DNA of 64,000 bases from a virus. The position numbers and the translations under genes are program-made. Where the stretch lies: the IMG/VR virus record IMGVR_UViG_3300048687_000087, positions 1 through 64,000 of that record; one strand, 5' to 3'. Below, one piece after another: positions 1 to 64,000 of the stretch (position 1 is the first letter of the stretch; each line of letters opens with the position of its first letter). The notes beneath the pieces were generated by a model, which made no database searches, was not told the DNA's origin, and saw nothing but the letters and a program-made list of their open reading frames with translations.

Positions 1-1
1 C

Positions 2-31
2 GGCGACCAGCCCCTCCACCGCACCCCGTGA
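2..31 (+). CDS. Possible 3' end of an upstream gene (partial)
   Basis: Frame 2 reads nine sense codons and then TGA at 29-31, directly before the hairpin at 40-72. This would fit the tail of a gene that starts left of the window. It is too short to identify. Confidence 0.25.
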   Translation, partial: GDQPLHRTP

Positions 32-39
32 CCTCAGCA

Positions 40-72
40 GTGCAGCGCCCGGCTCGTATCCGGGCGCTGCAC
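40..72 (+). terminator. 13-bp perfect intercistronic hairpin
   Basis: GTGCAGCGCCCGG and CCGGGCGCTGCAC form a perfect 13-bp stem with a 7-nt loop. No T-run follows. Such hairpins in Streptomyces may terminate or protect mRNA ends. Confidence 0.6.
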
Positions 73-105
73 GCCACACGATCCCACGACCGACCGGAGA
101 TGACC

Positions 106-1227
106 ATGACCACCGGCCCGACCGACCTCCTCCGCCAGGCGGAGACGTACCTGGCCACCCTGCACGAGCACGCCGCCCGCCACGACAACCTCGGTGCGGA
201 CTTCGCGTGCGCCGGCTGCGCCCTGCGGAAGCGGATCGCGGCTCTGCCTGCCGAGGAGCTCACCGTCCCGTCTGCGCCCGCCGACACCGACCTCCGCGAC
301 CGCATCGCGGGGGCGATCCACGCCGACCTCCTTGCTCATCAGGTCCGTCGGGACCAAGGTCTCCTCGGCATCGTGCCGCGCCTCACCGCCGCGGTCCTGG
401 CCGTCCTCCCCGCGCCCTCCGCCCGGGCGGCCGTACTGCCGCTCTGGGAGGCCGTGTACGAGCCCGGCAATGTGTCCGACTACCTCATCGGCTACGCCAA
501 CACCGAGGCAGCGGCGAAAGGCGCTGCTGAGGCGTGGATGCGCTCGCAGGCCGAGGTGACGGGGCGCCTGGAATGGGTGGCCGACGAGCAGCTGACCACC
601 GGCCGCTACGACCGGTGGTACGAGCTGATCGAGCACCACGATGACGGCGTACCGACCGGGCCAGGGATCATCGTCCGCCGCCTGGCCGGTGAGGCGCAGC
701 AGGTGGGGGAGGGCACCCCGTCGGGCGCGGTCGCCGCCGAACTCCGCCAACGTGAGGCCTACCTCCAAGCGCTCCGAGGCGACCCCGCCGAGACCCTGAC
801 CAGGCGTGAACGCGTCCGTGGGGAAGTCCTCGGCCTCCGCGACGCACTCGACATCCTCCACGGCGCGCAGGCCACCAGCAGCGACCGGGAACGCGGCGAC
901 GGGCACTACAAGGACTGGCTGACGCAGCATGCCGAGTGCGGCGCCCAGCTCGTGCCGCGCACCGGAACCCGGCCCTGCGTCCTCCCCGCCGGCCACGACG
1001 GCACCCACCACCAAGACCGCCACACGAACCGGTGGCCAGTCGACCCGCAGCCGGCGGGGGAGGCGCAGCGGGCCGAGCTCGCAGCGCCATGCACCGCCGC
1101 CCTCCTGCCTCTGGGCTCCGAGCCCGTCGACCCCTGCATCCGCCGCGGCAAGCACGACTCCCACAAGACCGCTTCCGGGGTGCTGTGGGGCAACGGCTCC
1201 GACGACGAGGAGCCGACCCGTGGCTGA
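106..1227 (+). CDS. Hypothetical phage-type protein with Cys/His clusters, 373 aa
   Basis: I do not recognise a named family. The N-terminus has a CAGC pair (two cysteines two residues apart). The middle is Ala/Arg-rich and helical. Near the C-terminus is CVLPAGHDGTHH, a Cys/His motif that recurs in the protein at 54850-55041 and probably binds a metal. ATG 106 is chosen because GGAG at 96-99 is well spaced for it; in-frame ATG 100 abuts the GGAG, and GTG 28 lies upstream of the hairpin. The gene overlaps the next by 8 nt, so it heads a translationally coupled run to 3640. Confidence 0.7.
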   Translation: MTTGPTDLLRQAETYLATLHEHAARHDNLGADFACAGCALRKRIAALPAEELTVPSAPADTDLRDRIAGAIHADLLAHQVRRDQGLLGIVPRLTAAVLAVLPAPSARAAVLPLWEAVYEPGNVSDYLIGYANTEAAAKGAAEAWMRSQAEVTGRLEWVADEQLTTGRYDRWYELIEHHDDGVPTGPGIIVRRLAGEAQQVGEGTPSGAVAAELRQREAYLQALRGDPAETLTRRERVRGEVLGLRDALDILHGAQATSSDRERGDGHYKDWLTQHAECGAQLVPRTGTRPCVLPAGHDGTHHQDRHTNRWPVDPQPAGEAQRAELAAPCTAALLPLGSEPVDPCIRRGKHDSHKTASGVLWGNGSDDEEPTRG

Positions 1228-1456
1228 CGTCACGACGGAGACGCTGACCCGCACGATCCGCCGCTGGATCATCCCGGCTGTTGAGCCCTGGGGTGCCGCC
1301 GCGGCCGAGATCGGTAAAGCGTGGGCGGTCGCCGAGCGCGCCTACCGGCAGCAGCACCAGATCCCCGACGAGCAGGGTCTCCACGACGATGCCCTCCGCT
1401 TCCACACCCGCGACGACCAGATCGTCATCGAATTCACCATCGAGGAGCCCAAGTGA
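1220..1456 (+). CDS. Small hypothetical protein, 78 aa
   Basis: The gene starts at GTG 1220 with GAGGAG about 8 nt upstream and overlaps the preceding stop. The product has an amphipathic N-terminal half with several Trp and Ala residues, then an acidic C-terminus ending EFTIEEPK. No family is recognised. The next gene overlaps its stop by 4 nt (GTGA), typical of coupled early phage genes. Upstream extension of the frame would lie inside the previous gene and is rejected. Confidence 0.65.
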   Translation: MADVTTETLTRTIRRWIIPAVEPWGAAAAEIGKAWAVAERAYRQQHQIPDEQGLHDDALRFHTRDDQIVIEFTIEEPK

Positions 1457-1755
1457 CCGCCAAGCCCGCCATCCCCACGGACCCGTTCGGCGAGTGGACG
1501 CGCATCCCCGTCGCCACCGCTGAAGGATCCGACTTCGCCGAGATCCTCCGCACCGCGATCTTCGTCGCCGACCACTGGCTCCTCGGACCAGACGGGCCGT
1601 ACAACACCGACCAGCCCCAAGCCAGCGTCACCCGAGGCACCGTCCGCGAAGCCCTCCTCCACCTGCTGGAACTCGGTTTCATCGACATCGACACCGACCG
1701 CCTGCACGCGGCCGACTGGATCCCCATGCAACGCGACGACCAGCCCGCCAACTAG
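1453..1755 (+). CDS. Small hypothetical protein, 100 aa
   Basis: GTG 1453 overlaps the previous TGA and has a GAGGAG box just upstream. The sequence is soluble and mixed, and the central part (TRGTVREALLHLLELGFIDI) resembles a helix-loop-helix that could belong to a winged-helix fold. That resemblance is weak. It is the third gene of the coupled block that begins at 106. Confidence 0.65.
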   Translation: MTAKPAIPTDPFGEWTRIPVATAEGSDFAEILRTAIFVADHWLLGPDGPYNTDQPQASVTRGTVREALLHLLELGFIDIDTDRLHAADWIPMQRDDQPAN

Positions 1756-1776
1756 CCCACCACCAGGAGGAATCCC

Positions 1777-2052
1777 ATGTCGAAGCGTGCACGGCTCAGC
1801 CCGGACATGGCACAGCAGATCCATGCCGCAGCCCAACGCCTGGCCGACGTCGACCCGGACACCGACGTAGTGGACGCCGAAGACGTCATCAACGCCATCG
1901 CCGACACGCTGCGCGAGCTTCGCGACCCCATGGAAGCGCTCGTGCAGCTCGTCACCCGCGGTGATGCAGAGAGGTCTCAACTGGCCTCCGCGGCCGTCAA
2001 GTCGCTCTTCCAGCTACGGCAGCACCTGCTGGCAGCAACAAACGGATCCTGA
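1777..2052 (+). CDS. Small helical hypothetical protein, 91 aa
   Basis: ATG 1777 follows a strong AGGAGG site (about 1763-1768). The product is almost entirely predicted helix (QIHAAAQRLADV, VINAIADTLRELRD), with no cysteines and no membrane segment. No family is recognised. A strong hairpin at 2062-2089 follows the stop, so this gene may close a transcript or a processing unit. Confidence 0.7.
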   Translation: MSKRARLSPDMAQQIHAAAQRLADVDPDTDVVDAEDVINAIADTLRELRDPMEALVQLVTRGDAERSQLASAAVKSLFQLRQHLLAATNGS

Positions 2053-2061
2053 CCCACCGCA

Positions 2062-2089
2062 TGGGGCGGCGGCACCAACCGCCGCCCCA
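2062..2089 (+). terminator. 11-bp perfect intercistronic hairpin
   Basis: TGGGGCGGCGG and CCGCCGCCCCA pair perfectly around a 6-nt loop, 10 nt after the stop at 2052. No T-run follows, so it is a terminator or mRNA-end stabiliser. Confidence 0.6.
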
Positions 2090-2111
2090 CCCCAACAGAC
2101 AGGAGCACGCC

Positions 2112-2396
2112 GTGACTGAAGTCCCCGTACCCGCAAGCAAGATCGGCGCCGAACTCACCGACCCCGGTAAGGGCGAACACCTCTGGACGATCCTCACCAT
2201 GCATCGGGTCAGCAGCGACATGATCCGGCGCCTGAACCGCGGCGAAGAACCCGGAGCCGAACTGCTCGACCACGAAAGCCTGCTCACCCTCGAAGGCCCC
2301 GGCTGCTTCAAATGCGAGCAGCCCTACAGCCGCTATCTCGCGCACCGAAAGTGCACCGGAACCTTCGACCTCCAGCCGATGGGAGACCCCCGATGA
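2112..2396 (+). CDS. Small protein with Cys motif, 94 aa
   Basis: GTG 2112 has AGGAG at 2101-2105. The C-terminal third contains CFKCEQPYSRYLAHRKC, three cysteines that could form a small zinc-binding loop. The N-terminal part is charged and includes EHLWTILTMHRVSSDMIRRL. No family is recognised. Its stop overlaps the next ATG by 4 nt. Confidence 0.65.
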   Translation: MTEVPVPASKIGAELTDPGKGEHLWTILTMHRVSSDMIRRLNRGEEPGAELLDHESLLTLEGPGCFKCEQPYSRYLAHRKCTGTFDLQPMGDPR

Positions 2397-2827
2397 GCCG
2401 CCGCTTCCACCTCCAACGGGACACCGACATCACCGGAGTCTCAGGGACTGGCCACGTCGCCGACGGCATCCTCTGGACCGACGGCACCGCCTCCGTCCGC
2501 TGGCTCGGCGAACGCCCTTCGATAGTCCACTGGGACGACATCGCCCACGCCGAGCACGTCCACGGGCACGGCGGCGCCACGCGAATCGTCTGGGACGACC
2601 ACGAGCCCGACCACTCTGGGCTGTACCTCGCCAGCCCCGGCTGCCCGCACTGCCCAGACGGTCACATGCCGCCTGAACACGGCCAGCCCTGGGGAGCGTT
2701 CGTCGGCCCCGACCGCGACGGTGACGGCCAGCCCACACAGATCATCGTCGCCCGCACCGCCGGAGCACACGTCGCCGAGTCGGACGCCGAATGGATTCGC
2801 ACCCGCCTCAACGGGACAGCCTCATGA
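2393..2827 (+). CDS. Hypothetical protein, 144 aa
   Basis: ATG 2393 overlaps the previous stop (ATGA). The product is rich in His, Asp and Trp (IVHWDDIAHAEHVHGHGG) and carries CPHC near residue 90, suggesting metal binding or a small beta-rich fold. The family is unknown. It sits in the coupled block and overlaps the next gene by 4 nt. Confidence 0.65.
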   Translation: MSRRFHLQRDTDITGVSGTGHVADGILWTDGTASVRWLGERPSIVHWDDIAHAEHVHGHGGATRIVWDDHEPDHSGLYLASPGCPHCPDGHMPPEHGQPWGAFVGPDRDGDGQPTQIIVARTAGAHVAESDAEWIRTRLNGTAS

Positions 2828-3021
2828 CCGCCCCGAAGCTTCCCGCTTACCTCGACCCGAAGACCGCCGAAATCCTCTCCCGCTGCTACCGCGGGCAGGC
2901 GAAACGCGACGTCATCGCCCGTGCCATGCGGATGCTCGCGACCGCCGACGGCCACCTCAAAGCCGACGGGCAGATCAAGAACGGCGTCGGCGGCAGGCCC
3001 ACGACGAGGCGGCCGTCATGA
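2824..3021 (+). CDS. Small basic hypothetical protein, 65 aa
   Basis: ATG 2824 overlaps the preceding stop. The protein is basic, with RCYRGQAKRDVIARAMRMLA in the centre, which could form one DNA- or protein-binding helix. No family is recognised. It is coupled to the LuxR-type gene at 3018 by a 4-nt overlap. Confidence 0.6.
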   Translation: MTAPKLPAYLDPKTAEILSRCYRGQAKRDVIARAMRMLATADGHLKADGQIKNGVGGRPTTRRPS

Positions 3022-3368
3022 CCGGCAGCCTCGCCGGCCGCCCCCTCACCGAAACTGAACTCGCCGTTCTACGGCTAGCAGCCCGCGGCCACACCTACGC
3101 ACAGATCGGCCGCGACCTCGGCTACCAGGAGAAGAGCGTCGCCAAGATGGCGCTCCGGGCTGCCCGCAAGCTCGAGGCGCGTTCCATCACCCACGTCGTG
3201 CACATCGCCACCCTCCGCGGGCTCATCGGCGCCCGCGACGACTGCGGCGACCGCAACGCCTACCTCCGCCACCTCCGCCGCGGCGAAACCCCATGTCCGG
3301 CCTGCCGCAACGCCAACACTGCCCACGCAGCCGAACAACGCGGCGGTCAACTCAAGGACGCCGCATGA
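3018..3368 (+). CDS. LuxR-type HTH protein with C-terminal zinc-like motif, 116 aa
   Basis: Residues about 10-60 form a LuxR/GerE-type helix-turn-helix (LTETELAVLRLAARGHTYAQ, then IGRDLGYQEKSVAKM). The C-terminus holds C-G-D-R-N-A-Y followed by PCPAC, a Cys pattern common in small Streptomyces phage proteins. There is no receiver or sensor domain, so it is a stand-alone DNA-binding protein, plausibly an early regulator. ATG 3018 overlaps the preceding stop, and the next gene overlaps by 4 nt. Confidence 0.75.
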   Translation: MTGSLAGRPLTETELAVLRLAARGHTYAQIGRDLGYQEKSVAKMALRAARKLEARSITHVVHIATLRGLIGARDDCGDRNAYLRHLRRGETPCPACRNANTAHAAEQRGGQLKDAA

Positions 3369-3640
3369 ACCAGCCCCTCCACCGGCAGTTGATCGCCCAA
3401 CTCGAGCGCGACCGCACGCGCATGCTTGCCGCCGCGGACGCCGCGACCGTCGACGAAGTACGTATCGCGCAGTCCGGTATCGCCTCCGGCTACCTCCACG
3501 CCATCGCCCACACGTTGCGCCTCCACGAAGGCGTCGACGCCGTACAGGCCTACCTCCGCGAGCACGCCGACGGACACCACCTGATCAGCCGCGACGGGCC
3601 CACCATCGACGAAGCCAAGGTCGACGATGCCCGCTGGTAG
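3365..3640 (+). CDS. Small hypothetical protein, 91 aa
   Basis: ATG 3365 overlaps the LuxR-type gene by 4 nt. The product is mostly helical (HRQLIAQLERDRTRMLAAAD) with a His-rich C-terminal half. No family is recognised. It is the last gene of the coupled block that begins at 106. Confidence 0.65.
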   Translation: MNQPLHRQLIAQLERDRTRMLAAADAATVDEVRIAQSGIASGYLHAIAHTLRLHEGVDAVQAYLREHADGHHLISRDGPTIDEAKVDDARW

Positions 3641-4076
3641 GGCGGAGAGAAGGCAGGCGAGTGACCGCCCGCCGCTGGATGGTGCACAGCGAAGCGCACC
3701 GACTGCCCGCTCGCGGAACGGTGTCCGGCATGCGAGGTGACGTTTTTTGACCGATGCGGGAGAAAAGACAGACCTTGACAAGTGGCGTAATGAGAAAGGG
3801 TTTTACGGCTCTCGCGGGCCAGTAAGGCGACACGCTGGGGGACTTGCCTGGTAGAGCGCCCCTCGGAGTGCCAGACCTGCCACCGGCATGCAAAACCCCA
3901 GGCAGTTTCCGTGCGCCCCCCGTGCTCCGCCACCGTAGGTTAGGTCACGCTTACGGTCTGTTCCGCCCGGGCATTGGACTCGTTACGTTGAAACGCCAAA
4001 CCCCCCAGCGCAGGGATTCGGCTTCCCAACCAACCTGCGCCAGGGGGCTATCAACCAGGCGAACCTGGAGGAAACC
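3641..4076 (+). other. Non-coding stretch before small membrane gene
   Basis: No open frame here has both a start and a ribosome site. The stretch contains a TTGACA at 3775-3780 without a matching -10, a tRNA D-arm-like string at 3847-3860 that does not fold into a tRNA, and lower GC around 3720-3830. It probably holds the promoter of the gene at 4077, which I cannot place precisely. Confidence 0.5.
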
Positions 4077-4253
4077 GTGACGGTACCCGAGTACTTGCAT
4101 GCCCCCAACTGCGGACCAGCACACAGCCCACGAGAGTGGCGAATCACTGTGATCACAGTGATCGTTACTGTGGTCGTGCTCGGATGCGCAGGAGTAAGCC
4201 CCGAATGGATCGCGGCCACCGCGGGCCTGTTGGGGGCCTACGCCCGCCGGTAA
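4077..4253 (+). CDS. Small single-pass membrane protein, 58 aa
   Basis: GTG 4077 is preceded by GGAGG a few bases upstream. After about 22 polar residues there is a strongly hydrophobic run of ITV repeats ending at ...VVLGCAG, then SPEWIAATAGLLGAYARR. It looks like a one- or two-helix membrane peptide. The ITVITVIVTV codons contain a perfect 20-bp palindrome at 4143-4162. Function unknown; it stands alone between the early block and a leftward gene. Confidence 0.6.
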   Translation: MTVPEYLHAPNCGPAHSPREWRITVITVIVTVVVLGCAGVSPEWIAATAGLLGAYARR

Positions 4254-4299
4254 CAGCGCCAGCGCCCCGGCCCACGCGGTCGGGGCGCACCGCTGCCCG

Positions 4300-4656
4300 C
4301 TACCGCCTGTCGGGGTTCCGCAGCGGCCGTCGAGGAGGCTCACCGAGAGCCCGAGCAATCTCCATCCCCCGAGCCGACACCCGACGAGGGCCAGCAGCTG
4401 GCTCAACCTCCTCGTCCCGTGACGGCACCCGCGACCCCAGGTTCGACAGCAGGTGCCGCGCCAAGTCCACGTCCGGGTCGGCGCCGGCTACCACCGCGGC
4501 CAGCACCTCCACCACGTCCTGCGCCTCCTCCAGCGACAGGAGGGGCAAGCGAGGGGCCGGCGGATCCACGGCCGTCAGATCAGCGAAATCAGTCACGCCG
4601 AAACAACCGGACAGCCCGTCAACGGTCACGGGCAGCAGTCGGTCGCCACGAACCAT
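4300..4656 (-). CDS. Hypothetical protein, 118 aa
   Basis: Read leftward from ATG 4656. The product begins MVRGDRLLPVTVDGLSGCFG and has a helical middle (LSLEEAQDVVEVLAAVV), then a Pro/Arg-rich tail. No family is recognised. It is divergent from the toxin-antitoxin pair at 4723-5273, and the 66 bp between them carries a spaced GATAC repeat. A longer frame to 4839 would overlap the antitoxin gene and is rejected. Confidence 0.6.
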   Translation of the reverse strand: MVRGDRLLPVTVDGLSGCFGVTDFADLTAVDPPAPRLPLLSLEEAQDVVEVLAAVVAGADPDVDLARHLLSNLGSRVPSRDEEVEPAAGPRRVSARGMEIARALGEPPRRPLRNPDRR

Positions 4657-4722
4657 TCTGATACTTGAATGATACCGGGTACGCTCGGTCCAAGTGTCAA
4701 CCCGTGCCCAGCGGAGGCCGTG
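4657..4722. promoter_or_regulatory. Divergent promoter region with GATAC direct repeat
   Basis: GATAC occurs at 4660-4664 and 4671-4675, exactly one helical turn apart. On the minus strand, TTGACA (4700-4695) and TATCAT (4674-4669) could be a promoter, although the 20-nt spacer is long. It would start a nearly leaderless mRNA for the leftward gene. The repeat could be the operator of the flanking antitoxin-like protein. Confidence 0.4.
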
Positions 4723-5010
4723 ATGAGCAGTGAACAGCGGTGGACCATCGAGACCATCCGCGACGCCCTCGGCAACCCCACCCTCGCCCAGCGCTTCCTC
4801 GGCGAAATCAACCGGGCGCCCGCGCACGAGCTGCTCCACGTGTTCGCCAAGTGGGAGCGCGTCGCCAAGGACACCCTCGCCGCCGTCCAGCGGGGCCGCG
4901 AGATCGCAACTGCTGAGGCCCGAGGCGAAGAAGCCCCCGGCGAATGGATCGACGGCACAGAACGCCTCCAGCAGGCAGCTGCCCGAATCCAGTCCCGAGG
5001 CGCCGCCTGA
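4723..5010 (+). CDS. Putative antitoxin of RelE/ParE-type pair, 95 aa
   Basis: ATG 4723 is 5 nt after GGAGG; GTG 4720 is too close to it. The protein is helical and charged (LAQRFLGEINRAPAHELLHV, VAKDTLAAVQRGREIATAEA). Its position 17 nt upstream of a short RelE/ParE-like gene is the main reason to call it the antitoxin. No standard DNA-binding domain is obvious, so autoregulation through the GATAC repeat is only a guess. Confidence 0.5.
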   Translation: MSSEQRWTIETIRDALGNPTLAQRFLGEINRAPAHELLHVFAKWERVAKDTLAAVQRGREIATAEARGEEAPGEWIDGTERLQQAAARIQSRGAA

Positions 5011-5027
5011 CCTGACACCCTGACCGG

Positions 5028-5273
5028 GTGTACGAGCTGCGATACGACGCCACCGTCGAGGCCGTCTGGGACAGCCTTCCCGACCAGGCCCGCGAAGAAT
5101 TCGACCGCGCCATCCTCGCAGTCTGCCAAGACCCCTACGGCACCACCGAGCCCTACGGCATCGACGACGGCGTTACCCGCACCCTCATCCGCCCCCACAC
5201 CGTCGCCGTCCTCCTCATCAGCCAGGCGCCGCGGCAGCTACTGCGGATCCTGCAGGTCACCCACCTCGGCTGA
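5028..5273 (+). CDS. RelE/ParE-like toxin, 81 aa
   Basis: The length, the N-terminal VYELRYDATVEAVWDSLPDQ, the central helix AREEFDRAILAVCQDPYG and the C-terminal strands (VAVLLISQAPRQLLRILQVT) follow the RelE/ParE fold. Members of this superfamily cut ribosome-bound mRNA or poison gyrase; which applies cannot be told from sequence. It starts at GTG 5028, 17 nt after the putative antitoxin. The pair would help keep a plasmid- or phage-borne element. Confidence 0.55.
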   Translation: MYELRYDATVEAVWDSLPDQAREEFDRAILAVCQDPYGTTEPYGIDDGVTRTLIRPHTVAVLLISQAPRQLLRILQVTHLG

Positions 5274-5352
5274 TTCGCCTCCGCGCCGATTGGCCGCCTG
5301 GTGATTGCAGACGGACGATGTAAGTACTCGGGGAGCGTCTCTGAGGTGCGCC

Positions 5353-5967
5353 ATGGAGCTCATCCTTTCAGTCATCGCCCTTGTCGTGTCAGTGGGGACG
5401 GCCTTGTCGGCCCTCGCTTGGGGAGGCCTTGAGGGCCGCAGGCAACACATTCGCGAGGTCGAGCGCTTCTATCTCACCCGGTACTGGCAATTGCTCGATC
5501 AATTGCCCATGGACGCGCTTTTGGGGCAAGAGCCACCCGAAATCCACCACAATGCCCGGCCCGATGAATGTGAGAGCGAGATCGACAAGGCCCAGAGGCT
5601 CGCCGTCCTGTACTTGCGGATGTGCGACGACGAAGTCCATGCACGCGCGCAAGGTCAGGTCTCGGACGTAACCTGGCACGAGTGGCTGAAGGCGATGCAC
5701 ACACAGATCCGGCGACCGCCCGTGAAACAGGTGTGGGCCTCCGTCCTCCGAGAGACACCTGAAGACGCATACGCCGACCTCCGACGGGCCCTGGCAGATG
5801 ACGGCAATGGTGGCTACAAGGACACGGACCCGTGCCACTGGCGAAGATTCACACGCTACTGGCGAGGGCTGAGTCATACCCCGATCCTTCTTTGGGGAGC
5901 TAAGGGGCGCCCCCGGGGTCCGATGCGTCGCCCCGAGAACCACGACAAGGACCACTGGCAGCCGTAG
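5353..5967 (+). CDS. Membrane-anchored hypothetical protein, 204 aa
   Basis: ATG 5353 has GAGG 6 nt upstream. Residues 1-25 (MELILSVIALVVSVGTALSA) form one transmembrane helix, and the remainder is a charged cytoplasmic helical domain with several Trp residues (SDVTWHEWLKAMHTQIRRPP). Proteins of this shape are common in Streptomyces mobile elements without known function. It is followed 72 nt later by the pentapeptide-repeat gene. Confidence 0.65.
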   Translation: MELILSVIALVVSVGTALSALAWGGLEGRRQHIREVERFYLTRYWQLLDQLPMDALLGQEPPEIHHNARPDECESEIDKAQRLAVLYLRMCDDEVHARAQGQVSDVTWHEWLKAMHTQIRRPPVKQVWASVLRETPEDAYADLRRALADDGNGGYKDTDPCHWRRFTRYWRGLSHTPILLWGAKGRPRGPMRRPENHDKDHWQP

Positions 5968-6039
5968 AAGCCTCAACTCCAGCTCCGAACCTGGCTGTTC
6001 GCCGCATGCCGCAGCCCGCTGACGGACATCATGCCGGGC

Positions 6040-7419
6040 ATGAGCGACGAGCAACCCGCCACGAAACGCCCCTGGTGGTTCTGGCCCGCAGCCGCAGTCG
6101 GCACGGCCGCCTTCATCGTGCTCCTCATCTGGGCGCCCTGGTGGATCGAAGGCCACCACCTCAAAGACGAGAACGGCGAGCTGGTCTCCAGTGCCGGGAT
6201 CATTATCACCGGGTTCCGCACCATGCTCATCGCGATCGCAGCCGGTGCATTCACTGCCGCAGGGCTCTGGTATACACACCGCAGCCACCAGCACACAGTC
6301 GCCAAAGACCGCGAACAGGCCGACCTTACGCGCGAGGGCCAGGTCACTGGCCGGTACGTCGACGGCGTCAAGCTGCTGGCCTCCGAGAACCTGCACGAAC
6401 GCCTCGGCGGGATCTACGCGCTGGAACGCATCATGGCGGACAGCGAGCGAGACCACCTGACGATCGTCGAAGTCCTTTCAGCCTTTCTGCGAACGCGACT
6501 CAAGGACGACGAGTCGGAACGTGCACGCATCCACCAAGAGCGGGAATCGGCGGTCGGTGCGGCTAGCGGCAAGCCCAAGAGCAGCGAAGAGCCTGTTCTC
6601 ATCACGTTTGCTGAGGACGTGAGCGCAGCCTTGAGCGTGGTCAACCGTCGCCCGGCAGAGCGCCGCCACGCAGTTCCCCTAGCCATATTCGGTGCCGAGC
6701 TAGCCCGGCACGACCTTGAAGACGTCCCCTGGCAGTGGGCAGACCTCGCGAAGGCGAACCTCTCGCAAGCTCACCTGATCGGAGCCGATCTGGACCACGC
6801 GAACCTCACCGGGGCGACCCTCACTCAAGCCAAACTGGCAGGGGCGAGTCTCCGCGGAGCCTCTCTAGAGGAAGCGAACCTTTCTGCCGCCGTCCTCACC
6901 CGCGCGGACCTCACCGGCGCCGTCCTCGACGTGGCAACCTTGGCTAAGGCCAGCATGCAACGCAGCGACCTGCGTGAAGCACGCCTGGCCGGAGCCGACC
7001 TAACGCAAGCCGACCTAAGCAAGGCGCGCCTGTCCGGGGCGCGCCTGTACGGAGCCCGGCTGTACAGGGCGACCTTGACAGGCGCTCGACTTGATGAGGC
7101 GAATCTGGAACGGGCCGACCTGTCCGGTGCCAGGCTCGCGGAAGCTCGGCTCGACGGCGCGCGCCTGCATAACGCCACACTCACCGACGCCGACCTGCGA
7201 CGGACGAACCTCGACGGAGCACTCGGCCTCACCGTGTCATCGCTACTAAAAGCACACATCACTCGCAGCACCACACTCCCCGCCGAGATCGCGGCCGACC
7301 CTCAAATCCAGAACCGGATCGAAGAGTTCGAAGCCGAAGAGGAAGCCCTGCAGAAGGCAGCAGAGGAGGCTGCGCTGGGCCAATGGGAGGAACCCCCTAT
7401 GGCTGAGGGCGCCGAATAG
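6040..7419 (+). CDS. Two-TM pentapeptide-repeat protein, 459 aa
   Basis: The N-terminus has two hydrophobic segments (PAAAVGTAAFIVLLIW, then LIAIAAGAFTAAGLW), and a cytoplasmic helical linker follows. From about residue 240 to 400 there are about 30 A(D/N)LxxA-type pentapeptides, which build a right-handed quadrilateral beta-helix. Soluble pentapeptide proteins such as MfpA and Qnr mimic DNA and bind gyrase, but membrane-anchored Streptomyces versions have no known role. ATG 6031 is an alternative start; neither has a strong ribosome site. A Glu-rich tail ends the protein. Confidence 0.8.
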   Translation: MSDEQPATKRPWWFWPAAAVGTAAFIVLLIWAPWWIEGHHLKDENGELVSSAGIIITGFRTMLIAIAAGAFTAAGLWYTHRSHQHTVAKDREQADLTREGQVTGRYVDGVKLLASENLHERLGGIYALERIMADSERDHLTIVEVLSAFLRTRLKDDESERARIHQERESAVGAASGKPKSSEEPVLITFAEDVSAALSVVNRRPAERRHAVPLAIFGAELARHDLEDVPWQWADLAKANLSQAHLIGADLDHANLTGATLTQAKLAGASLRGASLEEANLSAAVLTRADLTGAVLDVATLAKASMQRSDLREARLAGADLTQADLSKARLSGARLYGARLYRATLTGARLDEANLERADLSGARLAEARLDGARLHNATLTDADLRRTNLDGALGLTVSSLLKAHITRSTTLPAEIAADPQIQNRIEEFEAEEEALQKAAEEAALGQWEEPPMAEGAE

Positions 7420-7455
7420 CGTGAGGCCTGGGCCGTCGACGGACTTCGCTGCCGC

Positions 7456-7719
7456 TCAAACAGACGGCCCGACGACCTGCACGATGTACACGCGACGCCG
7501 CGGCCGATGCACCTGATACGACACCACCCACGGCGTCTCCGCCATCTCCAACAAGCTGCTCACGCCAGGATCGCCATACTCCGGATCATCCCGGTACTTC
7601 ACCTCGGCCGCGGCAACCAGCCGCGCCGCGATCCCATCCAGATGCAGCCGCTGCTCAGCATTGAGGCCCGACCACGACGTCTGAGCGTGCGCAATGTACT
7701 CGTACTCCCAGCCAGTCAC
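7456..7719 (-). CDS. RelE/ParE-like toxin, 87 aa
   Basis: Read leftward from GTG 7719. The sequence YIAHAQTSWSGLNAEQRLHL, an internal helix, and WVVSYQVHRPRRRVYIVQVV at the C-terminus fit the RelE/ParE toxin fold and length. The start overlaps the stop of the gene at 7716-8069 (GTGA), the usual antitoxin-first coupling. It is the second such pair in the window, on the opposite strand from the one at 4.7-5.3 kb. Confidence 0.55.
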   Translation of the reverse strand: MTGWEYEYIAHAQTSWSGLNAEQRLHLDGIAARLVAAAEVKYRDDPEYGDPGVSSLLEMAETPWVVSYQVHRPRRRVYIVQVVGPSV

Positions 7720-8069
7720 GGCAAGGAAAGATCAGCCGAGACCTCGTGCAGCAGGTCGCTCATCTCCGTAGCCACCGCCCGCGCCTCCTCATCGGTCTTC
7801 GCCGCACCCATCGCGACCTCCAGCTCGCGGATACGAGCCGCCGTCGCCGGCACCCGATACCGCTCCACCCACAACGCCCACCGGACCAGAAACGTCCGCA
7901 ACGGAAGAGCCGACGACGCGGGCGAGTTGACCTCAGAGAACTCCCTGTCGAACACCACTGTCTGCGACGGATCCAGACGAACCACCGCCACCCGCAACGC
8001 CTCAACCGTCACAGCCGGACGAGGAACCAACGCCTCCGACGATTGCTGACTGCTGTGCTGGTCAGACAC
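7716..8069 (-). CDS. Putative antitoxin partner, 117 aa
   Basis: Read leftward from GTG 8069, with AGGAG 8 nt upstream. The body is helical (RVAVVRLDPSQTVVFDREFS, ELEVAMGAAKTDEEARAVAT) and acidic at the C-terminus. The first half could form a DNA-binding beta-helix fold, but I see no clear motif. It overlaps the toxin-like gene downstream by 4 nt, which is the basis for the role. An 11-bp inverted repeat lies in the leader at 8126-8204. Confidence 0.5.
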   Translation of the reverse strand: MSDQHSSQQSSEALVPRPAVTVEALRVAVVRLDPSQTVVFDREFSEVNSPASSALPLRTFLVRWALWVERYRVPATAARIRELEVAMGAAKTDEEARAVATEMSDLLHEVSADLSLP

Positions 8070-8125
8070 GACAAACGCTCCTGTACACGCAGGGGATTGA
8101 AACAACACAAGAGGCCAAGACGACC

Positions 8126-8204
8126 CCGGACGGCACACTCCCGCACCACCCGAGATCACCTGGCCAAAACCCGCAAACACACCCCAAGGGAAGGTGCCGT
8201 CCGG
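8126..8204. promoter_or_regulatory. 11-bp inverted repeat upstream of toxin pair
   Basis: CCGGACGGCAC at 8126-8136 and GTGCCGTCCGG at 8194-8204 are perfect reverse complements 57 nt apart. They lie between the stop of the gene at 8209 and the start at 8069. They could be a long stem-loop in the mRNA leader or a pair of operator half-sites. Confidence 0.5.
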
Positions 8205-8208
8205 ACGA

Positions 8209-8616
8209 TCAGACGGCAGCCGTCCGCCCCAGAGCACGCAGCCGACCCTCGAACTCGGCCACGACGTCAGCAGCCGCATCCACCTCGGCGGGCGACAGAT
8301 ACAGGCTCTGCACATCCTCGAAATCCACGGCGACGAACGGGCGACGCTCCTCGACCGTGCCCGAGTCGGACGCCAGGACCCGCGCCGATGCCAGCAGCTG
8401 CACCGAACCCTCCTGCCGCGGCACCAGCAGATCCACCGATGCGCCCTCATGCGTCACATCGACCAGATGCCGCTCGTTCTCCGCGACATGATCCGTGGTG
8501 CACCAAGACGGGCAATACACGGCGCAGCGCTGGCCGTTCACCAGAGCCGGACGCAGACGCGCAGCAGGGACGGCGGGCACGCTAGCCGCCTCAATTGAGT
8601 AGGCTAAAGTTGACAC
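8209..8616 (-). CDS. CPxWC-motif hypothetical protein, 135 aa
   Basis: Read leftward from GTG 8616. The motif AVYCPSWCTTDHVAENERH, followed by a beta-rich segment (VDVTHEGASVDLLVPRQEGS) and a C-terminal helix with the pattern SPAEVDAAADVVAEFEGRL, matches a family of small proteins abundant in Streptomyces and its phages (DUF6907-like). The function is unknown, and the Cys/His pattern suggests zinc. It probably heads the leftward unit that includes the toxin pair. Confidence 0.7.
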   Translation of the reverse strand: MSTLAYSIEAASVPAVPAARLRPALVNGQRCAVYCPSWCTTDHVAENERHLVDVTHEGASVDLLVPRQEGSVQLLASARVLASDSGTVEERRPFVAVDFEDVQSLYLSPAEVDAAADVVAEFEGRLRALGRTAAV

Positions 8617-9428
8617 CCGGATACCTCTTCTCTTCGCAGGGCGGATGGATCCTTGATCAGCGAGTTCGCAGCTCGCTGGTTGAACCGGCCGGACGGTTGC
8701 ACCCGTCCGGCCGTTCGCATGTCTGGGGCGGACCCCAACGACGTGCATCAGGACGTTAACCCAGGTGCTTCGAGGGTCGTTGACCTGCGGAAAAGTTCCG
8801 GAACCGAGACACTGAAAACGCGGGTATCAAGGTTGATTGTGTTGCGGAACAGCTTCTGTGAAATGCTCGAATTCATGCAGGGGTTGCGACCTGCGGCGAT
8901 GCGGCCCGAAAAAGTGGAACCCAATTCGGGTCGGCCCCCTTTTCGCCTATAGTTAATGCTCTGTGTGTCGATAGGGGTTTTGTGCCGGTTTGCTCCTTTC
9001 GCTGGTCGCGCAGGACATGGCCTGAACTGGTCGGTGCGATCCACCGCAACCAACCCTCCCTAAACGTCCAGGGCCAGCGGTAGGCCTCGCGCTGTCACAA
9101 ACGCTTTGTAGCAACGGACGCTACGCCCGACCCGCCAACCGGCCGCCACGAACCAGACGCCAGCCGACGGCTCTTGGATCTGCAGCAAGTCCGAGTTGCC
9201 CGAACGGATAGGATTCGTCGCGCGCCTCCATCGCACGGACAAACGAGACCGTGGTGGCGGACGGCTGGAAGACGCTCATTGTCGGGCGGCTACCTTCGGG
9301 CTGAAGTTGGGTCTTCGGGTTCGGGCATGCCGCTCCTTACGGTGCGTGTGGACGTGACCACTCTCACGGCATCGACCGTAAGGCGTATTCGCTTATGTAT
9401 CAAGCCTTCGCGTTACAGGCATGCAAAA
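8617..9428. other. Long intergenic region
   Basis: About 800 bp without a convincing gene. It contains the hairpin at 8687-8712 and a lower-GC stretch at about 8790-8990 with many T/A steps. A short leftward frame at 9060-9242 ends in LPLALDV but has no ribosome site and no recognisable family. It probably marks a junction between modules. Confidence 0.5.
8687..8712. terminator. 10-bp hairpin, terminator-like
   Basis: GGCCGGACGG and CCGTCCGGCC pair perfectly around TTGCAC. It lies upstream of the leftward start at 8616. It may end transcription entering from the right or form an element of the leader. Confidence 0.55.
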
Positions 9429-9452
9429 GCCCCCAGCGTCCTTGCTGGGGGC
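9429..9452 (-). terminator. Intrinsic terminator of the GntR operon
   Basis: On the minus strand a 9-bp stem (GCCCCCAGC / GCTGGGGGC, 6-nt loop) is followed by TTTTG, 18 nt after the GntR stop at 9470. This is one of the few stem-plus-T-run terminators in the window. Confidence 0.8.
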
Positions 9453-9469
9453 GGCAGTTACTTCGCAGG

Positions 9470-10237
9470 TCAGTCGAGTAGATCGACGTGATAGCCCATC
9501 TTGAACCGATGGGACGCCTTGGCCAGGATCGTGACCTCGATCGGCCTGTCGTCGTCGCTGTATACGATCCGGAAGACCTCTAGGACTGGGACGTCGCGCG
9601 GGATTTCGAGCGCTTCGTACTCCTCGGTCGTGGCGGGGCGAGCGGCGACAGCATCGTCCTGTGAGCGGGTCGGGTAACCCATCTCGTTGAGCAGGGCCGG
9701 CGAGCCGCCGGGGATTCGCCGCCGGTCCGCGAGGCGTGTGCCGCGGGCGAGCTCGATCGGGTAGTACGAGTGCACCAACTCCGCTGGCTGCTCATCGAGG
9801 TAGCCGATCCGGGATCGCAGCATCGCCGTGTCGTCGGCTTCGAGGCGGAGGGCCTTGGCAACTTCGACCGGAGGCTTGACCTCGGCGACATCGAGGATGC
9901 GGTACTTGCTGGTCTGCTGCCGATTGGCGGCTTCGGTCAGCCAGCGGTACGGGTCGCCTGGTTCGGCGGGGGCGATGTAGTGCGCCGGCGAGATCGTCTG
10001 CGCTCGCTCGCTGCGCACGAACACGCCAACGCCTGTGCGGCCTTCAAGGAACTTCTCGTCTTTGAGGATCTGCAGCGCCCGCTGGATCGTCACGTTGGAG
10101 GTCTCGTATTCGCCCCGCAGTGCCTCGTTAGTAGGCACCTTGCGGCCTGGTTCCCAGTCGCCCGACATGATCTTTCTGCGGATGTCTGCGGCGATGCGTT
10201 CCGCCTTGGGGCGCTCGTCCTTGTGTGGCTCAGGCAT
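9470..10237 (-). CDS. GntR-family repressor with UTRA domain (KorSA-like), 255 aa
   Basis: Residues about 10-75 form a GntR winged helix (RIAADIRRKIMSGDWEPGRK, VPTNEALRGEYETSNVTIQR). Residues 90-250 form a UTRA effector domain ending FKMGYHVDLLD. In actinomycete integrative elements, GntR proteins such as KorSA repress the transfer and replication genes. It is second in a leftward operon after a UTRA-only paralogue (ATG 10237 overlaps that stop) and divergent from the conjugation module. A TACCT-N4-AGGTA palindrome at 10880-10893 is the likely operator. Confidence 0.85.
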   Translation of the reverse strand: MPEPHKDERPKAERIAADIRRKIMSGDWEPGRKVPTNEALRGEYETSNVTIQRALQILKDEKFLEGRTGVGVFVRSERAQTISPAHYIAPAEPGDPYRWLTEAANRQQTSKYRILDVAEVKPPVEVAKALRLEADDTAMLRSRIGYLDEQPAELVHSYYPIELARGTRLADRRRIPGGSPALLNEMGYPTRSQDDAVAARPATTEEYEALEIPRDVPVLEVFRIVYSDDDRPIEVTILAKASHRFKMGYHVDLLD

Positions 10238-10766
10238 TCGGGACCTCGATCTCGTAGTGGAGGCGGCGAGGCGCCTTCATGACCATGACCTGCACTTCGT
10301 ATGGACTCCCGTCTTCGGTGGATGTCGTGCGCAGCAGGTGGAGCACGCTCGCGCCTTCCGGCAGGTTGAGGGCGGATCGCTCGAACTCGTCGGCGGAGCG
10401 AAACTCCAGGTCCTCCGCGACATGGCGGGGTCGGTAGCCGAGCTCGGCAAGGAGAGTGGGCGCGCCACCCTTGATCTTCCGGTGCTCGGCCAGGCCGGTG
10501 CCGGTGGCGAGTTCGGCCGGGTAGTAGGAGTCGGCGAGCTCGATGACCGCCTTGTCCAGCAGGATCGACCGCCGGCGGACGACCGCCGTACCGCCCTCCG
10601 GCAGGTCGAGCGCTTCGCTCACCGCTGCAGGTGGGGTCACTTCTGTGACCTCGGTGAGGTGCTGTCCACCGCGCTGCTTCGCCTCTTCAGTCCAGGCGTC
10701 GGCCTGGCCCGTTTTGCGGGCGGTGACGTAGGCGAGCGAGTCGGATGTGCGCTGCTTATCGGCCAT
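10230..10766 (-). CDS. Stand-alone UTRA domain, no HTH, 178 aa
   Basis: The protein aligns throughout with the UTRA half of its downstream neighbour (SYYPAELATGTGLAEHRKIK against SYYPIELARGTRLADRRRIP) but has no GntR winged helix. Upstream extension to GTG 10865 adds about 33 residues that still do not make an HTH. ATG 10766 gives MADKQRTSDSL as the N-terminus. It may bind the same ligand and act by heterodimerising with the full-length repressor, or it may be a decayed repressor. It overlaps the next gene (ATGCCTGA). Confidence 0.7.
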   Translation of the reverse strand: MADKQRTSDSLAYVTARKTGQADAWTEEAKQRGGQHLTEVTEVTPPAAVSEALDLPEGGTAVVRRRSILLDKAVIELADSYYPAELATGTGLAEHRKIKGGAPTLLAELGYRPRHVAEDLEFRSADEFERSALNLPEGASVLHLLRTTSTEDGSPYEVQVMVMKAPRRLHYEIEVPNA

Positions 10767-10879
10767 CTCTGGCGCTTCCCCTCCTGCTGGCGATGTTCCC
10801 TCTGACCTCCCCAACCTTAAGCCCTTGATGATTACGCCTGCCTGTCGCTCCTTGGCCAAATTCACGTCGCAAGGCTTGC

Positions 10880-10893
10880 TACCTTATTAGGTA
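10880..10893. promoter_or_regulatory. Putative GntR operator in divergent promoter
   Basis: TACCT-tatt-AGGTA is a palindrome typical of GntR sites. It lies between a possible rightward -35 (TTGCTA, 10876-10881) and -10 (TATACC, 10900-10905). Binding there would block transcription towards the Xis-like gene and probably the repressor operon itself. Confidence 0.55.
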
Positions 10894-10940
10894 AGCATGT
10901 ATACCTGCTCACAGATGCGAAGCACTCAACAGGAGGCGCA

Positions 10941-11135
10941 ATGCTGCGAGTCCGAGACGTCGCAACACACTTCCGAGTGCACCCCGCGACTGTCTATCGC
11001 TGGATCCACCAGGGCTTTCTCCCTGCGTTCAGGAACGGGCAGCCGTACAAACCCGGAGATGGGGCCACCGGGGCCCTCCGGATTCCCGACTCCGTCTTGA
11101 AGTCGACGGACACTCCTATTGAGGAGGTGGCCTGA
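10941..11135 (+). CDS. Excisionase-like MerR/HTH_17 DNA-binding protein, 64 aa
   Basis: The protein is a single small winged-helix domain: MLRVRDVATHFRVHPATVYR, then WIHQGFLPAFRNG and a wing. This is the Xis/HTH_17 architecture that bends DNA in excision or acts as a small activator. An AGGAGG site lies about 6 nt upstream. It is the first gene of the conjugation module, divergent from the GntR operon. Because no integrase is adjacent, a regulatory role is as likely as excision. Confidence 0.7.
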   Translation: MLRVRDVATHFRVHPATVYRWIHQGFLPAFRNGQPYKPGDGATGALRIPDSVLKSTDTPIEEVA

Positions 11136-11137
11136 CG

Positions 11138-11455
11138 ATGGCCACAGCTACTCGCCCCACCGTCCCGCTTCCGTCTGCTCTCCCGGGTGTGCGTCTGACG
11201 GCGCCGCTTCCGAAGTCTGCTGTCGATGTCCTGGCTCGTCTGGAGTCGGCTCTGCCGTCCGCGATTGACGTGGCTCGCGCCGTGACGCGTTTCGAGATCG
11301 CGACCGCCCGGATCGTCGAGCTGTCTGCGGTGGATGCCCAGCATCTGTCGGGCGCGGACTTCATCGCTTTGGGCGATGCGCAGGATGCGGTGAAGGCGTC
11401 CCGCACGTTCCTGGCGCGGGTCGGCCTGCTGTGCCTGGTCGAGGAGGTCGCGTGA
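11138..11455 (+). CDS. Plasmid-type hypothetical protein, 105 aa
   Basis: ATG 11138 is 2 nt after the previous stop. The product is helical after a Pro-rich start (SAVDVLARLESALPSAIDVA, VELSAVDAQHLSGADFIALG). No membrane segment or known motif is seen. Its place between a GntR/Xis pair and a Nudix gene matches plasmids and AICEs, where such genes have no assigned function. The next gene overlaps the stop at base 11455. Confidence 0.65.
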   Translation: MATATRPTVPLPSALPGVRLTAPLPKSAVDVLARLESALPSAIDVARAVTRFEIATARIVELSAVDAQHLSGADFIALGDAQDAVKASRTFLARVGLLCLVEEVA

Positions 11456-11697
11456 TGGCTTCTCTGGCCGTGCATGAGGCGAAGGCACGTCTCGCCGAGT
11501 ACCAGTCGCGTTGTCTGGCGGAGGAGTTCGCGCAGGCTGCCTGGTCCTCGCAGTTCCCGGACGGCGCGACCCCTGATGAGCTGGCGCGCCTGGAGCGGGA
11601 CCGCGAAGGCTGGTCCCTGCTGGCGCGGGCGCACCACCGGTCGGCCCGCCACCTGAACCGTGTCCGTCGGATCAAGCGTTTGCTGGGGTGGTCGTGA
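11455..11697 (+). CDS. Small basic helical protein, 80 aa
   Basis: ATG 11455 shares a base with the previous TGA, and GAGGAGG lies at 11441-11447. The product is helical and basic at the C-terminus (HHRSARHLNRVRRIKRLLGW), which could bind nucleic acid. No family is recognised. It overlaps the next ATG by 1 nt, so the run 11138-11974 is coupled. Confidence 0.65.
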   Translation: MASLAVHEAKARLAEYQSRCLAEEFAQAAWSSQFPDGATPDELARLERDREGWSLLARAHHRSARHLNRVRRIKRLLGWS

Positions 11698-11888
11698 TGG
11701 CGACCGCTGTCGAGTCCCCGGCGCGCACGGTGTTGCAGCGTTTCCCTGCGGGTGGTCCGCGTGGTTCGTGGCCGGCTGAGGAGTACGCCCAGCGTCGCCG
11801 CGACGAGGGCCAGCCGTGCGACGTGATCATGTCGCTGGCCGATGACGCGTTTCTCGTGATCGTCCGCAGTGCGCGGGCGGTGGCGTGA
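11697..11888 (+). CDS. Small hypothetical protein, 63 aa
   Basis: ATG 11697 follows the previous stop within the same TGATG. The product has a short Arg/Pro-rich front and a beta-like C-terminus (CDVIMSLADDAFLVIVRSAR). No family is recognised. Its last base overlaps the ATG of a 28-residue acidic gene. Confidence 0.6.
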   Translation: MATAVESPARTVLQRFPAGGPRGSWPAEEYAQRRRDEGQPCDVIMSLADDAFLVIVRSARAVA

Positions 11889-11974
11889 TGGCCGCTGAAC
11901 CGCAGCCGGCTGATGACGAGGACGACGAGATGCGGTCGTTCGCCTGGGAGTTCGGCGACCTGGACGAGGAATAG
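11888..11974 (+). CDS. Acidic micropeptide, 28 aa
   Basis: ATG 11888 overlaps the preceding TGA and encodes a peptide with eleven Asp/Glu residues (ADDEDDEMRSFAWEFGDLDEE). Coupling and codon bias support translation. A 13-bp hairpin follows 12 nt after the stop. Role unknown. Confidence 0.5.
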   Translation: MAAEPQPADDEDDEMRSFAWEFGDLDEE

Positions 11975-11985
11975 CCCCCTGAACT

Positions 11986-12033
11986 GCCGCGGGCGGGGAT
12001 TCCCATCCGTTCCCCCACGGCCCCGCCCGCGGC
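11986..12033 (+). terminator. 13-bp hairpin closing the first conjugation sub-operon
   Basis: GCCGCGGGCGGGG and CCCCGCCCGCGGC are perfectly complementary with a 22-nt loop. A weaker GCCGCA...TGCGGC hairpin follows at about 12063-12093. No T-run follows. It may terminate partially or protect the upstream mRNA. Confidence 0.6.
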
Positions 12034-12147
12034 TTCCTCCTCTGGTCTCTGGCTATGTCGGTGGCCGCATCCGACTCCCCCCAGTGGGTGCGGCTTCCCG
12101 CTAGTCCAGCACCACCTCGCTTGTCCTCACTGTCTTAGGAGTTCGCT

Positions 12148-12327
12148 ATGGCCGCCCTGTTTGGTTCTTCCTCCGGTGCTCGTCGTGAGACCCGTTCCGA
12201 GCGGCGTGACCGTGACGCTCGTCTGACTTCGGCTCGGCGTGCCGCGTCGACGGCTCGCCTGATGCACGAGCTTGAGCAGGAGGGCGAGGAGCGCAGCAGG
12301 CGCTCTTGGCGCAACTACTCAAACTGA
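12148..12327 (+). CDS. Small basic protein starting MAALF, 59 aa
   Basis: ATG 12148 has AGGAG 6 nt upstream. The peptide starts MAALFGSSSGARRETRSERR and continues as an Arg/Glu-rich helix. The MA(A)LF start recurs in the tiny proteins at 14996 and 15278, which suggests a small paralogous set in this module. Function unknown. Confidence 0.6.
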   Translation: MAALFGSSSGARRETRSERRDRDARLTSARRAASTARLMHELEQEGEERSRRSWRNYSN

Positions 12328-12383
12328 CCGTCCGCCAGTCCAGCTCCACCTCACTGTTTCTGCGCCCTGAGAGGACCTCGCTC

Positions 12384-12800
12384 ATGACTTCGCCCGAGAC
12401 CGTCCGCTACACCGCTGACGTGGTCGTCACCACGACTGACGGGTACGTCCTGCTGATCGAGCGTGGCTGGGATCCGTTCAAGGGGCAGTGGGCGTTGCCC
12501 GGCGGGCATGTCGACTCCGGCGAGACGAGTCGCGACGCCGCGGTTCGGGAGCTTGCCGAAGAGGTCAGCGTGTACGCGGCGCCGGGGGAGCTGGAGCAGG
12601 TCGGCGTTTTCGACCGGCCCGACCGTGACCCGCGTGGCAGGTACGTCACCGTCGCCTACCACCTGACTGTCATCGCTGGCACGCCCGCCGAGGCGGGCGA
12701 TGACGCGGTCACTGCCCAGTGGTGGCCCCTGAGTCACCTGCCGCCGCTTGCGTTCGACCACGCCGACATTGTCGGCGCTGTGTCGGCATCGGCTTCGTGA
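12384..12800 (+). CDS. Nudix hydrolase, Pif-like, 138 aa
   Basis: The Nudix box runs from about residue 41 to 62: GHVDSGETSRDAAVRELAEE, with the G-x5-E-x7-R-E-x2-E-E spacing intact. Nudix enzymes hydrolyse nucleoside diphosphates linked to another moiety; the substrate is unknown here. In pSAM2 the Nudix-motif protein Pif prevents redundant transfer into cells that already carry the element, and Nudix genes occupy this place in many actinomycete elements. ATG 12384 follows GAGAGGA. An immunity role is inferred from context. Confidence 0.85.
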   Translation: MTSPETVRYTADVVVTTTDGYVLLIERGWDPFKGQWALPGGHVDSGETSRDAAVRELAEEVSVYAAPGELEQVGVFDRPDRDPRGRYVTVAYHLTVIAGTPAEAGDDAVTAQWWPLSHLPPLAFDHADIVGAVSASAS

Positions 12801-12858
12801 GAACGCGCAACACCCCCGCCAGTCCACGTCTGTCAACTTCTGCGACCTGAAAGGCCCC

Positions 12859-13107
12859 GTGATTTTCATGTCTCCGTTCTTGTTCGATGCCGATCTGGGT
12901 GTCACCGATATGGGCCGTAAGGCGCGTGCGCTGGTGTCGGTTGCAGATGTCGGCGACTCCTACGCCGCCCAGCTGATCTCCGAGTTCCTCGCGGCTCGCG
13001 CTAACGGGCAGCTGGGTCTCATGCAGTTGATCCGCGAGCACGCGGCTGCTGTGGACCCCGACCTGGTCGCGGAGCTCGACGGCTTCGACTACCCGGCGGC
13101 TGCGTGA
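12859..13107 (+). CDS. Hypothetical protein, about 82 aa
   Basis: The start may be GTG 12859 or ATG 12868 (MSPFLFDADLGVTDMGRKAR); GAAAGG at about 12849 favours the GTG. The product is helical and acidic, with no known motif. It ends within the start of the RapZ-like gene, so the two are translationally coupled. Confidence 0.6.
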   Translation: MIFMSPFLFDADLGVTDMGRKARALVSVADVGDSYAAQLISEFLAARANGQLGLMQLIREHAAAVDPDLVAELDGFDYPAAA

Positions 13108-13508
13108 TGGCTGCTGTGGAGATCGTGTCGTTCGGGTTCCTACATGGCCCGCTCGCCGGCGAGGACGGTGAGCCGCTGCCGGTGGACGTGACCGTCGATC
13201 TGCGCCGTCACTTCCGTGATCCGCATGTGTCGCCGGAGCTGCGCTACATGACGGCGGATGACGAGCCGGTCCGCGTAGCGGTCATGGGCACGCCGGGGGT
13301 CGCGGTGCTGGTGGCGGCGACGGCCGCGGCGGTGGAGGCGTTCACCTTGGGTCCGTCCGCCGGGCCGGTTCTGGTCGCGGACGGGTGTGCGGGCGGACGG
13401 CATCGCGCCCCCGTGTTCGCCCGCGAGCTCGGGCGGCTGCTCACCGCCGCCGGTCACGACGTGACGGTCCGGCACCGGGACATGCACCGGCCGGTCGTTC
13501 AGCGCTGA
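13107..13508 (+). CDS. RapZ C-terminal-domain protein, 133 aa
   Basis: The sequence follows the RapZ/YvcJ C-terminal domain from end to end: IVSFGFLHG at the start, VDLRRHFRDPHVSPELR, then DGCAGGRHRAPVFARELGRL and VTVRHRDMHRP. In E. coli RapZ this domain binds the small RNAs GlmY and GlmZ. Here the N-terminal kinase-like domain is absent, so the gene encodes only the RNA-binding half. Stand-alone versions occur in Streptomyces plasmids with unknown role. A tRNA-like hairpin begins inside its last codons (13484-13561). Confidence 0.75.
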   Translation: MAAVEIVSFGFLHGPLAGEDGEPLPVDVTVDLRRHFRDPHVSPELRYMTADDEPVRVAVMGTPGVAVLVAATAAAVEAFTLGPSAGPVLVADGCAGGRHRAPVFARELGRLLTAAGHDVTVRHRDMHRPVVQR

Positions 13509-13561
13509 ACAGCCTCGATGGTCGCAAGGCCGGGTTCGACTCCCGGCCGGGGCACGCACCA
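13484..13561 (+). repeat. tRNA-like hairpin module, copy 1
   Basis: A T-arm-like hairpin (CCGGG-TTCGACT-CCCGG, 13530-13546) is followed by CCGGGGC, a purine and CGCACCA. The 5' strand GCACCGG at 13484-13490 pairs with CCGGGGC at six of seven positions, so the ends are about 70 nt apart as in tRNA. A perfect GTTCAGCGCTGAAC palindrome fills the middle, so D and anticodon arms are not canonical. It overlaps the end of the RapZ-like gene. Confidence 0.55.
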
Positions 13562-13588
13562 ATCCACCAACTCACAGAGGAGCAGGAC

Positions 13589-13795
13589 ATGGGACGCAAC
13601 AACACGACCTCCGCCAACCACGCTGGCGACATCGGCGACGGCGACAACGTGATCTCCGGCGTCAAGGGGTCGGTGGCACTGAACGGTGACGTCCACAACA
13701 ACACAAGCGAGAGCACCGGCCAGCGCACCGTCTCCGGCAAGGACAGGACCGTGGTCAAGGGCGACAACACCGCCACCATCTCCCGCAGCTTCTGA
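13589..13795 (+). CDS. Gly/Asn/Thr-rich small protein, 68 aa
   Basis: ATG 13589 follows AGGAG. The composition is very polar (GDIGDGDNVISGVKGSVALN, GDVHNNTS), with alternating Gly-Asp and Asn-Thr steps typical of beta-solenoid or amyloid-like short repeats. It resembles the protein at 14386 in style. No catalytic motif is seen. It is one of eight tiny genes in a row, several separated by hairpin modules. Confidence 0.6.
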   Translation: MGRNNTTSANHAGDIGDGDNVISGVKGSVALNGDVHNNTSESTGQRTVSGKDRTVVKGDNTATISRSF

Positions 13796-13838
13796 CCCGC
13801 ACCACCCCAACCCATTCATTGACACGAAGGAGCACGTC

Positions 13839-14045
13839 ATGCCCGGAGCCCGTCATTCTCTCGGCGCCACGACCAGCAGCCTGAAGGCCGAGATTGAGGC
13901 CGACGTCGCTGCGAACCGCGGCGCCCAGCGCGACATGGAGGCCGCCGGCAACCAGGCGATGGCCGCCCGCATGGGTGCCGCCGCCGACGAGTCGCTCGAC
14001 GAGCTGAACGACTTCAAGGCAGGCAAGTGGAGCCCCCGCCCCTAA
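13839..14045 (+). CDS. Small helical protein, 68 aa
   Basis: ATG 13839 follows AAGGAG. The product is an Ala/Glu-rich helix (SSLKAEIEADVAANRGAQRD) with a short basic end. No family is recognised. Hairpin module 2 starts 7 nt after the stop. Confidence 0.6.
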   Translation: MPGARHSLGATTSSLKAEIEADVAANRGAQRDMEAAGNQAMAARMGAAADESLDELNDFKAGKWSPRP

Positions 14046-14052
14046 CCCGTTC

Positions 14053-14085
14053 GCCTGCAGTTCGAGCAGGCCGAGGCACGCACCA
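14053..14085 (+). repeat. tRNA-like hairpin module, copy 2
   Basis: GCCTGC-AGTTCGA-GCAGGC (6-bp stem, 7-nt loop) is followed directly by CGAGGCACGCACCA. The 3' string matches the other copies (CCGRGGCRCGCACCA), although the loop is not a canonical T-loop and no clear 5' acceptor strand is present. Confidence 0.5.
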
Positions 14086-14113
14086 ACACCACTACCAATC
14101 TGAGGAGTTCGAA

Positions 14114-14293
14114 ATGGCGTATGAGAACCGGTCCAGTGAGCAGCTCAGGTCCAGCATTCAGAGCGCGGCCGAGGAGGGCCAGTTCCGGTCGTCCATCGGC
14201 GACAAGGTCGCGGAGGACGAGGCGCACCGCACGATCGACCGCCGCCTGGACGAGCTGGAGCGGCGTGGCGATCTGACCTCGGACGGCCGCTGA
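14114..14293 (+). CDS. Small acidic helical protein, 59 aa
   Basis: ATG 14114 has GAGGAG about 7 nt upstream. The product is charged and helical (SSEQLRSSIQSAAEEGQFRS, RTIDRRLDELERRGDL) and could form a short coiled coil. No known family. Hairpin module 3 begins 7 nt after the stop. Confidence 0.6.
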   Translation: MAYENRSSEQLRSSIQSAAEEGQFRSSIGDKVAEDEAHRTIDRRLDELERRGDLTSDGR

Positions 14294-14299
14294 CAGCCA

Positions 14300-14356
14300 G
14301 CCCCGGCATCGCTGCCGTGAGGGCGCCGCATCGGATGCGGTCCGGGGCGCGCACCA
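14300..14356 (+). repeat. tRNA-like hairpin module, copy 3
   Basis: GCCCCGG at 14300-14306 pairs perfectly with CCGGGGC at 14342-14348, and GCGCACCA follows. Inside is CCGCAT-CGG-ATGCGG, in the place of the T-arm. The linker GCCGTGAGGGCGCCG is shared with copy 4. The closed 7-bp outer stem with a CACCA-type 3' tail is the strongest structural argument for a minimal tRNA-like RNA. Confidence 0.6.
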
Positions 14357-14385
14357 TCTCCAGCCCCTTCTTTGAGAGGAAGCAC

Positions 14386-14601
14386 ATGGCCACACATCGC
14401 GCGAAGCACAGCGGGGTTTCCAACACGGGCTCGATGCAGGGCGTCACGTTCGAGCCCGGCGACAACGACGACGACACCGGCCGTGGTTCGTCGTCCGGCG
14501 GCGGGATCACGAACTCCGGCGTGATGCACAACGTCGTGGTCACGTCCGGCGACAACAACGTCGCCACCAACACCGAGACGACCGTCTACCGCCGCCGCTG
14601 A
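14386..14601 (+). CDS. Two-repeat Gly/Asn-rich protein, 71 aa
   Basis: ATG 14386 follows GAGAGGA. Two segments align without gaps: SNTGSMQGVTFEPGDN and TNSGVMHNVVVTSGDN, giving [ST]-N-x-G-x-M-x-x-V-x4-G-D-N. This short beta-prone repeat recalls RHIM-like bacterial amyloid signalling motifs, which is inference only. An Arg-rich end (YRRR) follows. A related NSGPV...DN segment ends the membrane protein at 20727-21251. Confidence 0.6.
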   Translation: MATHRAKHSGVSNTGSMQGVTFEPGDNDDDTGRGSSSGGGITNSGVMHNVVVTSGDNNVATNTETTVYRRR

Positions 14602-14652
14602 GCCTGCCCGCAACCCGATCCGCCCGCTACAACTCCTGACTCCCGCACCACC

Positions 14653-14708
14653 GCCCCGGTTTCCAGCCGTGAGGGCGCCGGGTCGACTCCGGCCCGGGGC
14701 ACGCACCA
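14653..14708 (+). repeat. tRNA-like hairpin module, copy 4
   Basis: GCCCCGG at 14653-14659 pairs with CCGGGGC at 14694-14700, and ACGCACCA follows. The inner hairpin GCCGG-GTCGACT-CCGGC has a 5-bp stem and 7-nt loop, the size of a T-arm. Spacing and linker match copy 3. Confidence 0.6.
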
Positions 14709-14738
14709 TCCCAACCCACCCGAACGGAAGGAAGATCC

Positions 14739-14912
14739 ATGTCCCGGAAGACTGACAAGGAGTGCGCTCAGCAGGCAGTCGCTGCGGCGATGGCCGGCGA
14801 GACCCCAGCTGTCACGAAGCGACTGATCGAGTCCTCGATGACGCGCGACGAGATGGCACGCGGATCCGCGTACATCGCCTCTGGCCAGAAGGTCACCGGC
14901 AAGGGCCGCTGA
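14739..14912 (+). CDS. Small helical protein, 57 aa
   Basis: ATG 14739 lies about 8 nt after GGAAGGAAG. The product starts MSRKTDKECAQQAVAAAMAG and ends VTGKGR. It is helical and basic at both ends, with no known family. Hairpin module 5 follows 18 nt after the stop. Its codon bias matches the neighbours. Confidence 0.6.
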   Translation: MSRKTDKECAQQAVAAAMAGETPAVTKRLIESSMTRDEMARGSAYIASGQKVTGKGR

Positions 14913-14930
14913 ACCTACCCGCAGCCCGAT

Positions 14931-14972
14931 CCGCCCGTCTCGAACGGGCGGTGAGGAGACCGGACAGTCCGG
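14931..14972 (+). repeat. Intercistronic hairpin module, copy 5 (second type)
   Basis: CCGCCCGT-ctcga-ACGGGCGG (8 bp) is followed by a second hairpin CCGGA-cag-TCCGG and then GCACCCAAC. This copy lacks the CGCACCA tail but keeps the hairpin-plus-spacer arrangement before CCGAGAGGA. Confidence 0.5.
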
Positions 14973-14995
14973 CACCCAACCCGAGAGGAACCCTG

Positions 14996-15184
14996 ATGGC
15001 CCTGTTCAAGAAGTCCCCTGAGGTCGCCGCCCTGCGTGAGGCCGATGCTGCTCTGCACGCGAACCAGCGGCGTGAGGAAGCGGCCGGCATCGACTACGAG
15101 ACGCCGGAGTACAAGCGCCTCAACGCCGCGGCGAACGAGGCCGCCGACAAGGTGTCCCGCTGGCGCGGCGGCAACAAGCGCTGA
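14996..15184 (+). CDS. Small protein starting MALFKKS, 62 aa
   Basis: ATG 14996 follows GAGAGGA. The start MALFKKSPEVAALREADAAL is similar to the gene at 15278 (MALFRRSQPEE) and to the one at 12148 (MAALFGSSS). The rest is a charged helix. The short hydrophobic-basic N-terminus could be a membrane or partner tag shared by these peptides. Confidence 0.6.
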   Translation: MALFKKSPEVAALREADAALHANQRREEAAGIDYETPEYKRLNAAANEAADKVSRWRGGNKR

Positions 15185-15245
15185 CCGGCTGCCCGCCGGG
15201 CCCGTCTCGCACGGGCCCGGTCGAGGGGAGCCGGGACACCCCCGG
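15185..15245 (+). repeat. Intercistronic hairpin module, copy 6
   Basis: An outer CCGGCT (15185-15190) / AGCCGG (15229-15234) stem encloses a 10-bp hairpin CCGGGCCCGT-ctcgc-ACGGGCCCGG. GACACCCCCGG follows. Copy 7 has the same outer stem and tail with a different inner hairpin. Confidence 0.6.
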
Positions 15246-15277
15246 ACCACTACATGCCAATCCCGAGAGGAGTCTTG

Positions 15278-15484
15278 ATGGCCCTGTTTCGTCGAAGCCA
15301 GCCCGAAGAGCCCGAGGTGCTCGCCACGGCCGCCGAAGTGGACGCTGCGGCACGCCAGTTGCAGCAGGGAGGTAGCGATCAGCTCGCCCAGCAGCTCATC
15401 GACCGGGCCGGCCCGGACAACGAGCAGCGAGTCGGGATGGCGATCCTGTCGCGCGCCGCCGACTACGAACCGTCCGGGGAGTGA
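15278..15484 (+). CDS. Small protein starting MALFRRS, 68 aa
   Basis: ATG 15278 has GAGAGGAG upstream; an ATG at 15254 lies before that site and is rejected. The product is helical (EVDAAARQLQQGGSDQLAQQ) and ends in an acidic tail. It shares the MALF-basic-basic-S start with the protein at 14996. The next gene overlaps its stop by 4 nt. Confidence 0.6.
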   Translation: MALFRRSQPEEPEVLATAAEVDAAARQLQQGGSDQLAQQLIDRAGPDNEQRVGMAILSRAADYEPSGE

Positions 15485-15675
15485 GCGCCATGCCGAAACG
15501 CAAAGAGCCGCCGGTGGGCGCGTGCCCGCAGTGCTTTAACCACGTCGAGAACAAGGATCACGGGTCGACCTTCCTGGGCCTGTTCGGCGAACCGGAGTGC
15601 GCGGCGTGCACGGACCACTACAACAACGGCTGCCCCACGGTCGTGCCGCCGAAGCCGGGATTCGGCTGGTGGTGA
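15481..15675 (+). CDS. Small CxxC protein, 64 aa
   Basis: GTG 15481 overlaps the previous TGA; ATG 15490 is an alternative. Two pairs, CPQC and CAAC, about 25 residues apart, suggest a small zinc ribbon. The C-terminus is Pro/Gly-rich (VVPPKPGFGWW). Function unknown. Confidence 0.65.
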   Translation: MSAMPKRKEPPVGACPQCFNHVENKDHGSTFLGLFGEPECAACTDHYNNGCPTVVPPKPGFGWW

Positions 15676-15739
15676 CCGGCTCCACCGCTCTCCCGCGGAC
15701 GTGTGCCGTGGGAGAGCTGTGAAGCCGGGACACCCCCGG
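15676..15739 (+). repeat. Intercistronic hairpin module, copy 7
   Basis: CCGGCT (15676-15681) / AGCCGG (15723-15728) encloses GCTCTCCC...GGGAGAGC, and GACACCCCCGG follows. The outer stem and tail are identical to copy 6 while the inner sequence differs, so the structure rather than the sequence is kept. Confidence 0.6.
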
Positions 15740-15761
15740 CCCAACACCGAGAGGAACTCGC

Positions 15762-15941
15762 ATGGGATCCGCAGACCGCTGGCCCGATCTCACCGGCAAG
15801 AGCTGGGCGACCAAGACCTCGACCGAGATGACTGACAGCGAAGTCAACGACGCCCGAGCCACGTTCGAGGCAGTCGGCCGCAACGACTACGAGAGCGAAT
15901 GGCTGAACCGTCACGGCCTGCCCGAGAACTACGGCGACTGA
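15762..15941 (+). CDS. Small hypothetical protein, 59 aa
   Basis: ATG 15762 has GAGAGGA upstream. The product starts MGSADRWPDLTGKSWATKTS and ends HGLPENYGD. It is polar, with Trp residues and a helical middle (TDSEVNDARATFEAVGRNDY). No family is recognised. Confidence 0.6.
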   Translation: MGSADRWPDLTGKSWATKTSTEMTDSEVNDARATFEAVGRNDYESEWLNRHGLPENYGD

Positions 15942-15985
15942 CCGACTACCTAACCCATCCGTCCCGCACCAGACAGGAACCCCAC

Positions 15986-16093
15986 ATGCCCACGAATCCC
16001 CAGACCGGCAGCGAGATCGAGGTCGAGGACGACGGCGACTACACCGTCACCTTCGAGATGACGCTCCCGCCCCAGTCCGACGACGAGAAGTAG
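15986..16093 (+). CDS. Acidic micropeptide, 35 aa
   Basis: ATG 15986 follows ACAGGAA. The peptide (MPTNPQTGSEIEVEDDGDYT...) is acidic and probably forms a short beta-hairpin. Spacing and codon bias fit the tiny-gene array, which ends here before the Spd-like genes. Confidence 0.5.
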   Translation: MPTNPQTGSEIEVEDDGDYTVTFEMTLPPQSDDEK

Positions 16094-16117
16094 CCCAACT
16101 CCTGAGAGGAGGCCGCC

Positions 16118-16330
16118 ATGCGGCCCCTATTGCTCCTGCTCGTGGCGGCTGTCCTCGCGCTATTCGGTAAATGCCCGGAAGCTGTCACGGCCCTCGGTGC
16201 TACGGCCGGCCTCATCTTCGGAGGCCTCCTTCACGTACTCGCCGAGCCCGCCCTCCTCGCCGCCATCGGCGCCGGCCTGGCCATCACCGTCATCCGCGCC
16301 GGACGGGCGCACGCACGAGAGGCCCATTGA
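16118..16330 (+). CDS. Two-TM Spd-like protein, 70 aa
   Basis: GAGAGGAGG precedes ATG 16118. Two hydrophobic segments (LLLLLVAAVLALFG and GLLHVLAEPALLAAIGAGLA) are separated by a short loop with one Cys, and a basic tail follows. Small membrane proteins of this kind directly upstream of spdB and tra help spread DNA between mycelial compartments in Streptomyces plasmids. The role is inferred from position. Confidence 0.65.
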   Translation: MRPLLLLLVAAVLALFGKCPEAVTALGATAGLIFGGLLHVLAEPALLAAIGAGLAITVIRAGRAHAREAH

Positions 16331-16404
16331 TGCGCGCGCTCTACCTGCTCGCCATGTTCTTCCCGCTGATCCTGCTCGCCTTCCTCCTCGGACGAGGTTT
16401 CTAG
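16330..16404 (+). CDS. Membrane micropeptide, 24 aa
   Basis: ATG 16330 overlaps the previous TGA, and its own stop overlaps GTG 16404. The peptide MRALYLLAMFFPLILLAFLL plus a short basic end is one transmembrane helix. Tight coupling on both sides supports translation. It probably belongs to the Spd membrane complex. Confidence 0.6.
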   Translation: MRALYLLAMFFPLILLAFLLGRGF

Positions 16405-17228
16405 TGAACGCTCCACCGTCCCGCATCGGTTGGGATCCGCTCGTTGCGGTGTCCCTGATTGCCGGTGTCGGGTTCACGGCGATCGCCGAGTACCAGCTCG
16501 CCAGAACAATCGGCGCGCCCGTCCCGGTGGCGGTACTCCTGCCCGTCGCCCTCGACGTGTACGTCGTCGCTGCGATCCGTCGCTCCCGCGGCCGGGACAT
16601 CGCCCTCGCGCTCCTGTTGATGGGCGTCGCGCAGGTGTCAGCGCACATGCTCGAAGCCGGCGTCGTGGAGATCTCAGTACCGCTCGTCGCCGCCGTGTCG
16701 GTACTAGTACCGCTCGTCATCTGGCGAGTGCACGCACTGGCGGTACTGCCCGACAAGCAGCACGTGAAATCCGGTACCAAAGCGGGGGTCGCCGAGCATC
16801 CGGTACCGGATGCCACCGTCGAGCGAGTACCGGCACCGGAGACCGTCGCAGTACCGGATGCCGACCCGGTCCCGGTACCGGCTGCGAGCCGCCCGGAACT
16901 CGAAGCCGTACCGGAGTCAGTACCGGACCCGGTACCGGTACGGCCGCGTCGCCGCACCAGCAAGAGGACCGGGCGCAGTTCCGCCCCCAAGGCCCGCCCC
17001 AAGAAGACCGGTACTGCCTCGTTCGACGAGCACGTCCGTACCGCCATCGACTGGCTCGCCGACGACCCGACCCTGTCCGGTACCGCCATCGGCAAGAAGC
17101 TCGGTACCGGCGACTCCTACGGCCGGCGCGTCCGCCGCGAAGCCCTCGCCCAAGCCGGTACCGAACCGGCTCCTGGCCCCGAGCACCGGGACCACGACAG
17201 CAACGTCCCGACCCTCACCGGAAGCTGA
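16404..17228 (+). CDS. SpdB-like spread protein with DNA-motif-rich coding sequence, 274 aa
   Basis: Residues about 10-115 contain four hydrophobic segments (DPLVAVSLIAGVGFTAIAEY, VAVLLPVALDVYVVAAI, ALALLLMGVAQVSAHM, VPLVAAVSVLVPLVI). A Val/Pro-rich linker follows, then a basic region and a C-terminal winged-helix-like segment (FDEHVRTAIDWLADDPTLSG). This is the SpdB layout next to traB, where SpdB proteins bind DNA and membrane. The gene holds about 25 GTACCG/CGGTAC hexamers, encoding V-P in one frame and G-T or R-T in another. Confidence 0.8.
   Translation: MNAPPSRIGWDPLVAVSLIAGVGFTAIAEYQLARTIGAPVPVAVLLPVALDVYVVAAIRRSRGRDIALALLLMGVAQVSAHMLEAGVVEISVPLVAAVSVLVPLVIWRVHALAVLPDKQHVKSGTKAGVAEHPVPDATVERVPAPETVAVPDADPVPVPAASRPELEAVPESVPDPVPVRPRRRTSKRTGRSSAPKARPKKTGTASFDEHVRTAIDWLADDPTLSGTAIGKKLGTGDSYGRRVRREALAQAGTEPAPGPEHRDHDSNVPTLTGS
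16531..17163. repeat. GTACCG/CGGTAC hexamer cluster, candidate clt/TRS
   Basis: On the + strand GTACCG occurs at 16677, 16707, 16803, 16827, 16851, 16875, 16908, 16920, 16932, 17038, 17080, 17104 and 17158. Its complement CGGTAC occurs at 16531, 16699, 16741, 16772, 16801, 16873, 16930, 16936, 17009, 17078, 17102 and 17156. Further copies lie at 17383 and 17464 in traB. The motif is kept in different reading frames, so selection on DNA is likely. TraB proteins recognise clustered short repeats near tra, so this may be the transfer locus. Confidence 0.6.
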
Positions 17229-17231
17229 CCC

Positions 17232-19367
17232 ATGACCACGACCGAGCCGATAACCGAGGTCGAAGAACGGCCTCTCAAGCTGGTCAAGCCGCCCGCCACC
17301 GAGACGCCCACGAAGACCCGTGCCGAGCGGCAGCGACTACGCCGCCTCAAGGCTGTGCTCGCCGACGAGCGCACCCGCGACGTGTACCGGCTCGCCGTCC
17401 GCCACGGCGCTTACGTTGCGGGCGGCGCCCGGATCATCACCCGCCGCGGATGGGACGACCGCAGTACCGCCCGCTACCAGCGGATGATCCGCACCGCTGA
17501 AGCCGCAGGGAACCGTGAACTCGCCGCCGACTGGGAAGAGCGCGCCCACCGGTTCCGGCAAGCACGCCACCAGCGCCGCATGGACCTCCTCACTTCCATG
17601 CGCAACGCGCCCAAAGCCGTCGGAGCCGGTGCCCTCACCGGCACGGGACTGCTCGCCGTCACCGGGATCGCCATCGCCGTCGCCAACAAGAACATCGCCG
17701 ACATACTGCTGCCCTTCGAGTTCGTCATCGGCATCGTGAGCTGGGCATACGTCATCGCCAGCGTGGTGTGGGCGACCGTGAAGCTCGCAGGCCCCAGCCT
17801 GGCTGTGCTCGCCCTGTGGAACCTCGGACGCCAGCGGCAGGCGGCCCCGGCGTGGGCGCTGCCGGAGAAACTCCGCACTGACGGAGGCCCGATCACCCCG
17901 TCGATCGTGGTGAAAGCCTTCCGTGACCTGCGGATTAGCGACCTGAAGAAGGCCATCCTGGACATGGAGGATGGCGGCGCATCCATGCTGTCGCCGATCG
18001 TCATCGCAGGCTGCGGCGTCGAAGTCGACGTCACCTTGCCGTCCAGCGTCTCCACCGACGAGATCGAGGCAAAGCGGCGCAAGCTCGCCGAGAACCTCAA
18101 CCGGCACGAGCACGAGCTGTACATTTCTGTCGCTCCGCAGCCGCGGACGGTGAAGCTGTGGATCGCCGACTCCGGTGCTCTCGACGAGCCGATCGGGCCG
18201 TCGCCGCTGGTCACAGACCCTGGCATGACCGCCGACTACAAGACCGGTCGTGCACCGTGGGGTGTCGACCTGCGCGGCGACGCCGTGTTGATGAGCCTGT
18301 TCCAGAAGATGGTGCTGGTCACGGGCCTGTCCAACCAGGGGAAGACGGCATCGTTGCGGGCCCTGGCTCTGTGGCTGGCTTTCGACCCGTCCGTCGAGTT
18401 CCGTATCGGTGACCTCAAGGGCATCGGCGACTGGCGAATGTTCGTCGGCCTCGCCACCGTCGTGATCGAGGGGCCGACGGACGAGCACGTCATGGACGTC
18501 ACGCACATGGTCGAGGACGGGTTCGAGGAGATGAACCGGAGGCTGCAGGCCCCCGAGGGCACTGTGTTCAAACCGCTGGTCATCATCGTTGACGAGGCGC
18601 AGGTCGCCTACGGGTCGGGTGCCCGGGAGACCTATGTGACGGACAACGGGACCGTGAAGTTCGGGGCACCTTACGGCGGGTCCAAGAGCACGAGCAGGTA
18701 CTTCCGGGCCGTCAAGGGCATCCACGACCAGGGCCGCGCCGTCAACGTGCTGATCTGGGAAGGCACCCAGGACCCGACGAACGAAAACCTGCCCAAGCGG
18801 TCCCGCGAGGGCAACCACATCCGGGCAGCGCTGGTCCTCGGCACCAAGTCCCAGGCCGAGATGGCGCTCGGCGAGGCGCCCGTAGAGAAGGGCGCCGCAC
18901 CGCACAAGCTGCGGCAGGGCTTCGACAAGGGACAACTCGTAGCCGCAGGTGAGGGCGTCCCGCTGGCCCCCGGCCAGGTGTCGCTGAACGTGCGCACGCA
19001 CTACATCAGCAACGACGACGCGAAGGAAGTCGCGGACCGGGCCAAGGCGCTGCGCAGGAAGGTCACCACGCTGCACAAGCTGGAGCCCGTCGAGGAACTG
19101 GACCCGCTGGCCGACATCGCAATCGTCATTGGCAGTACGGCGCGCATGCGGACGCAGGAAGTCCTTCAACTGCTGGCGGAACGCAACCCGGCTGGCTACC
19201 GAGAGTGGACGTTCCAGGACCTGAAGGAGGCCCTGGGAGTCGTCGACGCAGCCCCGCACAAGAGCGACGGGCAGATGGTCGTGGACCAACAGAAGGTCCA
19301 ACGGGCCCTCGCCGAACGCGACTCCAAGGACCAGGGAGGCGAGAAGAAGACAGGGAGTTCTCCCTGA
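17232..19367 (+). CDS. traB: FtsK/SpoIIIE-type conjugal DNA translocase TraB/TraSA, 711 aa
   Basis: Two transmembrane segments lie near residues 131-150 and 163-183. The motor has Walker A GLSNQGKT (365-372) and Walker B LVIIVDE (449-455), followed by DEAQVAYGSG. The C-terminal 75 residues form a winged helix (MRTQEVLQLLAERNPAGYRE, then WTFQDLKEALG) like the domain that reads TRS repeats in pSVH1 TraB. Such hexameric motors move double-stranded plasmid DNA between hyphae without a relaxase. ATG 17232 follows spdB by 3 nt. No rep gene follows, unlike in AICEs. Confidence 0.92.
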   Translation: MTTTEPITEVEERPLKLVKPPATETPTKTRAERQRLRRLKAVLADERTRDVYRLAVRHGAYVAGGARIITRRGWDDRSTARYQRMIRTAEAAGNRELAADWEERAHRFRQARHQRRMDLLTSMRNAPKAVGAGALTGTGLLAVTGIAIAVANKNIADILLPFEFVIGIVSWAYVIASVVWATVKLAGPSLAVLALWNLGRQRQAAPAWALPEKLRTDGGPITPSIVVKAFRDLRISDLKKAILDMEDGGASMLSPIVIAGCGVEVDVTLPSSVSTDEIEAKRRKLAENLNRHEHELYISVAPQPRTVKLWIADSGALDEPIGPSPLVTDPGMTADYKTGRAPWGVDLRGDAVLMSLFQKMVLVTGLSNQGKTASLRALALWLAFDPSVEFRIGDLKGIGDWRMFVGLATVVIEGPTDEHVMDVTHMVEDGFEEMNRRLQAPEGTVFKPLVIIVDEAQVAYGSGARETYVTDNGTVKFGAPYGGSKSTSRYFRAVKGIHDQGRAVNVLIWEGTQDPTNENLPKRSREGNHIRAALVLGTKSQAEMALGEAPVEKGAAPHKLRQGFDKGQLVAAGEGVPLAPGQVSLNVRTHYISNDDAKEVADRAKALRRKVTTLHKLEPVEELDPLADIAIVIGSTARMRTQEVLQLLAERNPAGYREWTFQDLKEALGVVDAAPHKSDGQMVVDQQKVQRALAERDSKDQGGEKKTGSSP

Positions 19368-19454
19368 GGGCCTCCCTGAGGCGCCTGACCCCATCTGACC
19401 AGCACGAATCGCTCTTTCAGGGAGGCAGGGAGGCGCTCGCAGCCTCCCTGAAAG
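19332..19454. repeat. CAGGGAG/CTCCCTG cluster with 13-bp inverted repeat
   Basis: Seven copies of CAGGGAG or its complement lie at 19332, 19351, 19360, 19372, 19418, 19426 and 19444. CTTTCAGGGAGGC (19414-19426) and GCCTCCCTGAAAG (19442-19454) form a perfect 13-bp inverted repeat. The cluster spans the end of traB and the gap after it. It could be a second transfer or plasmid-function site, or an mRNA structure. Confidence 0.55.
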
Positions 19455-19474
19455 CCCCCGGAATCAGGGGTTTT
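19451..19474 (+). terminator. Terminator after traB
   Basis: AAAGCCCC and GGGGTTTT can pair over 8 bp (one G-T) around an 8-nt loop, ending in TTTT. It would end the spd-tra transcript, but it shares bases with the 13-bp inverted repeat, so the two folds compete. Confidence 0.55.
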
Positions 19475-19530
19475 CGAAGGAACGAGCCGGCTCCTCGACA
19501 ACCCAGGACCGCACGGAAACGAGGAAGCCG

Positions 19531-20271
19531 ATGCCATGCGTAGCCCACGACGAAGACCGACCCTGCGGCCGAGAGACCACCATGACCAGGCCCGTAGCGC
19601 TGTGTCACATCCATCGTGTTCAGGTCGCACTCGCTGTCATGCCCGAGCTGCTGAGCGAACACCTGGCAAGCGCCGCAACGCCACTCGCAATACCGAGCCT
19701 CTTACAGGGGCCCCATGACCCCATCGTCTACTTCCTCGGCCACCGCGACCGCATCAAGATCGGGTTCACGACCAATCTCAAGAAGCGCGTCAACGCCCTC
19801 GCGCTGCGCCCCGGCAGCATCCTGCTGGCCCTGGACGGCAGCGCCGATCTCGAGCAGGCCCTGCACGCCCGCTTCGCTCCTGCGCAGGTCGGTGACACCG
19901 AGTGGTTCGACAGCACCCCAGAGATCCGGCACTACATCGACAACCGCAGCACGTGGGCGCATGGACTGGCGCGGCGAGGGCCGCTGGACAACCAGAGAAG
20001 GCCAACGCTCGAACGGGCCTCGACCAATGCAGAGCGTGCAGTCCTGCTTGCCGATCTGGCAGAAGTTCTAGGAAGCGAGCCTCGTATGCGCACGAGGGAA
20101 GCACTGCAGCGTCTCGTCGAGAACGCGCCGGCCACGTATCGCAGCTGGACGTTCCGGGACCTCACCCAGGTACTTCGGGCCGCCAACTCGCCGCCTCGCA
20201 CCTACCAGGGCTTTCCGGTCGTCGACCGGCAGTCCGTCCACACGGCTCTAGCCGCACAGCAGTCTCAGTAG
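19531..20271 (+). CDS. GIY-YIG (T5orf172/MUG113-type) protein with TraB-like C-terminal domain, 246 aa
   Basis: Residues 1-30 carry Cys/His residues (C3, C12, C25, H26, H28), perhaps a zinc site. Residues about 65-135 match the T5orf172 branch of GIY-YIG nucleases: VYFLG, KIGFTTNLKKRV, E108 and H112 in DLEQALHARF, then EWF. Residues 172-246 align without gaps to the last 75 residues of TraB (RMRTREALQRLVENAPATYR against RMRTQEVLQLLAERNPAGYR), roughly half identical by eye. A nuclease-like head on a TraB-type DNA reader is unusual. GAGGAAG precedes ATG 19531. Confidence 0.75.
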   Translation: MPCVAHDEDRPCGRETTMTRPVALCHIHRVQVALAVMPELLSEHLASAATPLAIPSLLQGPHDPIVYFLGHRDRIKIGFTTNLKKRVNALALRPGSILLALDGSADLEQALHARFAPAQVGDTEWFDSTPEIRHYIDNRSTWAHGLARRGPLDNQRRPTLERASTNAERAVLLADLAEVLGSEPRMRTREALQRLVENAPATYRSWTFRDLTQVLRAANSPPRTYQGFPVVDRQSVHTALAAQQSQ

Positions 20272-20301
20272 CTACTTCACCCACCCAACCGAAGGAGTTC
20301 C

Positions 20302-20469
20302 GTGGCCAAGCCCAAGCCGTTGTACACGACCGGAGAGATCGCGCAGAACACGTTCATCGTCGGCACCGCCATGTTGCGCGGCGGGCGCCTCACCGACCGA
20401 CAGAAGCGCCGTCTGGAACGAATCCGCGACAACGCCATGGACCGCGGCGGCGTCACCGACAAGCACTGA
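20302..20469 (+). CDS. Small basic protein, 55 aa
   Basis: GTG 20302 follows AAGGAG. The product starts with MAKPKPLYTTGEIAQNTFIV and has a basic helix TDRQKRRLERIRDNA. Small KPKPLYTTG-type proteins recur in Streptomyces plasmid and phage regions, with no known role. Confidence 0.65.
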   Translation: MAKPKPLYTTGEIAQNTFIVGTAMLRGGRLTDRQKRRLERIRDNAMDRGGVTDKH

Positions 20470-20492
20470 CCAACCCAACCCGAGGAGAACCC

Positions 20493-20705
20493 ATGTCCCA
20501 CATGACCACCGCCCCGCCCGCCGTACCGGAGACCAGCCTGTCGATCGACACGTTCGAGACCGTCGGCACCCTCGACAACCTGCACCCCGCGAAGTGGACG
20601 TCGGTCGTCTACGACCACGACGGCCAAATAGTCGCCAGCTCCGGCCTGAAGGACAGCGACCAGGAGTCCATCGACGCCGTCAACGCCCTGCTCGCCACGG
20701 TCTGA
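20493..20705 (+). CDS. Small acidic protein, 70 aa
   Basis: ATG 20493 follows CGAGGAG. The sequence FETVGTLDNLHPAKWTSVVY then DHDGQIVASSGLKDSDQESI suggests a small beta-rich fold with a C-terminal helix. No family is recognised. Confidence 0.6.
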   Translation: MSHMTTAPPAVPETSLSIDTFETVGTLDNLHPAKWTSVVYDHDGQIVASSGLKDSDQESIDAVNALLATV

Positions 20706-20726
20706 GACCGAGAGGAGACCAGCCCC

Positions 20727-21251
20727 GTGAACGCGCTGCCCGAGCCGCGCCCGACCACAGTGGCCGGGCAGCCTGGCCCCACCCTGTCCGACTCCATCCT
20801 CGAAGCCGCGGTCGACAAGGCCATCGAGACGGCCCGCGAGGAGGGCACCAGCCCGCAGGTGTTGATCGGGAACACGCCGCACGTCTCACAACCCGACAGC
20901 CGCATCGTGCCCACCTGGGCGACGGGCATCGCGGTCGCCTCCCTCGGAGTTGGCGCCGGAGCGACGGGTCTCGGCTGTGCTGCCTGGCTGCTGTTCCAGG
21001 GGCTGTCGATGGTCAGCGTTCCGAGCCTGGAGCGGTTCGCATGGATCGTCATCGCCCCGTTCGCCGGACTCGCCATGGTCCTCACCGCCGGCGCCGCAGC
21101 CATCTCCAAGGCCAGGAAGGCGACCCCGCGCGAGATCCATAACCACAACAGCGGACCGGTCTTCGAGGACAACCGGCAGGACCACAGCACGACATCCACC
21201 CACAACAAGTGGTGGGGCAGGAGCTCCACCGAAACGGAGGGAAAGCCATGA
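20727..21251 (+). CDS. Two-TM membrane protein with NSGPV-type tail, 174 aa
   Basis: GTG 20727 follows GAGAGGAG. After a polar N-terminus, two membrane segments (GIAVASLGVGAGATGLGCAA and WIVIAPFAGLAMVLTAGAAA) are followed by a basic stop and a tail with HNHNSGPVFEDNRQ. That tail resembles the N-[ST]-G-x-V...DN repeat of the small protein at 14386. Two-TM proteins with short solenoid-like tails are common near Streptomyces tra regions. It overlaps the next gene by 4 nt. Confidence 0.65.
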   Translation: MNALPEPRPTTVAGQPGPTLSDSILEAAVDKAIETAREEGTSPQVLIGNTPHVSQPDSRIVPTWATGIAVASLGVGAGATGLGCAAWLLFQGLSMVSVPSLERFAWIVIAPFAGLAMVLTAGAAAISKARKATPREIHNHNSGPVFEDNRQDHSTTSTHNKWWGRSSTETEGKP

Positions 21252-21571
21252 CCGACACCCCCACCACCCCGACCGTCGAGCAGTTGAGCGAGTCCGCGAT
21301 CGCGCTCGGCGTCGAGGCGTACAAGGCCCACCGGGCGGCAGAACACACCGCGCCCGTCGTCAAGATGGCGTCCGCCGCCATTGCCAAAGCCGGGCAGGCC
21401 GGTGCTTCTGTCGGTTGGATCGCCGACCAGATCGACCTTCGGTATGCCGCATACCTGCTCAACATCCACACCCAGCCCGGATTTGAGGAGACCGTGGCGC
21501 TTGACGGAGACCTCGAGCACCCGGAGAACGCGGCCGGCGAGGTAGTCGACCTGACCGGGAAGGCGGCATGA
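21248..21571 (+). CDS. Hypothetical protein, 107 aa
   Basis: ATG 21248 overlaps the previous stop and follows GGAGGG. The product is helical (VEQLSESAIALGVEAYKAHR) with a middle segment VGWIADQIDLRYAAYLLNIH. No known motif. It is coupled to the two-TM gene at 21568. Confidence 0.6.
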   Translation: MTDTPTTPTVEQLSESAIALGVEAYKAHRAAEHTAPVVKMASAAIAKAGQAGASVGWIADQIDLRYAAYLLNIHTQPGFEETVALDGDLEHPENAAGEVVDLTGKAA

Positions 21572-21765
21572 GCGGGCCCCTCGCACCGAAGCGACTCGCC
21601 ACGCTTGCCGCGGGTACGACGGCCGCGCTCGCCGCGGTCGCCGGCGCCAGTCATGCGGCGGGTGCACCCGAGACGCTCGTCGCCGCCACGGTCGGTGTCC
21701 TCGGCTTCGGCGGGGTATCCGTCGCCGCCGCCATACGCGGACAGAAGCAGGAGGCGGTCCGGTGA
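21568..21765 (+). CDS. Two-TM small membrane protein, 65 aa
   Basis: The product has two hydrophobic segments (LATLAAGTTAALAAVAGASH and LVAATVGVLGFGGVSVAAAI) between basic ends. It overlaps neighbours by 4 nt on both sides. It may add to the membrane assembly of the transfer module; no family is assigned. Confidence 0.6.
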   Translation: MSGPLAPKRLATLAAGTTAALAAVAGASHAAGAPETLVAATVGVLGFGGVSVAAAIRGQKQEAVR

Positions 21766-22199
21766 CGATGCAGACGCCCATGAGTATCGGGGACGCGTTC
21801 AACGGCTTCGATTTCCGCACCAACGAGGGGCCCGAAGGGACCGACTACTTCTTCGCCGGACACCTCACGGCCGTACAGATCGCAGAAACGTACTACGCGA
21901 TCTACCCCGAGCACCGGACCCGATTCCCGTACACCGTTGACCCGGGCAGCGTCCGCCACACGTGGACGCGGTTCACTGAGCACGCCGACGACTGCTATCT
22001 CGTGACGGGCGACGAGGAGCCGGGCCCGCTCAACTTCGAGGAGTTCTACATCTGTTGCACCTGCCACTCCGCAGGTAACTCGGAGGTGGGCACCGGCTAC
22101 GAATACCGGCACGCCCACCCCGCCACAGAAGGCCAGTCCGGGGCGATACCCGTTACGTGGGTGTCCATCCCCATGGCCCGCGAGGAGCTCGCTGCCTGA
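21762..22199 (+). CDS. Hypothetical protein, 145 aa
   Basis: GTG 21762 overlaps the previous stop. The protein is soluble with aromatic-rich segments (DAFNGFDFRTNEGPEGTDYF) and CCTCHS. No family is recognised. A strong terminator-like hairpin at 22211-22243 follows, so this is probably the last gene of the conjugation module. Confidence 0.6.
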   Translation: MTMQTPMSIGDAFNGFDFRTNEGPEGTDYFFAGHLTAVQIAETYYAIYPEHRTRFPYTVDPGSVRHTWTRFTEHADDCYLVTGDEEPGPLNFEEFYICCTCHSAGNSEVGTGYEYRHAHPATEGQSGAIPVTWVSIPMAREELAA

Positions 22200-22210
22200 C
22201 CCGCAACATC

Positions 22211-22243
22211 AGCGCGCCCCGGCAGGTCTAGTGCCGGGGCGCT
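22211..22243 (+). terminator. Hairpin at the end of the conjugation module
   Basis: AGCGCGCCCCGGCA and TGCCGGGGCGCT pair over about 12 bp around a 7-nt loop, 12 nt after the stop at 22199. Confidence 0.65.
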
Positions 22244-22299
22244 GCTGTGACCGTACATGGAGCCGACTGTTCCTCTCGCAGCGCGGGCAGACCAGTCGC

Positions 22300-22707
22300 A
22301 TGTCGACGCCCGGGAACGACGAGCAACGGCGGGCCGAAGACGCCCGCTTGTGGGAGCACTGGCTGCACGAAGAGGAAATGATCTTCCAGCGCGGCAACCT
22401 GTTCCTCATCGCTCAATCGCTCCTCGCCGTCGCGTACAGCACGATCGCGACAGGCATCGGGGAGCATGGGCAAGCGCGCGTCATGGCCGCGTTCGGGATC
22501 GCGCTGACCCTGGGCTGGCTGTTCGTGGGCGACCGGCACCTCAAGTTTCACCAGGCGATCTATCGGCGCACTTTGGGGAGATTCCCTGATGTTGCAGCTA
22601 CTGAGGCCGCTTGTCGCAGGCCGGGCCCCACTACGCTGCCGTTCATCATTTATGGCCTGCCGTCCATGGCCGCGGTCATGTGGATTGTTCTGCTGATCAT
22701 CACCTAG
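22300..22707 (+). CDS. Small integral membrane protein, 135 aa
   Basis: ATG 22300 gives MSTPGNDEQRRAEDARLWEH. Two membrane segments (NLFLIAQSLLAVAYSTIATG and MAAFGIALTLGWLFVG) and a C-terminal third (FIIYGLPSMAAVMWIVLLII) flank RHLKFHQAIYRR. This resembles a family of small membrane proteins found beside phage and defence genes, without known function. It is convergent with the leftward gene at 22754, with a terminator between. Confidence 0.6.
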   Translation: MSTPGNDEQRRAEDARLWEHWLHEEEMIFQRGNLFLIAQSLLAVAYSTIATGIGEHGQARVMAAFGIALTLGWLFVGDRHLKFHQAIYRRTLGRFPDVAATEAACRRPGPTTLPFIIYGLPSMAAVMWIVLLIIT

Positions 22708-22720
22708 GCCGACACGACAG

Positions 22721-22749
22721 GGCCCCGGCCGCTATCGGCGGTCGGGGCC
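22721..22749. terminator. Bidirectional terminator between convergent genes
   Basis: GGCCCCG-GCCG-ctat-CGGC-ggt-CGGGGCC is followed by TTCGTT. It lies 14 nt after the rightward stop at 22707 and just past the leftward stop at 22754. Confidence 0.7.
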
Positions 22750-22753
22750 TTCG

Positions 22754-23260
22754 TTAAGGCGTCTTCTTCAGGAGCTCGTCGAGTTCCGTCCGGCAGGCGT
22801 CTGAGTAGGCCTGTCGGCGAGACTCGAACGCGGGGCTGTAGTAACGCTCGTGGAACATGCTGCGGTCGCCGCCGTGTCTGAAGCTTATGAGGCCCTCGTC
22901 CAGCTCGCGTGCGTACTCATAGAGCGCCGTCGCGGCGGAGGCCACGGGTGCGGGCCCGTGGAGTTCGATGAGGGTGAACGATGTGACGAGCGGAGTCCAT
23001 TCATCAAACAGGCTGAGCCACCGCTCCTCGTCATCGGGTGATCCATGGGAGTACGCCATGCAGGCATTGCGGTAGGCGGCAACATGGACGATGAAGTTCT
23101 CGTACACGGTGCGCCGTTTGTCGATCTCCGCTTTGCGGAGAGCGGCCTTCTCGCCTTCTTGTGCCTGCCTGAGGGCGTACCGGCTCGAGATTGCCTGACC
23201 TACGACGGCGGCGCCCCCACCGATGAGAGCGCCGATCACCCCTGCTATCGCACTATCCAT
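22754..23260 (-). CDS. Single-TM protein with coiled coil, 168 aa
   Basis: Read leftward from ATG 23260 (MDSAIAGVIGALIGGGAAVV). One Gly-rich membrane helix is followed by a charged helix with RQAQEGEKAALRKAEIDKRR and then a helical domain with several Tyr and Trp. Phages and Streptomyces elements encode many such proteins; a moron or exclusion role is possible. ATGs at 23290 and 23272 are alternatives with no better ribosome site. Confidence 0.6.
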   Translation of the reverse strand: MDSAIAGVIGALIGGGAAVVGQAISSRYALRQAQEGEKAALRKAEIDKRRTVYENFIVHVAAYRNACMAYSHGSPDDEERWLSLFDEWTPLVTSFTLIELHGPAPVASAATALYEYARELDEGLISFRHGGDRSMFHERYYSPAFESRRQAYSDACRTELDELLKKTP

Positions 23261-23293
23261 GCGTGCGAGTCTCATGGTCGTGGAGATCAACTG

Positions 23294-23482
23294 TCAGGCG
23301 GTCGGCGCCGTTTGCTCTTGATCGTTACCCGCCGCCGGTACAGCACGCGCCACCCAGCCGCGGCCTGCCGCATCCGTCGGCGTGGTGGCGGGCTGTAACC
23401 CCATCCGCTCGCATAGCAGCCGCAGTTGCTCCAGGCAGGCTGCACGGGATCCGGCGCGCACCATGAACACGACGTCGTCCAT
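23294..23482 (-). CDS. Small hypothetical protein, 62 aa
   Basis: Read leftward from ATG 23482. The product has a beta start MDDVVFMVRAGSRAACLEQL, a helix LRLLCERMGLQPATTP and a basic end. Codon bias is good but no ribosome site is visible, so confidence is moderate. Confidence 0.45.
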   Translation of the reverse strand: MDDVVFMVRAGSRAACLEQLRLLCERMGLQPATTPTDAAGRGWVARAVPAAGNDQEQTAPTA

Positions 23483-23568
23483 GACTGGAGTGTGCCCGGG
23501 ACGGTGGGGGAGTAGGGCCGAAACCCGGGAACCTTCGACTCAACGCTGCCTCAGGCCAAGGTCGACTC

Positions 23569-24297
23569 TCATGGCGACTGTGCCCACGTGCCGCAGTCAC
23601 GTGAGGTGAACAGTTCTCCGGCGTTCACGGTTACCGTGATGCTCTTCGCAGCGGTTGCGAAGTGGTTGGCAAGGATGTCGCCGCCCTTTGTCGTCCGCTC
23701 CCAATAGCAGTCCGCGAGATCGCCCGTGGCACGGTACGTGCCTGGTGGTGCCGTTTCTGCGCTAAGCCCACCACCCTGCTTGATGGTGTACGTGCCCGAC
23801 GACATGGTCCGAACCGACACTGATCCGCCGAGGGCCTCGGCAATCTCCGTTGCGTGCTGCGGACACAGGGGCTTCGCGCCCTCCTTGAGGACCCGCTTCA
23901 TCCCGGCGGTCATCTCCGGCACCTGGTTCTTCGCGAGGGTCTCTGCCGCACCCGGCTCCCAAGAGTCCATCGACTCGCACATCATCAGCACGTACTCAGA
24001 CGCCTGCGTATATCCCTCGGCCTCCCAGCCTTTGGCGTCCGCGGTTGTATCGAATGCCAACGATGCCTTCGTATCCGGGTACTCGTCGGACGGTTCTTCT
24101 TCTGACTCGTCGACGACGGCGTCGCCGCTATCGTCGCCGTAGCCCAAGTCCTTGTTGAGCTGGTCGATCGACTCGTCAGACGCTGTGGCCTTCTCGCGTG
24201 GAGTGTCATCTCCCCCGCAGCCCGCCGCACCGACCCCGAATACCGCCACTGCCATTACGGCAGCCCCCACCCTGCGCATGTTCCTCATGCCCCGCAT
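23569..24297 (-). CDS. Lipoprotein, 242 aa
   Basis: The leftward product has a basic start, a hydrophobic stretch (VGAAVMAVAVFGVGAAGC) and a lipobox with Cys27, so it should be exported and lipidated. An acidic linker (VVDESEEEPSDEYPD) precedes a globular domain with several Cys. Phage- and plasmid-borne lipoproteins often exclude other phages or donors at the envelope; here this is inference from location. No known domain is recognised. Confidence 0.75.
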   Translation of the reverse strand: MRGMRNMRRVGAAVMAVAVFGVGAAGCGGDDTPREKATASDESIDQLNKDLGYGDDSGDAVVDESEEEPSDEYPDTKASLAFDTTADAKGWEAEGYTQASEYVLMMCESMDSWEPGAAETLAKNQVPEMTAGMKRVLKEGAKPLCPQHATEIAEALGGSVSVRTMSSGTYTIKQGGGLSAETAPPGTYRATGDLADCYWERTTKGGDILANHFATAAKSITVTVNAGELFTSRDCGTWAQSP

Positions 24298-24372
24298 AGT
24301 CCGCCGTCGATGCTGCAGGGAGAAGCGGTCTCCAGGATTCGCTGAACAGTCGTTACATTGCGGCGAGATGCC

Positions 24373-24546
24373 CTATCGCCCGCGGGTGCCATTGCGGGCC
24401 ATGCGGGAGCGGGCGGCGTGGGTGCGGCCGGCGTTGCTGATGCGGGCGGCCTTCGTCTTGGAGGCCCCTTGTCGGCGGAGCGCGCGGTAGACGTTCCAGC
24501 GGCTGCGGTAGACGAAGCCATGGCGTCCGCCTCGATCGCTGACCAT
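24373..24546 (-). CDS. Small basic protein, 57 aa
   Basis: Read leftward from ATG 24546 with GGAGG 6 nt upstream. The sequence VSDRGGRHGFVYRSRWNVYR, then ALRRQGASKTKAARISNAGR, fits a group of small basic phage proteins with a Q/K-G-x-S-K-x-x-A-A-R-I-x-N-A motif (DUF7218-like). It lies immediately upstream of, and divergent from, the terminase genes. Confidence 0.65.
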   Translation of the reverse strand: MVSDRGGRHGFVYRSRWNVYRALRRQGASKTKAARISNAGRTHAARSRMARNGTRGR

Positions 24547-24631
24547 GCGCACCTCCGGCCTCAGCTTCACCTTCAATAATGCGCCCGAGTGGGGTGTTGG
24601 TCAGGCCATAGGGGTGAAGTTTGTGGTGGTG

Positions 24632-24648
24632 ACCTACGATTCAAAGGT
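24632..24648. promoter_or_regulatory. 17-bp late-operon operator, copy 1
   Basis: ACCTACGATTCAAAGGT, 33 bp before the terminase small subunit gene. It matches copy 2 (26825-26841) at 15 of 17 positions, and both are followed by GAAG. It is a near-palindrome with arms ACCTNNGA / TCAAAGGT. Confidence 0.6.
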
Positions 24649-24680
24649 GAAGGGTGTTCATTCTGGAGTCGAGGAGACCC

Positions 24681-25283
24681 ATGGCCGGCCCGTTTCCATA
24701 CCGGAAGAAGAACACGCCCGACCGCGTCCATGCTGCCGAGGTCGTCTTCGAACTCAAGGCGCGCGGCCTGACGTTCGCCGCCATCGACGATCTCACCTCC
24801 GATCCCGACGGCCCCACCGGCGGGCATCGCATTGCCGCCAGCACTGCCCGCGATCTCGTTCGTGAAGAAGCCGCGCGCCGCCTCGACCCGAAGATCGACA
24901 CGTGGCGGGCCGTCGTCCTCGAACGCATCGAGAACGCCCTCCCGCGCCTCGACCGCCTTGAGCAAGTCGCCCTCGGCGTCCTGGAGAAGCACCACATCAC
25001 CGTCAACAACGGGCGGATCATCAAGCTCGACGACGGCGAACCCCTCGCCGACTACGGGCCCGTCCTCGCCGCCATCGACCGCCTCGTCAAAATCGAAGGC
25101 GAACGCACGAAGAACCACGACGCCCTCCGCAAACTCTTCGGCCTCGACATGCCCGTCCGAGTCGACGCCACCATCACCGAAACCACCCAACAGGACATTG
25201 AACTGCAGGAACTCATACGGGAAGCCAAGGTGAGGGTGGCGGGCGAAGAGCAGCAGATCACCGAAGGCGTCGACGAGGCCTGA
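24681..25283 (+). CDS. Terminase small subunit-like protein, 200 aa
   Basis: ATG 24681 has GAGGAG 7 nt upstream. The N-terminal half looks like an HTH (AEVVFELKARGLTFAAIDDL), and the C-terminal half holds helices for oligomerisation (VLERIENALPRLDRLEQVAL). Its place directly before the large terminase and its length fit a small subunit, which recognises the packaging site. The call depends mainly on synteny. Confidence 0.65.
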   Translation: MAGPFPYRKKNTPDRVHAAEVVFELKARGLTFAAIDDLTSDPDGPTGGHRIAASTARDLVREEAARRLDPKIDTWRAVVLERIENALPRLDRLEQVALGVLEKHHITVNNGRIIKLDDGEPLADYGPVLAAIDRLVKIEGERTKNHDALRKLFGLDMPVRVDATITETTQQDIELQELIREAKVRVAGEEQQITEGVDEA

Positions 25284-25284
25284 C

Positions 25285-26832
25285 ATGGTGACCGCGGTCC
25301 GCCCGCGCGGCTATCTCGACGGCCTGGATGCCGAGTCGTTCGACCTTGACGTCTACCTCGCCCGGTTCGATGCCCGCCTTCTCGCCGACGAGGAGGGCCG
25401 GCGCACGCTCACGCGCCTGGACCCGCTGCTGTTTGCGCTCGTCTACGCCCGGCATCATCTCCGAGATCCCGGGGGTCGGTTGACGTTCGGTGACGCGCAC
25501 CTGGACTGGTGCCGTGCGGCCCGCGCCTGGGTGCGGCCAGCGATCACGCCAGCCGAGCAGCGTGACGCCTACGTCGCTCCTCGCAACATGGGCAAGAGCA
25601 CTTGGTGGTTCCTGCTACTGCCGCTGTGGGCTGCCGCCCACGGGCATGCCCGGTTCGCTGCGGCGTTCGCATCGTCCGCGACTCAGGCGGAGACGCATCT
25701 GGGCACGTTCAAGCGGGAGATCGACTCGAATGAACTGCTGCGCCGCGACTTTCTCGACCTGTGCAGTCCCGCGAAGCGGCCGTCGGGTGGGAACGTCGCG
25801 GACACGCAGAACATGTACATCGCGAAGAACGGGTTCGTGTTCGCGGCCCGCGGTATCGACTCGTCGAACCTCGGCATGAAGGTTGGTGAAGCCCGACCCG
25901 ACCTCATCCTGTGCGATGACATTGAGCCCGATGAGTCGAGCTACAGCCTTGACCTGGCCCGCAAGCGGCGCACCACGCTCATCGACTCGATCCTGCCGCT
26001 CAATGTGTACGCGAGGGTGGTCATCTCCGGCACGGTCACCATGCCGGGCAGCATCATCCACCAACTGGTCAAGCACGGTCGGGGCGTCGAGACCGCGGAC
26101 TGGATTGGCGAGGAGGGTTTCCGTGCGCATTGCACCGCGCCGATCGTGCAGCGTGCCGACGGAACGGAGCGCAGCGTGTGGCCGGCGAAGTGGCCGCTCG
26201 CCTACCTCAAGTCGATTGAGCACACCCGCTCGTTCGCGAAGAACTACGCCAACGACCCGATGGGTGCGGACGGTGAGCTGTGGGCGCCGGAAGACTTCCG
26301 CTATCCCGGCGACGAGGGTGTGGATCCGGTGACGCACATGATGCTGTCGATCGACCCGGCGGTCACCGCGAAGAAGGGCTCGGACTATACGGGGATGGCG
26401 GTCGTGTCGTGGTCGGCGCGGCATCGCCGGTGCACGGTGCATGCGGCGATCGGCTTGAAGATTCAGCCGGGCCCGCTGCTGCGGGAGCGAGTGCTGGCTC
26501 TGCTGGATGAGTATCCGCAGATCGGTCTGATTCTGATCGAGGTCAACCAGGGTGGCGATACGTGGGAGGCGATCCTTCATGGCATGCCGGTGAAGGTGAA
26601 GACGGTTTCGCAGGCGGAGAACAAGTTCACGCGCGCCGAGGGGGTGTTGAACCACTATCAGCGCGGCCGAGTCATTCACGCCCGCCGCCTGGTGGAGGCT
26701 GAGCAGCAGATGTGCGCGTTTCCGAAGGCCCCGCACGACGACCTGGTCGACGCTGTGGGTTCGGCGATCCGCCGGTTCATCCCCAACAAGCCGCGCGAGA
26801 TCTTCAAGGCGAGTAGCGCCAGTTACCTTTGA
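25285..26832 (+). CDS. terL: Terminase large subunit, 515 aa
   Basis: The ATPase has Walker A APRNMGKST (98-106) and Walker B LILCDDIE (207-214). The C-terminal RNase H-like nuclease shows D357 (MLSIDPAV), E419 (LIEVNQGGD) and a late acidic cluster HDDLVDA (484-490). The protein pumps DNA into proheads and cuts it. It starts 2 nt after the small subunit, and its stop lies within the second copy of the 17-bp operator. Confidence 0.92.
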   Translation: MVTAVRPRGYLDGLDAESFDLDVYLARFDARLLADEEGRRTLTRLDPLLFALVYARHHLRDPGGRLTFGDAHLDWCRAARAWVRPAITPAEQRDAYVAPRNMGKSTWWFLLLPLWAAAHGHARFAAAFASSATQAETHLGTFKREIDSNELLRRDFLDLCSPAKRPSGGNVADTQNMYIAKNGFVFAARGIDSSNLGMKVGEARPDLILCDDIEPDESSYSLDLARKRRTTLIDSILPLNVYARVVISGTVTMPGSIIHQLVKHGRGVETADWIGEEGFRAHCTAPIVQRADGTERSVWPAKWPLAYLKSIEHTRSFAKNYANDPMGADGELWAPEDFRYPGDEGVDPVTHMMLSIDPAVTAKKGSDYTGMAVVSWSARHRRCTVHAAIGLKIQPGPLLRERVLALLDEYPQIGLILIEVNQGGDTWEAILHGMPVKVKTVSQAENKFTRAEGVLNHYQRGRVIHARRLVEAEQQMCAFPKAPHDDLVDAVGSAIRRFIPNKPREIFKASSASYL

Positions 26833-26841
26833 TTCAAAGGT
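26825..26841. promoter_or_regulatory. 17-bp late-operon operator, copy 2
   Basis: ACCTTTGATTCAAAGGT is a perfect palindrome around a central T. It overlaps the terminase stop codon and precedes the portal start by 37 bp. It is the best-conserved of four related sites. Confidence 0.65.
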
Positions 26842-26877
26842 GAAGCTATATGCTGGCCTTGATGAGAGGTGGCCGCT

Positions 26878-28419
26878 GTGTCGTTGAGTGAACTGATGTA
26901 CGGGATCGGCGAGCTCGACGACGCGCGCCCCGGCTACCGCACCGCCCAGCAGTACTACGACGGCAACGTCCCCGAAGTATTCGCCTCCGCCCGCCTCCGC
27001 CGCGCCCTCGAAGACACGGGCGTCGACTTCCGGTTGAACTTCGCCAAAACCCCGGTCTCTGCCGTGCTCGACCGCCTCGAGATCGCAGCGATCACCGGCG
27101 CCGACGACGACCACACCAAACTCATCGCCAAGGTGTGGGACGACAACGTGATGGACCTCGAGGCCCCCGACATCCACTGCCACGCCTGCACCCTCGGCGA
27201 TGCCTACCTCATCGTTCTCCCCGTCGAAGACGACAACGGGCAGGTCGTCGGGGTGGAAATGCACTACAACTCCCCGCAGACCGTCCGGGCAATCTACTCA
27301 CAGGAGAACCCGCGCGAAGTCGACTACGTCATCAAGCAGTGGTGCGAGGAGCGGACCCTCGGCAAGGTCCAGCGGGCCGAGCTGTACTACGCAGACCGCA
27401 CCGAGCGCTGGGCCACTAAGCCCGGTTCGGATGGGAAGCAGAAGGGGGACTGGGGGCATTGGCTCGCAGACCCCGACGAGGAGGGGGCAGTCCAAGACCC
27501 GGATTCGTGGATCATCGAACACGAATGGGGTCGCCCGCCCGTCTTCCACTTCCGCACCGACCGACCCTACGGGCGACCGGTGCACATCGATGCCTACGGC
27601 CCGCAGAACGCCATCAACAAGCTCAGCATCACGCACATGGGCACCGTCGACTACCAGGGCTTCCCGCAGCGCTACGCGCTCACCGACGCCGCCACCACCG
27701 ACACTTCGGACCTCGAACCCGGAGACTTCGAAGACTTCCCGCCCGACGACGCCAGTAGTGGGCCCACCGACACAGGCGACGACAGCTCCCTGAAGGCCGG
27801 GCCCGGCGAAGTGTGGATGCTCCGCGGCTTCAAGTCCGTCGGCCAGCTCGACGCAGCGCAGCCGTCCGTCTTCCTCGACCCGATCTTGTTCGAAGTGCGG
27901 GCCATGGCGCAGATCACCACCACCCCCCTGCACCTCTTCGACCCGCAAGGGGACGTGCCATCGGGAGAGTCGCTACGAGCGAAGGACGGCCCGTTCGTCA
28001 AGAAGATCCGCAACCTGCAGCGTCACCTGGGCTCAACCTGGCGCGAGGCCTTCCAGTTCGCACTCGAACTCCTCGGTTTCCCGGCCGACATGGTCGATGT
28101 CCGCTGGGTGCCCGCCGCCACCGTGGAAGACAAGACAGGCTGGGAAACCGCCACAGAGAAGGTCCGCAACGGCGTCCCCCGCCGCCAAGTGCTCCTTGAA
28201 GCCGGCTACCGCGAAGAGCAGGTCGATAAGTGGCTGGCCGGCGTCGACGACGCCGAGCTCGCACGGCGCACCGACATCCTCGCCGCTGTTGCGGACAGTG
28301 CGCAGAAGTTGGGCGCCGCCACCACGCTCGGCGTCGTCAGCAGCGAGCAGGCGCAAGCCCTCCTCAACGGCGCGCTCTCCGATATTGAACTTCTCGCCGA
28401 CGTTGAGGCCGTCACATGA
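26878..28419 (+). CDS. Portal protein, 513 aa
   Basis: The length and order (terminase, portal, MuF) and segments such as YRTAQQYYDGNVPEVF, FHFRTDRPYGRPVHIDAYGP and TTPLHLFDPQGDVPSGESLR fit SPP1 gp6-type portals. The portal is the dodecameric DNA channel at the head vertex. GTG 26878 follows AGAGG by 8 nt; GTG 26869 is an alternative giving three more residues. The next gene overlaps by 4 nt. Confidence 0.85.
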   Translation: MSLSELMYGIGELDDARPGYRTAQQYYDGNVPEVFASARLRRALEDTGVDFRLNFAKTPVSAVLDRLEIAAITGADDDHTKLIAKVWDDNVMDLEAPDIHCHACTLGDAYLIVLPVEDDNGQVVGVEMHYNSPQTVRAIYSQENPREVDYVIKQWCEERTLGKVQRAELYYADRTERWATKPGSDGKQKGDWGHWLADPDEEGAVQDPDSWIIEHEWGRPPVFHFRTDRPYGRPVHIDAYGPQNAINKLSITHMGTVDYQGFPQRYALTDAATTDTSDLEPGDFEDFPPDDASSGPTDTGDDSSLKAGPGEVWMLRGFKSVGQLDAAQPSVFLDPILFEVRAMAQITTTPLHLFDPQGDVPSGESLRAKDGPFVKKIRNLQRHLGSTWREAFQFALELLGFPADMVDVRWVPAATVEDKTGWETATEKVRNGVPRRQVLLEAGYREEQVDKWLAGVDDAELARRTDILAAVADSAQKLGAATTLGVVSSEQAQALLNGALSDIELLADVEAVT

Positions 28420-29456
28420 TGGCCCGACGCCGCCACCGGCCCGCCGAGCTGCTGGCGTTCATACGCGGCGAGCAGACCGACGCGGTGCGCGGCCTTGAGG
28501 ACCGCATCGCCGCCGACGCCCTCGGCGACTCTGCGGAGCGGTTCGATGAACTGCAACGGCGCACCCTCATGGCGTGGACTACCGCATTCGGCAGCCCACA
28601 GCAGGACGCCACCGACGTGGGGGCGCTGCGCCGCATCCTGGCCGCCGTCCGCGCCGCAGTGCACCGCATCCTCGGACCGCTCGCCCCTCACTCCCAGAAG
28701 GCGCTAACCGCCCGCCTGGAGGAGGCTGTGCAGCTCGGCGCGCGACAGCATTCCGCCTACCTCGAACGCACAACTACCCGCCGCGGCATACAGGTTGCCG
28801 CCCGGGCCAGCCGCAGTCTGCGCGACACTGCCGCCATCATCGGCGACAGCATTGCCCGGCACCGTGACCGCGCGCTCGGCCTGCTGCAGACCGGTGTCGC
28901 ATCCCGCTGGTCCCGCGTTGCCACCGGAATCGGTGCCGCCCGCAGCGCCCTCAGTGCAGTACGTGCCCACATCACCTGGACTGTTGGTAAAGCCGTCAAC
29001 GAAGGACTCACCGAGAGCATCCGCGCGGTCGGCGCTCGCAAGCTGTGGGTGTCGGAGCGGGACGCCTGCGTGTCCTGCACCGCCTACGCCGGACTCGTCG
29101 TCGACGCCGATCAGGACTTCCCCGGCGGACTCTCCTGGGACCCGCAGCAGCGCGGACGCACCGAACCGGTCGCCGGGCCGCCCTTGCACCCCAACTGCCG
29201 CTGCCGGCTTGCCGCCTGGGAAGACGAGTGGGCGGTCGAAGGCGTGCCGTCGATGCCCGAGGCGCTGCGCCGCGAGGCCCGCCGCTCCATCGCCCGCGGC
29301 TGGTCGCTGCCCACCGAATCCGGTGCCGCCCGTGTCCGGGCGGCCCGCGAGCTCCTCCGCACTGGGGCGGGCCTGCCGAAGAGCGTGGAGGAGTTCGCCC
29401 GGCTTGCCGTATCGGCAGGCCGCTTCCAGAACCGCACCGTCCCTACCGGCCCGTGA
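28416..29456 (+). CDS. MuF-like head morphogenesis protein, 346 aa
   Basis: The C-terminal third has the phage_Mu_F pattern: WVSERDACVSCTAYAG, then GPPLHPNCRCRLA. A helical N-terminal half precedes it. MuF proteins bind the portal inside the head and can be packaged or fused to effectors; no effector domain is visible here. It overlaps the portal gene by 4 nt. Confidence 0.8.
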   Translation: MMARRRHRPAELLAFIRGEQTDAVRGLEDRIAADALGDSAERFDELQRRTLMAWTTAFGSPQQDATDVGALRRILAAVRAAVHRILGPLAPHSQKALTARLEEAVQLGARQHSAYLERTTTRRGIQVAARASRSLRDTAAIIGDSIARHRDRALGLLQTGVASRWSRVATGIGAARSALSAVRAHITWTVGKAVNEGLTESIRAVGARKLWVSERDACVSCTAYAGLVVDADQDFPGGLSWDPQQRGRTEPVAGPPLHPNCRCRLAAWEDEWAVEGVPSMPEALRREARRSIARGWSLPTESGAARVRAARELLRTGAGLPKSVEEFARLAVSAGRFQNRTVPTGP

Positions 29457-29488
29457 TGGGCAACCCGGAATCCCGAGATGGGAGCACC

Positions 29489-30217
29489 ATGAACACCACC
29501 GAGCTCGACGGCATCAGCCTGCCGCCCGGAACCGTCATCGGCTACGTCGCCGGCCGACCCGTCTACAACATCGCCGGAAGCTCCGGCGAAGGAGAAGCCG
29601 ACGGGGGAGACAGCGAGACTTCGGCAGACGAGCCGGAAGGCGACGAGGCGCCCCATGACACAACCGGCGGCGAAGAGGTCGAGGAGGCTGAGGAGCGGGA
29701 GACGCCCAAGCCGGCGCCGCCAGCCGACAAACCCGACGCGTACACGGCGCCGACTGAGGCGGAGTGGCGCAAGACGCAGGCCGCCTTGAAGAAGGCCAAC
29801 GAGGACGGCAAGCGGCACCGGCTGCGGAACAAGGAGCTCGAAGAGGCGTCCCGCGCCAACGAGACGGAGCACGAGAAAGCACTGAGAGAGGAGCGGGAGA
29901 AGGGCGAAGGCCGGTTCCGTGCACCCTTGGTGAAGGCAGCGGCGAAGGCTGCGCTCGCGGAAGCGGGTGTCAGCGGTCCTGCCGATCGTGTGCTGCGGCT
30001 CCTTGACCTCGATGGGCTGTCGGTCGACGACGAGGGTGACGTCATCGGCCTGGACGGGGAGATCGACCGGATACGCGGCGAGTACCCGGAGTTCTTCCAG
30101 AACGCGAAGATGAAGCCGAAGGCAAGGCCAACAGCTGCGGACCGTAAGCCGGTTGAGGAGAAGCCCAAGTCCGCGGCGGAGCGGCACGCTGCTCGTGTGC
30201 TCGGCCGTACCGCTTGA
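29489..30217 (+). CDS. Scaffold-like protein, 242 aa
   Basis: A Gly/Glu-rich acidic region, a Pro-rich hinge and a long charged coiled coil (EEASRANETEHEKALREERE) are followed by a folded segment (LVKAAAKAALAEAGVSGPAD) and a basic C-terminus. This order matches phage scaffold proteins that direct capsid assembly and are later removed. ATG 29489 follows GGGAG. Confidence 0.75.
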   Translation: MNTTELDGISLPPGTVIGYVAGRPVYNIAGSSGEGEADGGDSETSADEPEGDEAPHDTTGGEEVEEAEERETPKPAPPADKPDAYTAPTEAEWRKTQAALKKANEDGKRHRLRNKELEEASRANETEHEKALREEREKGEGRFRAPLVKAAAKAALAEAGVSGPADRVLRLLDLDGLSVDDEGDVIGLDGEIDRIRGEYPEFFQNAKMKPKARPTAADRKPVEEKPKSAAERHAARVLGRTA

Positions 30218-30295
30218 CACCAGCAGGTATATTCATCACCAGGTGAATTGATTCGGTGATCGGATCATCCGCCGCCCAGTACTGCGAGAGCGCCC

Positions 30296-30330
30296 GTGAT
30301 GGGGCCCGCAACCCACAGCAGCCCCATCAC
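30296..30330 (+). promoter_or_regulatory. 10-bp hairpin before the capsid gene
   Basis: GTGATGGGGC and GCCCCATCAC pair perfectly around 15 nt. It lies in the 133-bp gap between scaffold and capsid genes, without a T-run. It may process or stabilise the capsid mRNA, which must be translated at a high level. Confidence 0.55.
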
Positions 30331-30350
30331 ACGCCCACAGGAGGGCACCC

Positions 30351-31268
30351 GTGGCACGCAACACCTACGAGGCCTGGATCCCGGAGGAAGACAGCTCCGA
30401 GGTCATCACCCGCGTACAGCAGATGTCCGCCGTCGAGGCCCTCGCCTCCCCGGAGCCCATGAGCTCCAACACCAAGAGCATTCCGCGCTCCGCGGGCGTC
30501 GGCGTCAGCCTCGTCGACAAGGGCGGCGCCTACAGCGAAGACACGTCCGCCAACGACGACGTCGTCCTCACCGCGAAGAAGGTCGGCAAGGCGATCCGTA
30601 TCGCCGAGGAAGACATCGACGACTCGCTCGCCGACATCCTCGCCACCAAGATGAAGGACTGGGCGACCTCCTACTCCAAGTACATCGACAACGCGAGCCT
30701 CGCCGTCACCGCCGCGCTCGGCGTCAACGTGCCGTTCGCGTCGGTGTACTACACGCTCACGCAGACCGACGCGGCCACGGGCTACACCGCCAACGACAAC
30801 ATCACCACCGCCGCGAGCACCGGGGTCACCTACGACAACCTGTCCGCGGTCCTCGACGACGTCGAAGGCGGCGACTACTTCGACCTGTCCCGCACCGTCG
30901 TCATCGCACACCCGTCCTTCCGTGGCGTGCTGCGCACCATCAAGGACGACCAGAAGCAGCCCATTTTCGTACAGGGCCAGGGCGGCGACCGCGGCACTCC
31001 CGACACCCTGTTCGACCTGCCGGTGCGCTGGTCGCTCGGCTGCCGCCTCCACGCGACCGCCACCGACGCGCCTACCGGCAAGCCCATCCTTGTCGTCGCG
31101 AACCAGGACTTCCTGCGTCTCGGCCGCCGTTCGGGCCCGGAGTCCATCTTCATCGACGGCCGCGACGGACTGTCCGCGCTCACCGACGAGTCCATCCTCA
31201 AGATGCGCGCCCGCCGCGCCTTCAACCTGTCGCACCCGAAGGCCGCTGCCGTCCTGGTGGGGGCCTGA
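30351..31268 (+). CDS. Major capsid protein (HK97 fold), 305 aa
   Basis: GTG 30351 has AGGAGG upstream. The sequence shows an N-arm, then SLVDKGGAYSEDTSANDDVV and LTAKKVGKAIRIAEEDIDDS, typical of the E-loop and spine region of HK97-fold capsids. The P-domain end is ESILKMRARRAFNLSHPKAA. About 415 copies form a T=7 head in related phages. Confidence 0.85.
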   Translation: MARNTYEAWIPEEDSSEVITRVQQMSAVEALASPEPMSSNTKSIPRSAGVGVSLVDKGGAYSEDTSANDDVVLTAKKVGKAIRIAEEDIDDSLADILATKMKDWATSYSKYIDNASLAVTAALGVNVPFASVYYTLTQTDAATGYTANDNITTAASTGVTYDNLSAVLDDVEGGDYFDLSRTVVIAHPSFRGVLRTIKDDQKQPIFVQGQGGDRGTPDTLFDLPVRWSLGCRLHATATDAPTGKPILVVANQDFLRLGRRSGPESIFIDGRDGLSALTDESILKMRARRAFNLSHPKAAAVLVGA

Positions 31269-31270
31269 TC

Positions 31271-31615
31271 ATGGCTGCGGCGAAGAAGGCAGCAGAGAAG
31301 AAGCCAGAGGCTGAGGTTGCGAAGCGGTCCGCCGACGGCTCCGACGAGTGGAAGTGCGTCAAGGAGTTCGTCGTCCTCGGGGACGCCCTCACCGAGGACG
31401 GGCCGGGCCACGACGCGAACAAGGCGGTCGTGCTGCAGGAGGCAATCCAGCGCGGCCTGCACCCGCGCGGCGACGTCTCCTTCGACGGCACCGAACTCCT
31501 CAACGACGGCGTCTCCCGCGCACTGCGCTACAGCGTCGCCGTCGTGCCAGCCTCCTCGGATGCGGAGCCGGAAAAGACCACCACGCCCCGGGACCAGATC
31601 GAGGGCGGGGACTGA
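31271..31615 (+). CDS. Small head protein, 114 aa
   Basis: After a Lys/Ala-rich start (MAAAKKAAEKKPEAEV), the rest reads WKCVKEFVVLGDALTEDGPG and GVSRALRYSVAVVP. It sits between the capsid and head-tail connector genes, where decoration or head-completion proteins lie. No specific family is recognised. Confidence 0.6.
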   Translation: MAAAKKAAEKKPEAEVAKRSADGSDEWKCVKEFVVLGDALTEDGPGHDANKAVVLQEAIQRGLHPRGDVSFDGTELLNDGVSRALRYSVAVVPASSDAEPEKTTTPRDQIEGGD

Positions 31616-32058
31616 TGGTCGACGCCTGGGCCACCCCGCAGCAGGTCACCGACATCACCGGTGTGACGGTGACCGATGCCCAGCTGGGGCTGGCACAGGC
31701 GTCGATCGAAATGTTCTCCAACAGGACCTACCCCGACACCGAGCGGATCCGGGCCCGCGACCTGTACTGGCTGCGCATGGCCGTCGCCTACCAAGCCGCA
31801 TGGGAGCAGGGGCAGTTCGACCTGAACACACGCCTTGATGCCAACCAGGTGCAGCAGGACGGCGTCGTCGCCAACCTCGACAGCCGGGCCATGATGCTCG
31901 GCCCCCGGGCCAAGCAGGCGCTGCAGCGCTGCTCTTGGATGCGGTCCCGGACGATCCACGTGCGTTCCCCGTTCGAGGACGGGCAGCGCGCCTACGGCGA
32001 CCCGCTGGCCGACTCCAGCGACGAAACCCTGCCGTGGACACCGATGGGCGGCAGCTGA
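31615..32058 (+). CDS. Head-tail connector protein, 147 aa
   Basis: ATG 31615 overlaps the preceding stop by one base. The start WATPQQVTDITGVTVTDAQL, then LAQASIEMFSNRTYP, fits gp6/gp15-type adaptor proteins that bind under the portal. It is followed, in canonical order, by head-closure and tail-completion genes. Confidence 0.75.
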   Translation: MVDAWATPQQVTDITGVTVTDAQLGLAQASIEMFSNRTYPDTERIRARDLYWLRMAVAYQAAWEQGQFDLNTRLDANQVQQDGVVANLDSRAMMLGPRAKQALQRCSWMRSRTIHVRSPFEDGQRAYGDPLADSSDETLPWTPMGGS

Positions 32059-32393
32059 TGCACCTGGCGACCACCACGATCAGCATCCTCGGCGGCAGCA
32101 GCACCGACGAGTTCGGCGATGAAACCGACGGCATCACCGCTGTCGTAACCGGGCTCCCGGTCTCGCTCATCGAATCGACGCGCACCGCGATGGAGCCCGT
32201 CAGCGGAACACCCCGCATCATCCGCACCCACATCTGCCGCCTGCCACCCGGCACAGCAGTCGACGAAACCAACCGGATCAAAGACGAGACGACCGGCGAG
32301 ATCTACATCGTCGTCGCCACCACCCGCAACGCCAACCCGGTCATCGCGCAGCCCCTGCGCGCAGACCTGAAACGCACAGGACGAGCCGCCTAG
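32058..32393 (+). CDS. Head-closure protein, 111 aa
   Basis: A beta-rich protein (LATTTISILGGSSTDEFGDE, then GIYIVVATTRN-type strands near the end) in the place of SPP1 gp16-like stoppers. ATG 32058 overlaps the previous TGA. The assignment rests on order and size. Confidence 0.65.
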   Translation: MHLATTTISILGGSSTDEFGDETDGITAVVTGLPVSLIESTRTAMEPVSGTPRIIRTHICRLPPGTAVDETNRIKDETTGEIYIVVATTRNANPVIAQPLRADLKRTGRAA

Positions 32394-32493
32394 CTGGCTC
32401 CGACACAACCACCGCCCGCCCGGCACCTACGGCCCGTAAACGGCCAGCCGGGAAGGCACCCAGACCCGCCGGCCGTAAAGGAGGTGCAGGGCG

Positions 32494-32871
32494 ATGCTGA
32501 GCGCGAACTATGAGGTCACCGTCAACCACGGCTGGCCCGGATGGGTCCGCAACGCCGTCACCCGCTACCTCCACAAACTCGGGCGCGAAATCCAGAACGA
32601 CATGGAACGCATGGCCCCCGTCCGCACGGGCCGGCTCCGCGGCAGCCTCTACCACGAGGTCAACCGCGGACAGCTACGCGTCGGCGTCCGCAACGTCCCG
32701 TACTGGTCGACTGTCGAGTTCGGGTCCGGGCCACACGAGATCCGCCCCGTCGCCAAGAAGGCCCTGCACTGGCCCGGTGCCCGCCATCCCGTCAACCGCG
32801 TCCTGCACCCCGGCACCCCCGCGCAGCCGTTTATGCGGCCCGCCCTCTACAAGCGGCGGGGGAGGTTCTGA
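32494..32871 (+). CDS. HK97 gp10-like tail-completion protein, 125 aa
   Basis: The protein has the gp10 signature: a helix (VTRYLHKLGREIQNDMERMA), then PVRTGRLRGSLYHEV, YWSTVEFGSGPHEIRP and PGTPAQPFMRPAL. These proteins join the tail tube to the head. A strong AAGGAGGTG site precedes ATG 32494. The 100-bp gap before it holds only a weak hairpin. Confidence 0.85.
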   Translation: MLSANYEVTVNHGWPGWVRNAVTRYLHKLGREIQNDMERMAPVRTGRLRGSLYHEVNRGQLRVGVRNVPYWSTVEFGSGPHEIRPVAKKALHWPGARHPVNRVLHPGTPAQPFMRPALYKRRGRF

Positions 32872-33323
32872 TGACCGTCACCCCGCAGGCGAACACCGAA
32901 CTCGTCGCCGTGGCCTGGCTGTCCAGCGCCTCCGGTATCGAAGCGGGGCAGGTCGCCACGACCCTGCCCGCAGCCGGCGGCGCCTGGGCGGACAACGGGT
33001 TCCTGCACGTCGTCGGCGCGGTCGGCGGCAGTCCGCAGATGTACTACGCGCTTCGCGAGCCCGTCGTCCAGATCGACGCCTACGCCGTCAACGTGAGCTC
33101 CGGGAAGCCGCCGTGGGGCAAGGCCGCCAGCTTGATGGAGCTCGTGGTCGCCGCAACCTATGACGAGGCGGGCCTGCAGCGGGTGCTCACGCTGCGTCCC
33201 GGCTACCCGCAGGCCCGCGTTCTGACCGCCCACTTCGCCTCCGAACCGCGCCGCATGCCGTCCGATGACGCCTCATACGCCCGCTTCCAGGCCGACCTCG
33301 CCCTGCACTGGATCACCCTCTAG
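32871..33323 (+). CDS. Tail-terminator-like protein, 150 aa
   Basis: The sequence (VAVAWLSSASGIEAGQVATT, PVVQIDAYAVNVSSGKPPWG) has the alpha/beta pattern of tail terminators. It follows the gp10-like gene, as in most siphoviruses. ATG 32871 overlaps the previous stop. The call is mainly by synteny. Confidence 0.65.
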   Translation: MTVTPQANTELVAVAWLSSASGIEAGQVATTLPAAGGAWADNGFLHVVGAVGGSPQMYYALREPVVQIDAYAVNVSSGKPPWGKAASLMELVVAATYDEAGLQRVLTLRPGYPQARVLTAHFASEPRRMPSDDASYARFQADLALHWITL

Positions 33324-33330
33324 GAGCCCC

Positions 33331-33501
33331 ATGCCGACCGTCCGCACCACTATGCAGCCCGACGTCGAACTCGAGGTGTCCGACGCCGAGTACACCGACC
33401 TCGACCGCCAGGGACTCCTCGTCGAGGACCCCGGCGACTCCAAGCCCGTCCCCGCCGCCGCACCGGCCAAGACCCCGACCGTTGCGAAGAGCAAGGACTG
33501 A
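33331..33501 (+). CDS. Small tail-region protein, 56 aa
   Basis: ATG 33331 follows AGGAG. It reads MPTVRTTMQPDVELEVSDAE, then YTDLDRQGLL and an Ala/Pro/Lys tail. Small proteins with this EVSDAEY..L..QGLL pattern sit before the major tail gene in many actinophages. Role unknown. Confidence 0.65.
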   Translation: MPTVRTTMQPDVELEVSDAEYTDLDRQGLLVEDPGDSKPVPAAAPAKTPTVAKSKD

Positions 33502-33504
33502 CCC

Positions 33505-34065
33505 ATGGCTGTCGTCGCCACCAACCTGATCATGGGGCCCGCCGATCTGTACATCGGGAACTTCGGGTCCGTCGAACCCCTCGACACCGTCGTCAACACC
33601 ACGCCGGCCGCCTCCAGCTGGACAGACCTGGGCGGAACCCAGGACGGCGTGAAGATGACCGTCGACCAGACGTACACGCCGCTCGAGGTCGACCAGATCG
33701 TCGACGAGCCAGGCGCCCGCCTCACCAAGCGGCTCTTCACCATCGAGACCAACCTTGCCGAGGCGACCCTCGAGAACCTGCGTTACCTCCTCAACGACGG
33801 CACTGCGGCGAGCGGAGCTGGCTTTAAGAGCTACGAGCCGGTCTACGCCTCGAGCGCCACGCAGCCCACGTACCGGGCCGTGATCCTCGACGGCTACGCC
33901 CCCAACCAGCTGCGCCGCCGGTTCATCATCCGCAAGTGCCTGTCCAACGACAAGATCGAGACGACCTATAAGAAGGACGGGCAAACCCTGTTCACGGTCA
34001 AGTGGCAGGGCTTTTACGTGAGTCAGTCGATCGCCCCCTTCAAGATCACCGACGCGACCAGCTAG
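33505..34065 (+). CDS. Major tail (tube) protein, 186 aa
   Basis: The beta-rich sequence has the tube-protein style: a short N-terminus, GPADLYIGNFGSVEPLDTVV, WTDLGGTQDGVKMTVDQTYT, and a C-terminal VKWQGFYVSQSIAPFKITDA. It lies directly before the frameshifted chaperone and tape-measure genes, the invariant siphovirus order. Confidence 0.82.
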   Translation: MAVVATNLIMGPADLYIGNFGSVEPLDTVVNTTPAASSWTDLGGTQDGVKMTVDQTYTPLEVDQIVDEPGARLTKRLFTIETNLAEATLENLRYLLNDGTAASGAGFKSYEPVYASSATQPTYRAVILDGYAPNQLRRRFIIRKCLSNDKIETTYKKDGQTLFTVKWQGFYVSQSIAPFKITDATS

Positions 34066-34073
34066 GAGCCACC

Positions 34074-34484
34074 GTGACCACCCGAGCGCCCAAGACCCGC
34101 ACCGTTCCGGTGCCCACTCCCGCCGAGGACGACGGCATCCTCCGTATCACCACCACCCCCGCACCCCCGGTCCAAGAGATCGAGGAAGCACGCAGGGTGC
34201 TGTTCGCCATCGACGACGACGAGTTCACCGTCCCCAAGGTCATCGACGAACGCCTCGTCTACCTCGCCCTCGAATCCATGCGAAACGACGGCGCCCTGTT
34301 CTCCGGCCAGCGCCTCGTCGAACTCCTCCTCGGCAAGTCCCGCTACCGCCAACTGCTGGATTACTACGAGGCGCAGCGGATCACTCAAGCGAATTTCGAC
34401 GCCATCGTCAGCAGCGTCTCCAAGCTGTTCTTCGACCACATGAACACCGACGACACGGCGGGAAAAGATACGTCCGCCTCGTAG
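34074..34484 (+). CDS. Tail assembly chaperone, short form (gpG-like), 136 aa
   Basis: GTG 34074 follows AGGAG. A disordered Pro/Thr-rich start leads to a helical domain (LVYLALESMRNDGALFSGQR and LVELLLGKSRYRQLLDYYEA). The gene ends at TAG 34482, soon after the slippery heptamer at 34460. In lambda-like tails gpG and its frameshifted form gpGT keep the tape measure soluble while the tube grows. Confidence 0.85.
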   Translation: MTTRAPKTRTVPVPTPAEDDGILRITTTPAPPVQEIEEARRVLFAIDDDEFTVPKVIDERLVYLALESMRNDGALFSGQRLVELLLGKSRYRQLLDYYEAQRITQANFDAIVSSVSKLFFDHMNTDDTAGKDTSAS

Positions 34485-34768
34485 AACACCTCGCGGGCTA
34501 CCTGTGGATCCTCGACCACCGCGACGACCTCGACGCCGACTTCCTCGCCATCTACCGCATCGACCTCGAAACCACCGTCGTCGGAGCCAAACGCTTCCTC
34601 GCCCTCGCCGCACGCACCCCCGCCTACGACGGAGCCATGACCCTCGCCGTCAACAAAGAACAGCAGTCCGCAGCCGCACCTGCGACCAACCCTGACGCCC
34701 CGCAGGAAGTGTCCGTGGACGCCATGAACCTGATGATGCCCGGCCTGATCGAACGCACGGAGGTCTGA
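34074..34768 (+). CDS. Tail assembly chaperone, -1 frameshift product (gpGT-like), about 231 aa
   Basis: A -1 shift at GGGAAAA (34460-34466) continues in another frame from AGA at 34466: RYVRLVEHLAGYLWILDHRD, then DLDADFLAIYRIDLETTVVG, ending at TGA 34766. The downstream frame has no start codon of its own near its beginning but keeps strong codon bias, so it must be reached by frameshifting. The sequence after the shift is the usual gpT extension. It ends 2 nt before the tape-measure start. Confidence 0.88.
34460..34466 (+). promoter_or_regulatory. Programmed -1 ribosomal slippery site
   Basis: G GGA AAA in the zero frame is a canonical X XXY YYZ heptamer. It lies 15 nt before the zero-frame TAG (34482), within the overlap of the two chaperone frames. 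Confidence 0.88.
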
Positions 34769-34770
34769 CC

Positions 34771-37700
34771 ATGTCATTCCTCATCGCATCCGGGCACGTC
34801 GAAGTCGACGCCAGGACAGAGAAGGCCAAGGCCGCGATCACCGGCATCATCGGCGCGATGGGCGCCCTGGGGCCCGCCGCCACCGTCGCAGGCGCCGGAC
34901 TGGCATCAGCGGGAGTCGGCATCGCCGCATTCGGCGTGGCAGCCGGCAAGCAGGTCGCCGACCTGAAGAAGGCATCCGACGCCCAGAGCAAGTACCAGGA
35001 CGCCGTCGAGACAAGCGGCAAGACCAGCAAGGAAGCCGTCAAGGCCGAACTCGCCTACCAGCAGACCCTGGCGAAGATGCCGAAGGCCACCAAGGAAGCC
35101 ACCGCCGCATTCAGTGCGCTCAAGGACTCCTACAAGGGCTGGAGTGACTCGCTCGCCGGGGACACCATGCCAGTGTTCACCAAGTCTTTCCAGCTCTTCT
35201 CGGCTCTGCTTCCGAAGACGTCGGGCTTGGTACAGGGCACGTCGCGTGAGCTGAACCGCATGGTTACGCTGATCGCTGGCGGGGTGAACTCGCCGGGCTT
35301 CGATGCGTTCATGGGCAAGCTGACGTCGTTCAGCACGGCGACGCTACATACCCTCACCAGCGGAGTGATCAATCTGTCGCGGTCACTGTCGGGGTTCGCG
35401 GCCGGCGGCGGCTTCGACGGCTTCATGAGCAACGTCGAACGGGCCGGGCCCCTGATCGGCGAAACCCTCACCAACCTCGCCAAGGCGCTTCTCCATCTCG
35501 CGACGGCCGGCGGTGACATGGGTATCTCGCTGCTGACGGCCGCGAATGCGCTCGCGAAGCTCGTCAATGCCATTCCAACCGGGGTACTGAGCACGTTCTT
35601 GCAGCTGTATGCGGCGATGAAACTGCTGAGTGTCGGCATGCGTCTGGTCGGTGCCGTGGCGACTTCCACCGTGATGCAGAGGTTGGGGACGTTCTTCGCG
35701 GCGACGTGGGCGGGCGGCTTCCGTTCCGCGGTCAGCGGGGTTGTGCAGCGGATGTCGATGCTGCAGAAGGCGGCGGTAGGCCTGGGGGCGATCGCGGTCG
35801 TCGCCGTCGGCATCGACAAGCTGGCGGAGAAGGCGCGCGGTGCGCCCCCGGATGTCGACCGTCTGACGACGTCGCTCAAGAACCTGGCGACCACCGGGCA
35901 GTTCACAGGCGAGCTGAAGAAGTCGTTCGGCAACATCCAGGGCATGGTCAACGACCTCCGCAAGCTCCGTAAGGCGCAGCAGGAGATCGAAGACCAGCGG
36001 TCCAAGAGCAGCCAGAACGACCTGTTCAACTTCGAGAACCGCAGCAACCCGGTGGGCGACTGGTTCTGGGGCATGATCGATGACTTCAAGAAGGGCGGCG
36101 ATTCAGCCAAGGCGCTCGAGGACAAGTTCGGTTCACTCGACAAGGCCCTCGCCCAGCTCGCCACCTCCGGCTACGGCAAGCAGGCCGCGCAGGACTTCCA
36201 AGCCATCCGCACGGCGCTGCGCGCCGACGGCATGTCCGATGCCGCCATCAACAAGACGTTCTCCGGATACAAGGCCGCTGTCGCCGACCTCAAGGCCGAA
36301 CAGGCTCTCGCCGCCCAGGGAATGGGCTTGTTCGGGCAGCAGGCCGTCGCGACCAGCAACAAGCTCGCCGAACAGAAGGCCAGCGCGGACGGGCTCCGGC
36401 AGAGCATTCAGGCCCTCAACGATGTGAACCGGGCCGGACTGGGCGGCATGATCGGCTTCGAGCAGGCCATTGACGCCGCATCGAAGGCTGCCAAGGACAA
36501 CGCGGGCGCCCTGACGATGTCCCACGGCCAGCTCAACCTCAACAGCGCGAAAGCCCAGGCGGCAGCGACCGCGTTGAACGATCTCGCATCGAAGACCGAC
36601 GCCGCGGCGGCGTCCGCACGGGAGTCCGGGGCCTCCTGGGAGACCGTCAACGGCGTCTACAGCCGGGGCCGCGCCCAGCTCGTCGCGACCGCACAACAGA
36701 TGGGCCTCACCAAGACGCAGGCCGGTCAGCTCGCCGACCAGATTCTGAAGATCCCGGACAGCAAGAAGACCAAAGTCCAGATGCAGCGCGAGGACGCCAT
36801 CGCGGGCCTCAACGCCGTCATCTCCAAGATCAAGGCCACGCCGGGATCGAAGAGTGTCACCGTCAAGACGCTGTCCGCCAGCGCGATCAAGGCGCTGGAG
36901 TCGGTCGGCTTCAAGGTCACGCACCTGAAGGACGGCAGCGTCTCCGTCACCGCGAAGACCGGCACGGCGCAGTCCAACATCGGCAAGGTGCAGTCGGCGC
37001 GTGACCGGTTGTCGGGCAAGAACATCACCATCACCGCGACCTACCGCACCGTCTTCCAGACAGTCGGCCGTGCCCCGTCGCAGACGGCCAACCTGCTGCG
37101 CCAGCAGGCAAAGAACCTGGGCGGCGCCACAGGCGGTCGCTTCGGTGGCAGCTCGTTCCGCACCCACTACGACACGGGTGGGCGTGTGCTCGGCCCCGGT
37201 ACGGGCACGTCTGATGACGTGTTCGCGCCGTGGCTGTCGAACGGTGAGTGGGTCATCAAGGCCGCAGCTGTCGCGAAGTACGGAGACCGGTTCCTCGCCG
37301 CCGTCAACGACGGCAGCTACAAGCCGGGCCCGCACTTCAAGAAGGGCGGCAAGCTCTCCGAGAAGCAGAAGGCCGCCATCGCAGCCGAGAAGCAGCGACA
37401 GAAGGAAGGCAAGTCCGCCCTCACCTCCGACACGACGTTCACCACGGCGGGCCGGCTGGCCGGCTACAAGTACACGGAGACCGTGCACGACCTGGGCATG
37501 CCGGAGTCGGTGTCGTCGCTCGTCACATCGATCAACACGTACCTGTCGAACATCAAGAAGGCGTTCACCGGCAAGACCGAGGCCTACCTGGTGTCGAAGC
37601 TGCAGTCGTCCGGTAAGGCGCTGCTCGCGAACCAGAAGAGGCTCGAAGACGTCAACAAGCGTCTCGACGCCGCGAAGTCGAATCTCGACGACCTGAAGGG

Positions 37701-38481
37701 CAAGTTCGACTCGCTGAAGACGTCGATCTCCTCGTCGCTCGTGAGCTTCGGCAACATCACGAAGATCGGCAAGTACGGCACCAGCACCGACACGCTGATC
37801 AAGCAGCTGCAGTCCGACACCAGCCGGACCACTGAGTTCTCCAAGATGCTCGACCAGCTCAAGTCGAAGGGCCTCAACGCCACCGCGATCGGCGACATCG
37901 CCGCGGCCGGCGTCACGGGCGGCGGCATGGCCACCGCTCAATCGCTGCTCAGTGCAACGCCCGACCAGATCAAGAAGATCAATGAGTTGCAGGCGCAGCT
38001 GCAGAAGTCCGCCGACGCGGCGGGCGCGACGGCTGCGAACGCCATGTACGGGGCCGGGATCGCCGCCGCGCAGGGTCTCGTGAAGGGTCTCACCGCCCAA
38101 CAGACGGCTATCGAAAACGCGATGATGAAGATCGCGCAGTCGATGGAGAAAGCCATCAAGAAGGCGCTCGGGATCAAGTCCCCGTCCAAGGTGATGGAAC
38201 CGATCGGGGACTACGCATTCCAGGGCGTCGAGAAGGGCTGGGTAAAGCGCGCCGCAGCAGGCAACACGATGATCACAGGTGGTCCCGCGCTGCGTGCCAC
38301 ACCGAGCATGGTGTCGACCGGTACACCGTCTGCAACCGGCGGCTTCGTCGTCCAGAACCTGAACCTGACCATCAGCGGATCCTTCGACTTCGCCTCCCCG
38401 GCCGAGCGCCGTGCCGCGGCCAAGGCCCTGGTGAAGGACATCAACGACGAACTCCGCGTCTACCAGCGGCAGAGGAGCTGA
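34771..38481 (+). CDS. Tape measure protein, 1236 aa
   Basis: Its length would set a tail of roughly 180-190 nm if it follows the usual 0.15 nm per residue. Segments include hydrophobic helices near 30-60 (GLASAGVGIAAFGVAAGKQV) and 250-330, long Ala/Lys coiled coils, a GRFGGSSFRTHYDTGGRV region, and a C-terminal MYGAGIAAAQGLVKGLTAQQ plus KSPSKVM that is typical of actinophage tape measures. No lysozyme or peptidase motif is evident. It begins 2 nt after the frameshift product. Confidence 0.93.
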   Translation: MSFLIASGHVEVDARTEKAKAAITGIIGAMGALGPAATVAGAGLASAGVGIAAFGVAAGKQVADLKKASDAQSKYQDAVETSGKTSKEAVKAELAYQQTLAKMPKATKEATAAFSALKDSYKGWSDSLAGDTMPVFTKSFQLFSALLPKTSGLVQGTSRELNRMVTLIAGGVNSPGFDAFMGKLTSFSTATLHTLTSGVINLSRSLSGFAAGGGFDGFMSNVERAGPLIGETLTNLAKALLHLATAGGDMGISLLTAANALAKLVNAIPTGVLSTFLQLYAAMKLLSVGMRLVGAVATSTVMQRLGTFFAATWAGGFRSAVSGVVQRMSMLQKAAVGLGAIAVVAVGIDKLAEKARGAPPDVDRLTTSLKNLATTGQFTGELKKSFGNIQGMVNDLRKLRKAQQEIEDQRSKSSQNDLFNFENRSNPVGDWFWGMIDDFKKGGDSAKALEDKFGSLDKALAQLATSGYGKQAAQDFQAIRTALRADGMSDAAINKTFSGYKAAVADLKAEQALAAQGMGLFGQQAVATSNKLAEQKASADGLRQSIQALNDVNRAGLGGMIGFEQAIDAASKAAKDNAGALTMSHGQLNLNSAKAQAAATALNDLASKTDAAAASARESGASWETVNGVYSRGRAQLVATAQQMGLTKTQAGQLADQILKIPDSKKTKVQMQREDAIAGLNAVISKIKATPGSKSVTVKTLSASAIKALESVGFKVTHLKDGSVSVTAKTGTAQSNIGKVQSARDRLSGKNITITATYRTVFQTVGRAPSQTANLLRQQAKNLGGATGGRFGGSSFRTHYDTGGRVLGPGTGTSDDVFAPWLSNGEWVIKAAAVAKYGDRFLAAVNDGSYKPGPHFKKGGKLSEKQKAAIAAEKQRQKEGKSALTSDTTFTTAGRLAGYKYTETVHDLGMPESVSSLVTSINTYLSNIKKAFTGKTEAYLVSKLQSSGKALLANQKRLEDVNKRLDAAKSNLDDLKGKFDSLKTSISSSLVSFGNITKIGKYGTSTDTLIKQLQSDTSRTTEFSKMLDQLKSKGLNATAIGDIAAAGVTGGGMATAQSLLSATPDQIKKINELQAQLQKSADAAGATAANAMYGAGIAAAQGLVKGLTAQQTAIENAMMKIAQSMEKAIKKALGIKSPSKVMEPIGDYAFQGVEKGWVKRAAAGNTMITGGPALRATPSMVSTGTPSATGGFVVQNLNLTISGSFDFASPAERRAAAKALVKDINDELRVYQRQRS

Positions 38482-38485
38482 GCCG

Positions 38486-40129
38486 ATGCAGGGCGACTAC
38501 GGAGACCTCCAACTCGGCAGGCTCCTCCTCCGCGAGACCTTCAGGACGGGAGAAGCGAGCAGCGACAGCCGCAGCATGGAACTTGAGGGCGAGGAGTCGA
38601 TGCCGCCGCTCACCCGCACCCAAGTGGTGTGGCGGCACGACAACCTCCTCGCCCTCGAGCAGGGCGGCATCCTGCCCGTGACATGGACGGACAAGCCGGA
38701 GCGCAACGGCTACTACCGGCTCACCAGCGCCTCCGCGGACTACACGGAATACCGGGGCGAGGTCATCACCTCGCAGTGGAAGGTCGGCCTGGACCGACTC
38801 GGCTCCGACAGCGAAGTCGACCTGCAATCCCGCCTCACCGGCGTTGTCCGCGCCAACGACTTCAGCCTCACCGGCGAACGCTGGCATGCCCCGCCGATCG
38901 GTCACTACGGCTACTTCACGGGCACGACGAACCCCTCAACAATGACGCGCACTGGCGCCGAGGGAGCGGTCACCGTGTACCGGGGAGTGCCCGAGAACGT
39001 CGCCCCGCGTTGGGGCTGTGCGCCCACCGCCTACCTCGGCGGGAGAGTACGGATCACATCGGCAGGCACGGAGTTGTGTGGGGTCGACCAGGCCCTACCA
39101 CCTACCGGCTGGGCTCTCTCCAACGGACTGGTAAACGTCACGACCAGCGGCTCCGGGGCACTCGACGTGCAGACCTACACCGACGCAGGCTGGCGCTCCA
39201 AGACATGGAACGTCTCCGTCGCCGGACCAGGATCCACGATCACAGGGTGGGACGGCGCAACGGTGCTCCGCAACGACCCCGAGCAGGTCGTCCTACGTCT
39301 CACGAAGAGTCTCAACCCGGGGCGCGCCACACTCGACCTCACGCTCCGCCGCGGCTCCCGCTTCGTCGAGGGCTACCTCCAGACCGGCACGTCCACCACG
39401 CTGGCCGCCTACCTCGCCAGCGCCGAGATCTACACCAGCTTCGCAGCGTCCGGCTACATCACGGCCACCAACGACGACAGTGACGGCAACAGATTCGCCA
39501 TCGGCTCTGCCCGCTCATTCACCGTCCACAGCAATGGCGGCATCACCAAGAGCAGCACTACAAGACTCGACTTCTGGATCGGCGCCGTCGCCTCCCAGGC
39601 CACCCTCAACTCCAACCCGACTTTCGAGACCGACACCAGCGGCTGGTCTACCGTAAACGCCACCGTCACCCGATCCAACGCGCAGGCCAAGAACGGGTCC
39701 TGGTCCGGGCTGCTCACTGCTGGTTCAGGATCCTCACCGCGCGTCAACTCTCTCCCTAACTCTCCCGTCGTCGCCGGACAGAGCTATCGCTCATCGGGAT
39801 GGCTGTTCGCGCCCTCCGCCATCCCGACCGGTGTCGCCGTGAACATCAACTGGTACGACGGCAGCAACACGTACATGAGCACGTCCACGAACTCGACGAC
39901 ACCAGCCGCCGCTACCTGGTTCTTCATGGACAGCGCTTTCACCGCGCCGGTCGGCGCGGCATTCGGCAACGTGTCGATGTGGATGACCGGAACTCCCGGC
40001 GCCGGAACAGTCCTGCATGGCGACGATCTTCGGCTACGTGCAACGACGCCGTCCGGTGACACTGTCGTCGACTTGCAAAACCAGTACATCGCCGCGATGC
40101 CCGAGACGACGTATGCGGTGAGGCGCTGA
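38486..40129 (+). CDS. Distal/minor tail protein with carbohydrate-binding-like domain, 547 aa
   Basis: It follows the tape measure. The N-terminal half (QLGRLLLRETFRTGEASSDS) resembles distal tail proteins. Residues about 370-530 contain NSNPTFETDTSGWSTVNATV and GSWSGLLTAGSGSS, the start of a CBM4/9-like beta-sandwich that may bind cell-wall sugars. It overlaps the next gene by one base (TGATG). Confidence 0.8.
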   Translation: MQGDYGDLQLGRLLLRETFRTGEASSDSRSMELEGEESMPPLTRTQVVWRHDNLLALEQGGILPVTWTDKPERNGYYRLTSASADYTEYRGEVITSQWKVGLDRLGSDSEVDLQSRLTGVVRANDFSLTGERWHAPPIGHYGYFTGTTNPSTMTRTGAEGAVTVYRGVPENVAPRWGCAPTAYLGGRVRITSAGTELCGVDQALPPTGWALSNGLVNVTTSGSGALDVQTYTDAGWRSKTWNVSVAGPGSTITGWDGATVLRNDPEQVVLRLTKSLNPGRATLDLTLRRGSRFVEGYLQTGTSTTLAAYLASAEIYTSFAASGYITATNDDSDGNRFAIGSARSFTVHSNGGITKSSTTRLDFWIGAVASQATLNSNPTFETDTSGWSTVNATVTRSNAQAKNGSWSGLLTAGSGSSPRVNSLPNSPVVAGQSYRSSGWLFAPSAIPTGVAVNINWYDGSNTYMSTSTNSTTPAAATWFFMDSAFTAPVGAAFGNVSMWMTGTPGAGTVLHGDDLRLRATTPSGDTVVDLQNQYIAAMPETTYAVRR

Positions 40130-42999
40130 TGGCCGTCACCGAAGTCCTCGAAGCGCTCGGCTCCTTCGAGATCAGCATCAATCCGGAGGTGCCGCGGGAA
40201 GTCCTCGACGCTGTTCAGTACTTCGGGCACATCGCGATCGTCCCCGGTCGTGTCAACCCTGCCGCCACCGGAGACGGACTCCTCGATGCTGCCCGCTACG
40301 TCGGCGTGGTGCGCGGCCGGGCCGTCGACGATGACCGCCGCACCAAGCGCGTCGAGGACGCCACCCGCATCAGCGGCGTCGGTATGGCGTTCTGGCTCGG
40401 AGACGAAGACGAGAAGGGCGCCGTCTACGAAACCCCCGTCGAGATCAACAGCGCCAGCTTCGCCAACTCCGTCCGCGTGCTCTTGCCCGCCTCCGGAGCC
40501 GTCACGGAAGGCACCCTCTACGGCGGCGTCGCAGGCGCCTACTCCGGCCGCCACCAGTACGAAACCCCACGCAAGGCCATCACCTACGTATGCGACACCA
40601 TGTCCACCACCACCGTCCCCGTCGGCTGGCGCGTCAACAACGACGGCAGCCTCGACGCCGGACCCGAGACCAGCCTGTTCAGGACCGCACCGACGTGCGT
40701 CATCGTGAAGACCGGAACCGGCGAGGATTTGGCGATGCGCGCGCTGCCTGGCACGACGGGCGTGAGCCGCGACATGGAGGACTACAGCACCCGCGTCGTC
40801 CTCCTCGCCGAGGGCGAGGGCGAATCGATCGCCACGGGCACCGCCAACCTTCCGACGCCGACCCTGTACAGGGACATTCACGGCAACACGCTTGAGCTCA
40901 CACGCCTGGTCTCCGAGTCCGACACGACGATCCCCAACGCGGACACCCGGGCCGCGGTTGCGCTCGCCCAGTACACGGCCAGCCGCGACACCCTGGAACT
41001 GTCCACCAGCGACTACGACATCCAAGGCTCCTTCGACGTCGGCGACTACGTGTGGGTGTACGACCCCGACCAGGGCCTCGTCGACACCAGCAACGAGATC
41101 ACGTTCCGCGGGCAGCGCATCAACCCGATCCGGCTCCGCATCGCCGAAACCAGCTGGCCCGTCACCGCCGGGAACACGGTCGCCTACCGCGCAGCCGACG
41201 GCACCTGGTACGACCTCACCGACTACACCGAATTCGAATCCGCCACCGACGTCCGCATCACCGTCGGAGACTTCGGCCGCGCTCTCACGACCGCCGGCAC
41301 GCAGCCCGTCGGCTCCCGCCCCAGCCAGGACAGCTCAGTGCCCGGCATCACCGCGTTCGTCACGCCGTTCGTAGGCACCGCTTACCTGACCGCCGAGGGC
41401 TTCACCCGGGCCCGCATCATCCTCGCCTGGAACGCACCCCTCAACGTCGACGGCAGTACCGTCCTCGACGGCGACCACTACGAGATCCGCTATACCGTCG
41501 ACACCGACACCACCTACTCCGCCACCTGGGCACAAGTCTCCGGCAGCGCCTGGCAGGACCTCCAGACGTGGGCGCAGCCTCTCGCCGCAGCGGGGGAGTG
41601 GCAGACCCAGTACGTCGCCTGGGGCGCCTCCACCGCCCAACTCCTCGACCTCTCCCCGGGCGTGGGCTACGACGTACAGATCCGTGCCGTCGACAAGGCC
41701 GGAAACCTCGGCGCCTGGTCGCCCGCAACCACGTTCGTCGCAGTCCAGGACAACATCGCGCCCTCCACCCCCGCGGCGCCTGCCGTGGCCGGATCGCGGA
41801 TCGCTCTGCAGATCACCCACCAACTCGGCAAGAGCAGCGGCGGCACCTTCAACTTGGAATCCGACCTCGACCACTTTGAGATCCACGTCGGCGCCGTCAT
41901 CACGTTCACCCCGGACACGACCACCCTGAAGGGCAAGACGCCCGCAAACTCCGGGATGATCCAGGCGCAGATCCCCGTCGTCGCCACCGTCCAAGTCGAG
42001 GAGACAACAGCCCGCTGGGTGAAGGTCGTCGCGGTCGACATCACCGGCAACAAATCCAACGCGTCCACGGCCGCATCGGCGACCGCGCTCCTCATCGACG
42101 ACGCCCACATCTCCGACCTCACCGTCTCTAAGGTCACGGCGGGAACCATCTCCGCGAACTGGCTCCTCGGCGCCAGCATCCGCACCGCCACCGCCGGCGC
42201 CCGCGTCGAACTCAACGCCGCCGGCCTCCAGGCCTACAACGCAGGCGGCACACGTACCGTCAACATCGCCTCCGCAGACGGATCCGTGAACCTGCTCGGG
42301 CAGATCGTGTCCGGTACCAGCGGCCGCCGCGTCGAGATCATGCCCACAAGCACGTTCCTCCCCGAGATCCGCTTCTACGCCAACACCGGCACCAACTACG
42401 CCTACATCAACGCCACCTCAACAGGCACCGACGCCAGCCTCGGCGTCAACAGCGGAACCTTCGACGACGCGGGCGTCACGGCGTACCACCGCATCTTCAT
42501 GACGGACTCCACGGCACGCTACGAAGTCATCCGACAGGACACACAAGCACGCCGAGGCGGATACATGATCCTCCAGCCCGGCGGCTACTACGCGGGCGTC
42601 AACTCCGGCGGCGCCGACGGGGGCATCATCGCCGCCGGTACAGGCCAGCTGAAAGCCGGATGGGACAGCGGTGCCTCGGCAACCGCCAACTACATGCTGT
42701 GGCAGTCCAACTTGACCCGCCACTTCGGACGTTGGGGAGACTTCTTCCTCCCCAACAGCAACGAAGGACTGTTCACCGGAACCGTCACCGGCCCTTCGGG
42801 CGGCACCACCATGTCGATGAGTTTCGGAACCACGATGGACACGCAGCTCGCGCCCATCGTCTCGATCCGCGACGCCCCCACGGTGGCGAACACGCGCGGC
42901 TTCGTGGTCAGCGCGTCCAGTACGACCGGCTTCACCGTGCAACTCTCCGGCGCCGCCGACGGCGCATGGTCCGTCTACTTCTGGTGCTTCAGGATCTGA
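40129..42999 (+). CDS. Large tail (Tal/central fibre-type) protein, 956 aa
   Basis: The N-terminal half has baseplate-hub-type beta domains (DVGDYVWVYDPDQGLVDTSN), then fibronectin-like segments (YEIRYTVDTDTTYSATWAQV, LSPGVGYDVQIRAVDKAGNL). The C-terminal region has DAHISDLTVSKVTAGTISAN, a motif common where actinophage fibres attach. The final part is Gly/Ser-rich and beta. Likely a receptor-contacting tail-tip protein. Confidence 0.82.
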   Translation: MAVTEVLEALGSFEISINPEVPREVLDAVQYFGHIAIVPGRVNPAATGDGLLDAARYVGVVRGRAVDDDRRTKRVEDATRISGVGMAFWLGDEDEKGAVYETPVEINSASFANSVRVLLPASGAVTEGTLYGGVAGAYSGRHQYETPRKAITYVCDTMSTTTVPVGWRVNNDGSLDAGPETSLFRTAPTCVIVKTGTGEDLAMRALPGTTGVSRDMEDYSTRVVLLAEGEGESIATGTANLPTPTLYRDIHGNTLELTRLVSESDTTIPNADTRAAVALAQYTASRDTLELSTSDYDIQGSFDVGDYVWVYDPDQGLVDTSNEITFRGQRINPIRLRIAETSWPVTAGNTVAYRAADGTWYDLTDYTEFESATDVRITVGDFGRALTTAGTQPVGSRPSQDSSVPGITAFVTPFVGTAYLTAEGFTRARIILAWNAPLNVDGSTVLDGDHYEIRYTVDTDTTYSATWAQVSGSAWQDLQTWAQPLAAAGEWQTQYVAWGASTAQLLDLSPGVGYDVQIRAVDKAGNLGAWSPATTFVAVQDNIAPSTPAAPAVAGSRIALQITHQLGKSSGGTFNLESDLDHFEIHVGAVITFTPDTTTLKGKTPANSGMIQAQIPVVATVQVEETTARWVKVVAVDITGNKSNASTAASATALLIDDAHISDLTVSKVTAGTISANWLLGASIRTATAGARVELNAAGLQAYNAGGTRTVNIASADGSVNLLGQIVSGTSGRRVEIMPTSTFLPEIRFYANTGTNYAYINATSTGTDASLGVNSGTFDDAGVTAYHRIFMTDSTARYEVIRQDTQARRGGYMILQPGGYYAGVNSGGADGGIIAAGTGQLKAGWDSGASATANYMLWQSNLTRHFGRWGDFFLPNSNEGLFTGTVTGPSGGTTMSMSFGTTMDTQLAPIVSIRDAPTVANTRGFVVSASSTTGFTVQLSGAADGAWSVYFWCFRI

Positions 43000-43000
43000 C

Positions 43001-43591
43001 ATGGCAGCTAGCGAATACACAGTCCAAGCGGTCAGCGAATACTGGCCCAACCCCGATACGCCCTGCTGGGCCGTCGACATGACGAAGCCGGACGGCGGCT
43101 CCCACCGGCATGTCTTCCCGAAGCACACGCTCGAGCAGCGCGCCGCCGAATATGGCATCGAACCGACCGCCGTCGAAGATCTCCTCGACATCGTCCTCCA
43201 CGAGCCCTACGCCCCCCACCCCGACGACCCCGACTCTGACGATCCAGCGGCAGCGGCGGGTCTCGTCTCCCCGGCGCTCGTCTCCCGCGGCGCTACCCGC
43301 AAGGGCGACCTCATCCCGACGACGCTCTACACCGCTCCGGACGCCGCCACAGCCCTCGCAGCGCACCGCACCCGCATCGACTACGCCAAGACCAAACGAG
43401 TCCGCGTCGCACCACCCAAGAACGGCAAGGACCCCCTCGACATCATCCGCGGCAACCACGACATCGACCCTGCCCGCGTGGCCGCCAAAGCGCAGACAAT
43501 CAACCATCGGCGCCTCGTCGCCCAAGGCCGCGCACAGGCGACGCCAGCGATCCCGAATGTTGCGAGGAAGGACGAACCCCACCGTGCCTGA
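43001..43591 (+). CDS. Tail-associated hypothetical protein, 196 aa
   Basis: It begins MAASEYTVQAVSEYWPNPDT, with PGGSHRHVFPKHTLEQRAA-like residues and an acidic Pro/Asp hinge. The middle (GDLIPTTLYTAPDAATALAA) is followed by a basic tail. Its place between two tail-tip genes suggests a small tail or assembly protein. It overlaps the next start by 8 nt. Confidence 0.6.
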   Translation: MAASEYTVQAVSEYWPNPDTPCWAVDMTKPDGGSHRHVFPKHTLEQRAAEYGIEPTAVEDLLDIVLHEPYAPHPDDPDSDDPAAAAGLVSPALVSRGATRKGDLIPTTLYTAPDAATALAAHRTRIDYAKTKRVRVAPPKNGKDPLDIIRGNHDIDPARVAAKAQTINHRRLVAQGRAQATPAIPNVARKDEPHRA

Positions 43592-44564
43592 AACCCCGAC
43601 CCCACGGCTCAGCCTCTACAAGCCGCTGAACAGCGGCAGCGAACTCGTCAACGTCCAACAGGACTTGAACAACAACTGGGACAAGGTCGACAGCGCCGCC
43701 GGCTTCCAGATCGTCACCTCAGGCACCCGCCCCGCAGCACCCTACGCAGGCAAGGCGATAGCCGAGTCCGACACCGCCTACCGCACCTACTTCTCCAACG
43801 GCACGGCGCCGGCGTCCGGCTCCTGGGTAGAGATCCCCAACAGCTCCGGCAGCTACGGCGGCAACCTCAACCTGGCCATCGGCAAGCAACTCAACATCGG
43901 CGGCTCGCTCAGCACTGCCGCTTACGCATGCGTGTTCGGCAGCTCAACCGGGGACTTCGTCATCTCCAGCCGGGTCACCGGCGACGGCACCTCCCGCCTG
44001 ACCCTGCGCGCCGATGGCCAACTCGGCTGGAGCTCCGGCGCCGCAGCCACCGACGTCACCGTCCAGCGCAGCTCCGCCAGCACCCTCACTCTCACCGGCA
44101 ACCTCACCGTCACAGGTGTCGGCCAGTACCAGTTCGTCCGCAAGACCGCAGACGAGACAGTCACCAACAGCGCCGCCTACCAAAACGACGACCACCTCGT
44201 CGTCCCTGTCGTCGCCAACGGCGTCTACCAAGTCGACGGCTACATCGTCTATCAGACCGCCTCAGCGGCAGGCATCAACCTGCGCATGACCGGCCCGACA
44301 GGCACCGGGCTCTGGACGTTCACCGGACTCAGCGCCTCGGGAGGGACGAACGACACGGCAACCATGCGCGCAGCCACCGGCACCAACGGATCGGGTACCG
44401 CCCTTCTCGGCGGCGCGTCCGGGAACATCTCCGCGTCACTGCGAGGCACCTTCACGCCCACAGCATCAGGGAACCTGCAGTTCGAGTGGTCGCAGAACGC
44501 GGCGAACGTGACCGGGACGATCGTGCGCGCGAACTCGTGGCTGGCCTTGACCCGTGTCGCCTAG
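43584..44564 (+). CDS. Tail fibre / receptor-binding protein, 326 aa
   Basis: The N-terminus (RLSLYKPLNSGSELVNVQQD, LNNNWDKVDSAAGF) is a conserved actinophage fibre-attachment segment. The body is made of short beta strands rich in Gly, Ser, Thr (LTLTGNLTVTGVGQYQFVRK). The C-terminus resembles a trimeric tip. It is the last rightward tail gene before the leftward cassette. Confidence 0.78.
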   Translation: MPETPTPRLSLYKPLNSGSELVNVQQDLNNNWDKVDSAAGFQIVTSGTRPAAPYAGKAIAESDTAYRTYFSNGTAPASGSWVEIPNSSGSYGGNLNLAIGKQLNIGGSLSTAAYACVFGSSTGDFVISSRVTGDGTSRLTLRADGQLGWSSGAAATDVTVQRSSASTLTLTGNLTVTGVGQYQFVRKTADETVTNSAAYQNDDHLVVPVVANGVYQVDGYIVYQTASAAGINLRMTGPTGTGLWTFTGLSASGGTNDTATMRAATGTNGSGTALLGGASGNISASLRGTFTPTASGNLQFEWSQNAANVTGTIVRANSWLALTRVA

Positions 44565-44565
44565 G

Positions 44566-44769
44566 TCAGGGCTGCATCGTGCTCTCCGGGCCGGTGGACG
44601 CCGGATCGGGGGCCGGTGACGGCGACGAAGCACCCCGCAACTGCTCGAGCTCCGTTTCCAGCTCGGCAACTCGCGCCTTTAGGAGAACGTTCGCGTCCGC
44701 AGCCTGCCCGTATTCGCGACGGAACGCCTCGAGTGCGGCCTCGACACTGATCTGCTGGCCCTGACTCAT
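44566..44769 (-). CDS. Coiled-coil small protein, 67 aa
   Basis: Read leftward from ATG 44769, overlapping the stop of the glycosyltransferase by 4 nt. The product has a helix-coiled coil (NVLLKARVAELETELEQLRG) and a Pro/Ser tail. It is the last gene of the leftward cassette, and its role is unknown. Confidence 0.6.
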   Translation of the reverse strand: MSQGQQISVEAALEAFRREYGQAADANVLLKARVAELETELEQLRGASSPSPAPDPASTGPESTMQP

Positions 44770-45629
44770 GCGGTCACCTTCTCGGCGAGCTCCCGGTACC
44801 GGTCCAAGAGCGTCGTGTTGTTGAGGAACGGGTGCTGCGGGAAGAACGACCAGTGCGCGACCACGGCGTCGCCGCGCAAGATGTTCGGCACGCCCTTCGC
44901 CGCCGGCTGATGCACGGTGTGCCAGGACTCCTCCTCATCCGGGACGAGGATGCCGGGCTGGGGGAGCGCCGCATAGTCCTCACCGCGGGAGGCGAAGCAG
45001 GAGACGGAGAACTGGGTGCCGGGCTGCAGCGGGAAGTCCTGATACAGGTACAGGTCTTCGACCGTTCCGGCGGTGACGTGGTCGAGGAGCAGCTCGTGCA
45101 GCTTCACGGCGAACGGGCCGTTGGCCCAGCCGGTCGGGTCCATGCAGTACGGCCCCACCTCGCCCCACTCCATTGGGATCTTGCCGCACAGCTGCAGGAA
45201 GTGGGAGCAGATCGCATTGTTGATGATGATCGGAAACACCGCGACCGGGGCGGGCATCTCGATGCGGGCCCGCACCAGGTTCACGACCGCATCCTCGTGC
45301 ACGTACACGAGGTCGTCATCCATGCGCACGTACACAGTGTCCGAGTCGGTCATGTAGCGGTAGGCGAGCCCCGTGTACCGCTGTTTCGGCAGTCGGCCCA
45401 GGGCGATGCCCTCGGGGCGTTCTACGAGCTTGAACCAGTCGTGCTGGGACGCGAGTTCGTGCGCGTAGGCGATGTCGGCTTCCTGGCCGGCCGGGTCGGT
45501 GTTCATGTACGCCCACACCTCGTCGATCAGCCCGCGCTCGACATCGCGGCGCAGGTACTGGATCAGGATGCTGTAGGTGGGGACGCGCCCGTAGGGCGTC
45601 CAGGCGATGACACGCTTGCCGTCGATCAC
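44766..45629 (-). CDS. GT-A-type glycosyltransferase-like protein, 287 aa
   Basis: Read leftward from GTG 45629 with AGAGGA 8 nt upstream. It begins with a Rossmann-like strand (KRVIAWTPYGRVPTYSILIQ) and carries a DxD-type motif RMDDDLVYV (102-110), which in GT-A enzymes holds the metal and nucleotide sugar. Other recognisable parts are HDWFKLVERPEG and WANGPFAVKLHELL. The substrate is unknown. It overlaps the upstream GT4 gene by 4 nt, so the two should act together. Confidence 0.75.
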   Translation of the reverse strand: MIDGKRVIAWTPYGRVPTYSILIQYLRRDVERGLIDEVWAYMNTDPAGQEADIAYAHELASQHDWFKLVERPEGIALGRLPKQRYTGLAYRYMTDSDTVYVRMDDDLVYVHEDAVVNLVRARIEMPAPVAVFPIIINNAICSHFLQLCGKIPMEWGEVGPYCMDPTGWANGPFAVKLHELLLDHVTAGTVEDLYLYQDFPLQPGTQFSVSCFASRGEDYAALPQPGILVPDEEESWHTVHQPAAKGVPNILRGDAVVAHWSFFPQHPFLNNTTLLDRYRELAEKVTA

Positions 45630-46636
45630 GCTGCTGTCCTCTCTCGGGACGGCGCGAGCGCAGCCTCCCACTGTCGGTTGGTGGCTTGCAGGATCGACCC
45701 AGAGGCTTCGGCGCGGGCAGCCAAACCGATGCGCTGCCGCAGCTCCGGATCGTCGGCGAGCTGCTTCAGCCGTCGACCCCACTCGTGCTCGCGCCGCACC
45801 AGGAACCCGGTCTCCCCATGCCGGATCACCCGCCGGTACGGCTCAATGTCCGAGGCAATCAGCGGAATGCCGAGCATGGATGCCTCGAGGAACTTCGTCG
45901 GGAACTTCGCCCGGTTGAACGCCGTGTCCCGGTACGGAGCCACCCACACGTCGAAGCCGGACACCGCCTGCAGGTACTGGCCGAAGTTCTCCACCCAACC
46001 GAGCGCACCGAGCCGACTGCCCTTCAGCCCGAGGGCGACAGCGGTGCGCGCGTCGATACCGACGAGCTTCACCTCCACCTGACGGCCCGGGTATGCGGCG
46101 ATCCGGTTCAACGCCCGCACCGCCTCCGGGAGCTCGTGGACAGTCGACGCGGTGCCCGCCCAGCCCACCGACAGCGTCTCGGAGGAGTAGTCGCGAGGCT
46201 CGCCCAGATGCTGCGCTGGTAGCCCGTTAGGAACCACGCGAACGTCGTCGTGATGCTCACGCAGAATCCGGGCGAGTGGCTCGGAGCAGCACGTCACCGT
46301 GTCGGCGAGCTGCATGTTGGTGACCAGGCTCCGCAGCATGGCGGCATCCCAGACGCGGTTCGCGGCGACGTTGGTCTCGTCGAGGTGGAAGTAGTCGTCG
46401 TCGAGATCCATAACGAGCCGGATCCCTGCCTCCCGCATCTCCCGCCACGTCGCCGACGGGCCCGGTTTCGCGACACGGCACCCCACGACAACGTTCAGAC
46501 CCTGCTCCCGCCAGTCGTCCGGCAGGCGTGGCCCAGCGCTCGTCTCGTGGCCGAGCCAGTGCAGCGACATCGCAGGTAGCACCCCGCGGTACAGGCCCGA
46601 CCCGGAGCTGTCCGCCGTCCAGAAGTGGACGCGCAT
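45626..46636 (-). CDS. GT4-family glycosyltransferase, 336 aa
   Basis: Read leftward from ATG 46636. The GT-B layout is clear: an N-terminal Rossmann domain, then VRVVPNGLPAQHLGEP, LSVGWAGTASTVHELP and a C-terminal donor domain with KFPTKFLEASMLGIPLIASD followed by an E-x7-E-type segment. It should add a sugar from a nucleotide donor. It overlaps the SDR gene's stop by one base. Confidence 0.85.
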   Translation of the reverse strand: MRVHFWTADSSGSGLYRGVLPAMSLHWLGHETSAGPRLPDDWREQGLNVVVGCRVAKPGPSATWREMREAGIRLVMDLDDDYFHLDETNVAANRVWDAAMLRSLVTNMQLADTVTCCSEPLARILREHHDDVRVVPNGLPAQHLGEPRDYSSETLSVGWAGTASTVHELPEAVRALNRIAAYPGRQVEVKLVGIDARTAVALGLKGSRLGALGWVENFGQYLQAVSGFDVWVAPYRDTAFNRAKFPTKFLEASMLGIPLIASDIEPYRRVIRHGETGFLVRREHEWGRRLKQLADDPELRQRIGLAARAEASGSILQATNRQWEAALAPSRERTAA

Positions 46637-47586
46637 CAGGCTGCCGCCAGGTAGCCGGGGAGCCACGTCTCGGCGTAGTAGCGGACGGTGTGGTGGATGC
46701 CCTCGTCGAGCGGCACGAAGTCGGCGGCCGTCATGCCGATCTGCTGAAGCGTGGACGTGTCGGCGGACACGACCGCGTTCGGGACTTCGCCAGGCCGCAT
46801 CGGCAGATGCGTCACGGGGACGCGAGGGCGGCTGGTGATGCGGGCGGCTTCGTCGACGACGAGCTGCGCCACCTCATTGATCTCACAGGACTTGAGCGGG
46901 CCAGCCTCGATCGGCCGCTCCGCAGGACCGTGGGCCGTGGTGTGCTCGAGCGCCTGCACGAAGACCTTCGCGACGTCCCCGACGTAGACGCAGTCGGAGA
47001 CCTGCGTGCCATCCCCGTACACTTCGATGGGCGCCCCAGTGAGGGCGCGGCACGTGAACGCGGGCAGCACCTTGCGAACCTTGCTCGTGCCATACGGTGC
47101 GGCGACGGACTGGCCAGGGCCGTAGGCATTGACCGGCCGGACGATGGCGATGCGCCCGCCGCGGTAGGCGTTGAACATGCGGGCATAGTCCTCGGCTGCC
47201 GTCTTGCTGATCGTGTAGGAGCCGGTGCCGTGATCACGCATCCACGCGTTCCCGACTCCCGCGTAGGCGACGGGCAGCCCGTACTGGTCGGCGGCCTCGA
47301 ACACGTTCAAGCTGCCGCGGATGTTGGTCTCCGCACTGGGGCGGGGGTTACCGATCGTCTCCTGCGTGCCGAGCACGGCCGCCAGATGGATGACCCCTTC
47401 GACGTGCGCGGCCAGCTCGACGACTGCGGTCTCGTCACGCACGTCCCCGAGGAAGAACTCCTCGCCGGCAGCCATGGGCGTGTGCGGGTGGCGGTCGAAG
47501 ACGACTACCTCATGCCCGCGGGCGAGGAGTTCGGTACGGACCCATGAGCCGATGAAGCCCTGCCCGCCAGTGACGCCGATCTTCAT
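46636..47586 (-). CDS. NAD-dependent epimerase/dehydratase (extended SDR), 316 aa
   Basis: Read leftward from ATG 47586. It has the GGQGFIGS nucleotide-binding loop (7-14) and the YTISK catalytic pair (Y124, K128), with upstream LAAVLGT. Extended SDRs of this type convert nucleotide sugars. Together with two glycosyltransferases it forms a small sugar-synthesis and transfer cassette placed antisense between tail and lysis genes. Confidence 0.88.
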   Translation of the reverse strand: MKIGVTGGQGFIGSWVRTELLARGHEVVVFDRHPHTPMAAGEEFFLGDVRDETAVVELAAHVEGVIHLAAVLGTQETIGNPRPSAETNIRGSLNVFEAADQYGLPVAYAGVGNAWMRDHGTGSYTISKTAAEDYARMFNAYRGGRIAIVRPVNAYGPGQSVAAPYGTSKVRKVLPAFTCRALTGAPIEVYGDGTQVSDCVYVGDVAKVFVQALEHTTAHGPAERPIEAGPLKSCEINEVAQLVVDEAARITSRPRVPVTHLPMRPGEVPNAVVSADTSTLQQIGMTAADFVPLDEGIHHTVRYYAETWLPGYLAAA

Positions 47587-47783
47587 GACTGCTCCTCGCT
47601 GGTGGTGTCGAGCCAGGGGGTTGCGGACTGCGCGGCACGGGTGACGGCATCCCAGAACTCACGTGCCGCGGGATCGGGTTCGTAGTCGGGCCCGGTCTCG
47701 ATCTGGCCGTCGGGGCGAATGCCGACCGTGAGCTGGCCATCGTCGGCGTACAGAGCGACGACGTACTTGGGCTCGCCGCTCAT
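47583..47783 (-). CDS. Small hypothetical protein, 66 aa
   Basis: Read leftward from ATG 47783 with GGAG 7 nt upstream. It begins MSGEPKYVVALYADDGQLTV and continues GIRPDGQIETGPDYEP, then a helix (REFWDAVTRAAQS). It overlaps the SDR start by 4 nt and the upstream membrane peptide stop. No family is recognised. Confidence 0.65.
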   Translation of the reverse strand: MSGEPKYVVALYADDGQLTVGIRPDGQIETGPDYEPDPAAREFWDAVTRAAQSATPWLDTTSEEQS

Positions 47784-47887
47784 CGTGAACTCCAGGCCGC
47801 AGGCGTGTAGTCGATGCGCATCTCGGCGGGCTGGGCGAAGACGGTGTAGGCGAACAGCAGGGCGAGCGCTGCCGTGATGACGGTCAT
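47780..47887 (-). CDS. Membrane or secreted micropeptide, 35 aa
   Basis: Read leftward from ATG 47887 with AGGAG 8 nt upstream. MTVITAALALLFAYTVFAQP is a hydrophobic helix followed by a short polar tail. It heads the leftward cassette and is coupled to the next gene by a 4-nt overlap. Confidence 0.55.
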   Translation of the reverse strand: MTVITAALALLFAYTVFAQPAEMRIDYTPAAWSSR

Positions 47888-48011
47888 GGGCGAGCTCCTG
47901 TGCGGGTGGCGTGTGCGGGTTGGGCGCGGGATCTGAGTGGTGGGGGAGTAGACCCGCACGGCCACACCCCCACCACAGGACCCCTGAGCACTGGAATCCC
48001 AACCCCACGAT

Positions 48012-48060
48012 ACCTGCGGTTCGTAGGTTAAGTGCGGGGTTCAGGCTACGATTTGAAGGT
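48012..48060. promoter_or_regulatory. Pair of 17-bp operator-like sites, copies 3 and 4
   Basis: ACCTGCGGTTCGTAGGT (48012-48028) matches copy 1 at 13 of 17 positions. GGCTACGATTTGAAGGT (48044-48060) is a second, weaker match. They lie in the divergent region between the leftward cassette and the rightward lysis genes, where late control would be expected. Confidence 0.55.
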
Positions 48061-48084
48061 ATCGCCTGTCATTGAGGAGGCAGT

Positions 48085-48516
48085 ATGGCCACCGTCTGCA
48101 AGTTCTACCGCGGGGAAAGACCCCAACTGATCCCGCCCAACGAGTGGACGCTCGTCACCTACGAGGCCGTCCTCAGCAACGACCGCAAGATGGCTCGCGA
48201 TGCGGCCCTGATCCAGCCGCCGTTCGACGGCGACTTCCTCTGGTTCCGCAACCTCCGCTGGGGCGCCATCGTGCTCCCCGACGGCGACCTCCGCCAGCGG
48301 CAGATCATGTCCCGCTTCATCCGCGACCCGCACGGCATCCGCGACGACACCGGAGCCGACGACCGCACCGCCACACCCGGCCGCTCCTGGCAGACCGTGA
48401 GCTGGGCATTCGCAGGCCAGGCCAACATGCCCGTCGGCGTCGAAGTCTGGCACGACCACCACGAACCGTGGGCCCTCGAACACGCCCAATTCGTCGGCTG
48501 CACCGGCGACTACTAG
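48085..48516 (+). CDS. Hypothetical protein before endolysin, 143 aa
   Basis: ATG 48085 follows GAGGAGG. The product is beta- and Trp-rich (PPFDGDFLWFRNLRWGAIVL, VSWAFAGQANMPVGVEVWHD) with many His/Asp. It could be a small jelly-roll or tail-tip protein. It is the first gene after the operator pair. No family is recognised. Confidence 0.6.
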   Translation: MATVCKFYRGERPQLIPPNEWTLVTYEAVLSNDRKMARDAALIQPPFDGDFLWFRNLRWGAIVLPDGDLRQRQIMSRFIRDPHGIRDDTGADDRTATPGRSWQTVSWAFAGQANMPVGVEVWHDHHEPWALEHAQFVGCTGDY

Positions 48517-48529
48517 AAGAGAGCCCCGC

Positions 48530-49378
48530 ATGGCCACACCGCTCACCGCGGACCGTCTCCTCGCCGCCCTCAAGGCCGAAGGCGTGAAGGTCGCCGAACA
48601 CTCCGGATGGCGAACCCACAACCGCAACAGCGTGGGCACGTGGGGAGGCGTCAACGGCGTCCTCATCCACCACACCGCCGGCAGTAACAGCCTCGGCGTT
48701 GTCTACTCAGGCCGTTCCGACCTGCCCGGCCCGCTCGCTCACACGCACCTCGCCAAGACGGGCACGGCGACCATGGTCGGCAACGGCCGCGCCAACCATG
48801 CCGGCAAAGCCGCCGTCAACGCGTTCAACGCGCTCGTCAACGAGTCCGCCACCCACCCGAAGCCATCCGCCGCATCCGGCACCGTCGACGGCAACGCCCA
48901 CCTGTACGGCATCGAAATCGAGAACCTCGGCAACGGACGCGACCCATACCCCGCCGTGCAATACGACGCCGCCGTCCGCTGGGCCGCTGCGATCTGCCGC
49001 GCACACGGCTGGTCCGCGAACTCGGTCGCCGGCCACAAGGAGACGTCCGTCGAAGGCAAGGTCGACCCGTCCTTCGACATGAACAAGTTCCGCACCGACG
49101 TCGCGGAACGCCTCAAGCACGCCGCCAGCTGGAGCCCCGGCGGCGCCACGACCCCTTCGACGAGCGGAGAACTCGACATGGACGCCAAGGCTGTTCACGA
49201 AGCCGTATGGGGCCGGGACGCGATCCCGTCCCCGACCACCGTGTCCACGCACAAGACCAACACCACGTGGAAGGCGGAAAGCTACCTCCCCGAGATCATC
49301 GACCGCCTGTCCCGCCTCACCGACAAGGTCGACGCACTCACCACGACCGTCGACGAACTCAGCAAGAAGGTGAGCTGA
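48530..49378 (+). CDS. Endolysin, N-acetylmuramoyl-L-alanine amidase (Amidase_2), 282 aa
   Basis: Residues about 38-195 form an Amidase_2 domain: GVLIHHTAG (H47/H48), YGIEIENLGNG and SVAGHKETSVEGKVDPSFDM, with H169 and the late Asp completing the zinc site. It cuts the sugar-peptide bond of peptidoglycan at lysis. The C-terminal part after a Thr/Ser linker carries a coiled coil (LPEIIDRLSRLTDKVDALTT) rather than a standard wall-binding domain. A holin follows 2 nt later. Confidence 0.88.
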   Translation: MATPLTADRLLAALKAEGVKVAEHSGWRTHNRNSVGTWGGVNGVLIHHTAGSNSLGVVYSGRSDLPGPLAHTHLAKTGTATMVGNGRANHAGKAAVNAFNALVNESATHPKPSAASGTVDGNAHLYGIEIENLGNGRDPYPAVQYDAAVRWAAAICRAHGWSANSVAGHKETSVEGKVDPSFDMNKFRTDVAERLKHAASWSPGGATTPSTSGELDMDAKAVHEAVWGRDAIPSPTTVSTHKTNTTWKAESYLPEIIDRLSRLTDKVDALTTTVDELSKKVS

Positions 49379-49380
49379 CC

Positions 49381-49737
49381 ATGAAGATCTTCGGCCGTGA
49401 GCCTGTCGTCGTCCTCAACACGTTGTCCGCGATCCTCGGCCTGGTCGTGTCGCTCGGCATCACCAGCCTGTCGGCAGCGACCGCGGGCGGCATCGTCGCT
49501 GTCGTCTCCGCGATCCTCGGCGCCATCGCCGCCGCCATGACCCGCCCCGTCGCCCCGCAAGCCTTCACCGCTGTCGTCACTGCGGGCGCCGTCCTCGTCG
49601 GCACGTTCGGCTACGAGGTCTCTCAAGGAACCATCGGCGCCATCAACACGGCCGTCCTCGCGGTCCTGACGCTCCTGACCCGCGCACAGGTCACGCCGTC
49701 GAGCCCGACCGCGCCAGCAACCTCGACGAACGTCTGA
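49381..49737 (+). CDS. Putative holin, 118 aa
   Basis: It has three to four hydrophobic segments (LNTLSAILGLVVSLGITSLS, GGIVAVVSAILGAIAAAM, FTAVVTAGAVLVGTFG, IGAINTAVLAVLTLLT) and a polar C-terminus. It sits directly after the endolysin, the usual holin place in actinophages. Confidence 0.78.
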   Translation: MKIFGREPVVVLNTLSAILGLVVSLGITSLSAATAGGIVAVVSAILGAIAAAMTRPVAPQAFTAVVTAGAVLVGTFGYEVSQGTIGAINTAVLAVLTLLTRAQVTPSSPTAPATSTNV

Positions 49738-49751
49738 CGTAGGAGCACCAC

Positions 49752-50045
49752 GTGCCCGATGAGCCGACCCTCGGCGAGGTCATCCGACGCTTCGAGGACC
49801 GGTTCACCGACGTCCGAGACGACATCCAAGACCTCGGTAAAAACCTTGAGAAGAAGGTCGACCAGCGGATCTACGACCTGCGGCACGACGCACTCGCCGC
49901 CCGCGTAGCCACGCTGGAGACACTTCGGGAGAAGGATGCCGAACGGATCGTCGCCACCCGCAGGTGGCTGATCGGCGCGGTCATCGTGCCGCTGATCGGC
50001 ATCCTCCTGCCCGTCATCATTCTGTTGCTGGGAGCGGGCTCATGA
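49752..50045 (+). CDS. Second holin-like/coiled-coil membrane protein, 97 aa
   Basis: GTG 49752 follows AGGAG. A charged coiled coil (FTDVRDDIQDLGKNLEKKVD) precedes a C-terminal membrane helix (LIGAVIVPLIGILLPVIILL). Proteins of this form pair with holins in actinophages (DUF2746-like). It may be an antiholin or spanin-like factor; that is not determined. It overlaps the next ATG. Confidence 0.65.
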   Translation: MPDEPTLGEVIRRFEDRFTDVRDDIQDLGKNLEKKVDQRIYDLRHDALAARVATLETLREKDAERIVATRRWLIGAVIVPLIGILLPVIILLLGAGS

Positions 50046-50704
50046 CGCGATCAGCGATCCGCACCGAAGAACGCCGCTGGCGCCGCGGCGACCTCCTCGC
50101 CATCTGCGCAGCCATCATCTTCGGTATCGCCATGGCGTGGATCGTCCTGCGTGTACAGGCACTGACCAGCGACCTCCAAACCCAGTACGTGGCCCGCGAT
50201 GCACTCGCCCGTCAGGTGGAACGCCTCGGCGGGCAGCCCGTAGGCGGCCCGCCCGGATCGCGCGGCGAACCGGGCAAGACGGTCCGAGGCCCCCGCGGAG
50301 AGAGCGGCCCCAAGGGCGATACCGGGAAGACCGGTAGCCCCGGCCCGACTGGATCGCCCGGCAAGAACGGTGCGGACGGAGACGCCGGCAACGACGGGGC
50401 GGACGGCGTCGGGGAGAACGGCGAGAGCGGCGCCCCCGGCAATGCTGGCGTCGACGGTCAACAGGGCGCCCAGGGCGAACCAGGGCCCGCAGGACCACAA
50501 GGCGAACCCGGGGCAGCTGGCGCCGATGGCGCCGATGGGAAGGATGGCCGCGACGGGCAAACCTGCCCCGACGGCTACTCACTGCAGGCGCCGGTCGACG
50601 ACCCGGACGCACTCATCTGCCGCCGTGACAGCGCACCCAACGAAGAACCCGACCCCGCGCCTTCCACGGCCGCCCTGGATCCACAACGCCGCCAATACCC
50701 ATAG
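50042..50704 (+). CDS. Membrane-anchored collagen-like protein, 220 aa
   Basis: An N-terminal membrane helix (LLAICAAIIFGIAMAWIVLR) and short coiled coil are followed by about 30 Gly-X-Y triplets (GSRGEPGKTVRGPRGESGPK and onwards) and a C-terminal CPDGYSLQAPVDDPDALIC loop. Collagen-like repeats form trimers and occur in phage fibres; here the membrane anchor suggests host-envelope display. It lies at the end of the lysis genes. Confidence 0.8.
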   Translation: MTRSAIRTEERRWRRGDLLAICAAIIFGIAMAWIVLRVQALTSDLQTQYVARDALARQVERLGGQPVGGPPGSRGEPGKTVRGPRGESGPKGDTGKTGSPGPTGSPGKNGADGDAGNDGADGVGENGESGAPGNAGVDGQQGAQGEPGPAGPQGEPGAAGADGADGKDGRDGQTCPDGYSLQAPVDDPDALICRRDSAPNEEPDPAPSTAALDPQRRQYP

Positions 50705-50764
50705 GGAAGCCCGCAATATGGGGGCACGGTGGTAGGAGGAGGCGGCGTTCCGGCTTGGGTGCGA

Positions 50765-51100
50765 CTAGGGCTCGACGAACGGGGCCGGGCCGAGACCTGC
50801 GAGGCCAACCTCCGTGCTGCCGCTGGTTGCCATGAACCTGCTCTCCCTGCCGTTCGGCATGCGGAGAACCCCTGGAGCGGCGTCGAACAGGTCGATGTTG
50901 CTGGACGGGTCGGTGAGCGTGACGCTGCCCGCCCACGTGCTGTCGCGGTCGGACTCCCGGTTGTCGGTGCGTGTTGGGTCGTACCGCAGCACCAGGGACG
51001 CGGTGACTTCAGCTTCCCGCCCATCCGGGAACAAGACCGTCGCGGGGCCAACGTAGCGGTGCCGGCCGTCGCCGGGATGAAAGGGAGCTCGCTCTGCCAT
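50765..51100 (-). CDS. Small hypothetical protein, 111 aa
   Basis: Read leftward from ATG 51100. The beta-rich product reads GDGRHRYVGPATVLFPDGRE and then LVLRYDPTRTDNRESDRDST. It is convergent with the collagen-like gene and divergent from the serine recombinase. No family is recognised. Confidence 0.6.
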   Translation of the reverse strand: MAERAPFHPGDGRHRYVGPATVLFPDGREAEVTASLVLRYDPTRTDNRESDRDSTWAGSVTLTDPSSNIDLFDAAPGVLRMPNGRESRFMATSGSTEVGLAGLGPAPFVEP

Positions 51101-51220
51101 GCGCGGAGGCTAGCCCTGAATCTGTTCGAACGGGACCCGGGCAACCGTTCCGAACAACTAGGTAGCGCATAACGTTCCCTGGAGCGCTGCGAGTTGGTGT
51201 TCGGCGCGCGACATCGGGGC

Positions 51221-51353
51221 GTTCATCAATCGGTCGTTACGCGCGATCGGCAGTTGATGAACGTAGGTCTGGCGTAGATGCACCCGAACTCGTTCATCAA
51301 ACGGTTCAACAACAGATAGCGTTCAACTAGGCATCCACACCCCTTAGTTGAAT
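51221..51353. repeat. res-like repeat cluster upstream of serine recombinase
   Basis: GTTCATCAA occurs at 51221-51229 and 51292-51300, with its inverse TTGATGAAC at 51254-51262. GTTCAAC recurs at 51304 and 51321, and TTAGTTGAAT at 51344-51353 is inverted relative to GTTCAACTA. Paired inverted subsites in a short region before a resolvase gene are the hallmark of res sites. Confidence 0.6.
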
Positions 51354-51363
51354 GCGAGGCTGC

Positions 51364-51978
51364 ATGGCTCTGGTCGGGCTCGTCCGAGTTTCAACCGACA
51401 AGCAGAACGTTGACCGCCAGCACGACGCGCTCGACCCGCTCTGCGTCAAGGTCTTCGAGGAGAAGGTGTCCGGCAAGCTGGCCGTCGATGAACGCCCCGG
51501 CCTCAGCGCCGCCCTCGACTACCTTCGCGACGGCGACATGCTCGCCGTCCAGGAAGTCGACCGCCTCGGCCGCGACACACTGACCGGCCTCATGACCATC
51601 GCCGAACTCTTCAAGCGGGACATCGCCGTCAAGGTCCTCGAAGGTGTCGGCGCCGGCGAGCACAAGGAGTCGAACCTTCTCCTCGAACTCGCTCTCGTCC
51701 TGGCTGCGGAACGGCGACGCGACATCGTCCGCAAAACGAACGACGGCCTCGCGGCTGCCCGTGCGCGGGGACGAGTAGGCGGGCGACGCCCCGTAATGAC
51801 GGAGGCGCTGACGATCCAAGCCGTCGCCCTGCAAGCCAAGGGCTTCAGTCTCAAGCAGATCCAGCCGCACCTCCGGATCGCCGAAGGCAAGAACAAGGGG
51901 AAGAACCCCAGCGTCGGCGCCATCTCGCAGGCGCTCCGAGGGCACGACGAAACGTCAGCGGTGGCAAGCGACGACTAA
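51364..51978 (+). CDS. Serine recombinase (resolvase/invertase type), 204 aa
   Basis: ATG 51364 is preceded by GAGG at 5 nt. The catalytic domain starts ALVGLVRVSTDKQNVDRQHD, with the nucleophile Ser in VRVS, and continues with QEVDRLGRDTLTGLM and LALVLAAERRRDIVRKTNDG. A short C-terminal HTH (TEALTIQAVALQAKGFSLKQ) binds DNA. The size fits resolvases, which resolve multimers, not large integrases. Repeats at 51221-51353 are the probable target. Confidence 0.88.
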   Translation: MALVGLVRVSTDKQNVDRQHDALDPLCVKVFEEKVSGKLAVDERPGLSAALDYLRDGDMLAVQEVDRLGRDTLTGLMTIAELFKRDIAVKVLEGVGAGEHKESNLLLELALVLAAERRRDIVRKTNDGLAAARARGRVGGRRPVMTEALTIQAVALQAKGFSLKQIQPHLRIAEGKNKGKNPSVGAISQALRGHDETSAVASDD

Positions 51979-51985
51979 CCCCGGG

Positions 51986-52414
51986 TCACGGCATCGGCAC
52001 GTGAACGGCTTGCTCCTGACCGTCCCACGTGAAGTGGAGCGTCGTCGGAACGTTGGCCATGGAGGTCACGAGGAACTGGCAAGCCTGACGGGCCTCCAGC
52101 GCGCTACCCAGCGGGTCCTCCCACTGGACACGGCCTTCGTCCTCAGGCGTGAGGGCGATCCCGACCGCTGGCATGCCTCCCTTATTGAACAGGCGGTAGA
52201 CGTGCCGCCCCGCGACTTCGATGACCAACTCCACCTTTGGTTTGGCCTGCTCGACCTGAAACTCCAGCGCGGCAGCTGCTGTGCTCGCAGACTTGATGGC
52301 GGTATCTGCTGACCTTTTGCTGGCGCGCCAGGAGAAGTAGCTGAAACTGGCGGCGACGATGGCGACAGCCACAGCGGCCCAGGCCGGAACCGTTCCCCAC
52401 TCCATGCCTTTCAT
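51986..52414 (-). CDS. Single-TM hypothetical protein, 142 aa
   Basis: Read leftward from ATG 52414 or 52405. One membrane helix (VPAWAAVAVAIVAASFSYFS) is followed by a short coiled coil and a beta domain (PKVELVIEVAGRHVYRLFNK). Its stop is convergent with the recombinase stop 7 nt away. This shape (TM plus Ig-like domain) is frequent in Streptomyces with no known role. Confidence 0.65.
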   Translation of the reverse strand: MKGMEWGTVPAWAAVAVAIVAASFSYFSWRASKRSADTAIKSASTAAAALEFQVEQAKPKVELVIEVAGRHVYRLFNKGGMPAVGIALTPEDEGRVQWEDPLGSALEARQACQFLVTSMANVPTTLHFTWDGQEQAVHVPMP

Positions 52415-52446
52415 GTCCGGACCGTAGCGTCACCGCTGGCTTCTGA

Positions 52447-52659
52447 CTACGCCGCTTCGTAGTGGTGCGCTCGTCCACCCCGCCATTTCACCCAGGCAGG
52501 ATCGTCGAGGAGGGGGTCGGCGTCGGGGAGTCCGGCCCGCCGCAGGAACTCGAGGACGTCCGCGTCGGAGTGCGCCAGCCCGAGGATCTGGCCGCGCACG
52601 GTGACGCGCCGGCCGCCTGTACCGGACGGCGGGTGCACGATGATCGGGGCGCTCGCCAT
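52447..52659 (-). CDS. Small hypothetical protein, 70 aa
   Basis: Read leftward from ATG 52659. It reads IIVHPPSGTGGRRVTVRGQI, then LGLAHSDADVLEFLRRAGLP and DDPAWVKWRGGRAHHYEAA. Close relatives are common in Streptomyces phages and plasmids, without function. It is divergent from the HTH gene at 52774. Confidence 0.7.
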   Translation of the reverse strand: MASAPIIVHPPSGTGGRRVTVRGQILGLAHSDADVLEFLRRAGLPDADPLLDDPAWVKWRGGRAHHYEAA

Positions 52660-52773
52660 ACGTCCAGGGTGCGACGACTGGGCTCGGCTCGCAGGTCGCG
52701 TGTCCGCTTGCCCAGAAAATCGAACACGTGGTCTATTTAAAGAGGTGATCACGACTACTGGGAGGTGGGATCG

Positions 52774-53019
52774 ATGGCCCTCACGTCGCAGAACTGGCAG
52801 CCGACCGAAGTCCGCCAGGAAGCGATCCAGCGCGCACACCGCGAATGGATGGTCGAGTACGGCGAGGAGCCCAGGGTGAGCGACCTCGCCACGAAGGTCG
52901 GCGTCGCCCCCTCCACCATCAGCCTCCAGCTCAAGCGGCTCCGCGCCGCCGGCGTCGACATCCGTACCCGCGGCCCGCGCGCCAGCCGCAAATGCCGACA
53001 CTGTGGCGAGTGGTCGTGA
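52774..53019 (+). CDS. LexA/HTH-type DNA-binding protein, 81 aa
   Basis: GGAGG lies 8 nt before ATG 52774. The start is TEVRQEAIQRAHREWMVEYG, then VSDLATKVGVAPSTISLQLK, a winged helix of the LexA N-terminal type, ending in KCRHCGEWS. It lacks the LexA protease half. It probably regulates the phage or an SOS-like response; the target is unknown. The next gene overlaps the stop (GTGA). Confidence 0.72.
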   Translation: MALTSQNWQPTEVRQEAIQRAHREWMVEYGEEPRVSDLATKVGVAPSTISLQLKRLRAAGVDIRTRGPRASRKCRHCGEWS

Positions 53020-53204
53020 CCGCACCCGGCAGATACCGGCTCACCCTCACCGTCGACGGCCACGCGATCGCGGACGGCTGGTGGGGCCTGCACGCGACCG
53101 CGGACGGGAGAATGAAGGACTGGATCGGACTCCACGGCCGCGACGGCGCCCGCATCGAACTCGTCGACACCGAAACCGGGGACGTCATCCGAAGCTGGCC
53201 GTAG
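53016..53204 (+). CDS. Small beta-rich protein, 62 aa
   Basis: GTG 53016 overlaps the HTH gene's stop. The product reads APGRYRLTLTVDGHAIADGW, then WIGLHGRDGARIELVDTETG, a small beta fold. It is coupled to the regulator, so it may modulate it. A 10-bp hairpin follows at 53272-53301. Confidence 0.6.
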   Translation: MTAPGRYRLTLTVDGHAIADGWWGLHATADGRMKDWIGLHGRDGARIELVDTETGDVIRSWP

Positions 53205-53271
53205 CCCGACGTTGTCAGTCCCCGCGGCTACGCTGATCGCATCACATCCGCGTTGCTGGTTGCACGCGAAA

Positions 53272-53301
53272 GCGCCCCGCCGAGTGGAACCGGCGGGGCG
53301 C
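53272..53301 (+). terminator. 10-bp hairpin before the DUF6221-like gene
   Basis: GCGCCCCGCC and GGCGGGGCGC pair perfectly around a 10-nt loop, ending 16 nt before the next start. It may terminate upstream transcription or control the downstream leader. Confidence 0.55.
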
Positions 53302-53317
53302 ACACCTTGGAGGGGCA

Positions 53318-53680
53318 ATGGACGATCTGGTGCAGTGGCTCGGCGAGCAGCTCGACGAGGACGAGCGGATCGCGCGGGCGGTTACGACCGAAGGCGTCTG
53401 GCGGGTGGGGAGTTCTCACGGCGGGGCCACCGTCGAGGGTGAGGGGTGGTCCGTGGCCGGGGCGGATGCTCTGGACGGGGCTCACATCGCCGAGCATGAT
53501 CCGGCGCGGGTGCTGCGCGAGATCGACGCCAAGCGTGATCTGCTCCGCTTCGTCAAGGGTGTCCACGACCACCACGAGACGTTCATTTCGGGTGTCGCCT
53601 CTCGGCTGGAGCAGACGCTCCGCCTGTTCGCTGCGGCCTACGTGGACCGGACCGGCTACCGCGAGGAGTGGCGGCCGTGA
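53318..53680 (+). CDS. DUF6221-like protein, 120 aa
   Basis: TTGGAGGGG precedes ATG 53318. The start MDDLVQWLGEQLDEDERIAR, the middle HIAEHDPARVLREIDAKRDL and the end VDRTGYREEWRP match the very common Streptomyces family DUF6221. Its function is unknown. Confidence 0.82.
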   Translation: MDDLVQWLGEQLDEDERIARAVTTEGVWRVGSSHGGATVEGEGWSVAGADALDGAHIAEHDPARVLREIDAKRDLLRFVKGVHDHHETFISGVASRLEQTLRLFAAAYVDRTGYREEWRP

Positions 53681-53767
53681 TCTACCGCCTGTAGCGAGAT
53701 GTCGTCGACGGCTTCTGGGGCGGCCTCGACTACATCCGGTTCTGCCGGTGGATCCCGTAGCCGAGGG

Positions 53768-54031
53768 CTAGGCCGCCTCGGCTTCCGCCCCCGGGTGTCG
53801 CACGATCTTCTTCACAGCCATCTCGAGCGCCTGCGGGATCGTCGTCCGGGCAGCTGTCGCGGCCTCCAGCCACGCTTCCCACAGCGCCTGCCATTCCGCG
53901 TGCTGCTCCTCAGCCCAGCCCTTGTCGCGGGTCGGGGGACCGAATCGTTCCTGCAGCTCCTGCACGCGCCGGTACGCGTCATCGGCAGCCTGCTGTAGCT
54001 GAATCATCTCCGGGGTAGGTGCATCACTCAC
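53768..54031 (-). CDS. Small coiled protein, 87 aa
   Basis: Read leftward from GTG 54031. The product is helical (QLQQAADDAYRRVQELQERF, WLEAATAARTTIPQALEM) and basic near its end. It follows the small gene at 54041 within a few bases, so the two are probably co-transcribed. No family is recognised. Confidence 0.6.
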   Translation of the reverse strand: MSDAPTPEMIQLQQAADDAYRRVQELQERFGPPTRDKGWAEEQHAEWQALWEAWLEAATAARTTIPQALEMAVKKIVRHPGAEAEAA

Positions 54032-54040
54032 AGGCGGATA

Positions 54041-54220
54041 TTACGCCGCCTCCACGATCTCCCCACGAACCGCCGCCGCCCACTCCACGATGAGGAGTTC
54101 GTAGCGGGCGCGCTGTTCAGTGGTGAGCCGCATGGCAGGGTGTGGCCACAGCCCACGGATCTCCTCATTTACGACCGCGGCCGAGCGCGCACGGCCCGAG
54201 GCCGGGGGAGTGGGAGGCAT
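54041..54220 (-). CDS. Small helical protein, 59 aa
   Basis: Read leftward from ATG 54220. The sequence starts MPPTPPASGRARSAAVVNEE and continues IRGLWPHPAMRLTTEQRARY. No ribosome site is visible and a TAGCGG box lies close upstream, so translation may be leaderless. Codon bias supports it. Confidence 0.5.
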   Translation of the reverse strand: MPPTPPASGRARSAAVVNEEIRGLWPHPAMRLTTEQRARYELLIVEWAAAVRGEIVEAA

Positions 54221-54283
54221 ACGGAGAACGGTAGTCCGCTACACCGACAGTGATCCATAGGCAGCGAAACCGGCATATGCGAT

Positions 54284-54520
54284 CTACGGCGTTGGCAACT
54301 CCGTGACGAACGTGCCCATGCCGACCTGCATCTCAGCGAGCCCCGCGGCCCGAAGCTCCGTCAGCACCCGCCGCGCGGTCGCCTGCGCGATGCCGAACTC
54401 GTCGACGATCCCGAACACCCCAGGCAGCTTCGACCCGGGCGGATACGTCCCGTCGGCGATCCGCTCCTCGTAGATCACGTACACCTGCCGCCACCGCGGT
54501 ACGTCGGGCTCCCACTTCAT
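54284..54520 (-). CDS. GntR winged helix alone, no effector domain, 78 aa
   Basis: Read leftward from ATG 54520. The entire product is one GntR HTH: RWRQVYVIYEERIADGTYPP, GSKLPGVFGIVDEFGIAQAT and the wing AGLAEMQVGMGTFV. The C-terminal UTRA or FCD domain is missing. The leader contains CTAGCTA repeats that share the GCTARCTAGGG core with the early promoter at 58.9 kb. It may control the divergent genes at 54668 or compete for a shared operator. Confidence 0.75.
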   Translation of the reverse strand: MKWEPDVPRWRQVYVIYEERIADGTYPPGSKLPGVFGIVDEFGIAQATARRVLTELRAAGLAEMQVGMGTFVTELPTP

Positions 54521-54579
54521 GATCCCGAAGCTAAGCGGACCAACTCATACGGGCGAGGCAAGCCAGTCCAGATGTCCTA

Positions 54580-54595
54580 GCTACCCTAGCTAGCT
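54580..54595. promoter_or_regulatory. GCTARCTAGGG operator, copy near GntR gene
   Basis: AGCTACCCTAGCTAGC reads GCTAGCTAGGGTAGCT on the minus strand. Its first 11 bases match the duplicated GCTAACTAGGG at 58929 and 58952 except for one purine change. It lies in the divergent region between 54520 and 54668. Confidence 0.5.
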
Positions 54596-54667
54596 ACTCT
54601 GGGGCCAATAGAACCCCCGCATCCGCAGGCACGGACCGGGGGCAGGCCGACGGAGTGGAGCGTCGAC

Positions 54668-54853
54668 ATGACCCAGCCTAACCAGCCCCCCGCGATCACC
54701 ACAGACGCCCGCTACTGCTGCCACTGCGGGAAACTCACCCGCGAGCCGATAGTCGTCGCCCGCGCCTTCTCCTCGAGCGGTGCAGGGTCCGCCGTCTACG
54801 CCTGCCCTGACGACGCTCCCCGCTACCGGATCGACGACGGGAGCCAGCCGTGA
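54668..54853 (+). CDS. Small zinc-ribbon-like protein, 61 aa
   Basis: GGAGTGGAG precedes ATG 54668. The sequence ARYCCHCGKLTREPIVVARA has a CxxC and a further Cys in VYACPDD. It belongs to a set of Cys-rich small proteins widespread in Streptomyces elements. It overlaps the next GTG by 4 nt. Confidence 0.7.
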   Translation: MTQPNQPPAITTDARYCCHCGKLTREPIVVARAFSSSGAGSAVYACPDDAPRYRIDDGSQP

Positions 54854-55041
54854 AACGGGAGCCCCAGGTCGAGATCACCCACGTGTGCTTCATCCGGAAA
54901 CCCGACGATGTCATCCGCTGTACGCGCCTCCCCGGGCATGACGGCGACCATCACGACTACCTCTCCGGGGTGACCGACATGCGCGGCCGGCGGCCTGGCG
55001 TGTGGTGGCCGCGGCGGCCCGGTGAGACGCAGTTCGACTGA
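54850..55041 (+). CDS. Small Cys/His motif protein, 63 aa
   Basis: GTG 54850 overlaps the preceding stop. The centre reads CTRLPGHDGDHHDY, the same C-x-LP-GHDG-HH motif as the C-terminus of the protein at 106-1227. The shared motif suggests a common ligand or metal site. A strong terminator follows at 55045. Confidence 0.68.
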   Translation: MKREPQVEITHVCFIRKPDDVIRCTRLPGHDGDHHDYLSGVTDMRGRRPGVWWPRRPGETQFD

Positions 55042-55044
55042 GCT

Positions 55045-55095
55045 CCCGCCCGCCATCGACGGCGGATTTCCCGGTGGCGGGCGGGCCTTTTATAT
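55045..55095 (+). terminator. Intrinsic terminator
   Basis: CCCGCCCGCC and GGCGGGCGGG form a 10-bp stem with a 21-nt loop, then CCTTTTATATT. It starts 3 nt after the stop at 55041. Confidence 0.8.
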
Positions 55096-55198
55096 TACAG
55101 GCGGTGACGGATGCTTCACACGGGGTGCGAAAAGAGTGCCGGGACTCTTGCACCGTGCACGGTTACGGCATATGACATTGAACGCGAAAGTAAGTAGC

Positions 55199-55229
55199 GC
55201 CCGCCGAGCCCGGACCCCGCTTGGCGGGC
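55199..55229 (-). terminator. Terminator of the leftward GntR gene
   Basis: GCCCGCC / GGCGGGC pair across 17 nt just past the stop at 55232, with a modest T content on the minus strand. Confidence 0.5.
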
Positions 55230-55231
55230 AC

Positions 55232-55846
55232 TCAAGTACCAAGCCGGATCCGCCACCGGTCCATCGGCAGGATCAGGTCCGCCGTCTCCACAGGAGCGCC
55301 ATGTTCGTCAAACCGGGTCCGTGCCACGCGATACGCCACGGTGTCCACCAGCAAGCCAAGAGCATGCGCCTGCTCCTCACCGAGCTCGACAGTGGACAAC
55401 TCGGCAACGAACGCGACATGAAGGCGGCGCCGACCGCGCCACCAGGTGGAAACGAGCATTGCCGACCGGCCGCCGGGATCGAGGCATTCGACGGTCTCGT
55501 GCTGCAGCTGGGACCGGGCGGGAACGGCGAGGCGTGCGGAGAGCTCGTCGGTGGCCGGCCGTGGACGGGTGTCGGTGGTCTCGCTCGCATACGGCCAATC
55601 AGCGTCCACGTCGGTGAGAGTGCGCACGGCAGCAGGATGCGCGACATAGACGTGTTTTCGCTCCTCGCCCTCAAGAACTCCCTCCCTGCGGAGGAGGTTG
55701 TAGGCGAGCCTCATCGTCTGCTCGTTGACGTCGTACTCGGCTGCGAGTTCGCGACGTGAGGGCAGGTCTTGGCCGACGGTCCAGTCACCTCGGGTGATGC
55801 GGTGGCGGATGTCGTTGGCGATGCGCCGGTAACGCGCGACTGCCAT
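55232..55846 (-). CDS. GntR-family regulator, 204 aa
   Basis: Read leftward from ATG 55846. The HTH spans about residues 5-70 (YRRIANDIRHRITRGDWTVG, ELAAEYDVNEQTMRLAYNLL). The C-terminal part is a short UTRA-like domain (RSAMLVSTWWRGRRRLHVAF, ADLILPMDRWRIRL). It is shorter than the typical 240 aa. Upstream, TTGATC repeats and a 14-bp palindrome (55914-55927) may be its operator. Confidence 0.82.
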   Translation of the reverse strand: MAVARYRRIANDIRHRITRGDWTVGQDLPSRRELAAEYDVNEQTMRLAYNLLRREGVLEGEERKHVYVAHPAAVRTLTDVDADWPYASETTDTRPRPATDELSARLAVPARSQLQHETVECLDPGGRSAMLVSTWWRGRRRLHVAFVAELSTVELGEEQAHALGLLVDTVAYRVARTRFDEHGAPVETADLILPMDRWRIRLGT

Positions 55847-55860
55847 CCAGACCCCTGCCG

Positions 55861-55927
55861 TTGATCGTTCTTGATCATGACGTGAGTCCGAAAACTATGA
55901 AGGTGGCCGGTGGCTGGATATATCCAG
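55861..55927. promoter_or_regulatory. Likely GntR promoter/operator region
   Basis: TTGATC is repeated at 55861 and 55871, just upstream of the GntR start. CTGGATATATCCAG at 55914-55927 is a perfect 14-bp palindrome containing a TATA core. Confidence 0.5.
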
Positions 55928-56491
55928 AGGTCGCAGGCAGGCTGGCGCATGCCGGACGCAACTGCATAGAGGATTCGGGATGCCGTCAGGCAGCGTGCGG
56001 GATCCCGGTAGGTGCCGATGGCCGCTGTACCCCGCAGCGCGGTTCGAAAGGCACCCGGATGGTCCAGCACATGCCAGTCATTCACCCGTTCGGGTGGTGA
56101 TTGACGGCTGGGCCACTCGTTGAGCACAGGCCGGGGTCGGGCCCCGTCCGCCTCCAAGGGTGCAGGGGTCCGACCCCGGTTCTGTTTGTCTACATGTCGG
56201 GGTGAGAGGTTGTCCGGGGTTCGGGGAGGCCGTTGTGGCACACATGGGAAACGAGTGGGAACCGAAGAGGGAAACCAGAAGGCAACCATGACTGACTACA
56301 GCTAACCCAAGACTGCAAAAGGCCAGCTCAGGGACTGGCTCGCCGAACGTGGGCTGGCCACAACGCACTTGAGGTGAAGTTACCCAACATGCACGACATA
56401 TTCGGGATGCGGCGCCTCCCGGGTGGCTTGCCAGCGAATCCCTAGATCCAGAATCGAAGCATGGGAAACGAACGGGAAACGAGGACGACGC
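55928..56491. other. Non-coding region containing the probable attP
   Basis: No credible gene lies in these about 560 bp next to the 3' end of the integrase gene. The repeated GGGAAACGA motif in two clusters suggests integrase arm sites. A core homologous to a host tRNA cannot be identified without the host sequence. Confidence 0.5.
56246..56482. repeat. GGGAAMCSA repeats, candidate integrase arm sites
   Basis: Copies lie at 56246-56254 (GGGAAACGA), 56257-56265 (GGGAACCGA), 56269-56277 (GGGAAACCA), 56463-56471 and 56474-56482 (both GGGAAACGA). Each cluster has about 11-12 bp periodicity, one helical turn, and the clusters are about 190 bp apart. Confidence 0.6.
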
Positions 56492-57961
56492 TCACGCCCC
56501 GCCCGAACGCTTCCGCAACTCCAGATTCAGGGCCGTCCGCACGGTCACATGGTTCGCATCGGGCTGCACCCGCAGCACCTCGCTGAGCATCTCCGCATGG
56601 CCGGTGACGCCCCGGCCCACCGCGTCGCGCACGAGGCTCGCCACAGTCACCGCCACCGGGCGAGGCTCCATATCAACCGCCTCCTCCGGCGGCAACGTCG
56701 CCCTGAACTTCTCCCACCGCTGCTGCAAGGTGGCGACGACTTGCCGCTCCAGAGCTGGCGTCAGATTGCTGTACGTCCCCTCCACGCCCTGCAGTTCGTG
56801 ACCCATGCGCGTCTCGACGACGTAACGGGCGTGGCCGTCCTCGTCAAGCCATGCCTTATGGCCGTGCCGAATCAGGTAGATGCGTTTGCCCTGGAACGAG
56901 GGCACAGCCGGGACGGGCGACCGGGGCTTCACGACGCGCCTTTCGGCACACGCCTCGGACCCGTCCGCGATGAGCCGCCAGTACATTTTCGAGAAGGACG
57001 TCTGTGCCAGGCATCCGCCCTCCGTGCCGACGAACACCCACGGACTGTCGTGGCTGGCGAGCAGCTTCTCCAGCATCTCCGCCAGGAACCAAGGGACAAC
57101 CAGCGTCCGATAGCTGTGGTACTTCGGGGGATAGAAGCCGAGCACGCCGTCCTCGTACTGGACCTGTCGTTCAACCCGAATCGCCGGAAGCAACTCGGCG
57201 CCGTTCCCGTAGCGTTCCATGTCCTCGTCGTAACGGTCGGCTTCCCGTTCGTCGGGCCGCGGGTCGCTGCCCGGCCAGTTCGGGTAGCAGTACTCGCGCG
57301 TCAGCCCGTACAGCTCGGCCGGGCGCATGCCGGTCATCGCCATCGTCCAGATGAAGACGTAGCCGGAGTACCCGAAGACCAGCTCGGCGTTCCGGGCTAG
57401 CCGGTCGACGACGCCGATCGGCATGTCCTTCTTCCGCTCCTTCGTCTTCCTCTCATACCGCCCGCGGCGCCGCTTCCGCTCGACGGGGGAGGTCTTGCGC
57501 AGTCCGGCTTTAACTGCGTCGTCCATCACCATCCCGAGCACCATCAGGACGTTGCTGCGGCTGTTCTCGGCGCCGAGCGCCTTCGCCAGGTACATCTTGA
57601 ACGCGCGGATGTCGAGGATGCTGAGGTCGCCGACGGGCTTCTTGCCGAGGAGAGGCCGGATGTGTGAGTTGATGGCCCATCGGTAGTTGCGCAGCGAAAG
57701 GTGCGCGAGATCGATTGACCCCAGCCAGTCATCCAGCCAGTCCGACATGAGCGTCGACCCGTCTGCGTTGGAGACGTGGAGTCCATGCCGGATCTCGTAG
57801 AGCTGATCCTGGCCGTACTTGAGGGCGACGTCCTCTTCGAGGAAGCCGCCCTTTGACTCGAAGCGTTTCCGCCCGTTGGTGTGGTACTCGCCGGTCCACC
57901 ACTTCACACGGCAGGTGCCCCCGCGCCACTCCACGTAGACGTCAGTGGATCGTCTGGACAC
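56492..57961 (-). CDS. int: Tyrosine integrase, 489 aa
   Basis: Read leftward from ATG 57961. A Streptomyces-type N-terminus (DVYVEWRGGTCRVKWWTGEY) is followed by an SAM-like core-binding domain around 70-160. Catalytic residues are R213 (MTGMRPAELYGL), R365 in IYLIRHGHKAW, H388 (MGH) and the nucleophile Y397 (GTYSNLTP). It integrates the element by site-specific recombination. It is the only integrase of this class in the window. Confidence 0.93.
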   Translation of the reverse strand: MSRRSTDVYVEWRGGTCRVKWWTGEYHTNGRKRFESKGGFLEEDVALKYGQDQLYEIRHGLHVSNADGSTLMSDWLDDWLGSIDLAHLSLRNYRWAINSHIRPLLGKKPVGDLSILDIRAFKMYLAKALGAENSRSNVLMVLGMVMDDAVKAGLRKTSPVERKRRRGRYERKTKERKKDMPIGVVDRLARNAELVFGYSGYVFIWTMAMTGMRPAELYGLTREYCYPNWPGSDPRPDEREADRYDEDMERYGNGAELLPAIRVERQVQYEDGVLGFYPPKYHSYRTLVVPWFLAEMLEKLLASHDSPWVFVGTEGGCLAQTSFSKMYWRLIADGSEACAERRVVKPRSPVPAVPSFQGKRIYLIRHGHKAWLDEDGHARYVVETRMGHELQGVEGTYSNLTPALERQVVATLQQRWEKFRATLPPEEAVDMEPRPVAVTVASLVRDAVGRGVTGHAEMLSEVLRVQPDANHVTVRTALNLELRKRSGGA

Positions 57962-58036
57962 TGGTGCCCCCTTGCGCTGATCGGTGCGGCCGCCTGGCAG
58001 GTACCCCTACCGCCTAGGCTCCGCACCCATCCTGCC

Positions 58037-58378
58037 TCAGCTCAGCGCGGCGATGGGGCAACGCCTGCATTCCCCGCAATCGCCTCCAACTGCCTGGACC
58101 AGCTGGCGCATTGACGCCGCGACTGCACGCTGGCGATCGGGCCGATCCGGGATGACGCAGACGATGGCGTCATCCAGTTTGAACGTGTGACCCGAGAACG
58201 CCGGCCCGTAGTCGGCTATGAGCGCGTCTCCGTACATGACTCCCCCAAGGTGTCGGAAGGAGCCTCCAAGGGTGGTGCACTTTCGACTCTGCCACGTCCA
58301 GGGCCACTTGGGGCCATCTACGTACCAGTAGACATGCCCTATCTCGTAACGAATCAGTGAAAGCAAATGGTTGTACAT
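58037..58378 (-). CDS. Partner of XRE regulator, possible degenerate metallopeptidase, 113 aa
   Basis: It starts at ATG 58378, 2 nt after the XRE gene stops. The N-terminus has LLSLIRYEIGHVYWYVDGP, which resembles the HEIGHxYW zinc motif of some metallopeptidases but has Tyr in place of the first His. The C-terminus holds GGDCGECRRCPI. The ImmR-ImmA layout (repressor then protease) is suggested by order only. It could equally be an unrelated small protein. Confidence 0.5.
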   Translation of the reverse strand: MYNHLLSLIRYEIGHVYWYVDGPKWPWTWQSRKCTTLGGSFRHLGGVMYGDALIADYGPAFSGHTFKLDDAIVCVIPDRPDRQRAVAASMRQLVQAVGGDCGECRRCPIAALS

Positions 58379-58380
58379 CT

Positions 58381-58800
58381 TTAGGGTGAACTTGGGCGCT
58401 TGAGCTTGCCCTTGCGCTTCAAGTCCTTCGCGATTCGCTCGCTGAGGTTCGTGATCTCTTCGCCCGTCAGGCCGGGCATCGTGGCGATGGCTGAGAGCTG
58501 CACGATCTCGCGCACTTCGGGATCGTCGTAGTCCTCGCCATCCAGGACCGTCACCTCTGGTTCCTCATCGCCGGGGACGGGCCCGCCGGCCGCGATCTGC
58601 TCGCACGTGTCTGGAGGCCAGTGCAGCGCCCGTTCAATCTTGCGGTAGGTGCCGTCGCGGACTTCCTCGGCCTGCTCGACGCGCTTCCAGGTGTCCTTGG
58701 AGATCCCGACGGCTTGGGCGGCGGCCACTCGCGAGGGGTACTGGGCGTGCCGCGCCGTCGTAACAGCCTTGGCGAGGCGTTCGAGATCTCGTGTCGACAT
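58381..58800 (-). CDS. XRE-type regulator, possible phage repressor, 139 aa
   Basis: Read leftward from ATG 58800. The HTH lies near residues 10-60 (LAKAVTTARHAQYPSRVAAA, QAVGISKDTWKRVEQAEEVR). The C-terminal half is acidic and holds ATMPGLTGEEITNLSERIAK. It is divergent from a Cro-like gene at 58976 across a repeat-rich control region, the classic lysogeny-switch arrangement. ATG 58848 is a longer, less likely start. Confidence 0.72.
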   Translation of the reverse strand: MSTRDLERLAKAVTTARHAQYPSRVAAAQAVGISKDTWKRVEQAEEVRDGTYRKIERALHWPPDTCEQIAAGGPVPGDEEPEVTVLDGEDYDDPEVREIVQLSAIATMPGLTGEEITNLSERIAKDLKRKGKLKRPSSP

Positions 58801-58928
58801 AGCCCCATCTTGGCAGGGCCACTCAGGGCCAGCCAGGACCAGGGCCATCTAAGGCTGAATCTTTAGCGCCCAGTGACCTGCATGTATGCATATAGAGCTA
58901 GGTGAGGCTAAAACAATCACCAGTAAGA

Positions 58929-58975
58929 GCTAACTAGGGCTGGACGTGGAGGCTAACTAGGGCTAACTTCTACTC
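58929..58975 (+). promoter_or_regulatory. Early promoter with duplicated operator, leaderless start
   Basis: GCTAACTAGGGCT is repeated at 58929-58941 and 58952-58964. A -35 TGGACG (58941-58946), 17-nt spacer and -10 TAACTT (58964-58969) place the start about at ATG 58976, so the mRNA is probably leaderless. The second operator overlaps the spacer and -10. Confidence 0.65.
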
Positions 58976-59275
58976 ATGCAGCAACCCCCAACCACCTACA
59001 CGGTGAACGGCCGAAAGGTCCGTGAACTGCGTAAGGAGGCGGGCCTCGAAGTCGCCGACCTGGCCGAGCAAGCCGGCATCAGCCGCCGCTACCTCAGCCA
59101 CATCGAGAACGGCACCCGAGACCGCATGAGACCGACCCGATACCAGCGACTGCGCACAGCCCTGGGGGCGAACGCAACCGACCTCTTGGCCCCACCCGAG
59201 ACCCCACCCCCTAAGGAGGCCCCCAGTGCCCAGCGAGAAGTACCTCCGGTACGGACGCCCCACTCCACCGGCTGA
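58976..59275 (+). CDS. XRE/Cro-like regulator, 99 aa
   Basis: The HTH is VNGRKVRELRKEAGLEVADL followed by AEQAGISRRYLSHIENGTRD, a clear XRE domain (about 10-70). A Pro-rich tail follows. No ribosome site precedes ATG 58976, in line with a leaderless mRNA. It is the first gene of the rightward early operon and probably plays the Cro or anti-repressor role. Confidence 0.8.
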   Translation: MQQPPTTYTVNGRKVRELRKEAGLEVADLAEQAGISRRYLSHIENGTRDRMRPTRYQRLRTALGANATDLLAPPETPPPKEAPSAQREVPPVRTPHSTG

Positions 59276-59510
59276 CCCCAACCAGGAGTACATGACCGTC
59301 CAGGAGACGGCCTATGTCCTCAATTGCAGCGTCGACGTCGCCCGCAAGCGCATCAAGGAAATCGGCGTCGAGTCCAAGGTCGGCCGTGCAGTCGTCACCT
59401 CCAAGCGGGACCGCCAGCGCATCCACGAGGCCGGCCGAAAGCGGGCCCAGGAGCAGGCCAAGCTCCGCCGCCTCCGCGCCACCGAGACCGCCGACCTCGC
59501 CGCCGCCTGA
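59226..59510 (+). CDS. Excisionase-like HTH protein, 94 aa
   Basis: AAGGAGG precedes GTG 59226, which overlaps the previous gene by 50 nt. The HTH reads YMTVQETAYVLNCSVDVARK, then RIKEIGVESKVGRAVVTSKR, the HTH_17/Xis form, with a long basic coiled tail. Being in the early operon near int, this is the better Xis candidate of the two in the window. Confidence 0.68.
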   Translation: MPSEKYLRYGRPTPPADPNQEYMTVQETAYVLNCSVDVARKRIKEIGVESKVGRAVVTSKRDRQRIHEAGRKRAQEQAKLRRLRATETADLAAA

Positions 59511-59532
59511 CCCGAAACGGATCCCCATCCCC

Positions 59533-60123
59533 ATGGCCGAACGAATCGCCCGCATCGCACGCCCGCTGTCCTGGCGTCACCAGTTCATCCGCGACCATGA
59601 CTACCGCTGCCACTACTGCAACCGGTTCGCCGGCTCTGTCGATGTGGGACCTGACGGCAAGCCGTGGCACGTGGACCACATGAACGCCCTGGCTGCAGGC
59701 GGCGAGGACGTCGAGGAGAACCTGACCTTGGCGTGCGAGCGGTGCAACTCCCTGAAGTACACGCTGCCCTACGCGAACTTCAAGGAGTACGCGGCCACTC
59801 TGTTCTGGGCTAGCGAGCCGCGGCGGATCAGCGATGACGACCTCAGCCAGCTCATGGCTGCGTTCTTGCGGACCACGGACGGCGAGTGGTTCTACACCGA
59901 GGCGGCCGACGCCGGCATGGTCCGACTCCACTCGCTCGCCAAGCAGGAACTGGGAGTCGAGTTCGACGGCCCTATCGCGGAGATCGACATTCGCGGGTCG
60001 ACGAGCAAGCCCTCGAGGAGCAACGCCGACTTCATCGTCCTGGCCCATCGCCTGATGCCTCAGCTGGTTGCCGAAGTTCACCTGCTGCGCAACGAACTGC
60101 AAGCCACCAAGTCCGCCGCCTAG
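59533..60123 (+). CDS. HNH endonuclease, 196 aa
   Basis: ATG 59533 has a weak ribosome site. The HNH core is CHYCNRFAGSVDVG (C26, C29), WHVDHMNALAAGGED (H46, D48, H49), NLTLACERCNSLK (N63, C68, C71). HNH nucleases nick or cut DNA; phage versions act in packaging, homing or recombination. It lies in the early operon rather than beside the terminase, so a packaging role is less likely. Confidence 0.88.
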   Translation: MAERIARIARPLSWRHQFIRDHDYRCHYCNRFAGSVDVGPDGKPWHVDHMNALAAGGEDVEENLTLACERCNSLKYTLPYANFKEYAATLFWASEPRRISDDDLSQLMAAFLRTTDGEWFYTEAADAGMVRLHSLAKQELGVEFDGPIAEIDIRGSTSKPSRSNADFIVLAHRLMPQLVAEVHLLRNELQATKSAA

Positions 60124-60133
60124 AGCGGCAAAC

Positions 60134-60153
60134 GGCCCCAACCGCCGGGGGCC
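60134..60153 (+). terminator. Short terminator-like hairpin after HNH gene
   Basis: GGCCCC and GGGGCC pair across 8 nt, 10 nt after the HNH stop. No T-run. It may only attenuate transcription, since the early genes continue downstream. Confidence 0.45.
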
Positions 60154-60240
60154 TAAGCCCGGCAGCCAGGGCCTCGGAGGTCGCCGTCAGCGACCTCAAC
60201 GCACCACCCCACACGAAACGTGAAACGAAAGGGGCAGCAC

Positions 60241-60576
60241 GTGCCTCAATCATCCCAGATCGATCGCCGGAGGCAGAGTCTCCTGGCAGCTCACTCGGCG
60301 GCACTTCACCTGATCATTGTCGCTCCGGTTCCGCCGACATCTGTACGGATCTCGTGCAGCGAGTTCGCTCCGGACGAGCCGGAGATGGATGTCTCCCTTC
60401 ACCGCGACCCGGACGGCGTGCGTTCGCTGGCTGCCAAGTTGGAGATCGAGGTGTCGGAAGGTCCGCACAGCGAGGACGACCCGTCCGTGTTCACGGTCGC
60501 CAATGGTGAGATCAGTGGCATCCCGGTGCGGATCTGGTCCCTCATTCCGGCGGGCACCGAAGGCGGTGCCGCATGA
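60241..60576 (+). CDS. Hypothetical early protein, 111 aa
   Basis: GTG 60241 follows AAAGGGG. The beta-rich product reads HLIIVAPVPPTSVRISCSEF and VSLHRDPDGVRSLAAKLEIE. It overlaps the next ATG by 4 nt. No family is recognised. The 117 bp before it hold only the hairpin at 60134. Confidence 0.62.
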   Translation: MPQSSQIDRRRQSLLAAHSAALHLIIVAPVPPTSVRISCSEFAPDEPEMDVSLHRDPDGVRSLAAKLEIEVSEGPHSEDDPSVFTVANGEISGIPVRIWSLIPAGTEGGAA

Positions 60577-60818
60577 GCGACTTGACCCGTATCCCGACCC
60601 CGCTCGCCGTGTCCGTCTTCCGCACCCTCCAACTGCCGCCGCACGTGTTCGAGGCGCTGGTTCTGCAGGACGACGTGGAGCGCGAGTTGGCCTGTCTGTG
60701 CCCGCTGTCCTCGGTCGAGGACTACGGCGACCGCGAGATGCTCCTCGCCCGGCATGCTGCCGCCGCGAAGACCCTCGCCACCTACCCGACGGTCACCAGC
60801 GTGGGGAGCCTGTCATGA
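60573..60818 (+). CDS. Hypothetical early protein, 81 aa
   Basis: ATG 60573 overlaps the previous stop by 4 nt. The product is helical (LAVSVFRTLQLPPHVFEALV, DREMLLARHAAAAKTLATYP). No family is recognised. It is coupled to the gene at 60815. Confidence 0.62.
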   Translation: MSDLTRIPTPLAVSVFRTLQLPPHVFEALVLQDDVERELACLCPLSSVEDYGDREMLLARHAAAAKTLATYPTVTSVGSLS

Positions 60819-61375
60819 GCGACACCCGCAACGGATTGCTCGGCGCCCTCACGGCTGAGAACGCGATGCCGGGCCGGACTGCCGTGTACCTCGTCGACGA
60901 GTACGCCGCGGCCGTCCGTGAGCCACTGCTCGCCGAGGTCCAGCGCCTCAAGGCGGCTTTCGGGGAGGCGACCGACCACATCGCCGAACTGGACGACGAG
61001 ATCGGAGCCGCGTCAGCCCGCGAATCCGCCCTCAAGGGCGAGTTGGCGAAGCGTCCGTCGCGGTACTCCGCGTCACCTGCCGAGATCGACGACTACCTGC
61101 GGCGCTACTTCACCGAGGAAGTCGTACTCAACTTCCAGCGCGCTGTCGGCAACCGTGCGGTCGAGGAAGCAGCAAAGGACATCCGGATGGGGTCCCACAC
61201 GTCGATGGCCAGCCAGCTTTACGTGAACGGCATGCAGTTCGCGGCCGACCATATCGACCCGCTTAAGGGCGGCGGGCACTACCCGTCGTGCCTCCTCTGC
61301 TCGAAGCACAACGGCTTCGGTCAGTGCCCTGGCGCCCCCTGGTGCACCCCGCGCGACGGGGAGACGGCGTCATGA
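60815..61375 (+). CDS. Coiled-coil early protein with C-terminal Cys motif, 186 aa
   Basis: The middle is a long coiled coil (AEVQRLKAAFGEATDHIAEL). The C-terminus holds CLLCSKHNGFGQCPGAPWC, likely a zinc site. It overlaps neighbours by 4 nt on both sides. Function unknown. Confidence 0.65.
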   Translation: MSDTRNGLLGALTAENAMPGRTAVYLVDEYAAAVREPLLAEVQRLKAAFGEATDHIAELDDEIGAASARESALKGELAKRPSRYSASPAEIDDYLRRYFTEEVVLNFQRAVGNRAVEEAAKDIRMGSHTSMASQLYVNGMQFAADHIDPLKGGGHYPSCLLCSKHNGFGQCPGAPWCTPRDGETAS

Positions 61376-61572
61376 CCGCCGACATCGCCGCCCTGGACGT
61401 GCCGCTCACGAAGGTCGAGCCGGCCGCGATCCTCCTGGCTGCCGCCGCCCGCACGCACTCCCCGTCGGACCAACTCGCCTACCGCCTCGATGGCTGGCTC
61501 GTCACCCACCCCGATGCCCCCGTCTCCACGGCGGCCGACTACCCGAACTGGACGCCAGGAGGCGCCTCGTGA
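61372..61572 (+). CDS. Small early protein, 66 aa
   Basis: ATG 61372 overlaps the previous stop. The sequence ALDVPLTKVEPAAILLAAAA, then PSDQLAYRLDGWLVTH, is mostly helical. No family is recognised. Confidence 0.6.
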   Translation: MTADIAALDVPLTKVEPAAILLAAAARTHSPSDQLAYRLDGWLVTHPDAPVSTAADYPNWTPGGAS

Positions 61573-61778
61573 ACGACCTCAACCTCGATGCCGGTCTCGC
61601 CGCGGTCATCGACTTCGTCCGCGAAACGCACGCCCCGATCGAGCAGGCATTCACCGCCCACAAGCCGGTCGAGCCCTACGACCTCGCCGCCCTCACCGGG
61701 GCTGTCGGCGCACTCCTCAACGCGATCGACGCCCGACGCATCGACAACCAACCCGTAACCGTGAAGGCGGTGGCCTGA
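61569..61778 (+). CDS. Small early protein, 69 aa
   Basis: GTG 61569 overlaps the previous stop. The protein is helical (NLDAGLAAVIDFVRETHAPI) and Ala-rich. No family is recognised. It shares one base with the next ATG. Confidence 0.6.
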   Translation: MNDLNLDAGLAAVIDFVRETHAPIEQAFTAHKPVEPYDLAALTGAVGALLNAIDARRIDNQPVTVKAVA

Positions 61779-62536
61779 TGACCGAATACCCCGAGATCGC
61801 CGAGCGGTTCGCGAAGGACACCGCCAAGCACGAGATGACCGTGCTCCACGAGGACGGCCTCTACCGCCACCTCAAGTTCATGCCCCCGGACCACGGCAGC
61901 TTCGGCGCCTTCGAACTGATCACCTGGCCGTACAACCTCGTCGTCAAGACCGGGTGGACGTTCCACTTCGACATCGACGCCACCCCCGACATGTTCGACC
62001 TGTTCCGCAACACCGCCTTCACCGGCGAGATCAACCCGAGCTACTGGCAGGAGAAGGTCCGCGCAGGCCGCGACGAGGTGGAGGGCTTCGAACCGGACCT
62101 CCTCAAGGAGGAGATCGCCTCCACGCTCGGCCAGTGGATGCGCGACGACCTCGCCGACCGAATCTGGCGGCGAGCCAAAGAGCAGGGTTTCCACCCCGAC
62201 GAACTGCGCACGAACGCGCGGCTGCGGAGGGAGATGTCGCGGCAGGTCCGCCCGGAGTGGATGAAGGCGAACCACGAGCTCCGCGACACCGTCCACGAGC
62301 ACTTCTTCGACGAGATGACCGACTACAACGTCGAGTTGGAGTCGGAGGCGCACCGGGCGCTGCATGACTTCTCGTGGCGCCCCGAGGGCAGCGACAGCAA
62401 GTACCCGTACTACTTCGCCGACTGGCACGAGTGGCGGCTGCACGACTACACGCCCGGCTTCCTGTACTCCTGCCACGCGATCCGCCACGGCATCGCCCTG
62501 TACGACGCGGCCCGCGCGAAGGCGGTGGCCGCATGA
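61778..62536 (+). CDS. Phage-type hypothetical protein, 252 aa
   Basis: The protein starts MTEYPEIAERFAKDTAKHEM, then YRHLKFMPPDHGSFGAFELI and a Trp-rich middle (WPYNLVVKTGWTFHFDIDAT). It has a helical centre and ends HAIRHGIALYDAARAK. Related sequences are widespread in actinophages and plasmids, with no known activity. It overlaps the next gene by 4 nt. Confidence 0.72.
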   Translation: MTEYPEIAERFAKDTAKHEMTVLHEDGLYRHLKFMPPDHGSFGAFELITWPYNLVVKTGWTFHFDIDATPDMFDLFRNTAFTGEINPSYWQEKVRAGRDEVEGFEPDLLKEEIASTLGQWMRDDLADRIWRRAKEQGFHPDELRTNARLRREMSRQVRPEWMKANHELRDTVHEHFFDEMTDYNVELESEAHRALHDFSWRPEGSDSKYPYYFADWHEWRLHDYTPGFLYSCHAIRHGIALYDAARAKAVAA

Positions 62537-62733
62537 CCGCCGACCTGGCCCCGCGCCCGCTCGCGGACCTGGAAATGGACTCCGTCCTCGCCGTCGAGCA
62601 GGCCATGGGGGAGCGCGCCTTAGGCCTCAAGCCGTGGACTACCGGCGAATACCTCGACCGTGTCGAGCACGTGCACGCCATGTACGCGATCCGCCGCGAA
62701 TGGCTGCGCACCCACCCGCAGGAGGCGTTGTGA
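62533..62733 (+). CDS. Small early protein, 66 aa
   Basis: ATG 62533 overlaps the previous stop. The product is helical (MDSVLAVEQAMGERALGLKP, VEHVHAMYAIRREWLRTHPQ). No family is recognised. Confidence 0.6.
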   Translation: MTADLAPRPLADLEMDSVLAVEQAMGERALGLKPWTTGEYLDRVEHVHAMYAIRREWLRTHPQEAL

Positions 62734-62945
62734 CCGCGATCCTCCCCGAACAGCCGACGGCTCTCGACGAGTTGCCGCCCATGGCCGTAACAGCGCCCCC
62801 GGTCGTGCTGCCCGGCCTCCTCGCCGGGGTCGGCGTCACCGAACGCCGCGTACCCGCCTGGATCACCGACCCGAACCTCATCGCCGACATCGTCGCCGGC
62901 CACATCGACATCCCCGACGAGTTCAACCCGCAGGAGGAGCAGTGA
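62730..62945 (+). CDS. Small early protein, 71 aa
   Basis: GTG 62730 overlaps the previous stop. The sequence is Pro-rich at first, then VGVTERRVPAWITDPNLIAD and an acidic end. The VPAWITDPNLIADIV..GHI segment looks conserved, but I do not know the family. Confidence 0.6.
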   Translation: MTAILPEQPTALDELPPMAVTAPPVVLPGLLAGVGVTERRVPAWITDPNLIADIVAGHIDIPDEFNPQEEQ

Positions 62946-63286
62946 GCATCTCCGCTGACCAGTTCCACACGACGCTCGCGGGCTCCGTCGAGGACGCGAT
63001 CACCGAGCACGCCGACGAACTCGCCCGATCCATCGTCGCAACCCTGTCCGGGGCCATCGACGACGAGCGGGGCCGCCTCATCGAGGCAGCTGAGGAAGCT
63101 GCCCGAGCCCGCGACTTCGCCCACGGGTCGGCCGAGCACATCGCCGCGAAACGCAACCTCGCCGAGGAAGTCCTCATCGGCTGGGAGACAGGCGACATCC
63201 AGGCGGACACGGCGCTGCGGATGATCCGTGCCGCTCTCGCTGTCGGCCCGGTCATGACCGTCGATGAGCTGAAGGCGGCGCTGTGA
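62942..63286 (+). CDS. Helical early protein, 114 aa
   Basis: GTG 62942 overlaps the previous stop. It is Ala/Glu-rich helix throughout (GRLIEAAEEAARARDFAHGS, IQADTALRMIRAALAVGPVM). No family is recognised. It is coupled to 63283. Confidence 0.6.
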   Translation: MSISADQFHTTLAGSVEDAITEHADELARSIVATLSGAIDDERGRLIEAAEEAARARDFAHGSAEHIAAKRNLAEEVLIGWETGDIQADTALRMIRAALAVGPVMTVDELKAAL

Positions 63287-63513
63287 GCAGCCTTGAAGTC
63301 GGTACCGACCTCATCCTCGGCCGCGTCACCGGTGTGCAGCGCCGCAAGGCCGCCCTCCACATCGCCGACCAGGTCGCCGCCGAACACCCGGACCTCACCG
63401 CGCAACAGATCGCCGCAGACCCGGCCCTCAGTCAGGGACTGCGCGAACTCCTCGACATCGTCCTCGGAACCCAGCACAGCCGACCCGCAACCATCCACGG
63501 GGGAACCGCATGA
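63283..63513 (+). CDS. Small early protein, 76 aa
   Basis: GTG 63283 overlaps the previous stop. The product has a beta start (LEVGTDLILGRVTGVQRRKA) and a helical rest (VAAEHPDLTAQQIAADPALS). No family is recognised. Confidence 0.6.
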   Translation: MSSLEVGTDLILGRVTGVQRRKAALHIADQVAAEHPDLTAQQIAADPALSQGLRELLDIVLGTQHSRPATIHGGTA

Positions 63514-63905
63514 CCGACATCGAGACCCTGCACGACCAGTACATGACCGCCGTCAACGCGGCCCTGGAAGCGCACAACTGCAACCCGAAGCAAGCCGAGT
63601 GGGGGCGCATCAGCGACGGCGAACACCTCGACGCCGTACTCACCTACCCGGCCTCCTCCGTCTGGGAGCACGGGCTCACCGTCTACTGGGACGAGCGCAC
63701 CGGCTGGCAGTACACAGCCCTCGACGCAAAGCGCCGCGGCACCAACGCCGACGACCTCCCCATCGAATACCTCGCCGCCCCCAGCGTCGTCGCCCGCGCC
63801 ATCTCCGCACTCCTCACCGGTCACCTCGTCAACACCGAGAGCAGCGAGCGGTGGGAGCACGCAGACCAACTGCAGGCCGCCATCGACGAGGAGAACGCGT
63901 CGTGA
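63510..63905 (+). CDS. Hypothetical early protein, 131 aa
   Basis: ATG 63510 overlaps the previous stop. The sequence HDQYMTAVNAALEAHNCNPK and VYWDERTGWQYTALDAKRRG, then PSVVARAISALLTGHLVNTE, matches the style of DUF6292-like Streptomyces proteins (a YWDERTGWQY core). Function unknown. Confidence 0.62.
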   Translation: MTDIETLHDQYMTAVNAALEAHNCNPKQAEWGRISDGEHLDAVLTYPASSVWEHGLTVYWDERTGWQYTALDAKRRGTNADDLPIEYLAAPSVVARAISALLTGHLVNTESSERWEHADQLQAAIDEENAS

Positions 63906-64000
63906 GCATCGCCCAGGATCTCCGTACCCGCGCCAAGCACCGCGGCATGAAGCCGTGGGAGCTGATCCAGAAGATCGGGCGCCTCGAGCGGGAAGCCGAC
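63902..64000 (+). CDS. Partial early gene running off the window
   Basis: GTG 63902 overlaps the previous stop by 4 nt and the frame stays open to the end: VSIAQDLRTRAKHRGMKPWE, then LIQKIGRLEREAD. The basic helical start could be DNA-binding. The 3' end is missing, so no family can be named. Confidence 0.55.
   Translation, partial: MSIAQDLRTRAKHRGMKPWELIQKIGRLEREAD

Follow-up and report, generated by a model that had tools for sequence, protein, structure and literature searches.

A T5orf172-type nuclease with a TraB-derived DNA-binding domain in a Streptomyces phage-like element: a predicted Odn-like nuclease directed at rival transfer sites

Introduction

In a virus-classified sequence record, the gene that follows a traB-like transfer motor gene appears to encode a nuclease whose C-terminal part resembles the DNA-reading end of that motor. 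This arrangement raises the question of where such a nuclease would be directed and whether it would serve the transfer of its own element or act against other elements. The sequence-only reading of this locus held that the protein was aimed at the same sites as the motor and could cut the transfer site (clt) to start transfer, resolve transferred DNA or destroy incoming plasmids with a similar clt.

Results

Gene content of the element

The window, i.e., the whole stretch of 64,000 nucleotides that was analysed, is part of a 77,412-base IMG/VR record. It belongs to a Streptomyces phage-like mobile element with genes for a terminase, an SPP1-type portal, a major head protein, a tape measure protein, an endolysin and an integrase. 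The gene order spd - traB - nuclease - (h) - terminase (Table 1) is similar to the one in Streptomyces plasmids of 85-100 kb with capsid genes, in which DUF2637/Spd, A, motor, h, nuclease, terminase, portal and capsid genes follow one another. The window TraB was 55% identical to a TraB-like protein of plasmid NZ_CP108827. Its relatives were plasmid and chromosomal motors, and a search of 50,697 phage records gave no match to it, although the record that contains it is classified as viral. This element may be a phage-plasmid whose transfer module is of AICE type. Neither this phage-like setting nor the N-terminal Cys/His motif of the nuclease (C3, C12, C25, H28) had been mentioned in the sequence-only reading.

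Table 1. Features of the transfer region and its surroundings (positions in the window)
Feature	Position	Strand	Description
spd-like gene	16197-17228	+	343 aa; membrane segments and C-terminal HTH-like region by inspection
GTACCG/CGGTAC cluster	16531-17163		25 matches inside spd gene, several reading frames
traB-like FtsK/SpoIIIE-type transfer motor	17232-19367	+	711 aa; C-terminal wHTH, wing PHKSDG
Predicted clt of window TraB	19333-19449		7 AGGGAG copies (5 as AGGGAGG), both strands; traB 3' end and traB-nuclease gap
Chimeric nuclease gene	19531-20271	+	246 aa; N-terminal Cys/His motif, T5orf172/MUG113 GIY-YIG domain, linker, TraB-type wHTH
Putative zinc-binding N-terminal motif	19537-19614	+	Residues 3-28, C3-x8-C12-x12-C25-x2-H28; kept in phage-plasmid and many actinobacterial relatives
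T5orf172/MUG113 GIY-YIG domain	19714-19938	+	Residues 62-136
TraB-type wHTH of nuclease	20026-20268	+	Residues 166-246; helix TFRDLTQVLRAA, wing PRTYQG
Small gene, h homologue	20727-21251	+	44 bits to L004 h; in related phage-plasmids h sits between motor and nuclease
Candidate terminase small-subunit gene	24654-25283	+	Called by position; packaging module, downstream
Terminase large subunit	25285-26832	+	Phage packaging module, downstream

Domains, catalytic residues and fold of the nuclease

The codons of the nuclease gene were Streptomyces-like (GC3 0.77), and a purine-rich stretch, AGGAAG, was present a few bases 5' of its ATG. In Pfam searches judged against the curated thresholds, residues 76-130 matched MUG113 (5.5e-7; 30.5 bits against a cut-off of 22.3) and residues 66-129 matched T5orf172 (9.4e-6; 26.5 bits against a cut-off of 20), which upheld the earlier placement of the protein in this branch of GIY-YIG nucleases. 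No FtsK-type ATPase was found in the 246-aa protein by Pfam search. Alignment with seven relatives revealed that Y67, K76-I77-G78, R86, E108 and E124-W125-F126 (numbering of the window nuclease) were invariant. Y67, R86 and E108 correspond to the catalytic Tyr, Arg and Glu of GIY-YIG nucleases and were intact in the window nuclease; the second Tyr of the YIG motif was replaced in this protein and in all seven aligned relatives, giving IKIG. Cys/His motifs akin to its N-terminus were found in phage-plasmid, Gordonia-phage and Microbacteriaceae relatives.

In the AlphaFold2 model, pLDDT was above 90 for the GIY-YIG core and 88-96 for the wHTH; the linker between them was weakly modelled around residue 155. 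A Foldseek search against viral models retrieved T5orf172, MUG113 and GIY-YIG proteins at a probability of 0.98-1.00 (best E 2.8e-5). A fold search of the PDB with the whole model gave nothing significant, UvrC GIY-YIG appearing only at E 0.7-1.0; a sequence search of the PDB gave no relevant match, and PADLOC gave none for the nuclease. By profile, catalytic residues and fold, the protein is a member of the T5orf172/MUG113 branch of GIY-YIG nucleases, and cleavage of DNA by it is predicted.

Origin of the C-terminal domain

The proposed fusion with a TraB-type domain was confirmed, since residues 134-246 of the nuclease aligned with residues 590-699 of the neighbouring TraB at 42% identity (E 8e-19). 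As had been claimed, the last approximately 75 residues aligned without gaps, the 3 gap positions in the 113 columns falling elsewhere. A search of 394 Streptomyces genomes with the C-terminal half of the nuclease gave dozens of matches in TraB-like frames of 700-860 aa; therefore, this wHTH is not peculiar to the neighbouring TraB. Judged from its sequence, the wHTH descends from a TraB-type motor. A tree placed it within the TraB family, at the end of a long branch (1.46; median 0.13), but did not fix its position there or show whether it stems from the window TraB. By score, the wHTH was equally near to that TraB (72 bits) and to the TraB of L132 (71 bits), and none was nearer.

The sequence-only reading had also suggested a survey for the same fusion beside traB in other loci. 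No second nuclease with a TraB-type wHTH was found in the phages or plasmids searched, in viral contigs searched with the window nuclease or the A1 query, in the genome collection, in the 394 Streptomyces genomes or in 395 genomes of the class. The nearest proteins, those of L154 and L155, were Zn-GIY proteins with C-termini of another kind. Because the window nuclease was the only one found with a TraB-type wHTH, the evidence for mirroring of other motors presented below comes from relatives with another wHTH class.

Predicted transfer site

Known clts are repeat clusters beside or overlapping tra genes, as in pWTY27 (PMC3583192). The C-termini of 87 Streptomyces TraB proteins were aligned together with their downstream DNA, and [AG]GGGAG hexamers were counted in a 503-bp segment across the traB stop. 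A cluster of at least 5 copies was present at the traB 3' end in 84 of the 87 loci (96.6%; median 9), and 0.12% of 5,000 random segments drawn from related loci reached this number. The window cluster consisted of seven AGGGAG and no GGGGAG copies and is probably the clt of the window TraB. Throughout the 77-kb record, GGGGAG occurred at most twice per 300 bp and formed no cluster. The (A/G)GGGAGG cluster in which AICE-type traB genes end (87 loci, e.g., L132-L153 and L165-L228) is a candidate family-wide clt. The 3' ends of L008-type motors had no convincing clt repeat.

The GTACCG cluster, which the sequence-only reading took for clt, is genuine (log10 p of about -25). It lies inside spd, and it was rejected as the clt of TraB in favour of the AGGGAG cluster. 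In relatives, the clusters in spd genes varied with the type of HTH at the C-terminus of Spd rather than with the motor; L006, for instance, has a motor of the same class as L049, yet it has a TGAGCC cluster and an Spd HTH in common with L229-L231. SpdA2 of pIJ101 binds repeats (sps) inside its own gene (PMC4170104). Because the clusters of relatives follow the Spd HTH and because of the SpdA2 precedent, the GTACCG cluster probably contains the sites of the Spd protein itself. Dense clusters of 6-7 bp motifs, with a motif identity that follows the C-terminal HTH of the encoded protein, were observed in DUF2637/Spd-like genes of the window (16531-17163), L004 (2031-2594), L006 (2163-2794), L154 (10042-10408) and L229-L231. 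These are probable self-encoded binding arrays.

Relation between the wing and the clt motif

The A or G flavour of the clt motif tracked the wing of the TraB wHTH. Wings with D (YKSDG, HKSDG) were paired with AGGGAG, and KSHG and PRKYNG-like wings with GGGGAG. Among the distinct helix-wing sequences of A or G class, all 41 with D in the wing went with AGGGAG sites. R in the wing, as in PRTYQG, was present in 6 distinct sequences with G sites and in none of the 51 with A sites, and Tyr in 4 with G sites and none with A sites. A crude per-residue classifier of the wing misassigned 8 of 64 cases in a leave-one-out test, mostly G-site cases.

The window TraB has the wing PHKSDG and an all-AGGGAG clt, and the wing of the nuclease, PRTYQG, differs from it. 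The nuclease wing resembles those of TraBs with a GGGGAG site, and its T, Q and F were unseen in TraBs. Weak or no binding of its own clt and a preference for a GGGGAG clt are predicted for the nuclease, this prediction resting on about two independent origins of R in the wing.

Related nucleases of phage-plasmids

The nucleases of L004, L005, L006, L012, L013 and L017 had the Cys/His and GIY-YIG parts in common with the window nuclease and a wHTH of another class, which is the class found at the motor C-terminus of other phage-plasmids. The wHTH of the L004 nuclease was 79% identical to the C-terminus of the pSAM1 motor, the next best match being 43%. Identities of 59% to the L229 motor, 54-55% to the L231 and L233 motors and 54% to the L019 motor were found for the nucleases of L005, L006 and L017, respectively (others 41% or less). 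At E 1e-3, the nuclease wHTH did not match the motor of its own carrier in L004, L005, L006, L012 or L017; L013 was left out of this comparison, its own motor not having been identified. This wHTH class was present in 34 plasmid records; three of the matches were GIY-YIG proteins, most of the others were annotated transfer motors and the rest were hypotheticals. Since there was one match per record, a motor and a nuclease of this class never occurred together in these records.

Seven elements had L004-type motors. Three of them carried the GIY-YIG nuclease (L004, L005 and L017) and one an Mrr nuclease (L237), and no GIY-YIG gene was found in the stretches read of the other three (L238, L239 and L240). 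Because carriers of motors 72-82% identical to that of L004 have the GIY-YIG gene, an Mrr nuclease instead or neither, the nuclease is an accessory gene and not a required transfer partner. The Mrr gene of L237 (8936-9604) occupies the slot after h in which its sisters have the GIY-YIG nuclease, and it encodes a membrane-type protein (Pfam Mrr_cat 6e-20, weak PycTM match). The slot held no nuclease gene in L238 and L240, and L239 had none in the stretch read. The motB motor gene of the NEAU-sy36 plasmid (L240, 2195-4363) matched in three pieces annotated as several hypothetical ORFs and is likely broken.

Several other GIY-YIG arrangements were observed. In L007 (3922-4818), L008 (7359-8267), L049 (8365-9267), L019, L020, L044 and L047, the domain lies behind a membrane-looking N-terminal segment; such genes, located directly upstream of spd in phage-plasmids, represent a second way in which this nuclease is coupled to transfer modules. 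GIY-YIG followed by an HTH was found in L042 (8149-9540) and L015, in L026 (3446-4972) and in L046 (7864-9624); in L042 and L015 the gene immediately precedes traB, and its HTH is similar to the Spd class (..RTVLSR..GYL). An Arthrobacter-like Zn-GIY protein of actinobacterial sequence character in L081 (WNZI01000010.1, titled Vibrio cholerae strain 35D) probably reflects contamination of that assembly.

Discussion

The reading preferred here, with a probability of roughly 0.55, is that the window gene encodes an accessory Odn-like nuclease that its TraB-derived wHTH would bring to the clt of rival elements, where it would cut while sparing its own clt. The wHTH would dock the protein on the clt repeats of competing plasmids or integrative conjugative elements, and the T5orf172 domain would cut the DNA. 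Rivals already present in the mycelium of the carrier, as well as those entering it, would in this way be cut at their transfer loci, presumably to the benefit of the carrier. The own clt would be spared since the wHTH has diverged from that of the own TraB. This reading is favoured because the wHTHs of the relatives match the motors of other elements and never their own, because the nuclease wing differs from that of the own AGGGAG-associated TraB and the predicted target, GGGGAG, has no cluster in the record, and because a T5orf172 domain with intact Y, R and E is joined to a wHTH in a patchily occupied slot. The points against it are that the window wHTH is as near to the own TraB as to any other, that the nuclease gene adjoins the own predicted clt, that the prediction from the wing has the limits given above and that mirroring was observed in relatives with another wHTH class.

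A wHTH of the same family as that of the neighbouring TraB and a gene start about 80 bp past the last clt repeat are what would be expected if the nuclease were a partner of TraB at its own clt, making a nick or cut that starts transfer or resolving transferred molecules or concatemers, as the sequence-only reading had proposed. Such a partnership is unlikely. Transfer by TraB involves double-stranded circular DNA that is not nicked (PMC3218068, PMC12857230), the wHTHs of the related nucleases are unlike their own motors, elements with 72-82% identical motors lack the nuclease or have Mrr instead, and the wing of the window nuclease differs from that of its TraB. Of the earlier proposals, the destruction of plasmids is the one favoured, with the addition that, as the wing evidence suggests, the nuclease probably does not have the same specificity as its own TraB. 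To much the same low degree of likelihood, the gene could be a free-standing homing endonuclease that would cut clt-proximal DNA of gene-less relatives and copy itself beside the cut. Homing endonucleases are common among T5orf172 proteins and lie close to the terminase gene and other essential genes (PMC10448857), and the position beside the predicted clt and the patchy distribution would fit. However, a homing enzyme generally cuts at the conserved site into which it is itself inserted, whereas the wHTHs of the relatives match motors of a different motor class. No gene-less close sister of the window element was found. Homing and an Odn-like action against rivals are compatible with each other.

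Less probable still is that regulation is the main role of the protein, or that it is a degenerate nuclease, so that clt would be repressed or marked but not cut. The replaced second Tyr (IKIG) would agree with this, and I-TevI is an example of a GIY-YIG protein that also acts as a repressor (PMC10448857); however, Y67, R86 and E108 are kept in 7 of 7 aligned relatives, and the motif of Odn is also non-canonical, yet its conserved Glu is needed for function (PMC8263062). A role in phage packaging with the terminase, like that of the HK97 HNH protein, is suggested by the position of the nuclease gene directly before the terminase genes in L004, L005, L006, L012, L013 and L017. It is nevertheless very improbable for the window nuclease, considering that the window terminase is 4-5 kb away, that many elements of the same capsid family have no nuclease gene and that the wHTH is that of transfer motors.

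The closest precedent for an Odn-like nuclease directed at rivals is Odn itself (ICP1 Gp88), a phage nuclease that borrows the origin-binding domain of its rival, its RepA_N being 42% identical to the RepA of the target (PMC8263062). Three coliphage Odn-like nucleases mirror different satellites (PMC8263062, PMC10448857). Odn and these T5orf172-RepA_N proteins are likewise chimeric T5orf172 nucleases with a DNA-binding domain about 40% identical to the initiator of another element. Fusion of T5orf172 to a domain homologous to the site-specific protein of another element was found here as well, with the TraB family in the window and with rival motors, at up to 79% identity, in the relatives. 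In contrast to Odn, the window nuclease has its DNA-binding domain from a conjugative DNA motor and not from a replication initiator, so its predicted target is a transfer site. It also has the reversed domain order (nuclease first), a Zn-like N-terminus and a Streptomyces setting, and its role against rivals is a proposed one. Because it has a TraB wHTH instead of a RepA_N origin-binding domain, it was not assigned to Odn.

The C-terminal wHTHs of Streptomyces TraB proteins (pSVH1, pIJ101 and AICE TraB) belong to the same family and read short clt repeats; in pSVH1 TraB, helix alpha-3 is part of the clt-reading wHTH (PMC3583192). Unlike these motors, the window protein has a nuclease in place of the ATPase and membrane parts. 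I-TevI and the T5orf172/GIY-YIG homing endonucleases are likewise modular, with GIY-YIG, a Zn-type segment and a C-terminal HTH, but the window wHTH can be traced to a plasmid transfer motor, and homing by the window nuclease is a minor possibility. Actinobacterial Zn-GIY proteins (chromosomes of Microbacteriaceae and Micrococcaceae, Gordonia phages) have the same Cys/His N-terminus and GIY-YIG core, but they are about 170-200 aa long and have no C-terminal wHTH.

A search of an open literature library found no paper combining GIY-YIG, Streptomyces, TraB and conjugation. Odn itself is known; what is new here is the domain of a conjugation motor where Odn has that of a replication initiator. 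It is conceivable, at somewhat less than even odds, that Streptomyces phage-plasmids are engaged in a clt-directed arms race, in which the DNA-reading ends of rival motors were repeatedly grafted onto a T5orf172 nuclease and the wing was retuned so that the own clt is spared. These proteins would then be the first class of conjugation-directed nucleases. On this assumption, the pSAM1-like motor end should send the L004 nuclease to the clt of pSAM1. The wing is a candidate specificity code, which bears on how TraB picks plasmid and chromosomal DNA, and (A/G)GGGAGG at the traB 3' end may be the clt motif throughout a large TraB family. If the proposed action against rivals is true, chimeric nucleases that borrow the DNA-binding domain of a rival, already described against replication origins (Odn), would have a new class of target in conjugation sites, and the mutual exclusion of phage-plasmids, AICEs and conjugative plasmids in Streptomyces would be explained.
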